Assembly: GCA_032139905.1 (NCBI GenBank)
Contig: JAQJDB010000007.1
Span: 1,178,001-1,242,000, forward strand
Source: Nitrospira sp. MA-1
GTDB taxonomy: Bacteria > Nitrospirota > Nitrospiria > Nitrospirales > UBA8639
DNA length: 64,000 bases
Direction: 5' to 3'
Part shown: piece after piece, positions 1-64,000 of the stretch
Layout of the letters: each line of letters begins with the position of its first letter
Position numbering within the stretch: position 1 is the stretch's first letter
Notes under the pieces: model-generated
Database searches by the model: none
The model's input: the letters and a program-made list of their open reading frames with translations, nothing else
What the model was told of the DNA's origin: nothing
Program-made: the position numbers and the translations under genes

Positions 1-3000
1 TTGTTTCAGACTCTGTGGGATGGCCTGATGATCGGGGTGTGTCTAGTTGATCGGAATGGTCTATTGACACATATGAATTTGGCCGGCTCACGTCTGTTAG
101 GGTGGGGAGCCGCCTGTCCCACGAATGTTTCGTGTCATGATCTTTTGGAATGTCTGGTCCCCTGTGAGAAAAATCATACAGAAATCTGCCCTCTTTCAGG
201 ATTACTACTGGAAAAAACCATGCTATGGGTTCCACGGACTCGTTTGCGAAGTCGGCAGGGGACATGGTGTTGGGTGGAATTGAAAGGGCTTGTGGTAGAT
301 GACGTGGAGGCTTCGGGATACCTGTTGATGTTTCGAGATCTCAGTTCAGAAATGAAATTGACCGAAGAGACACGCCGATTAGCGTCCATTCCAAAGGAAA
401 ATCCCTTCCCCGTGATTGAAGTCGATGCGGCGGGGCAACTTCTGTATGCCAATCCCGCTATGGTTCGCCTGATGGAAGAAGCCCATATCGGTCAGGACGG
501 TTTTTCCACGGCTTTGCCGGATCGGTTTTTGGATTTGGCTAGACGTTGTTTGTCACAAAAACATCTAGAGATGCATTACGAAGTGAGTGTTGGGGAGAGG
601 CAATATTCCTGGACATTTGCTCCCCATGCGGATTTGGGATTACTTCGCGGATATGGCATGGATATCACCGAGCCAAAGCGAGCCGCAGCAGAAATGTCGG
701 CCTTTGCGGATACCTTGGAAGCAAAAAATCATGAACTGGATCATGCGTTAATTAAGGCTGAATCTGCTACTCGAGCCAAGGCCGCATTCCTGGCTGTGAT
801 GAGTCATGAAATTCGCACGCCCTTAAACGGAGTGATTGGTATGGCGGAGGTCTTGCTTGCGTCATCTCTCGATAAAGAGCAACAGGAATGTGTCAACATT
901 ATCCGTATGTCTGGTGAGGGGTTGCTTACCATCATTAATGATATTTTAGATTTTTCCAAACTTGAATCCGGTCAATTGGTATTGGAAAGCATTGGATTCG
1001 ATTTGACGTCTCTATTTGAAGAGGTCGTCGATCTGTTTTCAGAGCGGGCCCATCGAAAGGGTCTGGATTTGGCAGCCTATGTCGATCCGGATGTGCCCTT
1101 CGAACTGTTTGGCGATCCTCACCGTTTGCGACAAATTCTATGTAATTATCTTTCAAATGCCCTGAAATTTACGATGGAGGGATCAGTTTTGCTGCGCGGT
1201 TCTCTGATTCATCCAGCGAATCCTGCGTGTAATGGTTCCCTGCATGGGCTGAATGATCGTTCCGGTGAGTCAGGCGAAGAGACTCAGTTGTGGGTTCGAT
1301 TGTCGACCCAAGACACCGGCCTTGGTGTGTCCGAGGAGGTTCAGGAAAAAATTTTTCACGTGTTTACCCAGGCGGATAGCTCCATGAGCCGAAAATTCGG
1401 GGGGTCCGGTTTAGGGTTAGCGATTTGCAAACAATTAGCTGAGTTGATGCACGGGACTGTCGGGGTGAGTAGTCAACCCGATCAGGGATCGACATTTTGG
1501 TGTGATATTCCCTGTCGGGCATCACGGACTATACATGCGCCACGCCCTGACGTCAGATCCGTTGCTGGCAAAGAGGTCTGGGTGATCGGTCCTCAACAAT
1601 CGTCTGGGTGGGTGATGGGACAACTTCTTCAGGAAGTGCGTGTCAAGGTTGTGCAGATAGAGAGCCTTCAACAGGCGAACATCCTGTTCGAAAGTGTCCA
1701 CGAATCAGAACGTCACGTCGCAGGGGTTATTCTCAGTAATCGTCTGGAGAAAGCGGCTGTTCGGGAATGGGTTGGACGAATGCGTTTTTTTTCGCTGTTT
1801 CACGATGTCAAAGTTTTGGGTCTTAAGCCGTTTTGGTATGGCAAGGATGATGAAGAAAAAAGCTTGGGGTTTGATGGGATGATCACGCTTCCCTTACACC
1901 GGAAGCAATTTTTTCAATGCATATTTGGCGAAATGGACGATCCTGGACCGTCAGATATACCAAGACCCCCTGAGCGGCTTTCCGTTGAGAAAGTGCAGGG
2001 GACGCTTGAGGTGTTAGAATCACCACTTTTCCATAAACAGGCAGGACCTTCGGTGTTGGTTGTGGAGGATAATCCCGTCAATCAACGGGTCGCAGCGGGG
2101 ATGTTAGGGAAACTCGGATGTCAAGTGACGATCGTGGACACGGGGTCCCAAGCTTTGACATTGTTGCAATCCACAGATGTGGATTGCATTCTGATGGACT
2201 GGGAACTTCCCGACATGGATGGACTGGCCATCACTCAGCATATTCGGGAATTGGAACATGCTGGAGCATTTCTCCATACATCGGCCTATTGGCATCGCCA
2301 TTATGGGCCGGCGTTTCCTCCGGTTCACCATATTCCCATTGTCGGGATGACAGCCCATGTGCTTTCTGAGCATGGACAACAATGCCTGGAGAATGGCATG
2401 GATGATTGTCTTTTTAAGCCGGTTCATTTACGAGACTTTGAACGAATACTCAGGAAATGGGTAGGGTTTGTTCCTGGAGGTGTCATAGATCCGTCCTCAT
2501 CGAAGACAGATAACAAGACTGATCGGAAAGGAACTTTTTCGGTTGCCACTAGAGACTTAGATCGGGAACACCATGCAGGAAATCCCTCCGAGTTCCCTGA
2601 GGACAGAACGCTCTATGACGTCTCAGCCGCTTTGCACGCCCTGGAGGGAGATGAGGGGTTGCTGTATTCCTTGTTTCACATATTTAAGGTCACAACACCG
2701 GATTTGATCAAAGGGTTGCATCAAGCTATTCACATGCAAAATCGCTCAGAGCTTCAAAGACTGGCTCATCAAATGAAAGGGGCGCTGGGTGCGGTACATG
2801 CCATGTCAGAATGGAAAGAAGCTGAACAACTTGAATGCAGGGCTGTCTCGGCAACATTTTCGCTTCTTCATTCAGCGGTCATCCAATTAGAGCAGAGGGT
2901 TAAACAGCTAATTTGTGTATTTGAACGTTTGATTTTTGTTCAAGGAGAAAAGGAGGGACGGTCTTCCCAAACTATCTCTTTCGCTGAGGGCGGAACACGG

Positions 3001-3018
3001 AATGACCATGTTTCGTAA
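1..3018 (+). CDS. Hybrid sensor histidine kinase/response regulator with Hpt domain (5' end probably outside window)
   Basis: Multidomain signalling protein, at least 1005 residues. In order: a PAS-like region (about 5-115), a second PAS (about 130-230), a HisKA dimerisation domain with phospho-acceptor H269 in an SHEIRTP motif, an HATPase domain (N-box N382, G-box D438), a degenerate receiver-like region (about 540-650), a true receiver with D733 (LMDWELPDMDG) and a C-terminal Hpt with H923 (AHQMKG). This is the BarA/ArcB-type phosphorelay layout: His to Asp to His. There are no membrane segments in what is visible. The frame is open at base 1 with TTG as first codon, and the first PAS lacks its usual lead-in, so the true start probably lies upstream. 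The partner regulator is not identifiable; the HTH gene and chemotaxis genes follow downstream. Confidence 0.9.
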   Translation: MFQTLWDGLMIGVCLVDRNGLLTHMNLAGSRLLGWGAACPTNVSCHDLLECLVPCEKNHTEICPLSGLLLEKTMLWVPRTRLRSRQGTWCWVELKGLVVDDVEASGYLLMFRDLSSEMKLTEETRRLASIPKENPFPVIEVDAAGQLLYANPAMVRLMEEAHIGQDGFSTALPDRFLDLARRCLSQKHLEMHYEVSVGERQYSWTFAPHADLGLLRGYGMDITEPKRAAAEMSAFADTLEAKNHELDHALIKAESATRAKAAFLAVMSHEIRTPLNGVIGMAEVLLASSLDKEQQECVNIIRMSGEGLLTIINDILDFSKLESGQLVLESIGFDLTSLFEEVVDLFSERAHRKGLDLAAYVDPDVPFELFGDPHRLRQILCNYLSNALKFTMEGSVLLRGSLIHPANPACNGSLHGLNDRSGESGEETQLWVRLSTQDTGLGVSEEVQEKIFHVFTQADSSMSRKFGGSGLGLAICKQLAELMHGTVGVSSQPDQGSTFWCDIPCRASRTIHAPRPDVRSVAGKEVWVIGPQQSSGWVMGQLLQEVRVKVVQIESLQQANILFESVHESERHVAGVILSNRLEKAAVREWVGRMRFFSLFHDVKVLGLKPFWYGKDDEEKSLGFDGMITLPLHRKQFFQCIFGEMDDPGPSDIPRPPERLSVEKVQGTLEVLESPLFHKQAGPSVLVVEDNPVNQRVAAGMLGKLGCQVTIVDTGSQALTLLQSTDVDCILMDWELPDMDGLAITQHIRELEHAGAFLHTSAYWHRHYGPAFPPVHHIPIVGMTAHVLSEHGQQCLENGMDDCLFKPVHLRDFERILRKWVGFVPGGVIDPSSSKTDNKTDRKGTFSVATRDLDREHHAGNPSEFPEDRTLYDVSAALHALEGDEGLLYSLFHIFKVTTPDLIKGLHQAIHMQNRSELQRLAHQMKGALGAVHAMSEWKEAEQLECRAVSATFSLLHSAVIQLEQRVKQLICVFERLIFVQGEKEGRSSQTISFAEGGTRNDHVS

Positions 3019-3138
3019 GCCGGGATCGGTAGGTGAAGAGAGCACAATTTCCTACTATCTAAGAAGAAGTCTCAAGTTTTCACATGATTAGTCCGATATC
3101 ACACACATTACTGACCAAACTCTAATGAGGGTGCCACA

Positions 3139-3366
3139 ATGAAAGATTTGCTGACCTTAAGTGAAGTATCGACGTTCTTGAAAGTCCCAAAATCGACAAT
3201 CTACAAGCTAGCGAGAGAACGTCGACTCCCAGGGCATAAAGTTGGGAAACACTGGCGTTTTGTTCGGGAGGAAATTGAAGCCTGGGTACAAAATGCTGGA
3301 GGAGAGTCCGTGATGGTTGGTGCTGGGCCCCAACCGGCGGCTCGGGACAGGTTTAGTTTGAATTAA
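3139..3366 (+). CDS. Small helix-turn-helix DNA-binding protein, excisionase/MerR-like (HTH_17 type)
   Basis: A 75-residue protein. Residues 4-52 form the winged-HTH fold of the excisionase/BldC family: the LTLSEVSTFLKVPKSTIYKL stretch, then a basic RRLPGHKVGKHWRF wing and a closing EEIEAWV helix. The last 20 residues look disordered. Such proteins serve as excisionases or as small transcription factors. No integrase or phage gene is near, so a regulatory role for the neighbouring signalling and chemotaxis genes is more likely (inference). A weak ribosome site (GAGGGTG) precedes the ATG. It lies 120 bases after the hybrid kinase on the same strand. Confidence 0.8.
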   Translation: MKDLLTLSEVSTFLKVPKSTIYKLARERRLPGHKVGKHWRFVREEIEAWVQNAGGESVMVGAGPQPAARDRFSLN

Positions 3367-3426
3367 CTTCCGCAGGTGGCCCGTGACTTTCTTCCTGGAG
3401 GATAGGCCAGACGCCACATGAATTCC

Positions 3427-3466
3427 TTGCTCATATTCTGAGGGCAAGATGCCCCGGAATGAGCAA
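3427..3466 (+). other. Hairpin after the HTH gene, possible terminator or attenuator
   Basis: Arms TTGCTCAT (3427-3434) and ATGAGCAA (3459-3466) enclose an inner stem GGGC-AAGAT-GCCC (3442-3454). No T-tract follows, so it is not a classical intrinsic terminator. It could be a processing site or an RNA element 60 bases past the HTH stop codon. Confidence 0.4.
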
Positions 3467-3607
3467 GTGAGTGTATCCCTGATCTTTGAACGTGGTCAGA
3501 GGCGTTATCGTTCATGGCTTTTCCGTCGCACGAGATAAAACTTCCTCTTCCCTCCTAACCTTGTCTGTCCAAAGCAATTCAATCCTGAGTTCTCGAATAT
3601 TGTTTAA

Positions 3608-3626
3608 GGTCTTAGGTTTTAAGACC
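3608..3626. promoter_or_regulatory. Perfect inverted repeat, candidate operator
   Basis: GGTCTTA at 3608-3614 and TAAGACC at 3620-3626, separated by five bases. The centre spacing of 12 bases is compatible with a dimeric regulator. No experimental support; the neighbouring HTH protein is one conceivable binder. Confidence 0.25.
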
Positions 3627-3907
3627 AGGGGAAATGGACTTCAATCAAGGTTCCGGTCCCGAAAACTTAAAAATACATTATCGATAGTCTACGACATGGG
3701 CAATCTACCAAGATGGTCTGATGAAAGAAGGAAAGCCGAGATGTGAAATTTTATAAGGACGGCTAAAGAAACAAGAGAAGAAAACCGAATTTCGAATAGG
3801 CCAGGTTAGTACAGGATAATAAGAATATCAACGAATTCAAGATGATTCTTTAATGGGAATACCCACATTGCCTGGGGTTTTATGGACCAAGGCGTAAGGA
3901 GCGCATC

Positions 3908-4309
3908 ATGATTGATACCGGGATGAAAGTGTTGGTGGTGGACGATATGTCTACCATGCGTCGGATTGTCAAAAATGTGTTACGTCAAATCGGCTTTTCG
4001 GACATCATGGAAGCCGAAAACGGGCAGGATGCTTTGACGAAATTGAAGGGCGGTGGTTTTGGTTTGGTGGTGTCGGATTGGAATATGCCGGTGATGCAAG
4101 GTATTGAGCTTTTGCGGGCGGTTCGAAGCGATGCAGAATTAAAAACGCTCCCGTTTTTAATGGTGACTGCTGAGGCGCAAAAGGAAAATTTAATCGAAGC
4201 AGTCCAAGCCGGGGTCAGTAACTACGTCGTTAAGCCATTTACCGCGGAAGTCTTGCAAGGAAAATTAGAAAAAATATTTGCAAATGTTCAGCCGGCCAAA
4301 ACGTCATAG
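3908..4309 (+). CDS. cheY: Chemotaxis response regulator CheY
   Basis: A single receiver domain of 133 residues. Phosphorylated CheY binds the flagellar switch and changes rotation. The acidic pair DD, the phospho-acceptor D57 (VSDWNMP), the conserved T (MVTAEA) and K (VVKPFTAEV) are all present. Length matches CheY (about 129). A strong TAAGGAG ribosome site lies six bases before the ATG. cheZ follows after 45 bases and cheA after that, the usual company of CheY. Confidence 0.97.
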
Positions 4310-4354
4310 CGGGGCAGAACATCTTCCGAATATGACGATATAAAGGAGATTCTT

Positions 4355-4996
4355 ATGCTCGTGGATCGGATGATTGAGACCGAGGTGCCAGGCGATGGAG
4401 AGATGCCCGAGGAGGTTTTGAATGAAAAACGTTCCATTAATGCAGAAATGGAGGAATTGGCCAAGTACGTGGAAGTAATTACCAAAACCATTCGGGAAAT
4501 GGAATCTCCTGTGACCTCCACCTCAGATCAACTGCCTCAAGCCACATCACATTTGTATGATCTTGCAAAAATGACGGAGGACGGAACGCATAAGGTTCTC
4601 AGCCTAACAGAGGAATTGGAACGGAACCGGGAGGGGATCCAACATCATTTGGAACAATTGCGTGCCAATGTGGCCGGGAGGGCCGTCAAGGATCTTGATG
4701 CAATTTTGGTCATGGTGAAGGCTGATGAAGGTAGATTGTTAAATATCCATGTAGCGTTGTCTTTCCAGGATCTCGTAGCCCAACGCGTGGCAAAGCTCGT
4801 GGCGATTTTAAATGAAATTCAACATAAATTATTAAAGTTGGTGGTAATTTTTGGAATTCAACAACAAAAAGGTGAGACCGGAGCATCGGGTGAGGGACGG
4901 GGGTATGAAATGCTGCGTCAGTTGGAATCCTCAAAAACTACGGCCCTTCAACAAGACCTGGTGGATAACATCATGTCTGAATACGGAATGTCCTAA
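4355..4996 (+). CDS. cheZ: CheY-P phosphatase CheZ
   Basis: A 213-residue all-helical protein, almost the same length as E. coli CheZ (214). It has the catalytic signature of the family: ALSFQDLVAQR with glutamine Q138 in the position of the phosphatase Gln (Q147 in E. coli). The last residues (QQDLVDNIMSEYGMS) match the amphipathic CheY-binding tail. It should dephosphorylate CheY-P and so end the signal. AAAGGAG lies six bases before the ATG. The position between cheY and cheA supports the call. CheZ outside Proteobacteria is less common but known. Confidence 0.92.
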   Translation: MLVDRMIETEVPGDGEMPEEVLNEKRSINAEMEELAKYVEVITKTIREMESPVTSTSDQLPQATSHLYDLAKMTEDGTHKVLSLTEELERNREGIQHHLEQLRANVAGRAVKDLDAILVMVKADEGRLLNIHVALSFQDLVAQRVAKLVAILNEIQHKLLKLVVIFGIQQQKGETGASGEGRGYEMLRQLESSKTTALQQDLVDNIMSEYGMS

Positions 4997-5084
4997 TTCC
5001 CTATACACGAACCTTCAAACCCGATGTCTCAGGGTGGGGGATGGGATGGAAGAGAAAAGTCTAGGAGCTGAGAACAGGTGATGG

Positions 5085-6989
5085 ATGAATGACGAAATGA
5101 AAGAAATACTCAACGACTTTTTAGCGGAAAGCTCGGAAATGCTGGAAGCCCTTGACCAACATTTCGTAAAACTTGAAACGGAGCCTTCCAACAGCGAACT
5201 GCTTAACGAAATTTTCCGGTGTATGCACAGTATGAAAGGATCGGCCGGATTTTTGGGGTTTACCCATTTGGTTGAAGTGGCGCATCAAGCCGAGAGTTTG
5301 TTGAACAAACTGAGACAGGGGGAAATGTCGGTTTCTCCGTTCATTATCGACATTATTTTGGAAGCAGTGGATGCGGTGAAAATGCTCCAGTCTGATATTC
5401 GGGAGACCGGAGAAGATTCTCATGTCGAGACCTTTGGCATTGTGAATAAATTGGCGTTAACCATGGATAGCGCCGAGGATCTGATGCTGTCCGTCTCACC
5501 TCCCCATAAGGCCGAGAAGGACACAGTCACCTCAGCCCCTTCTCCACCTCCGGCAGAAACGATGCTTTCTCCTGTGGTAGTGCCTCCTGAAACCTCTTCC
5601 TGGTCTTCTTTGCGTGAAGCCCCGCAGCATGATGTACCCGCCGGGATTGAGGATGTGGCGGAATCAGCAGGAGCTTCTGACTGCCCAGTCGGGTTATCTG
5701 ATGTATTAAATAAAATGAAAGAAGCCACGACTCGAACCGTTCAAGCCGCGAATGCTCCGGCCGGCAAGGCATCAGGTGGTAGAGAAGAGGACCAGACCGT
5801 TCGAGTCGAAACCAAACGCTTGGATCATGTTATGAATCTGGTGGGGGAGCTGGTTTTGAATCGTAATCGTCTTATTAAATTGGGGAATGGGCTGGAGGAG
5901 AAAGACGAGACCAGTCCTGCCCTCCGGGAATTAAACGTGACGTTGGCGCAACTGAATCTGGTGACCTCCGATTTGCAATTGGCGGTTATGAAAACACGGA
6001 TGGTTCCTATTCGCAAGGTGTTTTCCCGATTCCCAAGATTGGTTCGGGATTTGGCCGGTAAGTTAGGTAAGCAAGTGCGTTTGGAATTACTGGGGGAAGA
6101 TACTGAAGTCGACAAGTCCGTGGCGGACGAATTAAGTGATCCGTTGGTCCATTTGGTGAGGAATTCGATGGATCATGGCTTGGAAACTGCTGCGGACCGT
6201 AAGCAACACGGTAAAGGTTCCGAAGGCTATGTGCGACTGTCAGCCCAGCAGGAAGGGAACAGTATTGTTATTCGGGTGGAAGATAATGGTCGGGGGTTAC
6301 AAGTTGAGAAAATCGCTGAAAAAGCTCTCGAAAAAGGCTTGGTGGCTCAAGCGGAATTGGAAGTCATGAGCCCTCGGGAAATCATGAATCTAATATTTCT
6401 TCCAGGGTTTAGTACGGCGGACCAGGTGAGTGATGTGTCCGGTCGTGGGGTGGGTATGGATGTGGTTCGTACCAATATCAGTCGCATGAATGGGAGTTTG
6501 GAGTTAGATTCTGATCCCGGTCAGGGGAGTCGCGTGACGATCAAGCTTCCACTGACCGTGGCCATTATTCAAGCACTAATGGTCGAGGTGGAATGTGCCA
6601 CATTTGCCATCCCGCTGGCTTCCGTAGTTGAGGCCGTCAAAGTCACCAAGGATGAAATTAAAAGTATCAATGGACAGGCGGTATTGAATCTCCGAGAACG
6701 CATTCTTCCTCTCCTGGACCTTGGGGAAACCTTTCATATTCCCCGGGACCGGACTGGTGTTGAATGCTATGTCGTAGTTGTGAAGATTGGTGAACAACAG
6801 TTTGGAGTTGTGGTGAATCGTTTGCGGGCACAAGAGGAAGTCGTGATTAAGTCTTTGGGGGAATTTTTGGCCAACGTGAAGTGCGTGGCGGGGGCGACCA
6901 TTACCGGAGATGGCAAAGTGGTCCTGATTTTGGATATGGCCGATTTAGTACGGGAAGTGCAGACTTCAACGTATACGGGTATGCGCTAA
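5085..6989 (+). CDS. cheA: Chemotaxis histidine kinase CheA
   Basis: A 634-residue kinase that phosphorylates CheY. The P1 Hpt domain (about 1-110) carries H48 in CMHSMKGSAGF. A Pro/Ser-rich linker (about 130-235) stands where P2, the CheY-docking domain, would be; I see no clear P2. P3 dimerisation follows from about 245 (MNLVGELVLNRNRL). The P4 ATP domain has an N-box (LVRNSMDHGLE, near 355) and G-boxes (EDNGRGL, GRGVGMDVV). The P5 CheW-like domain runs from about 495 to the end. ATG 5085 is used because ATG 5081 runs into a stop after three codons. Confidence 0.97.
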   Translation: MNDEMKEILNDFLAESSEMLEALDQHFVKLETEPSNSELLNEIFRCMHSMKGSAGFLGFTHLVEVAHQAESLLNKLRQGEMSVSPFIIDIILEAVDAVKMLQSDIRETGEDSHVETFGIVNKLALTMDSAEDLMLSVSPPHKAEKDTVTSAPSPPPAETMLSPVVVPPETSSWSSLREAPQHDVPAGIEDVAESAGASDCPVGLSDVLNKMKEATTRTVQAANAPAGKASGGREEDQTVRVETKRLDHVMNLVGELVLNRNRLIKLGNGLEEKDETSPALRELNVTLAQLNLVTSDLQLAVMKTRMVPIRKVFSRFPRLVRDLAGKLGKQVRLELLGEDTEVDKSVADELSDPLVHLVRNSMDHGLETAADRKQHGKGSEGYVRLSAQQEGNSIVIRVEDNGRGLQVEKIAEKALEKGLVAQAELEVMSPREIMNLIFLPGFSTADQVSDVSGRGVGMDVVRTNISRMNGSLELDSDPGQGSRVTIKLPLTVAIIQALMVEVECATFAIPLASVVEAVKVTKDEIKSINGQAVLNLRERILPLLDLGETFHIPRDRTGVECYVVVVKIGEQQFGVVVNRLRAQEEVVIKSLGEFLANVKCVAGATITGDGKVVLILDMADLVREVQTSTYTGMR

Positions 6990-7043
6990 TGTTTAAAACA
7001 GTGAAGCGTGAGGCCTAGGGTAAGTGAGTAGGGCTGACTAGAC

Positions 7044-7069
7044 TGCCTGGGTCTTTATCCCGACAGGCA
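7044..7069 (+). other. Hairpin between cheA and cheV
   Basis: TGCCTGGG (7044-7051) and CCC-GA-CAGGCA (7059-7069) form a stem with a two-base bulge around a seven-base loop. No T-run follows, so it may tune the cheA/cheV ratio by processing or partial termination rather than act as a full terminator. Confidence 0.35.
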
Positions 7070-7143
7070 TGAGAACAGCGGTGGAACTATAGAGAAGGCT
7101 GATCTGTGCTCCGTTTGGTAAGTGGAAGGATGAGGAAAGCGTA

Positions 7144-8100
7144 ATGGCAAAATGGATGGCAGAAATTGATCAACGGACCGGGTTGGCCGGGGCCAATAAG
7201 ATGGAACTTTTAATGTTCCATTTTGGGACTAATGAGACTTACGGGATTAATGTTTTTAAGATTCGCGAAGTCATGAAGCTCCCACCCGTGGTGAAAATTC
7301 CGGACTCCGATCCCCGAATCCTGGGTTTAGTGAATCTCCGTGGAGAAAATATCGCATTAGTGGATTTAAAACAGGCGATTGGACTCGGGCCCTTGGACCC
7401 GGTTGGCGCGAAGTTGATCATTGCGGAATATAACGATAACAAACAGGGATTTTTGGTAGGCGGCGTTGATCGGATCATTCGTATGTCGTGGGAACGGATT
7501 CAAATTCCCCCCCCGATGGTCCAGTCCAGCCGGCAAGGGGCGGTCACGGCTATTACGAAATTAGAGGATGGCCGAATGGTGTTAATTCTAGATGTGGAAA
7601 AGGTGTTGTCCGAATTGCACCCCAGAAGTGAAGAGGAAGTCCTCGTTGGGATTGAACTGAACGATGAATTAGCCGGAAAACGTGTGTTGGTTGCCGACGA
7701 TTCGCTTGTGGCCAGAAAACAAATTACCAAAACGCTGGAACGGTTGGGCATGAAATACGAAGAAACACAGACGGGAAAAGAGGCGCTCACCCGGTTACGA
7801 CAGTATGCGGAGTTGGGTGACAAAACGGATCGAACCATTTTCGACTTTGTCGTTGGGGTTATTACCGACATTGAAATGCCAGAAATGGACGGATTTTCCC
7901 TGACAAAGGCTATCCGTGAAGATTCCCGATTGCAGGGCCTTCCGATCTTGATGCATTCCTCCTTGTCCGGACAGTGTAATGTGGATAAAGGAAAGGCTTT
8001 GGGTGTGACAGATTATGTGACCAAATTTCATCCAACCGACCTTCGTGACAAATTAGTTCAACATCTCGGAAATTCTTCTGGAGTCGTGGTGTCCTCGTAA
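7144..8100 (+). CDS. cheV: Chemotaxis coupling protein CheV (CheW-receiver fusion)
   Basis: 318 residues. The N-terminal CheW-like domain (about 20-165) has the typical [19 protein letters not shown] and [12 protein letters not shown] stretches. The C-terminal receiver (about 177-315) has DD, phospho-acceptor D242 ([11 protein letters not shown]) and a lysine in the VTKFHP motif. CheV couples receptors to CheA and adapts when phosphorylated. It sits directly between cheA and the first receptor. The coding sequence has a run of eight C at 7507-7514, in the conserved IPPP motif. Confidence 0.95.
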
Positions 8101-8183
8101 AGGAAAGAATAATTATTGTAATTGTTGAGAAGAATGTACTACCCCATCTCGAGATCCATGAAAAGATTAACAAGAGGATACCA

Positions 8184-10289
8184 ATGAGGAAGCCCACGTG
8201 GAATGTAGGCATTACGACAAAATTAGTTTGGATTCTTGTGTTTTTTTCGCTGATTCCTTTGAGTGTTCAAGTGTATTCGTTGTTCCAAACTGGAGAGGTC
8301 TTGAAAAAAGAGGTTGGGGTTCAATACGAAGACGTGGCAAAAGTGATTGTTGAAAAAATTTCCCTCTATCTCGCTGAGCGTTCTGCGGATGCCCAGATCT
8401 TAAGTCGGAGTCCAATTCTGGGTGGTGCAGCATTATGGGAACAGGCTGTCCGTCCCTCACAGGAATTCGTCCAGGTATTGAATGCGTATGTTCAGGCAAC
8501 CGGCATGTATTCTTTGGTTCAAGTGGTGGATTTGGATGGCAATCTGATCGCCGTAAATGATCAAGATGCAGAAGGCCTGCCTCTTCGGACGGAAAAGTTG
8601 TACGGAAAAAGTTATAGATTGACTCCGTGGTTTCGAGCCCTCCAACAGGGGGAAGAAAGTATACGCTTAACAGAGTCTTCTTTGACAAGAAATGTGCCCC
8701 AAGAGGTCTTTGTGGAAAACGTCATGGTCGATCAGGATGTGCAGGCACTCTTCCCCCAAGAGAGCAGTTTGACAATCGGGCTCTCGGTTCCTCTCTATGC
8801 TAAGGGGCGAGTGGTTGGGTATGGGAGCCATCGCATGAAGTTTTCAAAAATTGAAGCTTTTTTCCAAGAGGCATACCTGGATTTAAAAAAGGCCGGGTTT
8901 CCCCATGCGGAACTAACCCTACAGGATGGCAAAGGTATGACGCTGATGGAATATGCTCCGGCTGTCCATGGAACAGAGGAAATGATTCACGATTTAGAAA
9001 ATGTGGTGTTTAAGGAAAACCTGCCTCAGTTGGGCCTTGAGGCCGCACAATTGGCGATTCAGGGCCAGTCCGGAAACGCCAGAAATTTTCATCCCGGGAA
9101 AAACGCGAATCAAGTCATCGGATATAGCCCGATGTCAGGGGCGGGGGGATCGTTGGGGATGCACTGGTCCGTGTTAGTGCAAGTTCCGGAGAATGAAGCA
9201 TTCAGTCATGTCAGGAGCCTGACCAATAAAACCTTGTTGGAGATGCTGTTGGGGCTTCTCGTGGTGGTCCCCATTGGAATCTTTATGGGAAGAAAAGTCG
9301 TGAGCCGACTGAAACCCGTGTGGGAAGTGGCGGCGAAAGCCTCGAAGGGGGATTTCACTCACCGGGTTCCCGTGAAGACTCAAGACGAACTCGGGCAAAT
9401 GGGTTTAGCCTTGAATAACCTGTTGGATGAATTAAACCGGATGCTTTTGCAAACACGGAACGTCGCTCACTCCCTGTCTCAAGCGTCGGTCCAATTGTCC
9501 TCGGTAGGCCATCAGGTCGTTCGCGCCAGCCAATCACAAGTTCACCAAGCCACTCAGGTTGCTGAAGCGGTTGAGGAAATGTCTGCTACCGCGGATGATA
9601 TGGCTCGACACACGCAGGCCTTGGCCTCGACGGCCTCAGGGGTCAATGATTCGGCCGTCCGGGGTGGGGATATTGTGGTCTCTTCTATTCATGGGATGGA
9701 ATCGGTATCCAACCGGATTCAGGAATCCGCCAGCCGTATTCAGAATTTAGGACAACGTTCCAAGGATATTGGGGACATTATTGGAGTAATCCAGGATATT
9801 GCGGAACAGACCAATCTTTTGGCGCTCAATGCAGCCATTGAAGCTGCAAGGGCAGGGGAGCAGGGTCGAGGGTTTGCTGTGGTTGCCGATGAGGTGCGAA
9901 AACTGGCTGAGCGAACGGGGAAAGCGACAAAAGAAATTGCGACGGTTATCGAATCTGTACAGGCTGGCACTCACGAAGCGGTTCTTTCGATGGAGGCGGG
10001 AACTGAAGAGGCGCATTCCGGCATGGTGCTGGCCAGGGAAGCGGGGAGTCGATTAACGGAGATCGTCCAGGGGGTTCAACGGGTGGTGGATATGATTCAA
10101 CATTTTGCCGAATCCACGAAACAACAGTCTGCGGTCTCCGGAAAAATCTCTTCGAGTATTCAACAGGTCGCGCAACTCAGTCAGGATAATGAAAGCCACA
10201 TTCAGGGGGTGGCGACGGCAACGAAGCAATTTGCGGCATTGGCAGAGGATCTCCAAACATCGCTTAGTCGGTTTACGCTAAAAAGATAA
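8184..10289 (+). CDS. Methyl-accepting chemotaxis protein with large periplasmic sensor (Cache-like)
   Basis: 701 residues. TM1 is at about 12-32. A periplasmic region of about 310 residues contains a Cache/PAS-like fold ([18 protein letters not shown]). TM2 is at about 350-370 ([19 protein letters not shown]), then a HAMP domain (about 372-430) and a cytoplasmic signalling coiled coil to the end. The hairpin tip carries the hallmark [20 protein letters not shown] near residue 540. The ligand cannot be read from sequence. It lies 83 bases after cheV on the same strand and probably feeds the local CheA. Confidence 0.95.
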
Positions 10290-10329
10290 TACCATCCTTT
10301 GTTCAATGTGTCCCTGGTGATGGACGTGT

Positions 10330-12006
10330 ATGCAGTGCTTAAGAATCGGTCATAAACTCGTATTAATTCTGGGAACCCTAGCCGTTGGAATGATTGTCTG
10401 CGGCCTAACCGTGATTTACCAGCAAGAGCTTGGCAGGTTGCAGGTGAATTTGGAGGAAGAAGGAAGGATTATTCAAGCGCAACTTGAAGTCACGAGAGCC
10501 TATATTGCCAAAAATTATGTGGGGAAAATAAAACAATCGTCCATGGGGCCTCATCTGCATGTGTCTCGTGATCATGAGCAAGATCCCGATGCCGTTCCTT
10601 TTCCCGCCACTGCCATACAGGAAATCGGCAAGGAGTTGAGATTGGCGGGAGGGTATCAGGCCCGGTATGTGAGTGATCAGCCGATGAATCCCGCCAATGC
10701 GCCGAAAGATACGTTCGAGCAGAAGGCTCTTGATCTACTGAAAAATGGGGCAAAGGGTCTCAGCGAAATTGAGACGATCAACGGGGTTCCCACCTTTCGA
10801 CGGGTGAGTGCCGATGTGGCTACCGTGGAGGCCTGCGTAAATTGTCATGGCGGGAAAAAATTGGGAGATGTGCTTGGAATGTTGTCTCTTTCAATTCCGA
10901 TAACGCAGGCGAAAGAGGCGATGGTCAGTTCGGTGCTCCATTCAGGAATGTGGTTGATCGGAATCGTCGGCATTTTCGTGAGTGCGGTGCATTGGTTGGT
11001 TTATCGACTTGTGTTGAAACCTCTATATGCCTTAATGGGTATCTGTCGTGATATTGCACAGGGCGAAGGCGATCTGACGAAACGAGTGCCGGTTGGAAAT
11101 GGCTCTGATGAAATCGTGGAACTCAGTCACGACCTCAATTCATTTATTGAAAAGATGCAGTTGGCGTTGTCGTTGGTCAGTCAAGCAACAAACCGTCTTG
11201 TAACGTCCACCGTTCGGCTTTCTGCGACCGTGGATGGGGTAGTTTCAACCGCTGAAGGGCAGGATGGCCGTTTTTTGCAGGCAGCTTCCGTTGTGGAGGA
11301 AATGACCAGGACGGCGGGGGAAGTGGCGCGACATTCTACCGAAGCTGCACGGATTGCTCAGGAAACGGCCCAAACAGCCCGTGGCGGGCAGAATGAGATG
11401 AAGCAATCCGTGATGGACATGCAGCAGGTTTCTCATGCAGTGGTCCATGCCGCAAACATTATTACCGCACTCGGGCGGTCTTCGGATCAAATTGGTGAAA
11501 TCGTTCGCGTGATTGAGGATATTGCGGATCAGACAAATCTTTTGGCACTCAATGCGGCGATTGAGGCTGCTCGGGCGGGTGAACAAGGACGAGGGTTCGC
11601 TGTGGTTGCCGATGAAGTGCGGAAGTTAGCAGAACGGACGACCAGGGCAACAAAAGAAATTGGGGATATGATCCGAGAAATTCAGAAGGATACACGAAGT
11701 GCTGTTTCGTCGATGGAGCAAGGGACAAATCAGGTCGGACAGGGGGTGGCGTTAGCCAAGAAAACCGGAGAGGCTTTGGCAAACATTCATTCTATGATCA
11801 ATGCTACGGCGGGGATGATTCAACAAATTGCCAATGCTACGGAAGTGCAATCCACGGCCACGCGACAAATTGCCAGCGATTTAGAATCCATGACCCAGGC
11901 AACACGTCAGGCAAACAGAGGAGTCTTTCAATCGGCCCAAGCCTGTCATGATTTACGGGTGGTGGCCGTGGATCTTCAGAAGTTGGCCGGATCATTTAAG
12001 GTGTAA
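10330..12006 (+). CDS. Methyl-accepting chemotaxis protein with haem-binding Tll0287-like (DUF3365) sensor
   Basis: 558 residues. TM1 is at about 9-30. The periplasmic domain (about 35-195) has the DUF3365/Tll0287 pattern and a c-type haem motif C169-V-N-C172-H173 followed by GGKKLGD. TM2 is at about 203-225, then HAMP, then a signalling domain with [20 protein letters not shown]. Covalently bound haem in a receptor sensor suggests sensing of redox state, oxygen or nitric oxide (inference from the motif). It follows the first receptor by 40 bases, so the two are probably co-transcribed. The ribosome site is weak (GGTGATGG). Confidence 0.93.
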
Positions 12007-12044
12007 CTCAAAGATTCCCCTGTTCAGTGGGTTGTCAAACATCC

Positions 12045-12326
12045 TTATGGGGCGGATGGGGGGTTCTGGTTGATGGAACCGTTGAGTCCTGTTGATTGGT
12101 CGGTCGAGTGAGGAAGCTTTTTCTTGGCGACAACCTGTTCCAGCATGGTGACAGAGTCCTTGAGTAGGTCCGCTGCGCAGGCCAAGGTGACATGCAATTG
12201 TTTCCAAGCATCATCCCAGCGGCCCTCAAGTTGTAGGTCCTGAAAACGTCGATGTTGTTCTTGCAGAATGGCTTTTTTTGCATCAAGGAGTAATCGGTCG
12301 GCTTGTGAACTGGCTAGTCTGTCCAT
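12045..12326 (-). CDS. Small helical protein of unknown function
   Basis: 93 residues on the minus strand, convergent with the receptor gene. An AAAGGA ribosome site sits eight bases before the ATG, which favours a real gene over a chance frame. Residues 5-70 are predicted amphipathic helices rich in Leu, Ala, Gln and Lys (for example GRWDDAWKQLHVTL). The tail is polar and probably disordered. In style it resembles small flagellar chaperones such as FliT or FlgN, but I see no diagnostic motif. No function assigned. Confidence 0.5.
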   Translation of the reverse strand: MDRLASSQADRLLLDAKKAILQEQHRRFQDLQLEGRWDDAWKQLHVTLACAADLLKDSVTMLEQVVAKKKLPHSTDQSTGLNGSINQNPPSAP

Positions 12327-12781
12327 GGAATGAATCCTTTATTTCGCTGCATGATAATGAAGTAATAATGGTGTTCACCCTATCAGAGCCCTTGTTGAAG
12401 CCTCAAGGTACTGATGATTGACGTTGGTGGGGAATGTGGAGGTTTCGGTGAGATTGTTTCAAATTGTCACATACCTCCAAGGGAGCCTAATGCCTGTTGC
12501 TGGGGATCAATGAGAAGCAATGACTTTCACATTGCAAAATCGATGGTGGATGGTTGGAAATTGCTGACGAATCGAGTTTTGCATTTAACAAAAATGAACT
12601 GCCCGTATTGAGGAAAATGATGCCACGGGCGATGGGGTTCCATGCTGCAGGTTCAGTGAATGAGCTATGTCATTGAGGTGATTGGAGAAAAAAGCTTGGT
12701 GATGGTTCTTACCCAACGATTCTCACAAGGTCGGAACGGGACAGGAGAAAGACTTTTGACGCGTCTGGAGGGACACAAGTC
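12327..12781 (+). other. 455-base intergenic region before cheW
   Basis: No convincing gene; a 65-codon frame (12414-12611) has poor composition and no ribosome site. It lies between the divergent minus-strand orphan gene and cheW, so it should hold promoters for both. I found no sigma-54 match with the required GG-N10-GC spacing and no clear sigma-70 pair. Confidence 0.4.
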
Positions 12782-13267
12782 ATGCAGAATACATTGACGA
12801 AGGTCTTACCTCATGATGATTTTGGGGAGGACTGTGGAGTTGTTCTCCAAATGGTGAGTTTTCAGTTGGGGGACGAAATCTTTGCCATTGATATTTTAGG
12901 GGTTCAAGAAATTATTCGTATGCTGGACATCACTCAGGTTCCGAATGCGCCTCATTATGTGGACGGGGTGGTGAATCTGCGTGGAAAAGTGATCCCCATT
13001 ATTAACCTTCGGGCCCGCTTTGGTCTGTCTGGGACGGAACCAACCAAGGATACTCGAATTGTGGTTGTAGAAGTCGCTCATATGATTTTAGGATTTGTCG
13101 TCGATTCTGTTGAAGAAGTCTTACGCCTGTCGGAAGAATGTATTGAAATACCCCCCCCTACTGGTCGAGGAGGAGCCGAAGAATGTCATAAGGGGGTCGG
13201 ACTGGTGAATGGGTCTTTGGTGCTACTGCTGGACCTTGAACGCTTGTTTAATAATCAGACTTTTTAA
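12782..13267 (+). CDS. cheW: Chemotaxis coupling protein CheW
   Basis: 161 residues, one CheW domain (about 20-155). It bridges receptor tips and the CheA P5 domain. Diagnostic stretches are VSFQLGDEIFAIDI, the VVNLRGKVIPIINLR core and VVDSVEEVLRL. A GGAGGGA ribosome site precedes the ATG by about seven bases. The conserved IPPP motif is encoded with a run of eight C (13151-13158), as in cheV. motA follows after 19 bases, so cheW, motA and motB probably form one transcript. Confidence 0.96.
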   Translation: MQNTLTKVLPHDDFGEDCGVVLQMVSFQLGDEIFAIDILGVQEIIRMLDITQVPNAPHYVDGVVNLRGKVIPIINLRARFGLSGTEPTKDTRIVVVEVAHMILGFVVDSVEEVLRLSEECIEIPPPTGRGGAEECHKGVGLVNGSLVLLLDLERLFNNQTF

Positions 13268-13286
13268 TAAGAAAGAGTCGTCCATT

Positions 13287-14045
13287 ATGGATATTTTATC
13301 GGTATTGGGCATCATAGTTTCCCTTGGCGCCATTGTGGGGGGGCAACATCTGGAGGGCGGGCATTTAAGTTCCATTCTCCAAGGGACGGCATTTTTGATT
13401 GTGATGGGAGGCACCTTAGGTGCGGTGATGCTGCAATTCCCTCTTCCAATTTTCCTGAAAGCTCTTTCCAGTGCGAGCATGGTATTTGGAAATGTGAAGG
13501 TTGATATGAAGGGCATTATTGCCAAGATCGTGGAGTTATCAAATATCTCCCGGAAACAGGGTCTTTTGGCCCTGGAAGGGCAAATAAAGTCCTTGGCCGA
13601 TCCATTAATGGCCAAAGGGGTGCAATTGGTGGTCGATGGGACAGAACCTCACAAAATAAAAGAAATTCTGGAAGTAGAAGTCGAAATGTTTGAAGAAGAA
13701 TTTGGCACGACAAGCAAGGTGTATGAAGCATTTGGAGGATATGCGCCGTGTGTGGGTATTATTGGTGCCGTATTAGGGTTGATTCATGTGATGGAAAATC
13801 TGGCCGACCCTTCGGCATTGGGTGGTGGGATCGCGGTAGCATTTGTGGCCACGGTCTATGGGGTGGGAGCGGCCAACCTCTTGTTTCTCCCCATGGGCAG
13901 TAAAATCAAATTGAAAGCGAAGACCTTGATCATCGGAAAAATTATGGTGATAGAAGGCCTTGTGGCGGTGGCTCAAGGTGAGAATCCCAGAATGATTGAG
14001 GAGAAGTTGAGTGGATTTCTACCCTCGTCGGAGAAAAAGAAATAG
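13287..14045 (+). CDS. motA: Flagellar motor stator protein MotA
   Basis: 252 residues with the four-helix MotA/ExbB-type layout: TM1 and TM2 near the N-terminus (about 2-55), a cytoplasmic region with basic and acidic residues that contact the rotor (ISRKQGLLALEGQ), and TM3-TM4 after about 150. The conserved prolines are in YAPCVGIIGAVLG and FLPMGSKIK. With MotB it forms the ion channel that drives rotation. ATG 13287 is preferred over an upstream in-frame start at 13209 because it has a GAAAGAG ribosome site and begins at the first TM helix. Confidence 0.95.
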   Translation: MDILSVLGIIVSLGAIVGGQHLEGGHLSSILQGTAFLIVMGGTLGAVMLQFPLPIFLKALSSASMVFGNVKVDMKGIIAKIVELSNISRKQGLLALEGQIKSLADPLMAKGVQLVVDGTEPHKIKEILEVEVEMFEEEFGTTSKVYEAFGGYAPCVGIIGAVLGLIHVMENLADPSALGGGIAVAFVATVYGVGAANLLFLPMGSKIKLKAKTLIIGKIMVIEGLVAVAQGENPRMIEEKLSGFLPSSEKKK

Positions 14046-14084
14046 AAAATTGAGGACCATTGGATTGTTGGTGAGAGGGAGCGT

Positions 14085-14825
14085 GTGAAAAAGAAACATG
14101 AGGAACATGAGAATCACGAACGATGGCTGGTCTCGTATGCGGATTTCATTACCTTGCTGTTTGCCTTTTTTGTAGTGATGTACTCAGTCTCCTCCGTTAA
14201 TGAAGGGAAATTCAAGGTCCTCAGTGAATCCCTGGTGAGTTCTTTTAACAACAAGAAGACCGTGGGAGAACTTTCAATCGTGAGTCTTCCCATAAACAGA
14301 AATACTCCTATTCAGGTGAAAGTCAAACCTTCTTCAGGGGACAATGCTCGGGCCTTCTTAAGCGTGGCCAATGCAATTACTGCAGCGAATATTCCTCAAG
14401 GGGTGCAGATCACCACGACGGAACGTGGTTTAAATATTAGGATCAAAGACGATGCGTTGTTTCAAAGTGGTAGTGCCAGGCTGAATCCCCAGATTAAAGA
14501 ATTTATTGATCTCATTGCCGGCCTCGTCAAGGAGTTACCCAATTCTATTGCCGTTGAAGGGCATACGGACAATCAACCCATTCGATCCTCTCTCTACCCC
14601 TCCAATTGGGATCTTTCGACCGCCAGGGCCAATACCTTGGTCCGATATTTGATCGACCAGCATCATCTCGCGGATTATCGACTGTCCTCAACAGGCTATG
14701 CGGGGACTCGTCCTGTCGAGTTAAATGATACACCTCAGGGACAAGCCTCTAACCGTCGAGTAGAACTCATTGTGCTGAAGAATACTCCTTCCGACACAGA
14801 TTCCTCCCACCCCTACCTTCCCTAG
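14085..14825 (+). CDS. motB: Flagellar motor stator protein MotB (OmpA-like)
   Basis: 246 residues. A short cytoplasmic basic head is followed by one TM helix with the ion-carrying aspartate D20 in SYADFITLLFAFF. A periplasmic linker leads to a C-terminal OmpA-type peptidoglycan-binding domain (about 125-240) with VEGHTDNQPI and LSTARANTLV. It anchors the stator to the wall. The start is GTG with GAGAGGGA about five bases upstream. It follows motA by 39 bases. Confidence 0.95.
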   Translation: MKKKHEEHENHERWLVSYADFITLLFAFFVVMYSVSSVNEGKFKVLSESLVSSFNNKKTVGELSIVSLPINRNTPIQVKVKPSSGDNARAFLSVANAITAANIPQGVQITTTERGLNIRIKDDALFQSGSARLNPQIKEFIDLIAGLVKELPNSIAVEGHTDNQPIRSSLYPSNWDLSTARANTLVRYLIDQHHLADYRLSSTGYAGTRPVELNDTPQGQASNRRVELIVLKNTPSDTDSSHPYLP

Positions 14826-15155
14826 AGTCTATTTCACGATCTGTCAACAATTCAGAAGTATTGTCTGACCCGGTTCCTCCCTTTCGCTAGGCAGGATCAG
14901 GCCAATGGGGAAAGTAATGCCGGTATGGGCCATTGCGCTTCCCGTGGTTACAACGGCTCTCGGTTTTAGACAAGAACGGATCATCAGGCAGCCATAGCCA
15001 ATTTGGCTGCACTGGTGCCAGGTTTGTGGAGTGAAAGGTTCTCTTCCCTGGAAAATTCTATCTTCCGACCCTCTTCATGGTTCAAAACATCTGTCCTTTC
15101 CTTATTGGCACATGCGTTGCAGAATTCTTCAGGTATTCACCTCAAGGAGGAAGCA
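14826..15155 (+). other. 330-base intergenic region between motB and flgF
   Basis: No gene. An in-frame extension of flgF back to 15003 is open but has no ribosome site and no resemblance to FlgF. The region contains the sigma-54-type promoter listed at 15106-15121. Confidence 0.6.
15106..15121 (+). promoter_or_regulatory. Sigma-54 (RpoN) promoter for the flgF operon
   Basis: TGGCAC (15106-15111), five bases, then TTGCA (15117-15121). The -24 GG and -12 GC are exactly ten bases apart, as the RpoN consensus requires. The start of transcription would be near 15132, about 25 bases before the flgF ATG and just ahead of its AAGGAGG ribosome site. Only the match is seen; use is inferred. Confidence 0.75.
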
Positions 15156-15875
15156 ATGAACCGAGGTATCTATCCCCCCTTAGCCGGGGCGATTACACTT
15201 GAACACCGCCTGGAAGTTCTCTCTCATAATATTGGGAATGTGCATACCACCGGGTTTAAAAAGGATAAGCCGGTTTTCGCCACCATCCTGGGGCAGACCT
15301 CAGGACCGTCAGTGGCGGGAATAGATTTATTTCCCACAATGGACGGGCTTCCGCCAGATCGTTCCCAAGGCGCGTTGTTTCAGACGGGAGAACCGTTAGA
15401 TGTAGGGTTGGAGGGCAATGGGTTTTTGGTTGCTCAAACGCCGGATGGATTGCGCTATTACCGTGGTGGGAAATTATATCGAAATGCGAACGGTAACTTG
15501 GTGGCGCATACCGGTGACCCCCTCCTAGGAAAGAAAGGGGCTATTACTCTTCCGCCTGGGGATGTTGTGATCGGGGCCGATGGGACTCTTAGGGTCAACA
15601 ATCAGGTTGTGGACAAGTTGCGGGTGGATACAATTGCGGATGGACAAGAAACGGTCAAGGTGGGCAATTTATTCTGGACCGTGCCAGATCAGGTTGTCGC
15701 CGATAAGCAGACCACGGTGCACCAAGGCATGTTGGAACAATCCAACGTGAATCCGGCTTTGGATATGGTTGAGTTGATTAAAGTGACTAGAGAATATGAA
15801 CAAATGCAGAAGGCGATTAAAGCGATGGACGAACTGGCGGCTCAAGCTATTCAAGCAGGTCGGGTTCAAGGATGA
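15156..15875 (+). CDS. flgF: Flagellar basal-body rod protein FlgF
   Basis: 239 residues, the normal size for FlgF. It has the rod/hook family N-terminal motif (LEVLSHNIGNVHTTGFKKD) and the C-terminal coiled segment (ALDMVELIKVTREYEQMQKA). It forms part of the proximal rod. ATG 15156 is chosen for its AAGGAGG ribosome site five bases upstream. Next in order is flgG, as expected. The spelling NVHTTGFK instead of NxxTxGFK with N/S is a small variation. Confidence 0.92.
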   Translation: MNRGIYPPLAGAITLEHRLEVLSHNIGNVHTTGFKKDKPVFATILGQTSGPSVAGIDLFPTMDGLPPDRSQGALFQTGEPLDVGLEGNGFLVAQTPDGLRYYRGGKLYRNANGNLVAHTGDPLLGKKGAITLPPGDVVIGADGTLRVNNQVVDKLRVDTIADGQETVKVGNLFWTVPDQVVADKQTTVHQGMLEQSNVNPALDMVELIKVTREYEQMQKAIKAMDELAAQAIQAGRVQG

Positions 15876-15969
15876 TGATTCACATGCATCCTGAAAGCCA
15901 TCTGACGGTATTGCTGTCAGACCATGTCCCGGCGATTAAGGCACAGTACAAAAAGGGAGACCATCCAGA

Positions 15970-16761
15970 ATGATTCGAGCGATGCATACTGCTTCAACGG
16001 GCATGTCTGCCCAACAACTCAATATTGACACGATCGCCAATAATCTCGCCAACGTGAATACGACCGGATTCAAACGAAGTCGAGCTGAATTCGCGGATCT
16101 TTTGTCTCAGATTGCTCGGCTCCCTGGCGCCAGCGCTTCGAATGTTGGGGTGTTTCCGGTTGGCATTCAGGTCGGGCTAGGCGTGAGACCCGTCAGTGTG
16201 TCCAAGGAATATGTTCAAGGAAGCCTCAAGCAAACGACCAATCCGTTGGATCTGGCAATCGAAGGGGTTGGGTTTTTCCAAGTTACACGTCCGGATGGGA
16301 CTACGATGTATACGCGGGCGGGATCCTTCAAACAAGATAATACGGGCAACGTGGTATCGGGAGATGGCGATCAGCTGATTCCGAGCATTACTATTCCGTC
16401 CGGAGCACTCCAAGTCGATATTGGGCAGGATGGAACTGTATCCGCGTTATTACCAGGAGTATCCCAAGCCACGCAGGTCGGGCAAATTCAATTGGTACGA
16501 TTTGATAATCCGTCAGGATTGATTGCCCAAGGCAATAATTTATTTTCAGAAAGTTCGTCTTCAGGTCCTGCTCAGCAGGGGACACCGGGATTTTCCACAG
16601 GATTTGGAAATATCCAGCAAGGATTTCTTGAAATATCCAATGTGAATATTGCGGATGAAATGGTCAATATGATCATTGCTCAACGTGCCTATGAACTGAA
16701 TGCGAAAGCCATTCAGGCATCGGACGAAATGATGCAAGTTGTGAATGGACTCAGGCGTTAG
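15970..16761 (+). CDS. flgG: Flagellar distal rod protein FlgG
   Basis: 263 residues (usual about 260). The start MIRAMHTASTGMSAQQLNID, the NNLANVNTTGFKRSRAEFAD motif and the C-terminal NVNIADEMVNMIIAQRAYEL segment are characteristic of FlgG. It polymerises into the distal rod that crosses the periplasm inside the P and L rings. An AAGGGAGA ribosome site precedes the ATG. It is 94 bases after flgF and 14 bases before flgA. Confidence 0.97.
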   Translation: MIRAMHTASTGMSAQQLNIDTIANNLANVNTTGFKRSRAEFADLLSQIARLPGASASNVGVFPVGIQVGLGVRPVSVSKEYVQGSLKQTTNPLDLAIEGVGFFQVTRPDGTTMYTRAGSFKQDNTGNVVSGDGDQLIPSITIPSGALQVDIGQDGTVSALLPGVSQATQVGQIQLVRFDNPSGLIAQGNNLFSESSSSGPAQQGTPGFSTGFGNIQQGFLEISNVNIADEMVNMIIAQRAYELNAKAIQASDEMMQVVNGLRR

Positions 16762-16775
16762 AGGATAAGAATTTG

Positions 16776-17528
16776 ATGCCAAGCATTTTATTATTGGGAT
16801 TGCTTCTGTGCGGGCATGGGTGGTGGACAGCCGAAGGAATGGCTTGGGCGGAAGAGCTGGTCTCACCGACCCCAGTCCGTCTGAATACGCAAACGGTAGG
16901 TGTCAAAGATTTCGAGCGGGTAATCGTGTCTGAACTGACACGTCGATATGGACGTCCGCATCATCAGGTGTCGTTTCGGGTATTGTTCCCCAAACAATTG
17001 ATGGAGGTACCCAAAGGAAAACTCCATCTTGAAATCGGAGCATGGTCAGGAGGCGGAAGGACTGGGCGACGTGCCTTTCGAGTAGGGATCTTTGTCAATC
17101 AGCAGTTTCTCCAAACCGTGAATGTTGTGGGTGAGGTGAAGGCCCAAGTCGAAGTGGCGACTCCAATTCGCTGGTTGAAACCGACAGAGGTCGTGACGGT
17201 CGAGGACCTGTCATCAATGATGGTCGATGCACCTTCACTGACGCATGATTTTATTCTTGATCTTGACGAAGTCGTAGGGAAACAGGTTCTACGTCCATTG
17301 CCTCCAAGCCAACCGATTCGGAAAACAATGTTGGACGACCCACCAATGATTCATAAGGGTGATCGAGTGATGATTGAGGTCAGGGGCGAAGGCCTGCTGG
17401 TTCAGACCGTTGGAGTAGCCAAATCGGCTGGGAAAAGGGGGGAAACCATTCCCGTAAAAAACCAGACGTCGGGTCGGGAGGTGTTAGGTACGGTTATGGC
17501 ATCGGGGCTAGTGGAGGTGGGATTTTGA
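16776..17528 (+). CDS. flgA: Flagellar P-ring assembly chaperone FlgA
   Basis: About 250 residues with an N-terminal signal peptide (LLLGLLLCGHG then AWAEE). The C-terminal SAF-like FlgA domain has the RWLKPTEVVTVEDLS, RPLPPSQPIRKTML and IPVKNQTSGREVLGTV stretches seen in the family. It assists FlgI assembly into the P ring in the periplasm. ATG 16776 is taken; TTG 16773 is in frame directly before it and cannot be excluded. The stop overlaps the flgH start by four bases. Confidence 0.9.
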   Translation: MPSILLLGLLLCGHGWWTAEGMAWAEELVSPTPVRLNTQTVGVKDFERVIVSELTRRYGRPHHQVSFRVLFPKQLMEVPKGKLHLEIGAWSGGGRTGRRAFRVGIFVNQQFLQTVNVVGEVKAQVEVATPIRWLKPTEVVTVEDLSSMMVDAPSLTHDFILDLDEVVGKQVLRPLPPSQPIRKTMLDDPPMIHKGDRVMIEVRGEGLLVQTVGVAKSAGKRGETIPVKNQTSGREVLGTVMASGLVEVGF

Positions 17529-18226
17529 GTGTTACACGGTTAATAACCAGATTCGGAGCTGGAGGATTCGCTCTACTGATAATTGTGAGTGGTTGGACGG
17601 GCTGTGCCAAAGAAAAAACAATAACACAAATCGAAGCCGAGCCGAACATCCATAAAAAGGATACACCATCCTCCCTGGGTTCCTTGTGGGATCCCGAAAA
17701 CGGGCGGGCCTTCATGTTTGAGGATCGACGAGCCGGTCGCATCGGGGACATCGTTGTTGTGCAAATTGTGGAACAACACCGAGGTTCCAAAAAAGCCAAC
17801 ACGAAAGCAGACCGGGATTCCAGCCTATCAGCTGGCGTAAGTGGGGGACTCTTCGGGATTAACACCCTCACCCAGAAGTTTGCGGAATATTTCAATATTG
17901 ATGCTGGGACCTCCCATGAATTTGAGGGCGACGGGTCGACCAGCCGGGAAGATACTCTGACGGGCACCATTGCCGCCAATGTGATTGAAGTCTTTCCCAA
18001 CGGGGATCTACGAATTCGTGGAAAACGGGAGGTAACGGTTAATAGTGAAACGCAAACAATGACCATAAAAGGCATTGTCCGCCGGATCGATCTGGATACC
18101 GAGAACATGGTCTTGTCATCCAAGGTCGCTGATGCAGAAATTTCCTATACCGGACTAGGGGTGGTGGACGATGTTCAGAGACCGGGATGGGCCACCAGAA
18201 TTTTTGACTGGATTACGCCGTTTTAG
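17525..18226 (+). CDS. flgH: Flagellar L-ring lipoprotein FlgH
   Basis: 233 residues. A signal peptide ends at a lipobox-like GWTGC with C27, so the mature protein should be lipid-anchored in the outer membrane. The body shows the FlgH patterns (MFEDRRAGRIGDIVVVQI, then VFPNGDLRIRGKREVTVN). It builds the L ring. The start is TTG 17525, inside the flgA stop, which indicates translational coupling. No better start is in frame near the signal peptide. Confidence 0.94.
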   Translation: MSVTRLITRFGAGGFALLIIVSGWTGCAKEKTITQIEAEPNIHKKDTPSSLGSLWDPENGRAFMFEDRRAGRIGDIVVVQIVEQHRGSKKANTKADRDSSLSAGVSGGLFGINTLTQKFAEYFNIDAGTSHEFEGDGSTSREDTLTGTIAANVIEVFPNGDLRIRGKREVTVNSETQTMTIKGIVRRIDLDTENMVLSSKVADAEISYTGLGVVDDVQRPGWATRIFDWITPF

Positions 18227-18276
18227 GGTTTTGAGCTGAATTAATTTTTCTTACTTTGACCCAACGGGAGAGTTTT

Positions 18277-19491
18277 GTGATTCATCCATCGTCCTTTATG
18301 AAAAGCCACGAAAAATTACAACAATTCACGCGAACATGGTTTTCCCGATGGGGTTTGGTCTTGGTTTGCTGTAGTGGATGGCTCATAGCTGGTACTGGGT
18401 CTTTGACCGAACCGGCGGAAACTCAGGCTGCCCGGATTAAAGATATTGCCTCTATCGAAGGCGTGCGGGAAAACCAGTTGGTTGGGTACGGCTTAATTGT
18501 TGGTTTGGACCGGACCGGTGATTCCGTCGTCGGTGGTCAGTTTACCGCGCAAGCCATTATTTCCATGTTGAATACCATGGGACTTAAACTCAATATCGAT
18601 CCCATTCAATTGCTAACTAAAAATACCGCGTCGGTGATGGTGACTGCCAAATTACCGCCCTTCGCAAGACCGGGCATGAAATTGGATGTCCAGGTCTCTT
18701 CGATGGCCAATGCCAAAAGCTTGCGAGGAGGCACCTTGTTGCTGACCCCACTCAAAGCGGCCAATCAACAGGTGTACGCCGTTGCACAAGGGCCCCTCTC
18801 CACTTCGGGGTTTGAAGCCGGGGCTGGGGGAACCACAGTGAAGAAGAATCAACAATCCGGTGGAATTATTCCCGGTGGAGCGATTGTTGAACGATCGGTA
18901 GATTTGGATATGCAGGCGTGGGAGAAATTTTCATTGACTATGCACCAGGCCGATTTCGTGACGGCATTGCGAGTGTCTGAGGCCATCAATGCGCATCTTG
19001 GCGATGGTGTCGCCTCGGCGCTCAATTCCGGACAGATTCAAGTGGGGGTTCCCGAACGGTTTCAGGGTAAGATTGTTCAAATGATTGCTGCGGTTGAAGG
19101 GTTAGATGTGCATGTAGATGTCCTGGCTAAGGTGGTGGTGAATGAAAGAACGGGAACGATTGTCATGGGGGAACATGTCCGATTGGCGAGTATGGCCATC
19201 TCTCATGGCGATCTGACCATCAAGGTTGGAACGCAGTTTAATGTCTCTCAGCCTGAGACTGCCTTCATTGGTCGGGGAGCGCAGGGTGCCGGGAGGACCG
19301 TGGTGACCCCTGATGTACAAACCGATGTTCAAGAAGAGGAGGGTCGGGTGATTCAAGTCGATAGTTCTGTGACGCTTGGAGATTTAGTGAAGGCATTGAA
19401 TTCATTGGGTGTGACTCCTCTGGATTTGGTTGCTGTGCTAACGGCGGCCAAGGCGGCAGGAGCGCTCCAAGCAGACTTGGAATTGATCTAA
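18277..19491 (+). CDS. flgI: Flagellar P-ring protein FlgI
   Basis: About 404 residues. After a signal peptide the mature part begins at ARIKDIASIEGVRENQLVGY, the FlgI hallmark, and ends with VTPLDLVAVLTAAKAAGAL. It forms the periplasmic P ring. GTG 18277 is chosen for GGGAGAG five bases upstream; TTG 18256 and ATG 18298 are in frame and also possible. It lacks the usual neighbours' overlap: 50 bases separate it from flgH. Confidence 0.95.
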   Translation: MIHPSSFMKSHEKLQQFTRTWFSRWGLVLVCCSGWLIAGTGSLTEPAETQAARIKDIASIEGVRENQLVGYGLIVGLDRTGDSVVGGQFTAQAIISMLNTMGLKLNIDPIQLLTKNTASVMVTAKLPPFARPGMKLDVQVSSMANAKSLRGGTLLLTPLKAANQQVYAVAQGPLSTSGFEAGAGGTTVKKNQQSGGIIPGGAIVERSVDLDMQAWEKFSLTMHQADFVTALRVSEAINAHLGDGVASALNSGQIQVGVPERFQGKIVQMIAAVEGLDVHVDVLAKVVVNERTGTIVMGEHVRLASMAISHGDLTIKVGTQFNVSQPETAFIGRGAQGAGRTVVTPDVQTDVQEEEGRVIQVDSSVTLGDLVKALNSLGVTPLDLVAVLTAAKAAGALQADLELI

Positions 19492-19548
19492 TTTCGGAAC
19501 AGAAGGCAGCGGGGTGTTCATGACGGTCTGTTGGAAAGGATAAAGTCC

Positions 19549-19905
19549 ATGATTCCTGACATGTTTCCTTTGGATATGACGGGTCTCTCCCATTCTGTAT
19601 CTAGCGGCAAAATAGATCGCGTGGCAGAATCGGCTCGTCGAGGGGAATTATTGCGCGCCAGCCAGGAGTTCGAATCCTATTTCCTGTCCTATTTGATGAA
19701 GGTGATGCGAGAGACGGTCCCCAAAGGCGAATTAACGTCCAACCCCATGGGGGAGATGTATTATTCATTTTATGACGAAGAAATTGGCAAGCGTGCCGCT
19801 CAATCGGGTGGGATTGGTCTTTCGGCCTATGTCTTGGACACGGTGGCCAGGAATGAAGATCTCAAGCGTTCTCCCTCATCAGGTCCCCCTTTTTTGAAAT
19901 CATAA
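19549..19905 (+). CDS. flgJ: Rod-cap / rod-binding protein FlgJ (N-terminal domain only)
   Basis: 118 residues matching the rod-binding half of FlgJ (ASQEFESYFLSYLMKVMRET, MYYSFYDEEIGKRAAQSGGIGL). The peptidoglycan hydrolase half found in enteric FlgJ is absent, as in many other phyla, where a separate enzyme opens the wall. ATG 19549 follows AAAGGA by about ten bases; TTG 19531 is an in-frame alternative. Confidence 0.9.
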   Translation: MIPDMFPLDMTGLSHSVSSGKIDRVAESARRGELLRASQEFESYFLSYLMKVMRETVPKGELTSNPMGEMYYSFYDEEIGKRAAQSGGIGLSAYVLDTVARNEDLKRSPSSGPPFLKS

Positions 19906-19966
19906 GAGGTTCTGTAAAGTTTAATGGTGTTGCTTCCGATACATATAGAGAAGGAGGCAAGATGCC

Positions 19967-20287
19967 ATGACCATACGGGGCCTTGATCCCAGTGGAGAGC
20001 TGGGGAAACTATTTTTTCACGTTCAAGCTAAAAATCTTCAGACCCAGGAGGCTGGCCCGTCGCGGGCCTCCCAGCACCCTTCGTCTGCTGACCCTGTCGA
20101 TCTTTCCGTCCTGGCACAGGAAATTCGTGACTATTCGATTCGAGTGGCGCAGTTTCCTGAGGTGAGAGAAGACAAAATCAACCGCATTCAGCAGGCCTTG
20201 GAAACGGGGACCCAATTAGCGACCTCCAATCAGGTCGCTGATGCCTTGACCCGGGAGACGATACTGAACGAATTGGGAACAAAATAA
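19967..20287 (+). CDS. flgM: Anti-sigma-28 factor FlgM
   Basis: 106 residues. The C-terminal half carries the FlgM pattern (DPVDLSVLAQEIRDYSIRVAQ, then EVREDKINRIQQALETGTQ) with the helical sigma-28 binding region. The N-terminus is polar and disordered, as needed for export through the secretion channel. It holds FliA inactive until the hook is complete. AAGGAGG lies about ten bases before the ATG. Its presence implies a FliA elsewhere in the genome. Confidence 0.9.
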   Translation: MTIRGLDPSGELGKLFFHVQAKNLQTQEAGPSRASQHPSSADPVDLSVLAQEIRDYSIRVAQFPEVREDKINRIQQALETGTQLATSNQVADALTRETILNELGTK

Positions 20288-20320
20288 TTATCGGAAGTTC
20301 ATGAGGGGAAAGGCAATCCG

Positions 20321-20818
20321 ATGAATCACCCTCAATCGGCGAAGTGGGAGCGACTACTGAAGGCATTAGCCGAGGCTCAGGCGGCTTTTCAGCAGTATGG
20401 TGTACTGCTTTTTCAAGAAGCCCATAGCCTACGCATCATGGATCAGCCCAAGTTGGTCGAAGTGAACAGCCAAAAAGAACAAGTTTTGAATTCGATGCGC
20501 CGATTAGAAAAGCAGGTGGAGGGTGCCTTGCATCAGTTGGTTGGGGACGTCGCCCAAGAAACCATTTGGACCTGGTTGAAGGCAAATCCGGATCCACAGG
20601 CACAGACGGTGCAAAGCATGTTGATTGACCTTCGCCGTTTGGCACGGCTTATTCAGGAGCAAGGCAAAAAAAATGAATCTGCAATTCGGCCGATCTATCA
20701 CAGAGTCTGTGAGGCGATTCAAGTGATGTATACAGGGTTGGGTACAGGTCCGGTGTATCAGGGATCTGGAACATTATATTTTCCATCGGTTCCTAGCTCG
20801 GTCTATCTTCAGGGATAG
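20321..20818 (+). CDS. flgN: FlgN-like flagellar export chaperone
   Basis: 165 residues, mostly helical. The position between flgM and flgK, the size and the FlgN-type pattern (LLFQEAHSLRIMDQPKLVEVNSQKE near residue 30-55) support the chaperone for FlgK and FlgL. The last 25 residues are polar. Assignment rests on context plus weak family resemblance. The stop is eight bases before the flgK start. Confidence 0.78.
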   Translation: MNHPQSAKWERLLKALAEAQAAFQQYGVLLFQEAHSLRIMDQPKLVEVNSQKEQVLNSMRRLEKQVEGALHQLVGDVAQETIWTWLKANPDPQAQTVQSMLIDLRRLARLIQEQGKKNESAIRPIYHRVCEAIQVMYTGLGTGPVYQGSGTLYFPSVPSSVYLQG

Positions 20819-20825
20819 GACTCTT

Positions 20826-22472
20826 ATGGCGGGGATTAGTGATATCTTTAATATCGCGCGTTCGGGAATTCGTGCCAACCAACAGGGGCTCGCGACCACA
20901 TCCCATAACATCGCCAATATCAATACCAAAGGCTATTCCAGACAGGAAGTTGTCCTCGAGTCAGCGCGGCCCGCTGAAGGGAAAATTGGGAGCGGAGTCC
21001 GAGTTGCTGCTATTCGTCAGACCGTCGATACCTTCCTGGAAAACCAATTGACCGCCCTCCATGAGGATCTGGGATCTATTTCCGCCAGGAACAATTACCT
21101 GGTTCAGGCCGATGGGATTTTCACCGAAACGGATAATTCCGGACTATCGTTGAGTCTGACGGAATTTTTCAATGCGGTTCGGGATGTTGCCACGAATCCA
21201 GAGAGTACCATTCAGCGGACGGTTCTGTTGGCCAAGGGGCAATCCCTTACGGACCAGTTTAGGACGGTGGCTAAAGGGTTAAATCAAATCCGCCTGGATG
21301 CCAATGGGGAAATTTCCAGGCATGTCAACACTATTAATGGGTTGGCAACCAAAATCGCCTCGCTGAATGATGTTATTTTTAAAGTAGAATCCAGTGGACC
21401 TGAAGCCCTTGATTTACGGGATCAACGACGGGTCCTCATTAATGATTTGGCGGGGCTAGTGGATATTGAGCAAGTAACCATGAAAGATGGTATCGGAATT
21501 CATGTAGGTGGACAATTGTTGGTAGGAGGAAATCATGCCAATAAGCTGTCGACTAAATCCGACCCCGACAACCCCCCGCTCCATGATGTGACGTTCGTGC
21601 GCAGTGACGGGAGTGAGTATTCAATTTCCGATAAGATTTATGGAGGACAAATCGGCGGATTACTCGCTCTGCGTGATGGGGATATTGTGTCGTTTCAGGA
21701 CCAAGTCGATCGATTGGCGGCCGTTTTAACTACCGAATTTAATCAACAGCATCAGGTTGGGTATGGGTTGGACGCCACCACGAATAATAATTTCTTTTCC
21801 ACGTTAACTCCCCCAGCCCCTTTGGCCAATGAGCGGAATACGGGAGGCGCCACCGGCAGTTCGGTAATGATTGCAGATTCTACTCTTGCAACGTTTCAGG
21901 GATATGAGGTGCAGTTTTCCGGAGCCACTTCCTATTCGGTGGTCAATACGGCAACCGGAGCGAGCGTGACCTCCGGTTCCTATACCTCCGGAGCTCCATT
22001 GAGTTTTGATGGATTAGATGTCGTGATTAACGGCACACCGGCTGCGGGCGATGTATTTTATGTGAATGCTCAAAAAGGCGCCGCACTGCAATTTGGTGTG
22101 GCCCTGTCGGATACGGACAAGATTGCGGCTTCTTCTACGGCCGCAGGAGTACCGGGGAACAACACCAATGCATTGGATATGGTGGCTGTTCATACGAACC
22201 GGCAACTGGATCTGGGTAATGTGACACTCAATGATTATCACACCATTACTATTGGAGATGTCGGGAGTGCCACGCAGAAATCGACACAGGCGTTACATAG
22301 TAAACAGCTCGAAGTCGATCAAGTGACGGCCTTGCGAGAAAGTGTATCTGGTGTTTCATTGGATGAGGAACTGACTAATCTACTCAGTTTCCAGCGTTCA
22401 TTCGAAGCCTCGGCCCGGATGATTACGGTGGCGGATGAATTGATGCAAACCATGCTGTCCATGGGTCGCTAA
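20826..22472 (+). CDS. flgK: Hook-filament junction protein FlgK (HAP1)
   Basis: 548 residues. The N-terminus (ISDIFNIARSGIRANQQGLA, NIANINTKGYSRQEV) and C-terminus (ELTNLLSFQRSFEASARMI) are the conserved D0/D1 parts of FlgK. It is the first junction protein on the hook. The middle contains a beta-rich insert (about 340-410; YSVVNTATGASVTSGSY, FDGLDVVINGTPAAGDVFYV) that is closely similar to one in the next gene, flgL. ATG 20826 is close behind the flgN stop, so the two are likely coupled. Confidence 0.95.
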   Translation: MAGISDIFNIARSGIRANQQGLATTSHNIANINTKGYSRQEVVLESARPAEGKIGSGVRVAAIRQTVDTFLENQLTALHEDLGSISARNNYLVQADGIFTETDNSGLSLSLTEFFNAVRDVATNPESTIQRTVLLAKGQSLTDQFRTVAKGLNQIRLDANGEISRHVNTINGLATKIASLNDVIFKVESSGPEALDLRDQRRVLINDLAGLVDIEQVTMKDGIGIHVGGQLLVGGNHANKLSTKSDPDNPPLHDVTFVRSDGSEYSISDKIYGGQIGGLLALRDGDIVSFQDQVDRLAAVLTTEFNQQHQVGYGLDATTNNNFFSTLTPPAPLANERNTGGATGSSVMIADSTLATFQGYEVQFSGATSYSVVNTATGASVTSGSYTSGAPLSFDGLDVVINGTPAAGDVFYVNAQKGAALQFGVALSDTDKIAASSTAAGVPGNNTNALDMVAVHTNRQLDLGNVTLNDYHTITIGDVGSATQKSTQALHSKQLEVDQVTALRESVSGVSLDEELTNLLSFQRSFEASARMITVADELMQTMLSMGR

Positions 22473-22506
22473 CCTTCTTGGTGAGGCAACTGGCTGGGAT
22501 AGGACT

Positions 22507-22525
22507 CATCGATGACAAATCGATG
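22507..22525. repeat. Perfect inverted repeat between flgK and flgL
   Basis: CATCGAT (22507-22513) and ATCGATG (22519-22525) around five bases. It can form a 7-bp hairpin in the 79-base gap and could set the flgK:flgL transcript ratio. No T-tract follows. Confidence 0.3.
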
Positions 22526-22551
22526 TCAATCGGAAAAGGACGAACAATCGA

Positions 22552-23703
22552 ATGCGGGTGACTGATCGTCAACAGGTTGATGCTCTGCTAAGGGCGATTC
22601 AACGTATTCAGGGAAATATCGGGGATCGCAATGAGCAGGTTTCTTCAGGGAAGCGAGTCAATCGCCCCTCGGATAATCCTGCGGCATCGGAAAGGATCAA
22701 TCAGTTTCGAAATGTCCTACGGACCACTGAACAACGTTTGACCACAGTGAATGAAGGAGTGGGAAGGCTCAATTTATCCGATAGCGTTCTGGGGACGGCT
22801 GGAAGTACGGTGCAGCGGGCAATAGAACTAGCATTGAATATGGCGAGCGATACCAATACGCCGGTGGAGCGACGGAATGCAGCTCTGGAAGTTCAACAAA
22901 TCATCCTAGGGTTGGCCGGTATTGCCAACACTCAACTCAACGGAAGATTTGTGTTTGCGGGAAGTCAAACCCAATCCGAACCATTTGTGCCGAGATCAGC
23001 AACGGGATCAGCTAGCATCAACAATGGAGGAAGCGCAAATATTGCTGTTTCTGTCGTCACGGCGTCGGCCTTACAACCGGATGCGTATCAAATCCAATTT
23101 ACTTCCTCAACGCAGTTTGATGTCCTGAATCTGACCACGAATCAAACCGTCTCATCAGGTAATACCTATTCATCCGGCGCGGTCTTCTCGTTTGATGGAT
23201 TGGATGCCACCATTACTGACGGAGGCGGGCCGCCTGCCGCTGGCGATCAATTTTTTGTAAGAGTTGGCTATACCTATCAAGGAGATGGAGCGGGGATCGA
23301 GGTAGAAATTGGTGATGGCCGGACCGTGGAAACCAATGTTCCGGGAAACCAAATTTTTTCCGGGCCCACGGTGGATCTATTTCAGGATCTTCAGGACTTT
23401 CATCAGGCCCTGGTGACGAACGATGGCAAGGGTATTCAAGCCGCCATCGGACAATTGAATCAGTCCCACTCCCAAGTCACCGACGCCCGGGCTACGATCG
23501 GGGCCAGAGTCAATCGTTTGGATACGGTGAAGGATGGATTGGAACTGTTGAGCGTGAATACGCAAACGCTCCGGTCCAATTTTGAGGATGCCGATATCGC
23601 TCAAGTGGCCTCTGATTTGGCTACATTGCAAAACACCCTTGAAGCTTCGATGAGCACCCTCGCGCGTCAATTTCAGACGAGCTTGTTGAACTTCATAAAA
23701 TAG
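22552..23703 (+). CDS. flgL: Hook-filament junction protein FlgL (HAP3)
   Basis: 383 residues with flagellin-like ends: N-terminal NEQVSSGKRVNRPSDNPAAS and C-terminal NTLEASMSTLARQFQTSLL. It connects FlgK to the filament. The middle holds the same beta-rich insert as FlgK (about 160-235; FDVLNLTTNQTVSSGNTYSS, FSFDGLDAT, PPAAGDQFFV). AAAAGGA stands 11 bases before the ATG. It ends the flg operon; the next gene starts 71 bases later. Confidence 0.93.
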   Translation: MRVTDRQQVDALLRAIQRIQGNIGDRNEQVSSGKRVNRPSDNPAASERINQFRNVLRTTEQRLTTVNEGVGRLNLSDSVLGTAGSTVQRAIELALNMASDTNTPVERRNAALEVQQIILGLAGIANTQLNGRFVFAGSQTQSEPFVPRSATGSASINNGGSANIAVSVVTASALQPDAYQIQFTSSTQFDVLNLTTNQTVSSGNTYSSGAVFSFDGLDATITDGGGPPAAGDQFFVRVGYTYQGDGAGIEVEIGDGRTVETNVPGNQIFSGPTVDLFQDLQDFHQALVTNDGKGIQAAIGQLNQSHSQVTDARATIGARVNRLDTVKDGLELLSVNTQTLRSNFEDADIAQVASDLATLQNTLEASMSTLARQFQTSLLNFIK

Positions 23704-23774
23704 GGCATGAACTCGGCCTTTTTCCATTGAACTAAATACGTTATCCGTTTTAATAAAATAGGCACGACATCTCT

Positions 23775-24746
23775 ATGCGAATTCTTGTTGTTGATGATGA
23801 TCCACTCACACTCCATATGGTTGTCTATCGATTGCGTCAATGGGGGCATGATGTCATATCCTGTACTGATGGGGATTCCGCGTGGAAGGTGTTGGAACGA
23901 GGAAGCGTGCCCAATGTGGCTATTGTGGACTGGATCATGCCCGGGCTCAACGGTCCTGAACTGTGTCAAAAAATCCGGGGGAGAACTGATTGCCCTTATG
24001 TATATATTGTTATGTTAACAGGGCGGAAAAACCTTGAGGATCTCATTGCCGGGTTGGATGCTGGAGCTGATGATTACCTGACCAAGCCATTCCTCTTAGA
24101 AGAATTGGATGCTCGATTACGAGCAGGGAAGCGAATTGTGGATTTGCAAAATGAATTAATTTCGGCTCGAGAAACACTTCGGATTCAGGCGATGCAAGAT
24201 CCCTTGACGCAAATTCTGAATCACGGCGCCATCGTGGATACCTTACTCCGGGAAATTGACCGGGCTCATCGGGAAGAGCAACCCCTGAGTCTCATTCTGG
24301 CTGATTTGGATGGGTTTAAGAATGTGAATGATTCCTATGGGCATGTTGCGGGTGATCACGTGCTGGTCGAGGTCTCTAGGCGGATGCGGTTTTGCTTGCG
24401 TTCATATGATGCCATTGGCCGGTATGGCGGGGAGGAATTTCTCATGGTATTGCCCAATAGTGATGCGGCCCAGGCCGTGCGGCTCGCTGAACGCATTCGA
24501 GTGGCGGTTTCCCAGAAACCCTTTCGGATTCACAATGTTGATTTAACGGTGACGGTCAGTCAGGGGGTCACGACCTGGACCGATCCCTGTCCAATTCCCA
24601 TTGAGCAATTGATACAATCTGCAGACGGTGTTCTCTACTTAGTCAAAAATAGCGGTCGAAATGGGGTGGAATTTGCGCAATTTCATAGGCATGCGGACGA
24701 TACCTTTTCCCGGCTCACGATTTCGCCGAGTTCATTGAAACAATAA
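23775..24746 (+). CDS. Response regulator with diguanylate cyclase (GGDEF) output
   Basis: 323 residues. The receiver (1-120) has the acidic DDD cluster, phospho-acceptor D52 (VDWIMPG) and K in YLTKPF. The GGDEF domain (about 150-310) has an intact active site GGEEF (218-222) and a product-inhibition site RSYD (209-212) five residues before it, so an active, feedback-controlled c-di-GMP synthase is expected. This is the PleD/WspR class. The hybrid kinase gene starts two bases after its stop and is the obvious partner. Confidence 0.95.
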   Translation: MRILVVDDDPLTLHMVVYRLRQWGHDVISCTDGDSAWKVLERGSVPNVAIVDWIMPGLNGPELCQKIRGRTDCPYVYIVMLTGRKNLEDLIAGLDAGADDYLTKPFLLEELDARLRAGKRIVDLQNELISARETLRIQAMQDPLTQILNHGAIVDTLLREIDRAHREEQPLSLILADLDGFKNVNDSYGHVAGDHVLVEVSRRMRFCLRSYDAIGRYGGEEFLMVLPNSDAAQAVRLAERIRVAVSQKPFRIHNVDLTVTVSQGVTTWTDPCPIPIEQLIQSADGVLYLVKNSGRNGVEFAQFHRHADDTFSRLTISPSSLKQ

Positions 24747-24748
24747 AT

Positions 24749-27103
24749 ATGGCGTCCATCCTTGTAATTAATGATGATCCGGTCCAACTCCATCTTCTTG
24801 CGAGTTGGCTTGAGAAGGATTACTTTGCGGTCAATCGCTTTGTCTGTTCTGAAGATGCCTGGCGGTGGCTCCAAGAAGGAAATGTGCCGGATGCCATTGT
24901 CCTCGATCTCCATATGCCGGGAATTAGCGGATGGCGATTTTGCGAATTGTTGCATTCATTCTTTGGTTCCACACAGGCAGTGCCCCCTGTTCTTGCGGTT
25001 TCCGCCACGTATACTGGAATTGATGCTCATGACATTTTGAAAGATTTAGGGGCTTCGGCATTTCTTGCTCTCCCGACAGAACCTCAACGCTTTCGTCAGC
25101 AGGTTTGCGAGTTAGTGGAGAACCCTCCTAGTCCTCAACGCCCACATGTTTGGATGGTTTCCACCCACAAGTCCGAAATCCAACGAATTCATCACATATT
25201 TGGTGAACGGGGATGGCAGGTGGTGGAATGGCAAGCGGGGAAACAGGTTCAGGTGGCAGTGAATCTTGTGCTTCCTGATATTGTCCTCATTGACCATCCG
25301 CTGTCGGACATGACAAGCGAAGAGTTTGTGATTTGGTGCAAAGTCCAATATCCTCAGGCAATGTGCATTGTCCTTGGACAGGAATCTACAGCCCGAGGAT
25401 ACCCTGCTCATTCGATCCATGCTGATGCCTATCTCCCAAAAGAGTGCGATCCATTGCATATTATTTCACTATGTGAAAAAGGGCGCTGGGAACGGGCACT
25501 CTCACGAGTAGAGCATTTACTGGATATCCGTACTGATGATTTACGCGAATCTGAAGCCCAATTTAAAGAGTTGTTCGAAACGCTTCCGGATGTCTTGGTG
25601 ATTTATGATTTCCAGGGAAAAATCACCCATGTTAATTCGCTTGGAGCGCAGCAATTGGGGTATCTCCCGTCTGTCTTGAATGGGAAAGCCTTCTCTCTTA
25701 TCAGACCTGAGCCATCAAGTGGGGAATCCGGTCCCACGTTGCCAAGCTCTGCCCCTGGGGGGGCGAGATGGGAGGAAACGGTCCTTCGTCAAAAGAACGG
25801 CAGCAATCTTCCCGTAGAGATGATGGAACGGGAGGTTCAGTTTTTAGGCCAGCGTCAAACTCTTTTTATTGGACGCGATTTGACGGCAAGAAAGCGCATG
25901 GAGGAAGAGAATATTGCCCTTGAGCATCAGTTGCGGCAGGTTCAAAAAATGGAAGCCATCGGTCGACTAGCCTCAGGGGTTGCCCACGATATGAATAATA
26001 CGTTAACGGCAATCATGGCCCATGCAAGTTTGTTCAAGATACAGGAAAAGACCGACACCCCCTTGTGGGCAGCGGGCGATGTCATCGAAAAAGCCGTTCG
26101 TCGTGGAAAGGAATTGACATCCCAGCTCTTGGGGTATGCCAGGCAGGGAAAGCATCATGATGTGACGGTCGATACCCATGATGTAATTCAGGAGGTCATG
26201 ACACTGCTCGGAAGGACAATCCATAAAATGATCACCTTCCGAACTGACCTGTCCGCTACGAAGCCTTATGTGTTGGGGGATCCCAATCAGTTATACCAGA
26301 TTCTCATGAATTTAGGTGTCAATGCCTGTGATGCGATGGGTGAGCGTGGGGAATTGCTTGTGCAGACTTCGAATGAAACGGTCACCCAGGAATACGCTTC
26401 ACGTGTCCCAGGACTTCACGCAGGTGATTATGTGGTAATTCGGGTTACGGATACCGGGACCGGAATGTCATTAGAGACCCAACGACATATTTTTGAGCCA
26501 TTCTTTACGACGAAAGGCCGAGGACAGGGAACAGGAATGGGATTGGCGATGGTGTATGGAATCGTCAAAAACCATCGCGGGTATATCGGGGTGACCAGTT
26601 CTCCTGGGTGTGGAACGACAATGCGTTTATATCTTCCGGATGCCCTATGTGCGAGCCTTAAGGACACACCTGTTCAGACGACGAAGCCTTCTCACGGAAC
26701 CGGGCATATTGTAGTGATTGATGATGAGAAGGATGTGGGAGAAGCCGCTCAGGCCATACTTGAATTCCTTGGCTATCAGGTTACGGTTGTGTTGAATGGG
26801 AAGGAGGCCCTGAAAATCTGCCGGGATTTGACTGTTCCCGTTGATGTTGTGCTGTTGGATATGGTGATGCCTGAAATGTCGGGAGCGACATGTTTTGAAG
26901 AATTGCGAGCGATTCGACCAGATCTCAAGGTAATTCTCTGTACGGGGTATGATCGGAACCATGCTGTGCAAGATTTACTCAATCAGGGTGTCGTAGGGTT
27001 TATTCAAAAACCGTATGATGTCGACGAATTGGCTCATGCCTGTCAGATTGTCTTGAGAGATGACAATCCGGTCCAAATCTGTGGTACGGAGAGGGTGTCC
27101 TAA
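24749..27103 (+). CDS. Hybrid histidine kinase with two N-terminal receiver-like domains and a C-terminal receiver
   Basis: 784 residues, cytoplasmic. In order: receiver 1 (1-120, D53 present but the usual Lys replaced in FLALPTE), a more degenerate receiver-like region (about 130-250), PAS (about 275-385), HisKA with H413 (GVAHDMNNTLTAI), HATPase (about 510-635; GTGMGLAMVYGIV) and an intact C-terminal receiver with D704 (LLDMVMPEMSG). The fold resembles NtrB-like hybrid kinases. Translation is probably coupled to the diguanylate cyclase gene just upstream. The pair is likely to set c-di-GMP in step with flagellar assembly (inference). Confidence 0.93.
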   Translation: MASILVINDDPVQLHLLASWLEKDYFAVNRFVCSEDAWRWLQEGNVPDAIVLDLHMPGISGWRFCELLHSFFGSTQAVPPVLAVSATYTGIDAHDILKDLGASAFLALPTEPQRFRQQVCELVENPPSPQRPHVWMVSTHKSEIQRIHHIFGERGWQVVEWQAGKQVQVAVNLVLPDIVLIDHPLSDMTSEEFVIWCKVQYPQAMCIVLGQESTARGYPAHSIHADAYLPKECDPLHIISLCEKGRWERALSRVEHLLDIRTDDLRESEAQFKELFETLPDVLVIYDFQGKITHVNSLGAQQLGYLPSVLNGKAFSLIRPEPSSGESGPTLPSSAPGGARWEETVLRQKNGSNLPVEMMEREVQFLGQRQTLFIGRDLTARKRMEEENIALEHQLRQVQKMEAIGRLASGVAHDMNNTLTAIMAHASLFKIQEKTDTPLWAAGDVIEKAVRRGKELTSQLLGYARQGKHHDVTVDTHDVIQEVMTLLGRTIHKMITFRTDLSATKPYVLGDPNQLYQILMNLGVNACDAMGERGELLVQTSNETVTQEYASRVPGLHAGDYVVIRVTDTGTGMSLETQRHIFEPFFTTKGRGQGTGMGLAMVYGIVKNHRGYIGVTSSPGCGTTMRLYLPDALCASLKDTPVQTTKPSHGTGHIVVIDDEKDVGEAAQAILEFLGYQVTVVLNGKEALKICRDLTVPVDVVLLDMVMPEMSGATCFEELRAIRPDLKVILCTGYDRNHAVQDLLNQGVVGFIQKPYDVDELAHACQIVLRDDNPVQICGTERVS

Positions 27104-27188
27104 TCACAGAAAAAATGAAACCGACCCCGAGGCGGGGTTGCCTTGGCATGAGGAAGAAACCATTGAACTATTTGGAGAACATACCATC

Positions 27189-27665
27189 ATGAAAGTTCAG
27201 ACTAGTCGGTTCGGTATGTTGGATGTGTCGGATGACACGCTGTTAACTTTCCCATCCGGCCTCGTAGGTTTCCCAGATTTCCGACGGTATCTCGTACTTG
27301 ATCCGCCAGAGGATGCCGACTATCAGTGGTTTCAGTCGGTGGATGAACCAAGTTTAGCTTTTGTGATTATGGATGTGGATTTGTTGCAACCCGATTTTCG
27401 TACAAACCTATCCGGAGAAGGATTGGCTGAATTGGATATGACTCCTGCCGATCCAATTTCAATTATGGCCGTTATCTCGATCCCTTCAGATCATCCAGAT
27501 CAGGCGACAGCAAATCTTCGTGCCCCTCTGGTCGTAAATGGGCGAACCAGACAAGGGAAACAATTGATTCTCCATGAATCAATCTCCTTGCGCCATCCAT
27601 TATTCCATGATGTGGCGGAAGGTCAACCCCACCCTGAAGGGGTGACAGAGGCTGCATCGGTCTAA
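27189..27665 (+). CDS. fliW: Flagellar assembly factor FliW
   Basis: 158 residues with the FliW signature (LLTFPSGLVGFPDFRRYLVLDP near residue 20-40, then a core with NLRAPLVVNGRTRQGKQLIL). FliW binds both flagellin and CsrA: when free flagellin is low, FliW sequesters CsrA less or more accordingly, which tunes flagellin translation. ATG 27189 with GGAGA ten bases upstream is chosen; an in-frame extension to 27060 overlaps the kinase gene and is not FliW-like. csrA follows after 110 bases. Confidence 0.95.
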   Translation: MKVQTSRFGMLDVSDDTLLTFPSGLVGFPDFRRYLVLDPPEDADYQWFQSVDEPSLAFVIMDVDLLQPDFRTNLSGEGLAELDMTPADPISIMAVISIPSDHPDQATANLRAPLVVNGRTRQGKQLILHESISLRHPLFHDVAEGQPHPEGVTEAASV

Positions 27666-27775
27666 ACTATGCAGTCACGCCTCCGAAGAAGCAAGATCGT
27701 CCAGATGTAATTCGTTGATGATGTACATGCCATTGTTTTACATGTGACTTTTACCCCAAAGCCAAGGAAGGCACC

Positions 27776-28027
27776 ATGCTCATACTCACCAGAAAAATTG
27801 ATGAAGCTATTCGATTAGGAGATGACATTCGCATTGTCCTTGTCCAAATTAAAGGAGGACAGGTGCGACTCGGAATTGAATGTCCGTCGCATGTCCGTGT
27901 TCTTCGTGAGGAATTATATGAAGCCGTCCGGCAGGAAAATTTGAATGCCGTATCCTCGGATCCGAAGCTTTTGGCCAGCCTACCCAGACAGAAAAGACCT
28001 CAGGCTAAACCTACCGAATCAACCTAA
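27776..28027 (+). CDS. csrA: Carbon storage/translational regulator CsrA
   Basis: 83 residues. The first 50 match CsrA closely (MLILTRKIDEAIRLGDDIRI, GGQVRLGIECP, VRVLREELYE), including the RNA-contacting Arg of VRVLREE. The C-terminal 25 residues are a polar extension, longer than the 61-residue E. coli protein. It binds GGA motifs in mRNA leaders. Pairing with fliW suggests flagellin mRNA as main target. AAGGAAGG precedes the ATG. Confidence 0.96.
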   Translation: MLILTRKIDEAIRLGDDIRIVLVQIKGGQVRLGIECPSHVRVLREELYEAVRQENLNAVSSDPKLLASLPRQKRPQAKPTEST

Positions 28028-28575
28028 CGGGAAGAGGCTCCAGTTCAGGGGCATTCCTGGTAAACAATCCCATGGTCCCTACAGGTCCTTGTGAGAATTG
28101 ACTGGAATGACAAACTTTCCCGTTTGGGCGAAGGAATAAAACACGTAGCCTCGGTCAATAGGGCTGTTTCCCTCTTTTCAAAAGGTAGGGTTGAAGTTCC
28201 AACATTGGGAGCCCTGCTGCGAAGTGGTAATAAAAGCGGAAGCTCCATAATCCTTCAGTGCCTTCTCAAGTCTTGCCTTCAACAATCCTTTCCTTTCCAG
28301 GCAGAAATTTCCCGGTTTATTAGCAAGGAATTCCTAGTCGGTAGAATTTTTTCGAGTGATGTGGGAATCGGCTTCATTGTGACCTGATACCTTGCCTTTT
28401 GATCTTGAACTGTATGGCATAAAACTTGAATTCATATTAATTTGAAATGATCTTTTGGGAAGTGTTGAAAACCCTCATATGCGAATTCGCTTGGATGGTT
28501 TTCTACCTTAGAATTCATCCAAAATTTGGCACATCAATGGCTCATTCTTAGAATATTAGGAGTACAAGTTCGCCT
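28028..28575 (+). other. 548-base intergenic region upstream of the glycosylation island
   Basis: No convincing gene; a 98-codon frame (28091-28387) lacks a ribosome site and has unnatural composition. The sequence is more A/T rich than its neighbours, above all after 28390. A sigma-54-type motif lies at its 3' end (28527-28542). Confidence 0.5.
28527..28542 (+). promoter_or_regulatory. Candidate sigma-54 promoter for the glycosylation island
   Basis: TGGCAC (28527-28532), five bases, TGGCT (28538-28542). The -24 GG and -12 GC are ten bases apart as required; the -12 box differs from TTGCW in its second base. Predicted start near 28553, ahead of an AGGAG ribosome site at 28558-28562. This would place glycosylation genes under the same sigma factor as the flgF operon. 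Confidence 0.5.
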
Positions 28576-31500
28576 ATGAAATCCTATTTCACAAGCGCCG
28601 GTTATTTTTTCAATAAAGATGAGGGAGTGTGGCATCGCCCTGGATATAAAGGCATCAATTATAGTGATGGCGAGCAAATTGAAAACCGATTGAAAACGAT
28701 TATTTCCGGTGCGAGCGATGTCAGTGTGATGTCGGGCGAATTGGCAAAATCCTGTACGGATTGGCATTCGCTGTATCATTTATCACGGAAACGCGTCAAT
28801 CTGCTTCGGCCCTTTGAGGAACAATTACAAGGGAAAAGTGTACTTGAAATCGGTGCGGGGTGCGGTGCGCTCACGCGTTATCTCGGTGAAATAGGAGCGG
28901 AGGTGGTGGCACTGGAAGGGAGCCTCCGTCGCGCATCGATTGCGTCATTGCGTTGCCGTGGCCTGAGCAATGTCACAGTTATTGGGGAAGTTGTTCATCA
29001 TTTTAATCCTGGACCACAGTTTGATGTCGTGACCGTTATTGGAGTTTTAGAATATGCCAGGAAATTTTTCCCAGGTGATGGGGCAGACCCAGTTGATGCT
29101 ATGTTGGTTTTTATGAAGGGTTTGTTAAAGCCTGGAGGTACATTGATTATCGCTATTGAAAACCAGCTAGGGTTGAAATATTTTGCCGGATTTCCCGAAG
29201 ACCATATGGGCAAGCCCATGTTTGGCATCGAAGAACATTACACCAAAGGGAGCATTGTGACCTTTGGCCGGAGAGAGCTTAGCCGAAGAGTCGGTCAGGC
29301 TGGCCTACCTGAACAGGAATGGTGGTATCCCTTTCCGGATTACAAGCTACCAAGCTTGATGGTGTCGGAACGCGGGGCCATGCCGCAGGACGGTATTGAT
29401 CTGACCCCGGTCCTGCGTAGTGCGTGCACCGACGACCCGCAATTTCCAGCTCGTATTCATTTTAATCAGGAACGAGCTTTGCGCCCAATTGTTCGTAATG
29501 GTCTTTTGCCTGATTTGGCGAATTCCTTTGTATTACTGGCCACAGACCTCGCTTGTAAGGAAAAATCAATTGTTCCTCTCGCGGTACATTATGCAACTGG
29601 GAGAAGGCCAGAATTTGCCAAAAAGGTCGTTTTTACACAGGAGAGTCAGCGTGCCGATTATACCTCTCAAGTGCGGCTGTACCCTACTGACACCCCAAAT
29701 AAGAATTCATTGGTTACCCAACGGCTTGTTGATCAAACATTTGTGAAAGGCGAACTTTGGCAAGATCGGCTTGTACAAATCATGACCAGCCCTGGGTGGC
29801 GGGTTACGCAAATAGAAGAATGGTTAAAGGTCTGGCTGAAGGGGTTTTTCGACGTTGTGGGTATCCAGAAGTCAAACGATATGACTAAGAAGAAGGTATC
29901 AGGCCAATTCCTTGATCTTATTCCACGTAATATGATCATGGAAGGAAATGGTGAGGTGACATTTTTTGATCAAGAGTGGGTGCTTGGCGAAGACCTGGAG
30001 GTTGGTTATGTCGTCTTTCGTGCTTTGTTCTCTTCATTTTATGCTTTAGGCATGATAGCGCCAACGGGAGAAAAGACACTTCCTTCGATTCTTTCTCTTA
30101 TCAAGGATATTGGACAAGGGGCCGGCTTTTCGTTTACCGATCACGACATTAAGCACTATCACGATCTGGAATGTGAATTTCAGCGGCTTGTCGTAGGGGG
30201 TTGTAATCTCAGTTACGGAATGATGTCCGCGATGCAGTTCCGTGTATCCCATACGCAGTCGAATCAGGATGGTTATGGTGCTGAAGTTCATGGACAGAAC
30301 ATTATCCTTCAACAGGCCCTATTGGAAAAAACCCGACAAATTGCGGATCTTACGCAAACGGTAAAGGATTTAGATGAGCAGTTCATCCGCATTAATCGAG
30401 TCTTGTCTCAGAAGGAACTCAACAGAAACCTATCAGAGCCAAAAATGTGTTTGGATGATAGGATTTCCACCTCAGGTCAAAACTTTCAGTTGGCTCCACG
30501 CGTTGTGGCAATTATTAATGATCCCATATGCAGCCAAATCCGAATACTCCAAGCACTCACCGCGAGCGTAATGAAATCCTGGTTTGGCGGAATGGTGAAA
30601 ATTGAAGGAGCGGAGGGGAGCCATCCTCACCAATTACCAAGTGGTCCAGGAACGGTGTGGATTGTTCAGCGAACGTGTAGGATGGAAATCGCTGATATGG
30701 TTATTGCGCGATCGAATGGTACCCGTTTGGTCCACGATATCGATGATTTGCTCTGGAAGATCCCGGAAGATAATCAAAATCATCAAGTGATGAAGAAATG
30801 GCTTATTGACCATTTGATGAAATTGCTTGAATTGTCCGATTGCGTAACAACTTCTACCATTCCCTTACAAACCGCTTTGGAAAGTGTAGGAATCAAGGCT
30901 GCCCTTCTGCCGAATTGCTTGGTCTCCGAAGAGTGGAGGGATTTGGCTCCTCTCCGAGGGGGTGGCTCCAGGCCACGTATTGGTTGGGCTGGACAGGTTG
31001 GGGTACACCGTTCTGATCTCCGCTTCCTTGGTTCGGTGTTCGAGGAGTTAGGTGATGAGGTTGAGTGGGTATTTTTAGGAGAGGTGCCGGAAGATCTTCG
31101 ACGGACCGGGGTCAGATCTGAAGTCCATCCCATGGTTCCTTTAGGTCAATTTCCATCTAAACTTGCCAGTCTGAATCTTGATCTGGCTTTAGCTCCATTA
31201 GCCATAAATGAATTTAATGAGGCAAAAAGTGACCTTCGTCTTTTGCAATATGGTGTATTAGGATTTCCGGTCATTGCCACTGATATTTATCCTCATCGAA
31301 CTGCACCGGTCACCCGAGTTCCTAATGATCCTCAAGCCTGGGTACGAGCAATTCGGGATCATCTTTATAATTCGGATCATTCTGAGAAAGAGGGCAAAGT
31401 TTTAAGGGAGTGGGTCCTAAGGCATCGAATGTTGGAATCCTGGCTACCACAATATCGAGCCGTATGGCTGGGTGAATCTGCTAACAGGCGGGATCATTCA

Positions 31501-33222
31501 ACCTTTTCCGTATTGGGGAATAACGAGGCTCGATCAACTCCGACTTCCTACATGCCAATTGTTGATACACAATATGAGTGTTCTATTATTATTCCCGTGT
31601 GTAATCGTGATGATTTAACGAAGCAATGCCTGTTGCATTTGGCCGAAGTGACACAAGGATGCCACTATGAGGTTCTTGTGGTGGATAATGCGTCGACGGA
31701 TGAGACTCAGAATTTTCTGGCTTCATTCGGGGGGGATATTCAGATAATTCGGAATACTGAAAATCTAGGATTTGCAAAGGCCTGTAATCAAGGGGCTCGT
31801 GCCGCACGAGGAAAGTATTTAATCTTCCTGAACAATGACACTATTCCACAATCAGGATGGTTGACAGCTTTGTTGGAGGAAGTTGAGACGCACGATGATG
31901 TTTCCATTGTCGGCAGTAAACTGTTGTATCCGAATGACACCATTCAACATGCCGGAGTGGTTTTTTCTAAAAACTGCCTGACTCCCTATCATATTTTCAG
32001 TGGAGCCCCTGCGGGTCTTCATGCAGCCAATGTTCGCCGTGAATTTCAAGCAGTGACGGCGGCCTGTTTTCTGATTCGCAGAGAAGATTTTGAGTCAATC
32101 GGGGGATTTGATGAGGAATTCCGAAACGGGTTTGAGGATGTTGATTTGTGTTTGAAAATCCGAGAGCGCGGTAAAAAAATTATCTACCAACCCAAGAGTG
32201 TATTGTATCATCTGGAACATCAAACTCCCGGTCGCAAAGATCCGGAAGCAGAACGTCATAACGGGAATCGCCTGATGAGCCGCTGGGGTTCAAAGATTGT
32301 AGTGGATGAAGACGTATATACCGTTCCGGAAGGCTATGCCAATCGCTATTATTTTCGTGACGGGTGGCTTCGGCAGTCGCTCGAACCATTTCGGAGCGAT
32401 GGAGAACGGACCCAGTGGAATCGGGTCCAACGCGTACAAGAGCTCTTATTATCCCGGCGATATGACCCAATTCGAGGCATTAAAAAACAGGACAATGGTG
32501 AATTACATGCCCTTCTTTCCGATTTTCGCGAGTGGCCAGATGATGGAGAAGTGTTGCGGTGGGCCGTGAAACTCTGTCGAACATTGCAGTTATTCGATGG
32601 GGAGCGGGCATTTTTGACACGCCTTCTGAGTCTTGGAGAAGATCGAGAGATCCGGGAACAGCTAGCAAAACTGGCACTCAACGTGAAAGATCTGTCCGAC
32701 GCGGCTCAACATGTCCAGGCCCTCATTCAAACAGACCCCAACGATGGTTCAGCACATTGGTTACAGGGGATCCTGTTCATGCAATCCCAGGAATGGGGAG
32801 AAGCGAGAAAGTCTTTTCGGCGCGCTCTTCAATATGGCTCAGATTCCCGAAAAACCAACATCGGCTTGGGAATGGCATGTATGGGGATGGGAGACGGGGA
32901 AGAAGCCTGGAGGGTTTTCGACGAAGTTGTGGCAGATCATCCTGATGATGTTGAAGCCATGAATGGGTTGATTCAAGCCGGAACATCTCTGCAACGATGG
33001 AAAGACTTAGGGGAACGGCTTTCACGGTATGTCGAACGCAATCCCGCAAACTGCGATATGCGGTTTGCTTTGGCTGGTGTGCATTTTCGTGCTAGTCGGC
33101 TTGATTTGGCCAAGCAACAATTTGAGATGTTGCGCCTCTTAATGCCCGACCATGAGGGATTACTTGATTTAGGGGCTCTCCTCCAGACCGCACCTCGAGA
33201 CCTCCATGCCATCGCAACATAA
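28576..33222 (+). CDS. Giant multidomain glycan enzyme: methyltransferase, kinase-like region, coiled coil, two glycosyltransferases, TPR
   Basis: 1548 residues. A class I SAM methyltransferase is at about 60-290 (VLEIGAGCGALTRYL, 89-103). A kinase-like region at about 300-520 has D447-LIPR-N452 followed by FFD465QEW, the spacing of an APH-type catalytic loop and metal site. A coiled coil lies at about 570-625. A GT4-type glycosyltransferase is at about 700-960 (GWAGQVGVHRSD). A GT2 domain is at about 1000-1250 (nucleotide site VVDNASTDETQN, metal site NNDT at 1086-1089). TPR-like helices fill about 1330-1540. The first three parts match the order in WbdD, the kinase-methyltransferase that caps O-antigen chains. 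Its place between fliW/csrA and fliC suggests flagellin glycan synthesis and capping (inference); a surface polysaccharide is the alternative. Confidence 0.85.
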   Translation: MKSYFTSAGYFFNKDEGVWHRPGYKGINYSDGEQIENRLKTIISGASDVSVMSGELAKSCTDWHSLYHLSRKRVNLLRPFEEQLQGKSVLEIGAGCGALTRYLGEIGAEVVALEGSLRRASIASLRCRGLSNVTVIGEVVHHFNPGPQFDVVTVIGVLEYARKFFPGDGADPVDAMLVFMKGLLKPGGTLIIAIENQLGLKYFAGFPEDHMGKPMFGIEEHYTKGSIVTFGRRELSRRVGQAGLPEQEWWYPFPDYKLPSLMVSERGAMPQDGIDLTPVLRSACTDDPQFPARIHFNQERALRPIVRNGLLPDLANSFVLLATDLACKEKSIVPLAVHYATGRRPEFAKKVVFTQESQRADYTSQVRLYPTDTPNKNSLVTQRLVDQTFVKGELWQDRLVQIMTSPGWRVTQIEEWLKVWLKGFFDVVGIQKSNDMTKKKVSGQFLDLIPRNMIMEGNGEVTFFDQEWVLGEDLEVGYVVFRALFSSFYALGMIAPTGEKTLPSILSLIKDIGQGAGFSFTDHDIKHYHDLECEFQRLVVGGCNLSYGMMSAMQFRVSHTQSNQDGYGAEVHGQNIILQQALLEKTRQIADLTQTVKDLDEQFIRINRVLSQKELNRNLSEPKMCLDDRISTSGQNFQLAPRVVAIINDPICSQIRILQALTASVMKSWFGGMVKIEGAEGSHPHQLPSGPGTVWIVQRTCRMEIADMVIARSNGTRLVHDIDDLLWKIPEDNQNHQVMKKWLIDHLMKLLELSDCVTTSTIPLQTALESVGIKAALLPNCLVSEEWRDLAPLRGGGSRPRIGWAGQVGVHRSDLRFLGSVFEELGDEVEWVFLGEVPEDLRRTGVRSEVHPMVPLGQFPSKLASLNLDLALAPLAINEFNEAKSDLRLLQYGVLGFPVIATDIYPHRTAPVTRVPNDPQAWVRAIRDHLYNSDHSEKEGKVLREWVLRHRMLESWLPQYRAVWLGESANRRDHSTFSVLGNNEARSTPTSYMPIVDTQYECSIIIPVCNRDDLTKQCLLHLAEVTQGCHYEVLVVDNASTDETQNFLASFGGDIQIIRNTENLGFAKACNQGARAARGKYLIFLNNDTIPQSGWLTALLEEVETHDDVSIVGSKLLYPNDTIQHAGVVFSKNCLTPYHIFSGAPAGLHAANVRREFQAVTAACFLIRREDFESIGGFDEEFRNGFEDVDLCLKIRERGKKIIYQPKSVLYHLEHQTPGRKDPEAERHNGNRLMSRWGSKIVVDEDVYTVPEGYANRYYFRDGWLRQSLEPFRSDGERTQWNRVQRVQELLLSRRYDPIRGIKKQDNGELHALLSDFREWPDDGEVLRWAVKLCRTLQLFDGERAFLTRLLSLGEDREIREQLAKLALNVKDLSDAAQHVQALIQTDPNDGSAHWLQGILFMQSQEWGEARKSFRRALQYGSDSRKTNIGLGMACMGMGDGEEAWRVFDEVVADHPDDVEAMNGLIQAGTSLQRWKDLGERLSRYVERNPANCDMRFALAGVHFRASRLDLAKQQFEMLRLLMPDHEGLLDLGALLQTAPRDLHAIAT

Positions 33223-33255
33223 TTAGAGGAACTTCTTGCCTGGTCAAGTTAGCCT

Positions 33256-34491
33256 ATGTCCCGAGCACTCTTAATTCAACTCGCTCGGTTAGGTGATCTG
33301 GTCCAATCCCTTCCTGTTTTGACAGCCCTACAATCTGCCAAACCTGAGCGACCCCTTGACCTTCTTTGCCCATCTCCCTTGGTGGCGCTTGGAGAACTTT
33401 TTCCTTGTGTGGACAGGGTTTACCCTTGGTATGGGGAACAATGGCATGAATTGGCCAGGACAAAGATGACGGATTGTGACCAGCAGTTAGCCCAAGCCAC
33501 GCGCTATTTGGCTGAACATGCCTTCCCCACGTATTCATTGGCCTATAATTTGAATAACCATCCTCGAGGGATACTTGCTGCCCATGTTTTGAGTAGTCTG
33601 GTGGTCGGCCCGGGAGAAAATGGGCCTCTGAATCAGAGGCTTCCCGCATGGGCGGGATATTTACGTCAGATTGCTCAAGATCGAGGGAGCAACCGGGTGC
33701 ATTTAGCGGATGCATTTTGCGGATTGTGTCAAGTTTTTCCGCCATTGGACATTCCCTACTTGAAGGCCCCGCTGGTGGAATTGCCTCTTGAGCTGGAATG
33801 GATGGTGAATGATCGATCTTCTACCCTCATCGGAATTGTTCTTGGTGCGGGAGATACCGAACGGCGGGTTCCCCTTTCTGTGTGGCAAGCCCTGATTTCC
33901 ACATGTGCTGAGTACATGCCTCAGAGCTACCTGCTTTTGATTGGTGGGGAGGGAGAACGGGAAGCGGCATTGGCCCTGGAACATCGCCTTCCCGCTAAAT
34001 ATCTCAATCGGGTGGTGAATGGGTGTGGTCGTACCTCGTTGCCCCAGCTTGTGGCTCTTTTTAATCGATGTCATTGGGTGGTCGGATCGGATACGGGACC
34101 GTTGCATCTCGGAGCGATGTGTGGGACACGGGCGATCGGTTGGTATTTCTCCCAGGCCAGAGTCCATGAAACCGGTCCCTATGGGGTTGGCCATTATGTG
34201 TGGCAACACGATCAAGGGCGATCTGGGGATGTTCTGGATGCTCGTGAATTACGAACGGAAGAGTCATCCTTTGCCCATTGGCCTGTGATGGAAACGGTCA
34301 ACTTAATACGGGATGAACGGGTGAATTCAAGAATTGACGAGTGGGATCTCTGGATCAGTAATAAAGATGAGTGGGGGGCGTTTTATACCACTGATGGCCT
34401 TCCTGACGAGGCTGTTCTTCAGCGAAAAGATACGTGGGAGGCGCTGTCTCAGCTGGCGAATCATAATATTCGGATGGAAGTCGCGAAGTAG
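33256..34491 (+). CDS. Glycosyltransferase family 9 (heptosyltransferase-like) protein
   Basis: 411 residues. The N-terminus ALLIQLARLGDLVQSLPVL and the C-terminal VVGSDTGPLHLGAMCGT motif define the GT9 family, whose known members add ADP-heptose in LPS core synthesis. The adjacent genes and fliC indicate that here the acceptor is more likely flagellin or its glycan. The last 90 residues extend beyond the GT9 fold. It starts 33 bases after the giant gene, so probably one transcript. Confidence 0.88.
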   Translation: MSRALLIQLARLGDLVQSLPVLTALQSAKPERPLDLLCPSPLVALGELFPCVDRVYPWYGEQWHELARTKMTDCDQQLAQATRYLAEHAFPTYSLAYNLNNHPRGILAAHVLSSLVVGPGENGPLNQRLPAWAGYLRQIAQDRGSNRVHLADAFCGLCQVFPPLDIPYLKAPLVELPLELEWMVNDRSSTLIGIVLGAGDTERRVPLSVWQALISTCAEYMPQSYLLLIGGEGEREAALALEHRLPAKYLNRVVNGCGRTSLPQLVALFNRCHWVVGSDTGPLHLGAMCGTRAIGWYFSQARVHETGPYGVGHYVWQHDQGRSGDVLDARELRTEESSFAHWPVMETVNLIRDERVNSRIDEWDLWISNKDEWGAFYTTDGLPDEAVLQRKDTWEALSQLANHNIRMEVAK

Positions 34492-34559
34492 TAGGAAATA
34501 CTCCCGGTAGGTTGAAGGCTGGGGGTGTGTTTCATTGTTAATAAACCAGGAACAGATAA

Positions 34560-36377
34560 ATGGACGTGTTGAAAAAGAATATCGATATTCTTCGAAGCCA
34601 GGATCCGATTCTTGCTGCTCAGATCCTCCAGGTGCCAGGAGGAACCCTGTCGATCCATCCAGCTAAATCCGGAATGCCAACCGCGCTGGTTAACTCCCGA
34701 TATCTTCATAGTGCGTATGATCCAGTTCGCGAAGCAGGGCGCTGGGCTGAAGAACGCGTGAAAGACTGTCAAGCAGGGGAAACGATTGTCCTCCTCGGCG
34801 TGGGACTGCTTTACCACGTGGAAGCCTTGCGTCAGATGTTGCCTCATGACCAGAACATGATGGTCGTGGTGCCGGACCTTTCCGAATTCGCAGATTGTGT
34901 TTCCGTCCGGTCCCTGGAAGGGTGGGGTGAACGGCTGATGTGGATGACGGGTTCCATCACTGATATGGCTGTCCAAGTGACCCAGAAAGCCAAGCGGGTT
35001 CGCATTCTGAGTTACGAACCTGCCGCCACGGTTCATCACGACCTCTATGAACATTTCCGTTTGCAACTTCGTGATCATCTCGCTCAAGGCTTAAGCGGAA
35101 CGCTTCACATCATGGTGATTGGTCCCATTTATGGCGGGTCTTTGCCCATTGCCCGATATGTGGTGAACGCCTTGGAAGGCCTTGGACATCGTGTGAGTTG
35201 GGTGGATCATAGTCCACATTATTCGGGATATCAGAATTTGGACACAATCCGTGATCATCGGCTGCGACTCACAGTCCAACAACGGATGAGTGAAACCTTG
35301 GCGGTGATTAGCCTGGCTCATGTGGCAGAAGATCCCCCTGACCTGGTTTTAGCCTTGTCCCAGGCGCCATTAACGATGGCGGTTTTGGAGCAGATGCGTC
35401 GAAAAAAGGTGTTAACGGCCATGTGGTTTGTAGAAAATTTTCGTCATCTAACCTATTGGCAGCAGATGGTGTCGGGATATGACTTTTGGTTTGTGATGCA
35501 ACAAGCCGCATGCTTGGACGCTTTCAGGAAGGCCGGAGCCAAACAGGTGTCGTATCTCCCCTTAGCTGCTGATCCGGCCATTCATCAACCAATGATCCTT
35601 ACCCAGGGAGCGCAATACGAGTTTGGTGCCGATGTGTCTTTTTTGGGGGCAGGGTATAGAAACCGGCGGCAGATCCTCCCATCCCTGGTCGGCCAAGGGT
35701 GGACTTTTAAATTGTGGGGGAATGAATGGGACAACCTTGGGCCGTTAGCCCAGGTTCTTCAGAGAGGGGGTGCACGCATTGATACCCCCACTAGTGTAAA
35801 AATTTTCAATGCCACCTCGGTCAATATTAATTTGCATTCTTATACGGGGGACGGATTCGATCCAGAGGGAGATGGGGTGAACCCCAGAACATTCGAATTA
35901 GCCAGTTGCGGGGCGTTCCAAGTGGTCGATGCTCGCACCTTGCTTCCGGCGCTCTTTGATGAATCGATGATGGCGGTCATCAACAGTCCGGATCAGCTTC
36001 TCCCAACCGTCCAAACTTATTTGCACGAACCAGCCAGACGAGTGGCCATGGCTGAATTGTCCCGGAAGCGCGTTTTAGAGGCGCACACGTACGGGCATCG
36101 GATGAGGACGTTTTTAGGTGCCGTGGGTATGGCGAGTCCTGATCGGCTAGGAGCCATTCTTCAGGGGGACCGTACGGCTGAATCGCTAGTGGCTCGGAGT
36201 GGACAGTCCCCCGAATTGATTCCCATGCTGCAGAAGTTTCTTCCGACCGATCGTGTGGAGTTAGTGGATGTGGCGAAAGACATTCGGAAGAAAGGGCCGG
36301 AAGCCCGGTTGAACCGTGAGGAATTACTAATTTTGATGATGGATGAATACCGACAGGAAAAACGAGATTTTCTTTAA
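34560..36377 (+). CDS. CgeB-like glycosyltransferase with MAF/DUF115-like N-terminus
   Basis: 605 residues. Residues 1-180 (SRYLHSAYDPVREAGRWAEE, then ETIVLLGVGLLYHVEALRQM) resemble the start of motility-associated factors of the Maf/DUF115 group. The rest (about 185-520) resembles the CgeB family of GT-B glycosyltransferases (IMVIGPIYGGSLPIARYVVN, VSFLGAGYRNRRQIL, FELASCGAFQVVDAR). Family members of this mixed type occur in flagellar glycosylation clusters. Substrate unknown. It stands 68 bases after the first GT9 gene. Confidence 0.78.
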   Translation: MDVLKKNIDILRSQDPILAAQILQVPGGTLSIHPAKSGMPTALVNSRYLHSAYDPVREAGRWAEERVKDCQAGETIVLLGVGLLYHVEALRQMLPHDQNMMVVVPDLSEFADCVSVRSLEGWGERLMWMTGSITDMAVQVTQKAKRVRILSYEPAATVHHDLYEHFRLQLRDHLAQGLSGTLHIMVIGPIYGGSLPIARYVVNALEGLGHRVSWVDHSPHYSGYQNLDTIRDHRLRLTVQQRMSETLAVISLAHVAEDPPDLVLALSQAPLTMAVLEQMRRKKVLTAMWFVENFRHLTYWQQMVSGYDFWFVMQQAACLDAFRKAGAKQVSYLPLAADPAIHQPMILTQGAQYEFGADVSFLGAGYRNRRQILPSLVGQGWTFKLWGNEWDNLGPLAQVLQRGGARIDTPTSVKIFNATSVNINLHSYTGDGFDPEGDGVNPRTFELASCGAFQVVDARTLLPALFDESMMAVINSPDQLLPTVQTYLHEPARRVAMAELSRKRVLEAHTYGHRMRTFLGAVGMASPDRLGAILQGDRTAESLVARSGQSPELIPMLQKFLPTDRVELVDVAKDIRKKGPEARLNREELLILMMDEYRQEKRDFL

Positions 36378-36416
36378 AACCCTGATGGTAAAAAATTCTT
36401 TTATGGTCAATTCTTA

Positions 36417-38072
36417 ATGAATAAACAAATCCTCATTATCAATATTACCCGGATGGGTGATTTGATTCAGATGGTTCCCTTGCTTTCACGTTTGGAGGAA
36501 GAATGGCCTGGTGTGGGCATTGATCTGATTGTTGATAAAGAATTTGCCCATGTGGCTAGCCTTATTCCTGGAATTCGACAGGTGTTGATGTTTGATTTTC
36601 AGCTGCTGATGGACGAGAGCCGCGTGGGAATACGGGATGTGGTGACCCTCTATCAGGATATTGCAGGTTGGGTACGACCGTTACTGCAGGTTGGGTACGA
36701 TCGTGTCGTGAATCTCACCTTTAATCGTCGCAGTGCGTTTCTGGTGAAGTATTTTGGGTGTGCAGATGAGCGAGGAATGACCACGACCCAGGATGGGAGT
36801 TTCGTGGTGAAAAATCCTTGGATGAAATATTTCGTGGATTTCCAAGTGTATCGGCAATTGAATCGGTTCAATATTGTTGATCTTTTTTCACTTGGTGGCA
36901 GTGGAACTGGATCGTTCCATCCTCTTCGTCTACATGTGCCACAGGACATGAAAGAATGGGCACGGACCTATTTGAGACGAGCAGGCACGGCGGATAAATG
37001 GATTGCCATTCAAGTCGGCGCCAGTGATCCGATGAAGGCCTGGCGACCGGAATATTACGGACAAATGATGGCGAGTCTTAGTCAAAAACAGCCAGTCGGA
37101 TTTCTCTTGATCGGGACCAAGAAAGAAGAGACGGATGTTCAGGAGGCTATTCGGTGTTACCGGCAGGCGGGAGGGTTGGGAATTCTTTGCGAAGCGGTCG
37201 GCCAAACTACAGTGCCGCAACTGGTGGCATTGCTTGAACATTGTCAGTTGATGGTGACCAATGATACAGGGCCTATGCACATGGCCGTGGGAGTGAATAC
37301 GCCGGTTCTTAACGTGTCAGTAGGTCATGTGAACTTTTGGGAAACCGGACCTTTTGGGCCAGGGCATTGGGTGGTTCAGCCCGAGATCCTGTGTGGCCCA
37401 TGTGGGTTCGATAAGGTCTGTCCTCACCATGCTTGTAAAGACCAGATCATTCCTCAAGAGATGGTCGATCTCTGTTTACATCTTATGGGTACTCGTCCCT
37501 TTCCTTCGTTTTCGTCCAAGATTCGGGTCTATGAGGGTGGCGTCAATGAAGATCAGTTAGGGACATTTACGATAAGAGCGGGAACGGAAGAACAAGCGGC
37601 CTCCTGGTATGCGGAGTATTGGCGCCAACATTGGTATGAATTTAATACCGGTACCTCGAGCCTGGTCCATTTTCCCCCAACTTCTCCACCGGATTTCCAA
37701 GAATGCGAGCAGGTATGGCGTCGTTTGGCTCCACAGCTCGATCAGTTGTGTATTCAAGCCGAGACGGTATTAGATATGTGTCGTCAAAGGCCCATTCCAG
37801 TTAATAGGTTGAAGGCGCAACAACATCAATTAAGTGTTGACACACTCACAATGCAACTGGTGGCCAGGCCGTCCTTGGCTTTTGGCCCGTTAGCAATGGC
37901 TTTTTATCGAGATACGTTAAGCTTGGAGTCCGCGACCCTCAGCGGCATGGCTGAGGAACATGTTCGAGCATATCATGTATTTCGCACCCGTGGGGAAGAA
38001 AATTATAGGCGGTTGAAAGAAATGTATTCTCATGATCCAAGGAGGGCTCTCTATGCATGTGCAATTGGATGA
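36417..38072 (+). CDS. Second glycosyltransferase family 9 (heptosyltransferase-like) protein
   Basis: 551 residues. The GT9 core is at about 1-370 (ILIINITRMGDLIQMVPLL, IAIQVGASDPMKAWRPEYYG, LMVTNDTGPMHMAVGVNTPV). A cysteine cluster CGPCGFDKVCPHHAC near residue 325-340 is also seen in some GT9 proteins and may bind metal. A helical tail of about 170 residues follows, with no family recognised. The 3' end overlaps the next gene by 20 bases. It differs clearly from the first GT9, so the two are not a recent duplication. Confidence 0.87.
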   Translation: MNKQILIINITRMGDLIQMVPLLSRLEEEWPGVGIDLIVDKEFAHVASLIPGIRQVLMFDFQLLMDESRVGIRDVVTLYQDIAGWVRPLLQVGYDRVVNLTFNRRSAFLVKYFGCADERGMTTTQDGSFVVKNPWMKYFVDFQVYRQLNRFNIVDLFSLGGSGTGSFHPLRLHVPQDMKEWARTYLRRAGTADKWIAIQVGASDPMKAWRPEYYGQMMASLSQKQPVGFLLIGTKKEETDVQEAIRCYRQAGGLGILCEAVGQTTVPQLVALLEHCQLMVTNDTGPMHMAVGVNTPVLNVSVGHVNFWETGPFGPGHWVVQPEILCGPCGFDKVCPHHACKDQIIPQEMVDLCLHLMGTRPFPSFSSKIRVYEGGVNEDQLGTFTIRAGTEEQAASWYAEYWRQHWYEFNTGTSSLVHFPPTSPPDFQECEQVWRRLAPQLDQLCIQAETVLDMCRQRPIPVNRLKAQQHQLSVDTLTMQLVARPSLAFGPLAMAFYRDTLSLESATLSGMAEEHVRAYHVFRTRGEENYRRLKEMYSHDPRRALYACAIG

Positions 38073-38601
38073 AGAAATCTGGGAAGTGAGTGATCGTGTT
38101 CAGCTAGGGGAAGTTTTGGCCAATTTGAGTGACCGCGCTCAGGCCAAAGGGTGTTTGGTAACGGAATTAAGGGTTGGTGATCGGAAAATGACGGATCGGG
38201 AGTTAGTGCCTCCCACCCTGGCTCAGGTGGCGAGTTCGTTTGGCTCTATCGCGGCCGTGAGCAAACATGTTGAAACCATAGTGCGGTATTCTGAAAAAAC
38301 GGGAACACAATTCGGAGCACAGCTATGCGATGAAGGGCAGAAGTTTGTGGATGCTTTCCGACAAGGGGATGGAAAGTTTCACCACTTAGACAAATGGTTT
38401 GGTCAAATTGCGGACTACCTGGAGTGGCTGAAGATTCATGAAATTGTGGGGCTTAAAAATCCCGAGGCTACAAGAGATTTATCGTTTTGGGTGAACGAAT
38501 TATTGAATGCTCGGGAAGTCGAAGATGAGGTTCGAATTGCGGACATGTTGGAGTATGAGGTCATTCCACGTCTTGTCCAAAAAAATCCTTCTCCCATGTA
38601 A
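38053..38601 (+). CDS. Uncharacterised protein of the flagellar glycosylation island
   Basis: 182 residues, no family recognised. The first 50 are beta-rich (VQLDEEIWEVSDRVQLGEVL); the rest looks like a helical bundle (SIAAVSKHVETIVRYSEKTG, WFGQIADYLEWLKIHEIVG). No signal peptide or TM helix. ATG 38053 has AAGGAGGG eight bases upstream and overlaps the GT9 gene by 20 bases, so translation is coupled. It is the last gene before fliC. A role as flagellin-binding or glycosylation accessory protein is only a guess from position. Confidence 0.75.
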   Translation: MHVQLDEEIWEVSDRVQLGEVLANLSDRAQAKGCLVTELRVGDRKMTDRELVPPTLAQVASSFGSIAAVSKHVETIVRYSEKTGTQFGAQLCDEGQKFVDAFRQGDGKFHHLDKWFGQIADYLEWLKIHEIVGLKNPEATRDLSFWVNELLNAREVEDEVRIADMLEYEVIPRLVQKNPSPM

Positions 38602-38787
38602 CGGCAAGCAGTTTTGGTCTGGCCCTTCTCTGTGGTGCGTGTGAACCGTTCTGTTTCCCGTAGTTTGCTATGGGGTTCCCACTGGAAGATATGAAGTTGC
38701 TCTTTTTCTATTTACCCGTTCAATTGCTGCCAGGGTCTGTAATGGGATTCTGCCAGAGCGACCGAGTGATCGGCATTAATCCCTCCC

Positions 38788-38814
38788 TCAAGTTTTGCTT
38801 CTGGTAGTCGATAC
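38788..38814 (+). promoter_or_regulatory. Sigma-28 (FliA) promoter of fliC
   Basis: TCAAGTTT (38788-38795), 11 bases, GTCGATAC (38807-38814). Against the consensus TAAAGTTT-N11-GCCGATAA this matches 7 of 8 and 6 of 8 positions with exact spacing. FlgM, the FliA antagonist, is encoded in the window. Predicted transcription start near 38821. Confidence 0.65.
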
Positions 38815-38888
38815 ATACGACAGAAGTGGAAATTGGTTCACTTCAAAACTTTCGAGGAGGCCAAGAGGCTCAACTCATTTATTTCATT

Positions 38889-38930
38889 CCTCAAGGGACG
38901 GATCCATTGAGGCGCAGCCATCAAGGAGGA
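38889..38930 (+). promoter_or_regulatory. Candidate CsrA target in the fliC leader
   Basis: A hairpin with arms CCTCAA (38889-38894) and TTGAGG (38907-38912) shows two GGA motifs in its loop (38896-38898 and 38900-38902). A further GGA pair lies in the ribosome site TCAAGGAGGA (38921-38930). Looped GGA upstream plus GGA in the Shine-Dalgarno is the known CsrA pattern on flagellin mRNA in Bacillus and Campylobacter. CsrA and FliW are encoded 11 kb upstream. Confidence 0.5.
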
Positions 38931-38934
38931 AAGT

Positions 38935-39762
38935 ATGGCACTTGTCGTTAACAACAACATCGCATCACTTAACGCTCAACGAAACTTGGGCGTGTCCAGT
39001 GCTCAATTGGAAGGGTCGGTCGCCCGTCTTTCTTCGGGTTTGCGAATCACCCGGGCGGCGGATGATGCGGCGGGATTAGGAATTTCTGAAACCTTACGGG
39101 CGCAAATTCGGAGCATTAATCAAGCCGTCAGAAACTCAAATGACGGCATTAGCTTATTGCAGATTGCAGACGGTGGCGCGGAAGGTATCGGTAATCTGTT
39201 AGGTCGGCTTCGTGAACTTGCCGAACAATCAGCCAGTGGAATCCTTGGATCGAATGAGCGGTCCTTCCTTGATCAGGAGTTTGTGGCCCTTCGGTCTGAA
39301 ATCGATCGAATCTCCTCGGTGACCGAGTTTAACGGAGTGAAACTGTTAAGTGGAACCGCTAATGACTCCTTAAGCATCCAAATCGGTTTTCGTAGTTCAG
39401 CGAATGATACGTTATCACTGTCCCTTAAGGATTTGAACACCACGACATTAAGTCTGGGCAGTGTCAATGTGTCTACTTCTGGCAATGCCTTAAGCGCACT
39501 GTCTAATATTGATAGTGCCATTAGTGCTGTGGCGTCTGCTCGAGCGAATATCGGGTCTTTGCAAAACAGGATCGATGCGGCTGTGGGGAATTTGCAAGTA
39601 GCCGGTGAGAATATCACCGCCGCAGAATCACGGATTCGGGATGCGGATATTGCCTTTGAATCAGCGAAGTTTGTTCGGAATCAGATATTGGTTCAGGCGG
39701 GTACGTCAATTTTGGCTCAAGCCAATACGTTGCCTCAACAAGCCCTTGCCTTGTTACAGTAA
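38935..39762 (+). CDS. fliC: Flagellin FliC
   Basis: 275 residues, the filament subunit. The N-terminal D0/D1 (SLNAQRNLGVSSAQLEGSVA, LSSGLRITRAADDAAGLGIS) and the C-terminal D1/D0 (AESRIRDADIAFESAKFVRN, then LAQANTLPQQALALLQ) are typical. The middle is almost absent (about 140-190), so D2 and D3 are lacking and the filament surface is small. It is rich in Ser and Thr there, possible O-glycosylation sites. Promoter, leader and terminator are listed separately. Confidence 0.97.
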   Translation: MALVVNNNIASLNAQRNLGVSSAQLEGSVARLSSGLRITRAADDAAGLGISETLRAQIRSINQAVRNSNDGISLLQIADGGAEGIGNLLGRLRELAEQSASGILGSNERSFLDQEFVALRSEIDRISSVTEFNGVKLLSGTANDSLSIQIGFRSSANDTLSLSLKDLNTTTLSLGSVNVSTSGNALSALSNIDSAISAVASARANIGSLQNRIDAAVGNLQVAGENITAAESRIRDADIAFESAKFVRNQILVQAGTSILAQANTLPQQALALLQ

Positions 39763-39772
39763 TCAGTATTAA

Positions 39773-39803
39773 GGAGAAACCGGGGCTTCGTCCCGGTTTC
39801 TCC
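39773..39803 (+). terminator. Hairpin terminator after fliC
   Basis: Perfect 12-bp stem: GGAGAAACCGGG (39773-39784), seven-base loop, CCCGGTTTCTCC (39792-39803), 10 bases after the fliC stop. No U-tract follows, so it may act by stabilising the fliC mRNA 3' end as well as by termination. Confidence 0.65.
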
Positions 39804-39830
39804 CTAAAAGAAAGTTGGGGTTAACCCATT

Positions 39831-40229
39831 ATGATTTCAACACTTTCTGACAGCGCCTCTTTCATCACTGTCTCAGTTGGAAATGAGATCCGCGTGCGGG
39901 CTGAGCAGAAATCCATCACGGGGGATACTCAGCGCAAATCAGAGACGAAGCAGGTCCTTTTATTACCGGAGCCAGCTGAAGATTCAATGGTCCATGAACC
40001 ATTGACCACAGAGCAGGTGCAATCAACCGTGGCTCGCCTTCAAGAAACATTGAAGCATATTCAACCTCGATTAGAAATTTCTCTGGAAAGGGATATAAAT
40101 CAGGTGATTTTTCGAGTCGTGGATAAAGAATCAGGTGACCTTATCCGACAAATACCTTCAGAGAAGATGGTAGATCTTGCGCGGTTATTTTCGGGGCAGT
40201 CAGGGCTGCTTGTGGAGGAAAACATTTAG
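39831..40229 (+). CDS. flaG: FlaG family protein
   Basis: 132 residues. The C-terminal half has the FlaG pattern (LEISLERDINQVIFRVVDKE, then SGDLIRQIPSEKMVDLARLF). FlaG affects filament length in Pseudomonas, Vibrio and Campylobacter. The N-terminal 60 residues are polar. It lies between fliC and fliD, its usual place. Confidence 0.88.
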   Translation: MISTLSDSASFITVSVGNEIRVRAEQKSITGDTQRKSETKQVLLLPEPAEDSMVHEPLTTEQVQSTVARLQETLKHIQPRLEISLERDINQVIFRVVDKESGDLIRQIPSEKMVDLARLFSGQSGLLVEENI

Positions 40230-40323
40230 TCAACTTCTCAACCCGATTGCCGTTCATGAGCCCAGTGACTCAGTCCTTGAGAAATCCAGGTTGTGTAATT
40301 CGATTAAAGTCCGTTGAACGTTT

Positions 40324-40345
40324 CGTCATGTTAAAGAAAATGACG
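40324..40345 (+). other. Hairpin touching the fliD ribosome site
   Basis: CGTCAT (40324-40329) and ATGACG (40340-40345) around a ten-base A-rich loop. The 3' arm ends on the first base of the GAGAGG ribosome site (40345-40350), so folding could restrict fliD translation. Weak stem; low confidence. Confidence 0.25.
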
Positions 40346-40358
40346 AGAGGAATGTCGG

Positions 40359-41774
40359 ATGGCTATTAGTTTCGGTGGGCTTGGGAATGGGGTAGATTTT
40401 GGACCTGTTGTCGATGCGCTCGTTCAGGCTGAACGCTTTCCCATTGATGCCCTTACCCAGAAAAAACTTCAGGCCCAGAAAAAACAAACCGAATTGGGTT
40501 TGTTAGGGGCTAAATTACTAAGCTTTCAAGGTCTGGGGAACAGTCTTCGTAATCGGGTCAACTTTAACAAGAATCAAGTCAATGTTGCCTCAGCCAGTGC
40601 CCAAACCCCTTTGTCGGCATCTGTTTCTTCGTCGGCAGCTTCTGGTACGTATCAAGTGACTGTGAACCGGTTGGCCTCCGCACATCAAATTATTTCCAAG
40701 GCTTCCACGGCAGTTTCTGAATCTGATGCGGATATTGTTAGTGGCGCATCCAGTACATTTCAATTTCAGGTGGGTACAGGTTCAATTCACACTGTAAATC
40801 TTGATGCCGCGAGTACATTGGATGATTTACGTTCCGCGATAAATGATCTGGGTGCCGGAGTGAGTGCTTCAGTTTTGAATACTGGGAGTGAAGCCTCCCC
40901 GCAGTTTCGTCTCGTATTATCAGCGAATGAGACTGGGCTTGATCAGGCTATCACGATTGTGGCTGATGATACGAACTTAGATATGGTGACCACAGGAGTG
41001 GATACGTTTCAAGCGGCTCAAGACTCCGAAGTTGTGCTTGGGGCGACGGACGGCGAGGCAGGGACCACCGCCATTACGATCAATCGTTCGAGCAATACAC
41101 TTACCGATGTTGTGACCGGGCTCACCCTCAACCTCCAAGCCGTGGATGCCAGTAACCCTGTGACGATTACGGTGAGTCAGGATCATAGTGCTGTCAAGAC
41201 AGCCATCTCGGATTTTGTGAAAGGATACAATGAAATAGTAATCTTTGTTAATGAACGAACGTTTTATAATACAGAAACCAAGGAACGTGGTATTTTCGTC
41301 GGTGAGAGTTTAGCCCGAAATGTTCTTGATCGGGTCCGAGAGTCCGTCTTTTCCCAAATTGGCGGGTTAACGACGTACACTGGAGCTTCCCAAATTGGGT
41401 TTGAGACGCAAACCACGGATGGAACGATTAAGCTAAATGAAGCGACTTTAGATTCTGCCCTCAGTACAAATTTTTCCGCGGTGCGTGATTTGTTTGTCAA
41501 GAATGCTACCACCGGCACAAAGGGGATTGCGGAATTAGTCGTGGATGCCATTGATGGATTGGATGACATCGACACGGGTTCCCTCACGCGCCGCCAAAAC
41601 GCCTTGACGAAACAAGTGAAAGATTTTACAAGTCAAATTACTTTTAAAGAGGAAGCCTTGACGCGATTCGAGCAGCAACAACGTTTGAAATTTGCCAATT
41701 TAGATGGGTTGCTGGCCAGATTACAAAGTCAATTGAAACAAATGCAGAGCGCATTTCCCACGACTAATGGGTAA
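40359..41774 (+). CDS. fliD: Flagellar filament cap protein FliD (HAP2)
   Basis: 471 residues. The N-terminal (FGGLGNGVDFGPVVDALVQ, ERFPIDALTQKKLQAQKKQT) and C-terminal regions (RRQNALTKQVKDFTSQITF, FEQQQRLKFANLDGLLARL) match FliD. It caps the filament tip and helps flagellin fold. The central part is beta-rich and variable. GAGAGG stands eight bases before the ATG; fliS follows after 15 bases. Confidence 0.95.
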   Translation: MAISFGGLGNGVDFGPVVDALVQAERFPIDALTQKKLQAQKKQTELGLLGAKLLSFQGLGNSLRNRVNFNKNQVNVASASAQTPLSASVSSSAASGTYQVTVNRLASAHQIISKASTAVSESDADIVSGASSTFQFQVGTGSIHTVNLDAASTLDDLRSAINDLGAGVSASVLNTGSEASPQFRLVLSANETGLDQAITIVADDTNLDMVTTGVDTFQAAQDSEVVLGATDGEAGTTAITINRSSNTLTDVVTGLTLNLQAVDASNPVTITVSQDHSAVKTAISDFVKGYNEIVIFVNERTFYNTETKERGIFVGESLARNVLDRVRESVFSQIGGLTTYTGASQIGFETQTTDGTIKLNEATLDSALSTNFSAVRDLFVKNATTGTKGIAELVVDAIDGLDDIDTGSLTRRQNALTKQVKDFTSQITFKEEALTRFEQQQRLKFANLDGLLARLQSQLKQMQSAFPTTNG

Positions 41775-41789
41775 CGAGAGGATGTTCGT

Positions 41790-42182
41790 ATGATGGTTGG
41801 TGCTCAGTCTTATGCAAACACGCAAATCCAAACTGCGTCCAATGTCCAAGTGATTGTGTTGCTGTATGATGGGGCCATTTCTTCCATGAAACTTGCACAA
41901 GAGGGAATGTGTGCATTGAATTATCCGGACAAGGCCCGATTCCTCGATCGTGCGCTTCGAGTGATTGGGGAATTATCGGCTGCCCTTAATATGGAGGAAG
42001 GTGGTGGGATCGCCAAGGATTTACGCCGGATGTATGAATACATTCAATTTGAGTTGACTCAAGCCAACCTGAAAAATGAACCCCGTCGCTTAGAAGGCCC
42101 TATTCGTTGTCTTTCCCTTATTCGAGAAGCCTGGGTGGAATTGGCCGTTCAAGGAGTAAAGCCTCAGGCGGTCGGGATCTAA
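41790..42182 (+). CDS. fliS: Flagellin export chaperone FliS
   Basis: 130 residues, helical. The FliS start (SYANTQIQTASNVQVIVLLYDGAI) and the LNMEEGGGIAKDLRRMYEYI segment are diagnostic. It binds the C-terminus of flagellin and prevents early polymerisation. ATG 41790 is used; ATG 41793 is the very next codon. GAGAGGATG lies upstream. fliT follows after 13 bases. Confidence 0.95.
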   Translation: MMVGAQSYANTQIQTASNVQVIVLLYDGAISSMKLAQEGMCALNYPDKARFLDRALRVIGELSAALNMEEGGGIAKDLRRMYEYIQFELTQANLKNEPRRLEGPIRCLSLIREAWVELAVQGVKPQAVGI

Positions 42183-42195
42183 ACACTGGGGTTGT

Positions 42196-42510
42196 ATGCC
42201 AGAAATTAACTGCCTTGTCGAACAGCTCACCCAAGATGCCATTGAGGCAGCCAAAAATGGTCAATGGGATCAAGTTATTGTTCTCTATGATCAGCGTCTG
42301 TCTCAAGGACCACAACAATCCCTTACCTCAGAGGCCGTCAAATTTCTCGTGGCATCTGATCAATGGTTGGTCAAGAGGGTTCGAGAAGCCCAAGCCGCGA
42401 TCCAGCAACATCTGAATGATATGCAGGATCAACGACGCAAGTTAGAGGTTCTGAAACGGCAGTGGGGAGCCAACTCCACGACCCAGGTGCGACATCTCCT
42501 GACAATTTGA
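42196..42510 (+). CDS. fliT: FliT-like flagellar chaperone
   Basis: 104 residues, all helical, directly after fliS where fliT commonly lies. Pattern fits the loose FliT family: an N-terminal helix with AAKNGQWDQVIVLYDQRL and a C-terminal helical segment with MQDQRRKLEVLKRQW. FliT is the export chaperone of FliD. Sequence similarity in this family is low, so position carries much of the evidence. Confidence 0.7.
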   Translation: MPEINCLVEQLTQDAIEAAKNGQWDQVIVLYDQRLSQGPQQSLTSEAVKFLVASDQWLVKRVREAQAAIQQHLNDMQDQRRKLEVLKRQWGANSTTQVRHLLTI

Positions 42511-42827
42511 AAGTTGAGGGTATGTATGAGGGTTTTCCGTGCTTTGCACCATAGAGAATTCTCCAAAAAACCAAATCCAATATCTGTGCCTGAGATGACG
42601 GAATTTCCACGTCACTATTTTGACGGGCAATGCCAAGCTAATCTTCATGCTTCCATCAAAATTTCTCATGTTTCCTTCTATCCTACATTTTCCTGAACAA
42701 ACAGCCGAAAAGAAAGGGAAGCTGTCCAGGTATAACAATTGTGTGATTGCATACTTCAAAGCTGTGATTTCCCCTTTTAGAAAATGACATGCCCGGTTGT
42801 TCACTCTCCATCTGAAGGAACGACATC
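42511..42827 (+). other. 317-base intergenic region after fliT
   Basis: No convincing gene; a 60-codon frame (42514-42696) has an unnatural composition. A/T content is higher than in neighbouring genes. I see no clear promoter pair, though the change of gene content after it suggests a new transcript starts here. Confidence 0.4.
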
Positions 42828-43079
42828 ATGACTCAACAATCGGCATCCACCGCAAACCCTCCTTTGTCTGTATTGCCGGATAATACAGTGCAAAATGAAA
42901 AGTTATTACATTCGCTCTCCAATAAATTACTCCCTATTGTGGTGTTCTCCGAGTTGGCGTTACGTCGGTGCGAAGATGACCAGCTGAAGCGACAATTGGA
43001 GAAAATTCATGGGGCCGCCGAACAAGCCAGGGATATTCTTGTGGAAATTCGGAGCCTTTACAAAGGGAAGAGCTCCTAA
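42828..43079 (+). CDS. Stand-alone histidine-kinase DHp-like (HisKA-like) protein
   Basis: 83 residues. After a polar head, residues 24-75 align without gaps to the H-box helix of hybrid kinases: H28-SLSNKLLPIVVFSELALR against the HDFNNxLTPILGYAELAL type seen in many kinases, followed by the second DHp helix (LEKIHGAAEQARDILVEI). The histidine is retained; the acidic residue after it is Ser. No ATPase domain exists in this or the next gene. It could be a phosphotransfer protein, or a pseudo-DHp that titrates a kinase. AAGGA stands before the ATG. Recognised by eye, so family needs checking. Confidence 0.6.
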   Translation: MTQQSASTANPPLSVLPDNTVQNEKLLHSLSNKLLPIVVFSELALRRCEDDQLKRQLEKIHGAAEQARDILVEIRSLYKGKSS

Positions 43080-43164
43080 TATGAACTCAGGGTTCCCAGA
43101 TTCTTCAATTGTACTATTCCCTGGTTTAGGTGTGATGGAATGACTATTCTTATAAAGGTGTCTT

Positions 43165-43770
43165 ATGGATATTGTGGCTTCTGAGGATCGACGTCAAGAT
43201 TGCCGAGTGGATGTGCCCGTATGTCTGTGGGTTGAGGTTCCTCTTGCCTTCTCTTATGAAACGATTGATCTTGATGGGGCTGAATTCAGCCAGTGGCAAT
43301 GGGATGAGTTAGCTGTTTCCCCGGATTTAGTCAAGGCCATGGTGGATGAAAAGGATCTGACCATTCGTGATCCTTTGCTCTTACAGATGGTTACCCGTAT
43401 TGACTGGATGTTGACCTCAATTCTCCGAACATTGGGAAAAGAAAAAAATCTCAAGGGGGCTATTCCAGAATTTACGAAAGTGAGTCTATGCGGTTCCGGA
43501 ATAAAATTTTTTTCCGAAGACACATATCCCCTTGATTCCTTTCTCGTCCTACGCCTCATTCTGCGGCCATTTATTCCGATTCAGGCTGTTGGCAAAATTG
43601 TTAGAGTTGATTCTACGCGAAAAGGCAAGGAACCGGGATTTGAGATTGCGGTGGAATTTACCAAGATTTCTTCTGATGATCGCGAAGCGATTATTCGACA
43701 CACACTTCGGTCTCAAGCCACCATGCAACGGCTTCGGCTCAAGCAACCTGTCGATTCCGTTCTTGATTAA
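43165..43770 (+). CDS. PilZ domain protein (putative c-di-GMP effector)
   Basis: 201 residues. The start contains RRQDCRVDVPV with an R10-xxx-R14 motif, and the later part has VSLCGSGIKFFS in place of the second PilZ motif (D/N-x-S-x-x-G), followed by beta strands (FLVLRLILRPFIPIQAVGKI) and a C-terminal helix. The region between the two motifs is longer than usual (about 80 residues). It may bind c-di-GMP made by the diguanylate cyclase in the window and act on the flagellum. The second motif is imperfect, so binding is not certain. Confidence 0.75.
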   Translation: MDIVASEDRRQDCRVDVPVCLWVEVPLAFSYETIDLDGAEFSQWQWDELAVSPDLVKAMVDEKDLTIRDPLLLQMVTRIDWMLTSILRTLGKEKNLKGAIPEFTKVSLCGSGIKFFSEDTYPLDSFLVLRLILRPFIPIQAVGKIVRVDSTRKGKEPGFEIAVEFTKISSDDREAIIRHTLRSQATMQRLRLKQPVDSVLD

Positions 43771-45448
43771 GGCTTCGGGAATTTTTTGCTGTCTGTTGTC
43801 CTGTCTCGTAATCGTGGCAGGATGTCAGAGGGCACCTGACGTTCCCCTTTCTCCTCATTCGGTACCTTCATCGTCTATTTCCTCTCCGCCCCCTCGTCTT
43901 CTTGGTCGACCGTATCGTGTTGCTATCCTGCCTTTTGAGAATATGACCCGGCACCCCCAACTAGATTGGTTACGTCGTGGGCTACAGGAAATGCTGGTTA
44001 GTGATTTAGCGCAATGGTCGCAACTTGAGGTGGTATCACGTGATGTTCTTGGTTCGGTCTTACGTGAGCAATGGTTGCAACAGCGAGGGTTTTCATCAGA
44101 TGAGAATGCTGTTGGTCTTGGACGGTTAAAAGGAGTGCGGTATCTCATTCAAGGGAGAATGTATGCACAAGAGGAGGCCCTTGCAGTCGATCTGCAGATT
44201 GTCGACGTGGAGACGGGGGTGGTTGTGGGGGCCGTCAACGCCAAGGGGTTAGAGTCGGATATTCCTGGTTTGGAGCAAGACATTGTGACTCGCGTCCTTG
44301 GTATGTTTGACCCTTCTCTTAATGTGGAAACCGGATCAATGTCAGATCAGATGGCGGAAAGCTCCCAGCTTTCCTCCAATCGGCATCTTGAGATTGACCG
44401 GGAAAGGGGATCCTTGCCATTTTTGGGATCAGTTCCTTCACATGCGGTTAATCAAATCGATGCTCTCCTATCATTGGAAATGCTTACTCATAAGAGAAGG
44501 GAGGCGTATTGGTTAGCAGAAACCATTTGGCATGAGGGTTGGGTATCTGAAATTGGGAACCCCCTCCACCAGGTTTGGCAATTCCCGAATGCTTCTCTGA
44601 GCAATTTACCGATTATGGCTATTCCAATTTCACTGTTTTTCTCTCCTCATCGGCTCGCCCATATTTTTGAGCAAACGCAGAAGACCGAAACCGGTTATGG
44701 GGGATATGTGGATTCTGATGGATTCCGGACGACCATCGATGAAGCTTCTGGGGCTCAGTTATTATTTGTTGAACATTTTCAGAAGCGGCGGCGTGTATTT
44801 ATTCGTGCAATTAATGAACAAGGAGATGTGGTGGCCATTTTTTCCGATTGGGGATGGCGAACGGAACGTAAATTTACAATGCAAGGTACTCAGGGGGTAT
44901 CTGTGCCCATGTGGCCGAACCCGTTTATAACCGGGTTCGTTAAATTTCCTGTTGATTGGGTTGAGCGGGAAGGGCGCCATGTGACGTTTGATAGCGTGGT
45001 GGTTCCGGTGCCAGACGAGCAAGTTCTTGTTTTGCTGGAGCCAATTGGAGAGCTTCAAAAAGAGGAAATCGAGATTTCCTCACAAAATGATCAGGAGGAT
45101 ATTTTTCTTAAGGAATTGGGGAATCAAATCAAATCGAATTGGACCCCTTCGATAACTGAAGGACTTCCAGTGCGTGGGTACCTGCCAGGCAATAAACGGA
45201 CAGCGGTGGGTATTGTCCATGCCCAAGATGGGAAAATTCGTGACATTCAATTTCAGCATTGGCCTGAGGATCCGTTTTTTTTGAAAAGCTTACAAGATCT
45301 TCAACTAAAGCTATTGGGGAATTGTCTGGAATGTCGGAACTCCGGTCAGGTTCTCCCCCCTCTCCCTGCTTCCTTCAAAACCTTTCGTTTACAACTCACG
45401 CTGGTGAAAGACATTCACGCCCTTCACCTGGGCAGTCGTTCTCACTAA
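43763..45448 (+). CDS. CsgG/FlgO-like outer-membrane lipoprotein
   Basis: About 561 residues. A signal peptide ends in a lipobox VAGC with C21. Residues 55-175 (YRVAILPFENMTRHPQLDWL, LVSDLAQWSQLEVVSRDVL, LGRLKGVRYLIQGRMYAQEE) fit the CsgG/TolB-N/FlgO type fold found in periplasmic lipoproteins that form or brace outer-membrane structures. The C-terminal 380 residues are beta-rich and not recognised. The start TTG 43763 overlaps the PilZ stop by eight bases and gives a proper signal peptide; the frame is open back to 43532, but that would overlap PilZ by 240 bases. It may relate to the flagellar outer-membrane ring, as FlgO does in Vibrio (inference). Confidence 0.7.
   Translation: MIKASGIFCCLLSCLVIVAGCQRAPDVPLSPHSVPSSSISSPPPRLLGRPYRVAILPFENMTRHPQLDWLRRGLQEMLVSDLAQWSQLEVVSRDVLGSVLREQWLQQRGFSSDENAVGLGRLKGVRYLIQGRMYAQEEALAVDLQIVDVETGVVVGAVNAKGLESDIPGLEQDIVTRVLGMFDPSLNVETGSMSDQMAESSQLSSNRHLEIDRERGSLPFLGSVPSHAVNQIDALLSLEMLTHKRREAYWLAETIWHEGWVSEIGNPLHQVWQFPNASLSNLPIMAIPISLFFSPHRLAHIFEQTQKTETGYGGYVDSDGFRTTIDEASGAQLLFVEHFQKRRRVFIRAINEQGDVVAIFSDWGWRTERKFTMQGTQGVSVPMWPNPFITGFVKFPVDWVEREGRHVTFDSVVVPVPDEQVLVLLEPIGELQKEEIEISSQNDQEDIFLKELGNQIKSNWTPSITEGLPVRGYLPGNKRTAVGIVHAQDGKIRDIQFQHWPEDPFFLKSLQDLQLKLLGNCLECRNSGQVLPPLPASFKTFRLQLTLVKDIHALHLGSRSH
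44916..44939. repeat. Perfect 8-bp inverted repeat inside the lipoprotein gene
   Basis: CGAACCCG (44916-44923) and CGGGTTCG (44932-44939), eight-base loop, followed by TTAAATTT. It is coding here; it could also act as an intragenic hairpin in the mRNA. Function unknown. Confidence 0.3.
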
Positions 45449-45474
45449 CCTGGAACTATTGAGATCCATAAGTG

Positions 45475-45501
45475 GAGTGACTGTTCCGGTTCTGGTCACT
45501 C
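45475..45501. terminator. Inverted repeat between convergent genes, putative bidirectional terminator
   Basis: GAGTGAC (45475-45481) and GTCACTC (45495-45501) around 13 bases, between the lipoprotein gene (plus) and the HD gene (minus). The 3' arm touches the HD stop codon. No T-tract on either side, so strength is doubtful. Confidence 0.4.
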
Positions 45502-46915
45502 AGGATGGTTGTATTAAGGTGGGCCAATGCCGTCGGAGGGTTTCCTCGGCGGCGTTGGCAAGTATCTTGTCGATGGAATGATCCTGGCTGAAAACTCGCA
45601 GGGTGATCATCCGAGCGGGAAGATATTGGAGGAATTTCTGAAGGCTATCTTTTTCCACCGTGCCTTTGGCAGGGTTCCAGACAAATATTTGAAAGTTCCC
45701 CATGTTGAGCAAATTAATGGGGCGGGGGTCTTTATGAGCAAAATCTACTCGAATATCTTGGGAACGATATTTTGAAGGTAACAGTCGGCGCATCCGTTTC
45801 AGAAATACCTGAGGTTGAAAGGATGATGCTGCCGGCTGAATGATGGGGAGCAGCGTGCTGAATGCCGTTTTCCATTTCACGTGTCTTCCAATAATTTGAC
45901 TCCACTCTAATCCTAGTTGGCGTTTGTGCATGGAGCGAGCGTGCTTCCAGGAACGAACGGTTTCGATGACATGCCAATCGGTTAGATGGAGGTATTGAGG
46001 TAAGGATTGGAGGGGATTTTTTTTGCACAGGATCTCCATGGTGGGTTGAAAAATTTCCTGAAGATGAATGTCGATCGCCCGTGTGGTGCGATGATAGTAA
46101 ACATTGGCATAGAGATAAAGCCTGGCGTGTAAAAACATTTGTAACGCAGGAAGTCCTGATTGGTGGATCGTGAGACCATGCGAGGAAAAGAAGGTGTAAT
46201 GAAGGAGTCGTTCTATATCCACGGGTCCAATGGCCACTCCGCACATATAGGAATCCCTGAGGACGTAATCACAATTGTCCGGGGTGTAAATTCCGCCGAG
46301 AAGGGGTTGTAAGGCGATAACCCATGGTGGAAGGCCCTTTGTCGATTTGTGAGGATCCTTCAGAATGAGGAAGGCAATATGATCCGGATCCAAGTGCTCT
46401 CCGGGAGCAAAAGGCCCTGAAGGACTCCGGCAGATCTTTTTGATGATTGGAGCCAAATGGTCACGAATAATGTGTTGGCCGAGCACTTCATGCGTCAGGT
46501 CAAATTGATGCAGGTAATGGTGATCAAAAAAATGGCAGAACGGTCCATGCCCGATATCATGGAGCAAGGCCGTGATACGAATAAATTCTTCCAGGAAATG
46601 ACAAGATGGTACTTCGGAGACGGTTTGGCAAAGCGAAGGATAGAGGCGAACCATAAACCGACCTGCCAGGTGCATGGTTCCTAGAGAGTGCTGAAAACGG
46701 GTATGTTCGGCGCCCGGATAGACCCAATGTGCACTCTGAAGTTGGAGAATATACCGAAGGCGTTGAATCCAGGGAGAATCAATTAGATCTTTTTCGGTTT
46801 GTTCCGTAAACTGTGGTACTGAATAGGGAACGGTGATGGAAATATAACCGTGAATGGGATCGGCAAGAAGGGAAACGCCATCAAATGGAGATGAGAATGG
46901 TTGTGATCCGGGCAT
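45500..46915 (-). CDS. HD-domain phosphohydrolase (dNTPase/SAMHD1-like family)
   Basis: 471 residues. The start DGVSLLADPIHGYISI and the metal site H...HD...D (HTRFQHSLGTMHLA near 70, then LLHDIGHGPFCHFFDHHYL near 115) mark the SAMHD1/dGTPase-like HD family. It probably hydrolyses a nucleotide; which one cannot be told. The C-terminal 150 residues are less conserved. It is last in a minus-strand run after lon, thiL and the DUF2062 gene, with 124 bases to the latter. Confidence 0.85.
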   Translation of the reverse strand: MPGSQPFSSPFDGVSLLADPIHGYISITVPYSVPQFTEQTEKDLIDSPWIQRLRYILQLQSAHWVYPGAEHTRFQHSLGTMHLAGRFMVRLYPSLCQTVSEVPSCHFLEEFIRITALLHDIGHGPFCHFFDHHYLHQFDLTHEVLGQHIIRDHLAPIIKKICRSPSGPFAPGEHLDPDHIAFLILKDPHKSTKGLPPWVIALQPLLGGIYTPDNCDYVLRDSYMCGVAIGPVDIERLLHYTFFSSHGLTIHQSGLPALQMFLHARLYLYANVYYHRTTRAIDIHLQEIFQPTMEILCKKNPLQSLPQYLHLTDWHVIETVRSWKHARSMHKRQLGLEWSQIIGRHVKWKTAFSTLLPIIQPAASSFQPQVFLKRMRRLLPSKYRSQDIRVDFAHKDPRPINLLNMGNFQIFVWNPAKGTVEKDSLQKFLQYLPARMITLRVFSQDHSIDKILANAAEETLRRHWPTLIQPS

Positions 46916-47039
46916 GGGCTAAGAGTTTATCCCTTTGTTCAATTCCTTCCATGTTGGAGAGTGCTGAGGTATCGCAACCAGCATGAGGGGAGAACTGTTC
47001 CTGTTTTCGATCTGCTGCTGCCCCATGTTTTTTATTCTT

Positions 47040-47495
47040 CTAGGAATTTTTGAATCCCCGGTATCGGGTCATGACCCATCGCATGATGGGATAGGCCATC
47101 AACGATCCGACAATCGAAAGGGCACAGGCCCCAACAAAAAAAGGTATGAGATAGGGGGAAAGCATGTCAAACATATTGTCCACGTTCATTTGATCCCACT
47201 CAATCGTGGTAGATGAAGATGTGCCTACCAACAGCATTCCGGTATAGAGACTGGCGGCTAAAATTGGAACAAGTGTCCAGGGATTGTTGATCAATGACCC
47301 CAGAAAGAGAGCTAGTATATTCAGCCGGAAGGCCCAAGCGCAGAACACGACGCTGGCCGTGTGGAAAAAATAATGTGGCGCGAACGCGATAAACACACCA
47401 AGAGAAAATGCCAAGGCTGTGCGGTGAGGAGTTTCCTGAAGGTGGAGGACCTGGGTCAGTTGTTGTCGGATCGATTCAAGCGTTAGCATAGACAT
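47040..47495 (-). CDS. DUF2062 membrane protein
   Basis: 151 residues with three hydrophobic segments (about 25-50, 55-80, 115-140) and the DUF2062 pattern TALAFSLGVFIAFAPHYFFH and LGSLINNPWTLVPIL. The family is widespread in the inner membrane and its function is not established. It starts 15 bases after the thiL stop, so it is in the same transcript. ATG 47495 or the in-frame ATG two codons later. Confidence 0.85.
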   Translation of the reverse strand: MSMLTLESIRQQLTQVLHLQETPHRTALAFSLGVFIAFAPHYFFHTASVVFCAWAFRLNILALFLGSLINNPWTLVPILAASLYTGMLLVGTSSSTTIEWDQMNVDNMFDMLSPYLIPFFVGACALSIVGSLMAYPIMRWVMTRYRGFKNS

Positions 47496-47510
47496 TTCCC
47501 TGACAATCTC

Positions 47511-48554
47511 TTACTCCGAAAAATGCACATAACTTTTTGGTACAAGTTGGTGAGTCCTACCGTTTTTTTTCGTGATTTGAATTCCCGAACGACGAGAGGT
47601 CATGACGCCAATGGCGGTCGCAGAAATCCGTAGTCGTTTAATCGCTGATTCAAGGCTGTGTTGTTTTTTTGGAGATACAGTAAACAATAATTCGTATTCT
47701 TCTCCTCCGTGTAGGACCCAAGGTAGGGGCTCTGCGCCCACCTGTGAAGCATAGGCGAGGAGATGAGGGGACATGGGGAGGTTGGCTTCCAGAATGAGGG
47801 CACCTACTCGGCTTTGTTGGCACAAATGCGTGATATCTCCCGAGAGGCCATCAGATAGATCCAACGCCGCCGAAGCCAAGCGGCGGGAAGACAGCAACCG
47901 TCCTAATGCAATACGAGGGGTGGGTTGGAGATGGCGCCTAACTAAAAACTTCATGGGTTGCCGCAGGTTCGAAATCTTTCCGCGGGAACCTTGATGTGTC
48001 AGGCATGCCAAACCTGCAGCCGAGTTTCCCAATGATCCACTGACATAGATAATGTCTCCTTCCTTAGCCCCACCTCGTGTTAATGCATGACCGGGCTCAA
48101 CCTGTCCCAGTATGGTGATTGACAGAAATAGAGAAGAATGTGAGGCTGAAGTATCTCCACCCACGAGTTGGACCCCATGCGACTTGCAAGGAACGGAAAG
48201 CCCACGATACAGGTCTTTCCAGTCCCCAAACCGCACATAGGAGGGAAGGGCTATAGCCACCAGTATATAGGTGGGAGTGGCCCCCATTGCGGCAATGTCG
48301 CTGAGATTGGCTACGGCAGCCTTGTAGCCTATATCATAAAATGAAGCGGTATTTTTTGAAAAATGAATGCCTTCAACGAGTAGGTCCGTGGATATAACAA
48401 TATGGGTAGATGAAGGATGTGCCAGAAGTGCCGCATCGTCTCCCATGCCAATGAGTGTCCTGGAACCGGGTGGGGAAAATCCACGATTCAGGGCGCGGAT
48501 GAGTTGGAATTCCCCTATTTTTGACACGGGCGCCTGGCGGCGGGAAGGAGACAT
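47511..48554 (-). CDS. thiL: Thiamine-monophosphate kinase ThiL
   Basis: 347 residues. Signature parts are IGEFQLIRAL, the Mg-ATP site IGMGDDAALL, STDLLVEGIHF, the VANLSDIAAMGATP motif and LVGGDTSAS. It phosphorylates thiamine monophosphate to the diphosphate, the last step of cofactor synthesis. The start is eight bases after the lon stop without its own ribosome site, which suggests coupling to lon. An A-run (A8 on the coding strand) near its 3' end is coding (KKNG). Confidence 0.95.
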   Translation of the reverse strand: MSPSRRQAPVSKIGEFQLIRALNRGFSPPGSRTLIGMGDDAALLAHPSSTHIVISTDLLVEGIHFSKNTASFYDIGYKAAVANLSDIAAMGATPTYILVAIALPSYVRFGDWKDLYRGLSVPCKSHGVQLVGGDTSASHSSLFLSITILGQVEPGHALTRGGAKEGDIIYVSGSLGNSAAGLACLTHQGSRGKISNLRQPMKFLVRRHLQPTPRIALGRLLSSRRLASAALDLSDGLSGDITHLCQQSRVGALILEANLPMSPHLLAYASQVGAEPLPWVLHGGEEYELLFTVSPKKQHSLESAIKRLRISATAIGVMTSRRSGIQITKKNGRTHQLVPKSYVHFSE

Positions 48555-48562
48555 GATAAAAA

Positions 48563-51040
48563 TCAGCGTGTCTTGGGGACGGTTTGTCGTAAAGGGCGAC
48601 GGGTGACCGACGAGGCCACCTTTTTTCGACGGCCGGAAGAATTATTTCCATGAGTTATTGCCGAGTTCAGAGTGTGTCGATTTTTAGGGCGAAGGGCGAC
48701 TTTGAGAACTTCCGACATATTCTCTACATAAATAAACTGAAGGCCTCGCAATAAATGTTTGGGAATATCATTCAGGTCTTTTTGATTTCTTTTAGGCATG
48801 ACAATGGTTTTGATATGGGCCCGTTTTGCGGCGAGAACTTTTTCTTTTAACCCGCCAATGGCCAGTATTCTGCCGCGAAGCGTGACTTCTCCTGTCATCG
48901 CCAGGTCTCGTTTGACGGGTTGGTTGGTGAGGCAGGACGCAAGTGCCGTGGCGATGGTTATGCCTGCGGAAGGCCCGTCTTTGGGTATCGCGCCGGCAGG
49001 TACGTGAACGTGAATGTCTTGTTTGGCGAAGATGTCAGGATCGATTCCCAGTGACTTGGCCTGGGAACGGATATACGTCAGTGCGGCATGGGCAGATTCT
49101 TTCATGACTTCGCCGAGATGCCCTGTTAAGGTTAAAAGGCCTTTACCCTTGATGGCCGAAGTCTCAATGTACAGGACATCTCCACCGGTTTCTGTCCATG
49201 CGAGTCCGGTTGAGATGCCGACTTCATCTTTCTCCTGCTCCTGATCCGGCACATATTTGGGCACGCCTAGATAGTGGTTGAGGTTTCGAGGTGTGACCTG
49301 ATGCTGTTTTATCTTTCCTTCTGCAATGTGTTTGGCTACTTTTCGCATCACATTCGCGAGTTCGCGCTCTAGATTGCGAACACCGGCCTCCCTGGTATAT
49401 TGAGAGATGATGCGTGCCAAGCACGGATCGGTGAGGAGTAAATGCTCCTCCGTAATCCCGTGTTCTTCTAACTGTCGGGGGATCAAATAGCGTTGCGCAA
49501 TGCCAAGCTTTTCTTCCTCTGAATACCCTGGAATTTCAATGATCTCCATTCGGTCCCGTAGTGCGGAGAGAATGGGGTCCGTTAAATTTGCGGTCGTAAT
49601 AAACATCACTTTACTCAGGTCAACGGGTACCCCGAGATAGTGGTCCATAAAGGCATGATTCTGTTCGGGATCGAGAACCTCGAGCAGGGCCGCAGACGGA
49701 TCCCCGCGGAAATCTGTCCCGATCTTATCGACTTCATCCAACATGAACACGGGGTTATTGGTTCCGGCCTGTTTGATCCCCTGAACAATCCTCCCTGGTA
49801 AAGCTCCGACATACGTTCGGCGATGCCCGCGAATTTCGGCTTCGTCTCGTGTTCCACCTAAACTCATGCGAACGAATTCCCGACCCATGGCACGAGCAAT
49901 CGATTTACCTAAGGAGGTTTTTCCGACTCCAGGAGGGCCCACAAAACACAAGATGGGCCCTTTCATATTGGCTTTGAGTTTGCGGACTGCGAGATATTCC
50001 AGAATTCGTTCCTTGACCCGTTCCAGGTCGTAGTGATCCTCATGCAGCACCTGGCTTGCCTGTGGAATGTTGAGGTTATCCTCAGAATGATGATTCCACG
50101 GTAATTCAACCATCCATTCCAAATACGTTCTGATCGTCCCGGCCTCGGCCGTATCCTGGTGCATTTTTTCTAGACGTTTCAGTTGCTTCTCCGCCTCTTT
50201 CAGGACCTTGTCCGGCATGGTGGCTTCTTGAATTTTTCGACGAAATTCAGCCACTTCTTCTGATCGGTCATCGAGTTCTCCCAACTCTTTTTGGATCGCC
50301 TTGAGTTGTTCACGAAGGAAGTATTCGCGTTGCGTCTTATCCATTTCACCCTTGGCTTCAGCTTGGATTTTCTGTTGCATGGACAAAACGTCTTGCTCGT
50401 TTCCCAGGATTTCATTGACACGCCTCAGACGGAGAAGGGGGTCTTCAATTTCAAGGACTCCCTGTGTGGTCTCAACATTGAGCCCAAGATTAGAGGAGAT
50501 AATGTCTGCCAGGCGCCCAGGTTCTTCCATGTTTTCAATGACGGTGAGCACATCCGGCATGAATATTTTTCCTAAGCCGATGACTTTACCTAATGCTTCT
50601 CGGGTGGAACGCACGGTGGCTTCTTTTTCTAATGAAGGAAGCGCGGTGGACAATTCTGTGCAGGTTTCGATGCGGGCAGAGAAAAATGGATTGGTTTGGG
50701 TAAATTCTTGAATGCGGGCTTTGGTGACCCCCTGAATGAGTATTTTAATACGGGCATCCGGAAGTTTCAGCATGCGCATAATGACACCGACTGTTCCCAC
50801 TTGATAGAGGTCTTGAGTCTCCGGAACTTCCACCTCTTGATTTTTTTGGGTAGTTAAGAAAATTAACCGGTTGGAAGAGAGGAGAGCGGCTTCAATGGCC
50901 TTAATTGAAATGTTACGCCCAACAAAGAGGGGAAGCACCATATAGGGAAAGACGACAATATCCCGTACAGGCAGGAGTGGTAATTCATCTGGGATCTGGT
51001 CAATGGAAGGTGTGGGAATCTCCGGGTAGTCTTCAGTCAT
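48563..51040 (-). CDS. lon: ATP-dependent protease Lon
   Basis: 825 residues. The N-terminal substrate domain ([20 protein letters not shown]) is followed by a coiled region, AAA+ ATPase with Walker A GPPGVGKT near 360, Walker B ([11 protein letters not shown]), and the serine-lysine protease domain with PKDGPSAGI (catalytic Ser near 675) and [12 protein letters not shown] (catalytic Lys). The last 40 residues are a basic tail not usual for Lon. It degrades misfolded and regulatory proteins. ATG 51040 is taken; TTG 51049 is in frame just upstream. Neither has a good ribosome site. Confidence 0.96.
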
Positions 51041-51299
51041 CAGTTTCAATTTCTAAGGATGAACGAATAGATTAAGCCAAGATATGGCAAGAATGGTGAA
51101 TCCTGTTTTGCTGAAATTCTTCATGCCCAAGGAGCCCCTGGCAAACATAGCAGGGATCACTTCGGACGCAAGGTGAACGGAATAATGGTCCCGGCTTCCA
51201 CAGCTCGTGCCGAAGATAGTCCGGGATTAGGAATGGGTCCCTGAGTGAAATCCAATACCTTGTTGTTTAAGAATAGCTAGATGATTTTCAATGATTTTG

Positions 51300-51329
51300 A
51301 TACTAGGAGAAGGTGAAAAATGTTGTCAA
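51300..51329 (-). promoter_or_regulatory. Candidate lon promoter
   Basis: On the minus strand: perfect -35 TTGACA (51329-51324), 18 bases, -10 TAGTAT (51305-51300), four of six. Transcription would start near 51293, some 250 bases before the lon ATG. Confidence 0.4.
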
Positions 51330-51390
51330 GGTTTATGCCCGTTCACCGATCGGAATGTCTCTGAGAGTAGGGGGTGCATAGATTGTTGCC

Positions 51391-51419
51391 TTTACAAGGA
51401 ATCCTGCCACGAATATAAT
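51391..51419 (+). promoter_or_regulatory. Sigma-70 promoter of the bamA-lpx operon
   Basis: -35 TTTACA (51391-51396), 17-base spacer, perfect -10 TATAAT (51414-51419). Predicted start near 51426, giving a leader of about 180 bases before bamA. It is the only good promoter seen ahead of this eleven-gene run. Confidence 0.7.
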
Positions 51420-51604
51420 CTGGCACCTTGATCCCAACATGATGATTTTCTTCCCATTTTCCAGGCTTCCTCCCCATTTCATCAACATCTCAAAGGTTTA
51501 ACTGTTGGGGAACAAATTGAAGGGGCAATTCTGCTGTCCCGCTGACCATACAATTTTTCTGTGATACACCCTTCTTGTTTTTACCATCGCTTCAGAGATG
51601 CTTC

Positions 51605-53941
51605 ATGGATCTAGTGGTGTCTCGGTCACTTGGTCTTGGGCAAAAGAGAAGGCGTTTTCGAATTTTTTCCTTACCTTCTGTCGTCTTTTTTCTCCTTGTC
51701 GGCCTTTTCGTTTTGGCAATACTTTCGTTTGAGGGGCCAGTGTTGGCTCAATCTTCCCAATCCCAAATTGAGGCCATTAAGGTTGAAGGAAACCAGCACA
51801 TTGAGGAGCAAGCCATTTTAGGGAAATTATCCATCAAACCAGGGGATCCATTTACCCAAGAGTCTATTCGGGAACAAATTCAGCTCATTTATGGGATGGG
51901 TTTTTTCGAAGAAGTCGAAGTCTCAACCGAAGTCAGGGCCGAAGGAGTCCTCGTGGTTTTTGGTGTAAAGGAGAAACCGTTTACCATCGAAGTGGTGTTT
52001 GATGGAAATGAAGAGTTGTCAGACGATAAGCTTAACGAAAAAAATGTCATAAAAAATCAAGTGTTTTTAGATAAAGAACAGGTAAAAATTTCTGTAGAAA
52101 ATTTCCGGCAGTTGTATCACGACAAGGGGTTTTACCATGCTCAAATTATACCTATCACTGATATCGTCGAGAACAATCAAGTCCGATTGACCTATTACAT
52201 CGAAGAAGGGACCCAAGCCCATATCCGCACGATCGTGTTTGAAGGCCGAAATGTCCTTCAGAAGAAGGAATTGACGTCGTTTATGGCCAATCGGGAATAT
52301 TCATGGCCCTGGTCAATTTTTTCGGATGCCGGCATTCTCCATCGCGATGAGCTTCCCAATGATGTCGAACGGATAAAAGAAGTGTATCTCAATAAAGGCT
52401 ATTTAGATGTTCAAGTCGGGATGCCTCGAATGGATTTGGATGAGACGAAGGAATGGTTTACTCTGGTATTTCCGATTGTCGAAGGAGAGCCCTATGTCGT
52501 GAGTCAAATCCAGTATACCGGAAATACACTTTTCTCGGACGCAGAATTGCGGGAAGGTCTGATCATTGAGCCTGGTGAAGTCTTTCAGCGGGCCAAAGTC
52601 CGTGATGAGATTACCCGTCTGACGGATTTATATGGCAGTCGTGGTTACGCATTTGCCGAAGCCAATCCTTCGGTAGAGCCGGATCCGCCCACTCGGAGTA
52701 CTCGTATTGGTTTCTCTATTGAGGAAGGCGAAATGGTCCGGATTCGTGATATCCGCATTACCGGGAATAATAAGACTCGTGACAATGTAATCCGGCGTGA
52801 ATTGCGGGTGGATGAACGGGATATGATCGATTCCCCTGGAATAAAGCGAAGTTTCGAACGCCTCAATAATTTGAATTTTTTCGAAACAGTGGAAATCCTT
52901 CCGAAACAAACTGCTCCGGGAGAGGTGGACTTAGATGTCAAAGTCAAGGAGAAACCTACCGGCTCCTTCAGCATTGGTGGGGGGTTCAGTACGTTAGACC
53001 AATTTACGTTAATTGCAGATATCACCGAGGGGAATTTATTCGGGCGGGGGTATTTAGCCAGGATTCGAGGGCAGGTTGGAGGGCGACGAACTATTGGGAC
53101 GATTACCTTTCGAAATCCGGCCATTTTTGATACGTTAACCTCCGGCCAAGCCGATCTATTCAGCTCTCGCACAAATTACCTGACGTACCTCGAAAAAAAG
53201 CAGGGTGCGAATTTGACGTTTGGTCGGGGGTTTTCCGAATACTTGACAGGGACCTTTACCCTTGTGGCTGAAAAGATCAAAATTGATGATGTGGACTCTG
53301 ATGCAAACGATCTGATTAAAGATCAGGAAGGTAGTCAATCCACAACTGGATTTCGTGCCAGTTTATTCCGGGATTCGCGTGATTATTACCTAGATCCCCG
53401 GCGGGGTACTCGAATCGGTGTCCGCGCGAGTTTTGGAACCGATGTCCTTGGAGGATCAAATAATTTTTATAGTATGGCGTTTGATGCGATGAAATTTACG
53501 CCTCTCCCCTTTTGGGATTTGCGTCATTCGATTCGAGGTCGTATCGGGTATGGCGATGGATTTAATGGGTCAGACTTTCCTATTCCTGAGTTTTTTTACG
53601 TGGGAGGTATTAACACTGTGCGGGGGTTTAAATATGGCCGTGCCGGACCGGTAACCGATGGAAACGATCCTGAAGGAGGCAATAAACAAATCATTTTTAA
53701 TAATGATTTAATTTTTCCGGTGCTGCCTGATGCCAAGTTGAACGGGGTTCTCTTTTTTGACTATGGAAGAGGATTTTCCCAGGGAGATAAATTGGATCTT
53801 GATCTTCGAATGGCTGCAGGCATGGAAGTGCGATGGATTTCACCATTTGGGCCTCTTCGGGCGGCGTATGGCCGTCCTATAGATGGTCCAAAGGATGACA
53901 GAAAGTGGGTATTTGAATTTTCTGTTGGATCGGTTTTTTAG
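51605..53941 (+). CDS. bamA: Outer-membrane protein assembly factor BamA
   Basis: 778 residues. Signal peptide (about 20-45), five POTRA domains (about 48-425; IEAIKVEGNQHIEEQAIL, IRTIVFEGRNVLQKKEL, IRDIRITGNNKTRDNVIRRE) and a 16-strand barrel with the VRGF loop-6 motif (V672-F675) and a terminal Phe. It inserts beta-barrel proteins into the outer membrane. ATG 51605 is preferred over TTG 51575, though its ribosome site is weak (AGAGATG). It heads the lipid A operon as in many Gram-negatives. Confidence 0.95.
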   Translation: MDLVVSRSLGLGQKRRRFRIFSLPSVVFFLLVGLFVLAILSFEGPVLAQSSQSQIEAIKVEGNQHIEEQAILGKLSIKPGDPFTQESIREQIQLIYGMGFFEEVEVSTEVRAEGVLVVFGVKEKPFTIEVVFDGNEELSDDKLNEKNVIKNQVFLDKEQVKISVENFRQLYHDKGFYHAQIIPITDIVENNQVRLTYYIEEGTQAHIRTIVFEGRNVLQKKELTSFMANREYSWPWSIFSDAGILHRDELPNDVERIKEVYLNKGYLDVQVGMPRMDLDETKEWFTLVFPIVEGEPYVVSQIQYTGNTLFSDAELREGLIIEPGEVFQRAKVRDEITRLTDLYGSRGYAFAEANPSVEPDPPTRSTRIGFSIEEGEMVRIRDIRITGNNKTRDNVIRRELRVDERDMIDSPGIKRSFERLNNLNFFETVEILPKQTAPGEVDLDVKVKEKPTGSFSIGGGFSTLDQFTLIADITEGNLFGRGYLARIRGQVGGRRTIGTITFRNPAIFDTLTSGQADLFSSRTNYLTYLEKKQGANLTFGRGFSEYLTGTFTLVAEKIKIDDVDSDANDLIKDQEGSQSTTGFRASLFRDSRDYYLDPRRGTRIGVRASFGTDVLGGSNNFYSMAFDAMKFTPLPFWDLRHSIRGRIGYGDGFNGSDFPIPEFFYVGGINTVRGFKYGRAGPVTDGNDPEGGNKQIIFNNDLIFPVLPDAKLNGVLFFDYGRGFSQGDKLDLDLRMAAGMEVRWISPFGPLRAAYGRPIDGPKDDRKWVFEFSVGSVF

Positions 53942-53992
53942 ATGAAGTCTGGAAAAGAAGCATGAATGGTTAGGAGGGATAGAGAGAACTAT

Positions 53993-54568
53993 ATGAGAAG
54001 TAGTACAGATGTTGGAGGTATGGGCAAGTGGATGGCTTTTGGGAGTTTAGTCCTCAGTCTTGCCTGGGGATGCGCGGGTATGGGCTCTAATAAACCATCG
54101 GATCTTCCGGTCGGCGTCGTTGATCCTCAGCGGATATTGGCTGAGACGGTCAAAGGCAAGCGACTGTCGGATGCCCTGAATGCCTTCATGAAGGATCGAC
54201 AGACGCTTGTGGAATTAGAGCAAAGAGAATTACGGAAGCTGGAAAGTGAATTAATGGCGCAAAGTACGGTATTAAGTCAGGAGGCCAGGGATCGGAAGGA
54301 AGAACAGTTCAGGGCAAAAATGGCTGGATATCAACAAAAAGTCGCCGATTTAAATAGAGAAGTTCAAGAAAAACAGCAGGAATTGCAAAATGAATTTCGT
54401 CTCCAGGTACAACGGGTTGTAACGGAAGTTGCCGGTCAACGCGGCTTGGGCCTGGTCTTGGAGTACGGAGTCAATTCAGGCACATTGTTTTATGAAGCTG
54501 GACTGGATATTTCTACTGATGTTATTCAGGCGCTGGATCGGGAGAGCGGTGCGATCAGTGTGCCATAG
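53993..54568 (+). CDS. OmpH/Skp-like periplasmic chaperone, probable lipoprotein
   Basis: 191 residues. After a signal region that ends in LAWGC (C27) comes the OmpH/Skp pattern: VGVVDPQRILAETVKGKRL, a long charged coiled coil (about 75-140) and a short C-terminal strand part with GLGLVLEYG. Skp chaperones outer-membrane proteins from the inner membrane to BamA. The cysteine would make it a lipoprotein, unlike E. coli Skp; the residue at -2 (W) is unusual. ATG 53966 is a possible earlier start. It follows bamA by 51 bases. Confidence 0.85.
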   Translation: MRSSTDVGGMGKWMAFGSLVLSLAWGCAGMGSNKPSDLPVGVVDPQRILAETVKGKRLSDALNAFMKDRQTLVELEQRELRKLESELMAQSTVLSQEARDRKEEQFRAKMAGYQQKVADLNREVQEKQQELQNEFRLQVQRVVTEVAGQRGLGLVLEYGVNSGTLFYEAGLDISTDVIQALDRESGAISVP

Positions 54569-54636
54569 TCCGTGGGATGATTCACGGTCAGGAGGAACAA
54601 TGGTGGCCGAGGAGCAAAAAGAGAAAGGGGTCAATT

Positions 54637-55092
54637 ATGGTTGAGGGCGAGTTGGATATTCTCCACATTCAGGACTTACTTCCGCATAGATATCCCTTCT
54701 TATTAGTGGATCGGATCCTGGAAATTCAGGATGGGACCAGGATTGTGGGTATTAAAAACATCACGGCCAACGAACAGTTTTTTCAAGGACACTTCCCCGG
54801 GCGTCCTATTATGCCCGGCGTATTACTCTTAGAAGTGATGGCACAAGTTGGCGGGGTGTTGGCCAGAAAAACGGCCAAGGAGATCGGGCGCCCTACCGTT
54901 TTTCTCACAGGAATTGAAAAAGCCAAGTTCCGTCGACCGGTTATTCCTGGCGATCAATTACGGGTTGAGGTTGAGGTCGTTCGAAGAAAAGATCCATTTT
55001 GGAAGATGGCCGGGAAAATTCTCGTCGAGTCCTCCTTAGTCTGTGAGGCTGAAATGACCGCTATGGTCAAAGTTGAAGAAAGTGAGGCCTAG
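54637..55092 (+). CDS. fabZ: 3-hydroxyacyl-ACP dehydratase FabZ
   Basis: 151 residues. Hot-dog fold enzyme with catalytic H52 in GHFPGRPIMPGV and E66 in LLLEVMAQ, matching the family. It dehydrates 3-hydroxyacyl-ACP in fatty acid elongation and competes with LpxA for the same substrate, which explains its place in lipid A operons. ATG 54637 has GAAAGGGG seven bases upstream; the frame is open further back but is not FabZ-like there. lpxD, often found just before fabZ, is missing. Confidence 0.96.
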   Translation: MVEGELDILHIQDLLPHRYPFLLVDRILEIQDGTRIVGIKNITANEQFFQGHFPGRPIMPGVLLLEVMAQVGGVLARKTAKEIGRPTVFLTGIEKAKFRRPVIPGDQLRVEVEVVRRKDPFWKMAGKILVESSLVCEAEMTAMVKVEESEA

Positions 55093-55160
55093 TCGAGACC
55101 AATAGGGTCGTTGCGCGAGGCTGGCTTTGAAATCATTTTCAACCAAAAAGTGAGAATTTG

Positions 55161-55970
55161 ATGAATATTCATCCCACAGCAATTGTCCATCCCAAAGCCA
55201 CAGTAGGAGAAGATGTCGTCATCGGGCCCTATTGCGTGGTGGGCGAACATGTCACGATAGGAGATCAAACAGAATTAGTGGCCCATGTGTGCGTGGAGGG
55301 GCATACGGAAATTGGTCGGTGTTGCCGGTTTTATCCATTTGTGTCCATTGGAACCCCTCCCCAGCATTTGCAATATAAAGATGAGCCCACCAGGGTCTGT
55401 ATCGGGGATCATAATATTGTTCGTGAGAATGTGACGATTAATCGGGGTACGGCCTTTGGAAGCGGAGTGACCAGAATCGGGCACCATAACTTTTTCATGG
55501 CCTATACCCATGTGGCTCATGATTGTGAGCTGGGCAATCATATTGTGATGGCCAATGCGGCCAATTTGGCCGGCCACGTTTCAGTGGGAAATTCTGTCGT
55601 CATTGGAGGCCTAGTCGGGGTGCACCAATATGTACGGATCGGTGAATATGCCATGGTGGGAGGGTGTTCGGCCTTAGGACGGGATGTCCCGCCCTTTGTT
55701 CGTGCAGCCGGAGGCTATCGTGCCCAAATGTTCGGGCTGAATACGATCGCCTTGAGACGCCATGGGTTTTCCGGAGCACGTATGAATACCTTAAAAGCCG
55801 CATTTGAACTCTTATTCCGTCAGGGACATCGTCTTCAAGAAGCCATAAAGCTTGCTCGTAACGAGTACGGTGAAAGTACAGACGTCATGACGTTTCTCAC
55901 GTTTTTAGAAAGTACCAGTCGTGGGATATGCCAGGTGTCTTCTCGGGAGTTGGATGATGATGAGGAATAA
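55161..55970 (+). CDS. lpxA: UDP-N-acetylglucosamine acyltransferase LpxA
   Basis: 269 residues. Left-handed beta-helix hexapeptide repeats fill residues 1-190 (IHPTAIVHPKATVGEDVVIG), and the C-terminal helical part is at about 195-265. Catalytic histidine H120 is in VAHDCELG. It starts lipid A synthesis by acylating UDP-GlcNAc in the cytoplasm. ATG 55161 is used; TTG 55158 precedes directly in frame. lpxI follows after 27 bases. Confidence 0.96.
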   Translation: MNIHPTAIVHPKATVGEDVVIGPYCVVGEHVTIGDQTELVAHVCVEGHTEIGRCCRFYPFVSIGTPPQHLQYKDEPTRVCIGDHNIVRENVTINRGTAFGSGVTRIGHHNFFMAYTHVAHDCELGNHIVMANAANLAGHVSVGNSVVIGGLVGVHQYVRIGEYAMVGGCSALGRDVPPFVRAAGGYRAQMFGLNTIALRRHGFSGARMNTLKAAFELLFRQGHRLQEAIKLARNEYGESTDVMTFLTFLESTSRGICQVSSRELDDDEE

Positions 55971-55997
55971 GTTCGCGGCCGTCCGGGGTCGTAGGGT

Positions 55998-56867
55998 ATG
56001 ATTTCTCCTGAACAGGATGAGCGGATTGGTCTGATTGCGGGAAACGGACGCTTTCCGATTATTTTTGCCGACAATGTTCGACGATTAGGGTTTTCGGTTT
56101 CCGCGATCGCACATGTGGGTGAGACCCTGCCGGAACTTGAATCTCATGTCGATCGCATTCATTGGCTCAAGATCGGGCAATTTAGCAAGGCATTGGCGGC
56201 ATTAAAGGGGGATGGCATCCGTCAGGCCGTCATGTTGGGTGGCATTCATAAAACGCATGTCTTTACCGCACTTCGACCCGACCTCCGAACCTTGGCGATT
56301 TTTAGCCGATTAAAGCACTGGAAGGACGATGCGATTCTCAGAGCGGTTGCTGGAGAATTAGAGCGGGAAGGGATTCAGATTCGAGATTCTACCTTTGGCC
56401 TTGAAGGGATTCTGGCGGGAGAGGGCAATCTCTCCTACAGGAAACCAACAAGTAAAGAGTGGGACGATATTCAGTTTGGGTGGGATACGCTGGAAACCTT
56501 GGGAAAGTTAGATATTGGGCAATGTGTGGTGGTGAAAAATCGGGTGATTGTCGCTGTTGAAGCCGTTGAGGGAACGGATGGAACGATTACTCGTGGTGGA
56601 ACCCTTGGTGGAAAGGGTACCGTGGTGGTCAAACGAACCAAACCGCACCAGGACCTTCGGTTTGATTTGCCGGCCGTCGGCCCTCAAACCATTCAGTCAA
56701 TGGTCGCCGTAAAAGCTTCGGTTCTTGCTATTGAAGCCGGGCGCACCGTCGTCCTTGATCGAGATGAAATGTTTGTGAACGCCAAATCAGCAGGTATCGC
56801 GATCGTTGGAATCGCCCCTATGGACCCTTTACACTCTCCTGCCGGGTCTTCTGATGCTCCACCGTAA
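55998..56867 (+). CDS. lpxI: UDP-2,3-diacylglucosamine diphosphatase LpxI
   Basis: 289 residues of the LpxI (DUF1009) family: IGLIAGNGRFPIIFADNVRR at the start, IRQAVMLGGIHKTH, and the active-site part EAVEGTDGTITRGG with an acidic residue for Mg. LpxI hydrolyses UDP-diacyl-GlcN to lipid X, the job done by LpxH in E. coli, and was first shown in Caulobacter. Its presence means LpxH is not needed. It is placed between lpxA and the oxidoreductase gene. Confidence 0.94.
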   Translation: MISPEQDERIGLIAGNGRFPIIFADNVRRLGFSVSAIAHVGETLPELESHVDRIHWLKIGQFSKALAALKGDGIRQAVMLGGIHKTHVFTALRPDLRTLAIFSRLKHWKDDAILRAVAGELEREGIQIRDSTFGLEGILAGEGNLSYRKPTSKEWDDIQFGWDTLETLGKLDIGQCVVVKNRVIVAVEAVEGTDGTITRGGTLGGKGTVVVKRTKPHQDLRFDLPAVGPQTIQSMVAVKASVLAIEAGRTVVLDRDEMFVNAKSAGIAIVGIAPMDPLHSPAGSSDAPP

Positions 56868-56954
56868 GGGGATGTTTTCCCACTCGTGGTGTTTCGGGTG
56901 GTGTAACACGAACCGCTGTCATTGTTCTCCTATTCAGCGACCATCTATCCCTAC

Positions 56955-57911
56955 ATGACACAATCAATACGAGTTGGGGTAATTGGTGTTGGTCATTTGG
57001 GCCGACACCATGCTCGCATTTATGGAATTCTGCCTTCTGTGACATTAGTAGGGGTCTCTGATACCGATACTTTACGCGGGCATATGGTTGCGGATGAATG
57101 TGGCGTACGATATTTCCAGGATGTGGACGAGCTCCTGTCTTTGGTCGATGCGGTGAGTGTGGCGGTCCCGACCTCGGTGCATGGTGTTGTGGTCACGACC
57201 TGTCTGCAACGCGGGTGCCATGTGCTCGTTGAAAAGCCGATTGCCAGCCATGTGTGGGAAGGTGAGCAGTTGGTCGAGCTGGCCAAAGTCCGTGGGAGGA
57301 TATTGCAGGTTGGGCATATTGAACGGTTTAATCCGATTGTAGAAGTGATGCGTCCTCTGGTGAGTCAGCCCGGCTTTATTGAATGTCACCGTCTAAGTCC
57401 TTTTCAGCCTAGAGGGACAGATGTCGATGTAGTACGGGATCTCATGATTCATGATTTAGACCTCTTGTTATCGTTGGGGTTGGGGCCCATTATGCAGGTC
57501 GAAGCGAGAGGAATGCCGGTTTTTACGGATCTGCCGGATATTGCCAATGTGCGAATTCTGTTTGAAAGCGGGTGCTTGGCCAATTTGACTGCAAGCCGTA
57601 TCTCGACAGGACGACTTCGAAAGATCAGAGTGTATCAACGTGATCGCTATCTATCCGTTGATTTTGGAGGAAAAGAGGCTGTCATGAACACCAGGAGAAG
57701 TTTGGAGGGTGGAACGTTTGAAGTTGAAACGCAACATATCAAGGGGGATGAAGGCGATGCCCTGACTCGTGAATTGGACTGCTTTATTCAATCGATTCTG
57801 GGAAATCCGTCCGCCCGAGGTGTCTCAGGGGAAGAAGGGGTGGAAGCCCTGAGAGTCGCGACTCAAGTTGTCTCGCTCATTCAACAACATGCCGGGCACT
57901 CGCCACGATAA
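56955..57911 (+). CDS. Gfo/Idh/MocA family oxidoreductase in the lipid A operon
   Basis: 318 residues. An N-terminal NAD(P) Rossmann domain (RVGVIGVGHLGRHHARIYG), the family EKPIA motif at about 90-100 and a C-terminal alpha/beta domain. It oxidises or reduces a sugar nucleotide. In some bacteria GnnA, of this family, oxidises UDP-GlcNAc with GnnB to make a 3-amino lipid A; no GnnB-like aminotransferase is in this window, so that role is open. It is conserved next to lpxI in several phyla. ATG 56955 is taken; TTG 56922 is in frame upstream. Confidence 0.85.
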   Translation: MTQSIRVGVIGVGHLGRHHARIYGILPSVTLVGVSDTDTLRGHMVADECGVRYFQDVDELLSLVDAVSVAVPTSVHGVVVTTCLQRGCHVLVEKPIASHVWEGEQLVELAKVRGRILQVGHIERFNPIVEVMRPLVSQPGFIECHRLSPFQPRGTDVDVVRDLMIHDLDLLLSLGLGPIMQVEARGMPVFTDLPDIANVRILFESGCLANLTASRISTGRLRKIRVYQRDRYLSVDFGGKEAVMNTRRSLEGGTFEVETQHIKGDEGDALTRELDCFIQSILGNPSARGVSGEEGVEALRVATQVVSLIQQHAGHSPR

Positions 57912-57959
57912 TCGGTGTCCGTGGGAATTTTCCGCCCTGAGTGATCTGTTAGAGTCTCG

Positions 57960-59090
57960 ATGCCAAAAATTTTCTTAGTGACCGGTGAAACGTCCGGCGA
58001 TATTCACGGAGCGCACTTAGCCCTGGCACTTCGGGAACTGAATCCCGCTGTTGAGTTAATCGGTGTGGGTGGAAGTCGGATGTTGGAAGCCGGAGTCTCG
58101 CTTCTTCCCGGTGTCAAACGGGTCGATGCCATGGGCGTCCCGGGTATCCGGCAGCTCCTACAGGGATGGAAGACGTTACGAACGCTTGCTTGTTATCTTA
58201 AACATGAACGGTTTGATGTCATTATCCTTATTGATAGTCCAGGGTTGAATCTTCGTTTGGCCAAGGCTATTGCAAAGAGGTCACACAAAATCATCTATTA
58301 TATTGCACCTCAGGTGTGGGCATGGGGAAGCCGTCGATTAAAAGTTATTCGAAAAGTAATCAGCCATGTATTAGCGATTCTTCCATTCGAAGAAGCCTAT
58401 TTCCAAAAAGCCGGCATCCCCTGCACGTATGTCGGGCATCCATTATTGGACGAACTAAAGCCTGCATACGATATTGTTCATGAACGTCAACAACTAGGGT
58501 TAGAGAGAGAAGATCTGGTAATCGGTCTGCTGCCTGGGAGTCGTGTCCGGGAAGTCCGGGAGGTGTTGCCGGTCTTTCTGCGTTCGGTTGAACAGATTCG
58601 GAGTCAATACCCTCGCATTCAGATCCTTCTTGCCCAAGCGCATTCACTGTCCGATTCTGTGGTGAATGAAATTCTTGGACATGTCGGACAACAGGTGAAG
58701 GTGGTCAAAGGCCGGTCCAATGAGGTGATGGCGGCCTCAAATCTTCTGTTGGTGACATCCGGGACGGCGACGTTGCAATCGGCATTGATTGGAACGCCGA
58801 TGGTCGTGGTCTACCGGGCATCACCCTTGACCTATCATATTGGCAAATGTCTGGTTAAAATTCCCTATATTAGTTTAGTGAATATTTTAGCCGGTCAAGA
58901 AATTGTTCCAGAGCTGATTCAGGATCGTATGACTCCCGACCGTATTGCACATGAAGCCTTAAAAATTTTACAAGACGCACGCCGTCAAAACGACATGACA
59001 CAGGCTTTCCAGGCTATTCGGAATTCCCTGGGGGAGGCGGGTGCGTCAAAACGGGCTGCCGCATTTATCCTTGCTGAGGCGATCGTATGA
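57960..59090 (+). CDS. lpxB: Lipid-A-disaccharide synthase LpxB
   Basis: 376 residues, GT19 family. KIFLVTGETSGDIHGAHLAL at the start, the YYIAPQVWAWGSRR motif near 120 and PCTYVGHPLLDEL near 158 are diagnostic. It joins lipid X and UDP-diacyl-GlcN to make the disaccharide at the inner membrane. The last four bases overlap the msbA start (ATGA), a classic coupling. Confidence 0.96.
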   Translation: MPKIFLVTGETSGDIHGAHLALALRELNPAVELIGVGGSRMLEAGVSLLPGVKRVDAMGVPGIRQLLQGWKTLRTLACYLKHERFDVIILIDSPGLNLRLAKAIAKRSHKIIYYIAPQVWAWGSRRLKVIRKVISHVLAILPFEEAYFQKAGIPCTYVGHPLLDELKPAYDIVHERQQLGLEREDLVIGLLPGSRVREVREVLPVFLRSVEQIRSQYPRIQILLAQAHSLSDSVVNEILGHVGQQVKVVKGRSNEVMAASNLLLVTSGTATLQSALIGTPMVVVYRASPLTYHIGKCLVKIPYISLVNILAGQEIVPELIQDRMTPDRIAHEALKILQDARRQNDMTQAFQAIRNSLGEAGASKRAAAFILAEAIV

Positions 59091-60841
59091 AGACCTTATG
59101 GCGAATCTTGTCTTATCTGAAGGAGTACCGCCTGCGCTTGATTGGTGCGTTTGTCTGTTCTGCCGGAGTGGCAGGATTATCAGCGGTCTATGCCTGGCTT
59201 GTCCAACCGGTTCTGGATGGAATCTTCATTGAGCGCAATCAAGAGATGTTGGTCATCCTTCCGTTGGCTGTCCTGGGGGTCGCGATTTTGAAAGCGTCAT
59301 TTGCGTATGGACAAGGGTATCTCATGAGCTATGTGGGGCACTGGCTTGTGTCCGATATTCGCCAACAATTGTTTATTCATATTGTGCGGCTGCCTATTCG
59401 TTTTCACGATGCGAATGCGTCAGGACGGTTGATGGCCAGGGTGATTAGCGATGTCAACGAAATGGCGAATGCCATTCCCAGTGTGTTGAAGGATATCTTT
59501 CAACAGGGGCTGACGTTTGTGGCGATGCTGTCAGTGGTGTTCTATCAAAATTGGAAACTCGCGACTATTGTGTTGGTTGTCTTACCCTTCTCCTCATTGG
59601 TGTTGGTCCGGGTTGGCCGGCGGATTCGTAAACTTTCAAAACGTGGCCAAGAGTCGATTGGAAAAATGGCTTCGGTATTAAAAGAAGCCTTTTCCGGCAT
59701 CAAGATTGTGAAGGCTTATGGTCAGGAAGAGAAGGAAGCTCAACGATTTTCTTTGACAAATCAAGCATTTCGAACAGCAAAAGTGAAGTCGTCCCAAACT
59801 TCAGCGATGGCCTCTCCTCTTCTTGAAGTCATCGGGGTCTGCGGTGTGGCCTTTATTATATGGTATGGGGGAGGATTGGTGATTGCCGGAGAGATGAAGC
59901 CGGGGGAGTTCTTTTCATTCCTGGCTGCCATGTTCATGGCGTATGCCCCCCTCAGAAAAATGTCCGGAGCCAATGAGTCGGTTCAACGTGCGCTTGCGGG
60001 AGCTCAGCGAGTGTTTCATGTTCTCGACTTAGAAAGCGAGATAGCGAAAGACGAAGGGAAAAAATCTCTTCCACCCATAGCGAAAGATTTGGAGTTTTCC
60101 GCTGTCAATTTTAGCTATGAGGGTTCTGAAGAGCCCGCCTTGCACGAGATCAATTTCACCATCAAGGTGGGGGAGGTGGTGGCGTTCGTCGGGGCCAGTG
60201 GAAGTGGAAAAACCACTCTCGTGAGTTTGGTGCCACGGTTTTATCGTCCGACGGAAGGAACCGTGAAAATCGATGGTCAGGATATTCGCCTGGTGGATCG
60301 ATCCTCTCTGAGACGGCAGATTGGCATCGTGTCTCAAGAAACTGTGTTATTCGATGATACGATCAGAAATAATATCGCCTATGGCTGTCTGGATGCGAGT
60401 GAGGAGTCGGTTATTGATGCGGCTCGCGCCGCTTTTGCCTGGGAGTTTATTGAGCGACTCCCCCAGGGACTGGACACGCTGGTTGGGGAGAATGGACTGC
60501 GATTATCGGGTGGACAACGCCAACGACTCGCTATTGCCAGGGCGATTTTGCGGGATCCCCCGATTCTGATACTTGACGAGGCGACATCCGCTCTGGATTC
60601 GGAATCGGAAAAGCTGGTCCAGAAAGCGCTGGTCAATCTGGTGAAAGCCAGAACGACCTTGATCATTGCCCATCGATTGTCCACAGTTCAACATGCTGAT
60701 CGTATTGTGGTCATGAATCGTGGAAGAATTGAAGAGATTGGTACCCATTCGGCCTTGCTTCAGCAAGGAGGCCTCTATACTCGACTGTATCAAACGCAAT
60801 TTTTATTCACCCAACCCGAACCGTTGCCAACGATCTCCTAA
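59087..60841 (+). CDS. msbA: Lipid A export ABC transporter MsbA
   Basis: 584 residues, a fused half-transporter. Six TM helices occupy about 1-315. The nucleotide-binding domain (about 335-575) has Walker A GASGSGKTT, the signature LSGGQRQRLAIARA and Walker B ILILDEATSALD. It flips lipid A across the inner membrane. It shares a four-base overlap with lpxB, supporting the specific role over other ABC exporters. Confidence 0.93.
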   Translation: MKTLWRILSYLKEYRLRLIGAFVCSAGVAGLSAVYAWLVQPVLDGIFIERNQEMLVILPLAVLGVAILKASFAYGQGYLMSYVGHWLVSDIRQQLFIHIVRLPIRFHDANASGRLMARVISDVNEMANAIPSVLKDIFQQGLTFVAMLSVVFYQNWKLATIVLVVLPFSSLVLVRVGRRIRKLSKRGQESIGKMASVLKEAFSGIKIVKAYGQEEKEAQRFSLTNQAFRTAKVKSSQTSAMASPLLEVIGVCGVAFIIWYGGGLVIAGEMKPGEFFSFLAAMFMAYAPLRKMSGANESVQRALAGAQRVFHVLDLESEIAKDEGKKSLPPIAKDLEFSAVNFSYEGSEEPALHEINFTIKVGEVVAFVGASGSGKTTLVSLVPRFYRPTEGTVKIDGQDIRLVDRSSLRRQIGIVSQETVLFDDTIRNNIAYGCLDASEESVIDAARAAFAWEFIERLPQGLDTLVGENGLRLSGGQRQRLAIARAILRDPPILILDEATSALDSESEKLVQKALVNLVKARTTLIIAHRLSTVQHADRIVVMNRGRIEEIGTHSALLQQGGLYTRLYQTQFLFTQPEPLPTIS

Positions 60842-60860
60842 ATCGAATGACGCCGTTCCT

Positions 60861-61585
60861 ATGCTGAATTGGATGAAACTGTCGGTCGCGCCTCCTTTGG
60901 CAGCGCGAATCATTCGCCTCTTGGGACTGACGATGCGCATATCTACCGTGGGAGGGGAAGCTGTTGACGAGTTGTATCGCCAGGGCCGACATATCATAAT
61001 TGCCTTTTGGCATGGCCGACAGTTGATGATGCCGTTAGCCTACCGAGGGCAGCAGGCCTCAATCTTGATAAGCCAACATCGGGATGGAGAAATTATTGCC
61101 CGCATCATGGGTTATTTTGGATTTCTGTCCATTCGCGGATCGAGCACCCGAGGGGGACTTCGGGCCACCAGGCAATTATTGAAGGCCGGGCGAAATGGCG
61201 GGGATCTGGTGGTGACACCCGATGGCCCGAAGGGACCAGCCTGCACCGTACAACCAGGAGTGATTTATCTGGCCAAAGCGACGGGGTTGCCAATTATCCC
61301 TTTGACCTTTGCCTGCTCAAAAAAAAAGTCTTTACGAGTTGGGATCGCTTCCAGATTCCCTATCCCGGTGGGGTAGGGTTGTTTGTTTGGGGACCACCCA
61401 TCTGGGTCAGCGAGGATCTTTCCAACGAGCAGCTCTCCGGTCCAGGGTTGGAACTGGAAGGGTCGTTAAATAGACTCACCGCTCAGGCCGAATTGGCAGT
61501 TCAGGATTCCGACCCGGTCAAATCGTTTCTCCGCAGGATGTCCTCCCCCGACATGATCGAGAAAACACAGACATTCGACGGGTGA
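60861..61585 (+). CDS. DUF374 lysophospholipid acyltransferase-like protein, frame broken at an A9 run
   Basis: The first frame codes 171 residues (60861-61376): IAFWHGRQLMMPLAYRG with the acyltransferase HxxxxxxPL-like motif, SQHRDGEIIARIMGYFG, TPDGPKGPACTVQPGV. Homology continues in the -1 frame from 61328 (VFTSWDRFQIPYPGGVGLFV, WGPPIWVSEDLSNEQL) to 61585, giving about 241 residues, the family's usual length. The switch falls on nine A (61319-61327), where the reading frame fits the slippery heptamer A-AAA-AAG. Possibilities: a homopolymer sequencing error (A10 restores one frame), programmed -1 frameshifting or transcript slippage, or a true mutation. Likely acyl transfer in LPS. Confidence 0.75.
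61358..61378 (+). other. Strong hairpin downstream of the slippery run
   Basis: CCCTATCCC (61358-61366) and GGGGTAGGG (61370-61378) pair over nine positions with one G-U and a three-base loop. It begins 29 bases after the heptamer, farther than the 5-9 bases usual for frameshift stimulators, and contains the zero-frame stop TAG (61374-61376). Confidence 0.4.
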
Positions 61586-61592
61586 CCAACTC

Positions 61593-62954
61593 ATGTATTA
61601 TGTGATGTATAATGTGCTGCTGGTGCTGGCCTTTCCCATTATTATCGGACTCCTGCTGACAAAAAAACGCAGTCAACGCGGTCTATGGTGCCGGCTTGGT
61701 GCGGTTCCTCTCGAATTGCGGAATCTTCAGAAACCCGTCATTTGGATCCATGCGGTCTCCTTGGGAGAAGTGGCGACCATTGTTCCTCTGCTCCAGGCGA
61801 TGAAACAGCAGTATCCTCAATGGCCGTTGGTCGTGTCGACTGTGACAGAGACCGGCCGGGAAGTCGTGATCAAGCGTTTGGAAGGTGTGGCTGTTCATTG
61901 TTATGCTCCCGTCGATTATTTGTGGGCGATTGACCGGTATATCCGCATCCTCCAGCCTCGGCTCTTTATTTTGGTCGAATCAGAATTCTGGCCGAATCTG
62001 TTGATCCGTCTTCAACGGCATCAGGTGCCAATTTGTCTCGTCAACGGGAGAATCTCTTCACGATCTTTTGCCAGGTATCGCTGGATTAAAAGCATGATGA
62101 ACGAGGTGTTGACCTGTCTGGATCTTGCCTTGATGCAATCGGAACACGATGCTGAGCGGATCGGCTACTTGGGGGTCAACCCGAATGCCATTCATGTCAC
62201 CGGGAATATGAAGTTCGATCAAGGGCTTGAGCAAGGCCAGTCTGCCGATGCCCCTCTCTCTTTCAGGTCACTCTTCACGTGTCATGCTGCTGAGATGCTG
62301 ATTGTGGCCGGGAGTACGCACCCTCAGGAAGAAGAGTGTTTATTGGAGGCGTATCGGAAGGTGGTTGTGCAACACCCCCAGGCGGTGCTGGTGATGGCTC
62401 CACGACACATCGAACGTGTGGCTAAACTTGAACAGGTTATTCGGCAGTATGGACTTTCCTGTGACCGTCGCAGTCGGTTGGGACAGGGTCCCGGAGAGCA
62501 GGCTATTACTCATGGTCCTCGCGTCATTGTGTTAGACACCAGGGGGGAATTGGCCTTTGTCTATCGGGAGGCCTGTGTCACGTTTGTGGGGGGGACACTG
62601 GTTCCCGTTGGAGGACATAATTTGTTGGAGCCTGCCCAATGGGGTCGCCCCGTCCTGTTCGGTCCCCATGTCGATCATTGCCGGGACATTGCCGGGCGGC
62701 TTCTTGAAGTAGGGGGAGGAATACAGATACAGAACAAAGAGGATTTAGCATCGCAATTGATTCGTCTGATCCAGGATCCTTCAGAGGCCGAGGCCATTGG
62801 CCAAAGGGCGTTGGAAATGGTCCGGACCCATCGGGGGGTGATCGCCAGGAATCTTCAATGGATTGACCAATTGTTGAACAGGAAAAATTCGGCCTCTCTC
62901 TTCTCGTCGATAAAGGGGATTTCTTCGTGCACGTCTCAAGATGTGCTCCGATAA
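61593..62954 (+). CDS. waaA: Kdo transferase WaaA (KdtA)
   Basis: 453 residues, GT30. An N-terminal membrane anchor (VLLVLAFPIIIGLLL), then the family motifs WIHAVSLGEVATIVPLLQAM, ILVESEFWPNLL and MQSEHDAERIGYLGV, and a C-terminal VGGTLVPVGGHNLLEPAQWG. It adds Kdo to lipid IVA. It starts eight bases after the acyltransferase stop, so expression is coupled to that gene's end. Confidence 0.96.
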   Translation: MYYVMYNVLLVLAFPIIIGLLLTKKRSQRGLWCRLGAVPLELRNLQKPVIWIHAVSLGEVATIVPLLQAMKQQYPQWPLVVSTVTETGREVVIKRLEGVAVHCYAPVDYLWAIDRYIRILQPRLFILVESEFWPNLLIRLQRHQVPICLVNGRISSRSFARYRWIKSMMNEVLTCLDLALMQSEHDAERIGYLGVNPNAIHVTGNMKFDQGLEQGQSADAPLSFRSLFTCHAAEMLIVAGSTHPQEEECLLEAYRKVVVQHPQAVLVMAPRHIERVAKLEQVIRQYGLSCDRRSRLGQGPGEQAITHGPRVIVLDTRGELAFVYREACVTFVGGTLVPVGGHNLLEPAQWGRPVLFGPHVDHCRDIAGRLLEVGGGIQIQNKEDLASQLIRLIQDPSEAEAIGQRALEMVRTHRGVIARNLQWIDQLLNRKNSASLFSSIKGISSCTSQDVLR

Positions 62955-62992
62955 GTTTCCGTTCCGTGAAAGGTTGAAATGAGGGGGAAAAT

Positions 62993-63019
62993 ATGATCTA
63001 CGCCGTGCGTTCTTTGTGA
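62993..63019 (+). CDS. Eight-codon leader ORF overlapping the lpxK start
   Basis: ATG 62993 with a strong GAGGGGG ribosome site opens MIYAVRSL and stops at TGA 63017-63019, which overlaps the GTG start of lpxK (63016). The lpxK start has no ribosome site of its own, so reinitiation from this leader would be a simple way to translate it. A frameshift near 63015 that joins the two is the alternative. Confidence 0.35.
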   Translation: MIYAVRSL

Positions 63020-64000
63020 ACACGACGTTTCCTTCGTTTGCTGTGAGTCCTGAAGGGCTCTGGCATTGGTTGCACCGTCGTAGCCCATGGGTCCTCCGGT
63101 GGTGTGCTGTTCCCTATGGTGCAGTTGGCCGCCTGCGGAGGATGGCGTATCAACATGGCTGGCTTCCTCAACATCGATTACCAAAACCGGTGATCAGTGT
63201 GGGGAATATGACCGTGGGGGGAACCGGTAAGACTCCCCTTGTGATGTGGTTGGCCGCCCGACTCCATGAGAAAGGGAAGCGGGTGGCAATTCTGAGCCGT
63301 GGGTATGGAAGGCAATGCCCAACAGTAAACAGACTGGTCTCCGATGGCGTGTCGCTGAAGGGTGACTGGCGATCGGTAGGGGATGAAGCCATGTTGATGG
63401 CTCAGAAGTGTCCATGGGCGATTGTGGCAGTGGGAACCGATCGCTATCAACTGGGGCAGTGGGTGTTGGAGCAGGCCTCATGCGATTGCTTTCTTCTTGA
63501 TGATGGCTTCCAGCATCTTTCTTTGTTTCGAGACCTTGACGTGGTCTTATTCGATGCGACCGATGTTGAGGGTTTAAGCGGAGTCCTGCCTGCCGGCCGC
63601 ATGCGTGAACCGCTCTCCGCAGCAAAATGGGCTACCACCATTGTCTTCAGTCGAACGGAACAAAAGGTATCGGTGGAAGCACTTCAGCATCGAATCGAAC
63701 AAAGCGTGGGAAAATCCATTGTCCCCTTGCGTCTGGAAACCGAACCTGGAATGTTCACGCATATTGCGACAGGTGAAACCCAACAGGCCAAGGCCTTCAA
63801 GGACAGATCCTCCTTGCTCTTTAGCGGAATAGGCAATCCATGCTCCTTTCGATCGAGTATCGTTTCCTGTGGGTTGACGGTGAGTGAGGAGGTTCGGTAC
63901 CCCGATCATTTTGCCTATTCGGAAAAAGATGTTGAAGCCATTCGTCTGAAGATGCGACGTTCAGGGCTTGATCTCGCGATCACAACGGAAAAAGATGCTC
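63016..64000 (+). CDS. lpxK: Tetraacyldisaccharide 4'-kinase LpxK (3' end outside window)
   Basis: About 328 residues are visible. The membrane-proximal N-terminus ([15 protein letters not shown]) leads to the Walker A motif GGTGKT (68-73) in [18 protein letters not shown], then LSRGYGR, DDGFQH and [12 protein letters not shown], all LpxK hallmarks. TTEKDA is the last visible motif, usually about 30-60 residues before the end. It phosphorylates lipid A at 4'. GTG 63016 is preferred; GTG 63043 is a later in-frame choice. The frame remains open at base 64000. Confidence 0.9.

What the first reader, a model, noticed from the sequence alone, without database searches (positions are those of the whole stretch)
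28576..33222. WbdD-like methyltransferase-kinase-coiled-coil module fused to two glycosyltransferases in a flagellar cluster
One 1548-residue protein has a SAM methyltransferase (motif at 89-103), then a region with D447-LIPR-N452 and FFD465QEW that fits an APH/WbdD kinase catalytic loop, then a coiled coil, then GT4-type, GT2 and TPR parts. WbdD in E. coli O8/O9a has methyltransferase, kinase and coiled coil in this order and caps O-antigen chains by phospho-methylation. Its fusion to glycosyltransferases next to fliW, csrA and fliC suggests a single-protein machine that builds and caps a flagellin or surface glycan. The kinase call is by eye.
Basis: partly seen in the sequence, partly recalled or inferred. 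Interest (0 to 1): 0.65.

Follow-up and report, generated by a model that had tools for sequence, protein, structure and literature searches.

The report
Methyltransferase-kinase head on flagellar glycosyltransferase
A Nitrospirales bacterium carries, inside its flagellum gene cluster, a giant sugar-building enzyme whose front end is the same kind of methyltransferase-kinase that caps O-antigen sugar chains in Klebsiella O7, so its flagella may wear sugars capped with methyl-phosphate, which I found no report of for any flagellum.

Summary
The ORF is real: 1548 aa with methyltransferase (1-326), an unannotated domain with D447/N452/D465 (327-552), helical linker, GT4-like, GT2 and TPR parts. 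The domain call is right in kind, but the named relative is wrong: there is no useful sequence similarity to WbdD. The module matches the methyltransferase-kinase shown by experiment to terminate Klebsiella O7 O-antigen (ORF6; D441A kills the kinase): all seven published catalytic/SAM residues have counterparts, and homologues directly follow wzm-wzt on Citrobacter and Pseudomonas plasmids and in four other Nitrospirota. What is new is the setting. A separate lineage of the module (15 genomes, two Nitrospirota classes) sits in flagellar clusters. In this genus the flagellar GT4-GT2-TPR chassis is conserved, and the methyltransferase-kinase head is swapped with GT2 heads. In the window's own genome the O-antigen terminator has a plain methyltransferase head where a sister species has the methyltransferase-kinase. 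Best reading: a flagellin-glycan enzyme that phosphorylates and methylates a sugar, probably as an end cap. The coiled-coil 'ruler' is weak or absent in flagellar copies. Flagellin glycosylation and the product are inferred, not shown. New variant of a known kind.

The parts
28576..33222 (+). whole ORF, 1548 aa: methyltransferase-kinase head fused to GT4-GT2-TPR chassis
28576..29553 (+). SAM-dependent methyltransferase domain, residues about 1-326 (Y29, Y67, G93, G95, E114, Y160)
   Evidence: Pfam; model and VIA-align matches spanning residues 24-326, incl. CgnL 7pd7 Z 14.9; residue mapping to Klebsiella O7 ORF6
29554..30231 (+). kinase-like domain, residues about 327-552
   Evidence: conserved domain in 20 homologues, modelled with pLDDT mostly 75-94; equivalent to the experimentally tested kinase domain of ORF6
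29914..29979 (+). catalytic loop and metal site: D447-LIPR-N452 ... D465-Q-E467-W468
   Evidence: invariant or near-invariant columns; D-x4-N-x12-D spacing as in WbdD D351/N356/D369
30280..30432 (+). helical linker, residues about 569-619; coiled coil doubtful
   Evidence: helix; heptad test
30493..31470 (+). GT4-like glycosyltransferase domain, residues about 640-965
   Evidence: PF13692 E 0.0027; 49-54% identical domain at the same place in sister species
31558..32325 (+). GT2 glycosyltransferase domain, residues about 995-1250
32626..33219 (+). TPR domain, residues about 1351-1548
27060..27665 (+). fliW (first ATG given; true start may be later)
27776..28027 (+). csrA
33256..34491 (+). GT9-family glycosyltransferase
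34560..36377 (+). DUF3880 + Glyco_trans_1_2 glycosyltransferase
36417..38072 (+). GT9-family glycosyltransferase
38935..39762 (+). fliC, proposed substrate (Ser/Thr-rich centre, residues 140-192)

Best explanation
A flagellar branch of the Klebsiella O7 ORF6-type methyltransferase-kinase family, fused to the conserved flagellar glycosyltransferase chassis (GT4-GT2-TPR) of this genus. Proposed working: the TPR part holds flagellin in the cytoplasm; the GT4 and GT2 parts, with the neighbouring GT9, DUF3880-GT and GT9 enzymes, build a short O-glycan on the Ser/Thr-rich middle of FliC; the head then phosphorylates (D447, N452, D465) and O-methylates (SAM domain) an outer sugar, probably as a non-reducing-end methyl-phosphate cap. 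Shown here: architecture, homology to the characterised terminator type, conserved catalytic residues, conserved flagellar linkage, head swapping. Inferred: activity of this protein, flagellin as the substrate, and a cap rather than a side decoration.
For: The paper on Klebsiella O7 ORF6 shows methyltransferase plus an unannotated kinase domain (D441A inactive) making a terminal methyl-phosphate (PMC11231755). All seven named residues map: Y28/Y66/G91/G93/E112/Y158/D441 to Y29/Y67/G93/G95/E114/Y160/D447, and a Pseudomonas plasmid homologue (38% identity over 546 residues, right after wzt) has the first six at identical numbers and D443. D447/N452/E467/W468 invariant, D465 nearly so. 15 of 19 Nitrospirota loci lie in flagellar clusters, the other 4 after wzm-wzt. 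Flagellar and wzt-linked copies separate on the tree. Same chassis with another head in sister species with 94-97% identical FliC. Precedent for TPR domains binding flagellin: FlmG (PMC7591256).
Against: No kinase fold match could be obtained for the domain alone; sequence searches find no kinase. The ORF6-O7 sequence itself was not at hand; the match rests on published residue numbers and on homologues in the same setting. No glycan data exist for this organism. The tree is small, unrooted and has long branches.
Confidence: 0.6

Rival explanations
1. Same enzyme chemistry, but not a chain terminator: the head puts phosphate and methyl on an inner or side sugar of the flagellin glycan as a decoration, without controlling chain length.
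For: Coiled coil weak or missing in flagellar copies; in G005-G007 and G486 the head lies mid-protein between GT-TPR units; flagellin glycans are usually short (general knowledge).
Against: The known relative makes a terminal methyl-phosphate, and both catalytic sites are kept in the intact flagellar copies.
Confidence: 0.23
2. True WbdD orthologue: ePK-like kinase plus phosphate methyltransferase with a coiled-coil ruler, taken from an O9a-type O-antigen system.
For: Same domain order and the same D-x4-N-x12-D spacing; profile comparison aligns this loop in register.
Against: No BLAST similarity to E. coli HS WbdD; profile match only at the SAM motif (prob 33%) and 21 columns of the catalytic loop (prob 8%); H132-H133 replaced by E159-Y160; the Klebsiella paper states that the O7-type kinase differs from WbdD.
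Confidence: 0.05
3. The head serves the LPS O-antigen in trans, and its place among flagellar genes is incidental.
For: Relatives in four Nitrospirota and two plasmids are O-antigen-type terminators after wzt.
Against: The window's own genome has a wzm-wzt locus with its own terminator (methyltransferase head on the shared CC-GT2-WbsX chassis); flagellar linkage is kept in 15 loci of two classes; G246 has one copy in each setting.
Confidence: 0.06
4. The head is catalytically dead or acts on something else (for example the protein itself) and mainly scaffolds the GT complex.
For: The kinase part evolves fast (about 25% identity between settings against over 50% for the methyltransferase); no kinase hit by sequence.
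Against: Catalytic residues are kept at 16-20% identity.
Confidence: 0.06

Closest known systems
Klebsiella pneumoniae O7 ORF6, bifunctional methyltransferase-kinase terminator (PMC11231755)
   Same: Methyltransferase, then an unannotated kinase domain of similar size, then GT modules in one polypeptide; named SAM and catalytic residues in matching order and spacing; closest solved methyltransferase fold includes CgnL in both.
   Different: Flagellar cluster instead of wzm-wzt O-antigen cluster; GT4 + GT2 + TPR instead of CBM + coiled coil + two GT2; long coiled-coil ruler not evident.
E. coli O9a WbdD
   Same: Order methyltransferase then kinase; D-x4-N-x12-D catalytic spacing; presumably the same kind of product.
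   Different: No sequence homology beyond generic motifs; other methyltransferase active site; no long coiled coil; not in an O-antigen locus.
FlmG of Caulobacter, TPR-GT flagellin glycosyltransferase (PMC7591256)
   Same: TPR joined to a glycosyltransferase acting on flagellin in the cytoplasm (proposed here).
   Different: GT-B with pseudaminic acid; no methyltransferase or kinase; TPR at the N-terminus.
b-type (P. aeruginosa PAO1) and Type A (C. difficile 630) phospho-methyl flagellin glycans (PMC11833859)
   Same: Flagellin glycans carrying phosphate and methyl groups, made by glycosylation-island enzymes.
   Different: There the phosphate links a methylated threonine, proposed to come from CDP-threonine; no such cytidylyltransferase or phosphotransferase lies between csrA and fliC here.

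Membership tests
Klebsiella O7 ORF6-type methyltransferase-kinase | SAM-binding residues Y28, Y66, G91, G93, E112, Y158 of ORF6 | tested here: met
   Y29, Y67, G93, G95, E114, Y160; invariant in 18 homologues; identical numbers in the Pseudomonas plasmid homologue. Compared with published numbers; the ORF6 sequence itself was not available.
Klebsiella O7 ORF6-type methyltransferase-kinase | about 220-residue kinase domain after the methyltransferase with catalytic Asp (D441) | tested here: met
   D447 invariant in 20 sequences, domain about 327-552
Klebsiella O7 ORF6-type methyltransferase-kinase | AmiN/APH-like kinase fold | tested here: inconclusive
   fold searches were filled by the methyltransferase; APH profile aligns the catalytic loop in register but without significance
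Klebsiella O7 ORF6-type chain terminator | coiled-coil ruler after the kinase | tested here: inconclusive
   helix 569-619 predicted, heptad signal below shuffled maximum, absent in G005-G007
Klebsiella O7 ORF6-type chain terminator | encoded in a wzm-wzt (ABC-transporter) O-polysaccharide cluster | tested here: not met
   flagellar cluster; only the sister lineage of the head is wzt-linked
[quoted passage not shown]
   needs enzyme assay or MS/NMR
WbdD (E. coli O9a) | sequence homology over methyltransferase and kinase | tested here: not met
   BLAST E 3; hhalign prob 33% and 8%
WbdD (E. coli O9a) | phosphate-methylation residues H132-H133 | tested here: not met
   E159-Y160 at the same distance after the FD motif (PMC3482155)
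WbdD (E. coli O9a) | kinase catalytic D351, N356, D369 in order and spacing | tested here: met
   D447, N452, D465
WbdD (E. coli O9a) | long coiled coil after the kinase | tested here: inconclusive
   WbdD 488-595 is detected by the same test, the window is not; the test is crude
flagellin O-glycosylation system | GT genes kept next to fliC across species | tested here: met
   DUF3880-GT in 19 of 21 genomes of the genus, with the same flagellar flank wherever 20 kb were read
flagellin O-glycosylation system | glycan on flagellin, made by these enzymes | not testable with these tools
   no experimental data for this organism
b-type/Type A phospho-threonine flagellin glycan pathway | nucleotidyltransferase and phosphotransferase in the island | tested here: not met
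   none by Pfam between csrA and fliC; genes elsewhere in the genome not searched

The most novel reading that the evidence does not exclude
An O-antigen-type chain-terminator head has formed its own flagellar lineage: flagellin glycans of many Nitrospirota end in a methyl-phosphate cap, and such cap modules are swapped like cassettes on flagellar and O-antigen glycosyltransferase chassis while flagellin itself stays nearly unchanged, as a way of varying the cell surface (for example against phages).
Probability: 0.42. Interest if true: 0.68.

Novelty: new variant of a known kind. Interest (0 to 1): 0.5.

Why it matters
Methyl-phosphate capping is known as the stop signal of ABC-exported O-antigens. 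Finding the same catalytic head, with its active-site residues kept, as a separate lineage in flagellar clusters predicts a new type of flagellin glycan and offers a natural experiment: sister species share nearly identical flagellin (94-97%) and the same glycosyltransferase chassis but differ in the head. It also shows terminator heads to be exchangeable modules between O-antigen and flagellar machines.

Tried and rejected
First structure model (10 sequences) was poor, pLDDT 57; a wider alignment gave pLDDT 83, pTM 0.87. Foldseek and VIA-align then listed only methyltransferases, because that domain fills the list, so the absence of WbdD or AmiN from the lists says nothing; no third model was allowed. 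Sequence and profile searches of the kinase part against PDB and Pfam gave nothing. Profile comparison with APH kinases from the same phylum puts the catalytic loop in register but is not significant. No relative in viral contigs. E. coli genomes: the Citrobacter head gene has no match; the Pseudomonas gene matches only in its GT2 part. One genome-contig scan found only close relatives. No paper in the open-licence library joins WbdD or methyl phosphate to a flagellin glycan (the S-layer paper PMC6254364 cites WbdD for a phosphate-terminated S-layer glycan). Considered and rejected: WbdD orthology; O-antigen terminator acting in trans; the CDP-threonine route of b-type flagellin. Promoter and terminator scan was at chance level.

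Full report
OBSERVATION. The ORF at 28576-33222 (+) encodes 1548 aa. Pfam finds a class I methyltransferase (75-244), a GT2 domain (1003-1173) and TPRs (1363-1465); residues 266-545 have no Pfam match and the GT4-like part only a weak one. Upstream lie FlgN, FlgK, FlgL, a GGDEF response regulator, a histidine kinase, FliW and CsrA; downstream GT9, DUF3880-GT, GT9, a small unknown protein, FliC, FlaG, FliD and FliS. The organism belongs to the Nitrospirales: a named relative is the MAG NPIRA06, 92% identical in the N-terminal module.

THE KINASE CALL. No sequence search of the region hits a kinase. But across 20 homologues, with as little as 16-20% identity in this domain, D447, N452, E467 and W468 are invariant, and D465 is D in 19 and E in one. 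The D-x4-N-x12-D spacing equals that of WbdD D351-N356-D369 (WbdD residues from PMC3482155; positions checked in E. coli HS WbdD). An AlphaFold2 model from 18 sequences is good (pLDDT 83, pTM 0.87; 86-94 around the catalytic loop) and shows a methyltransferase of about 1-326 and a second domain from about 336 to 540. The fold of that second domain could not be searched apart from the methyltransferase.

WHICH FAMILY. Against E. coli HS WbdD there is no BLAST match; profile comparison aligns only the SAM motif and 21 columns of the catalytic loop. A 2024 study of Klebsiella O7 (PMC11231755) describes ORF6: methyltransferase, an unannotated 223-residue domain that proved to be a kinase (AmiN-like; D441A inactive), CBM, coiled coil, two GT2 modules; it terminates the O7 chain with methyl-phosphate and is stated to differ from WbdD in the kinase. 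The paper names SAM residues Y28, Y66, G91, G93, E112, Y158. A plasmid-borne Pseudomonas asturiensis homologue (38% identical to the window head over 546 residues, right after wzm-wzt) has exactly these numbers and D443; the window protein has Y29, Y67, G93, G95, E114, Y160, D447. A Citrobacter braakii plasmid homologue also follows wzm-wzt and the rhamnose genes. The head therefore belongs with the O7 type, not with WbdD. The ORF6 sequence itself was not at hand, so this rests on published residue numbers and on homologues in the same setting.

GENOMIC SETTINGS. Among the Nitrospirota genomes searched 19 loci carry the head. Four lie directly after wzm-wzt (G019, G011, G246, G357). Fifteen lie in flagellar clusters or in the conserved GT9-DUF3880-GT9 flank: window, G003, G005, G006, G007, G009, G016, G020, G486, G219, a second G246 copy, G347, G552 (a fragment), G553, G555. 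The tree separates flagellar from wzt-linked copies (99/99), and the seven flagellar copies of the window's family form one clade (100/100); the root is unknown and two outer groups are long-branched.

HEAD SWAPPING. The DUF3880-GT is present in 19 of 21 genomes of the genus. In species without the head (G019, G011, G017, G004, G008, G010, G002) the slot before GT9 holds a protein of 1.7-1.9 thousand residues with the same GT4-GT2-linker-TPR chassis (GT2 66-75% identical to the window's) but with one or two GT2 domains in front; in G005-G007 and G486 the methyltransferase-kinase sits among GT-TPR units of proteins of 2.5-3.4 thousand residues. FliC stays 94-97% identical between the window and G019, G011, G017 and G004. 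In the window's own genome the wzm-wzt locus has a 1093-aa protein whose C-terminal 800 residues are 83% identical to G019's terminator, but whose head is a plain methyltransferase where G019 has the methyltransferase-kinase. So heads are exchanged on both chassis.

HOW IT MAY WORK. Inference: TPRs bind flagellin, as shown for FlmG (PMC7591256); GT4, GT2 and the three neighbouring GTs build a glycan on the Ser/Thr-rich FliC centre (34% Ser/Thr in residues 140-192 against 18% overall); the head phosphorylates and methylates an outer sugar. That the result is a cap is by analogy with ORF6. The coiled-coil ruler of O-antigen terminators is weak here and missing in the mid-protein heads, which fits a short glycan without length measurement and is the main reason to keep 'decoration, not terminator' as a rival.

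NOVELTY. Known: the catalytic head and its O-antigen role; flagellin glycans with phosphate and methyl groups of another chemistry (PMC11833859). New as far as the searched open-licence literature shows (the ORF6 paper does not mention flagella): this head as a flagellar lineage fused to flagellar glycosyltransferases, and its swapping. Verdict: new variant of a known kind; enzymatic product and substrate untested.

Noticed in passing
L127 6694-9975 (own genome C7, about 510.7-514.0 kb): O-antigen-type protein after wzm-wzt: plain methyltransferase head on a coiled-coil/GT2/WbsX body that is 83% identical to G019's, whose head is a methyltransferase-kinase: terminator-head swap between sister species.
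   Followed up: partly
L070 5621-8200 (G219 flagellar cluster): A cytidylyltransferase-PEP mutase fusion next to a protein whose N-terminus resembles CDP-glycerol glycerophosphotransferase and continues into the methyltransferase-kinase: hints at phosphonate on a flagellin glycan.
   Followed up: no
L046 1549-10635, L047 2-10108, L048 7346-14836, L090 4200-13094: Flagellar glycosylation proteins of 2496-3368 residues with repeated GT2-linker-TPR units around an internal methyltransferase-kinase.
   Followed up: partly
38032-38601: Small protein of 189 aa without Pfam match, conserved between the last GT9 gene and fliC across the genus (33-83% identical).
   Followed up: no
L073 7282-20913: A conjugative Citrobacter braakii plasmid carries a whole O-antigen-type cluster: rhamnose genes, wzm, wzt, methyltransferase-kinase, glycosyltransferases.
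   Followed up: no
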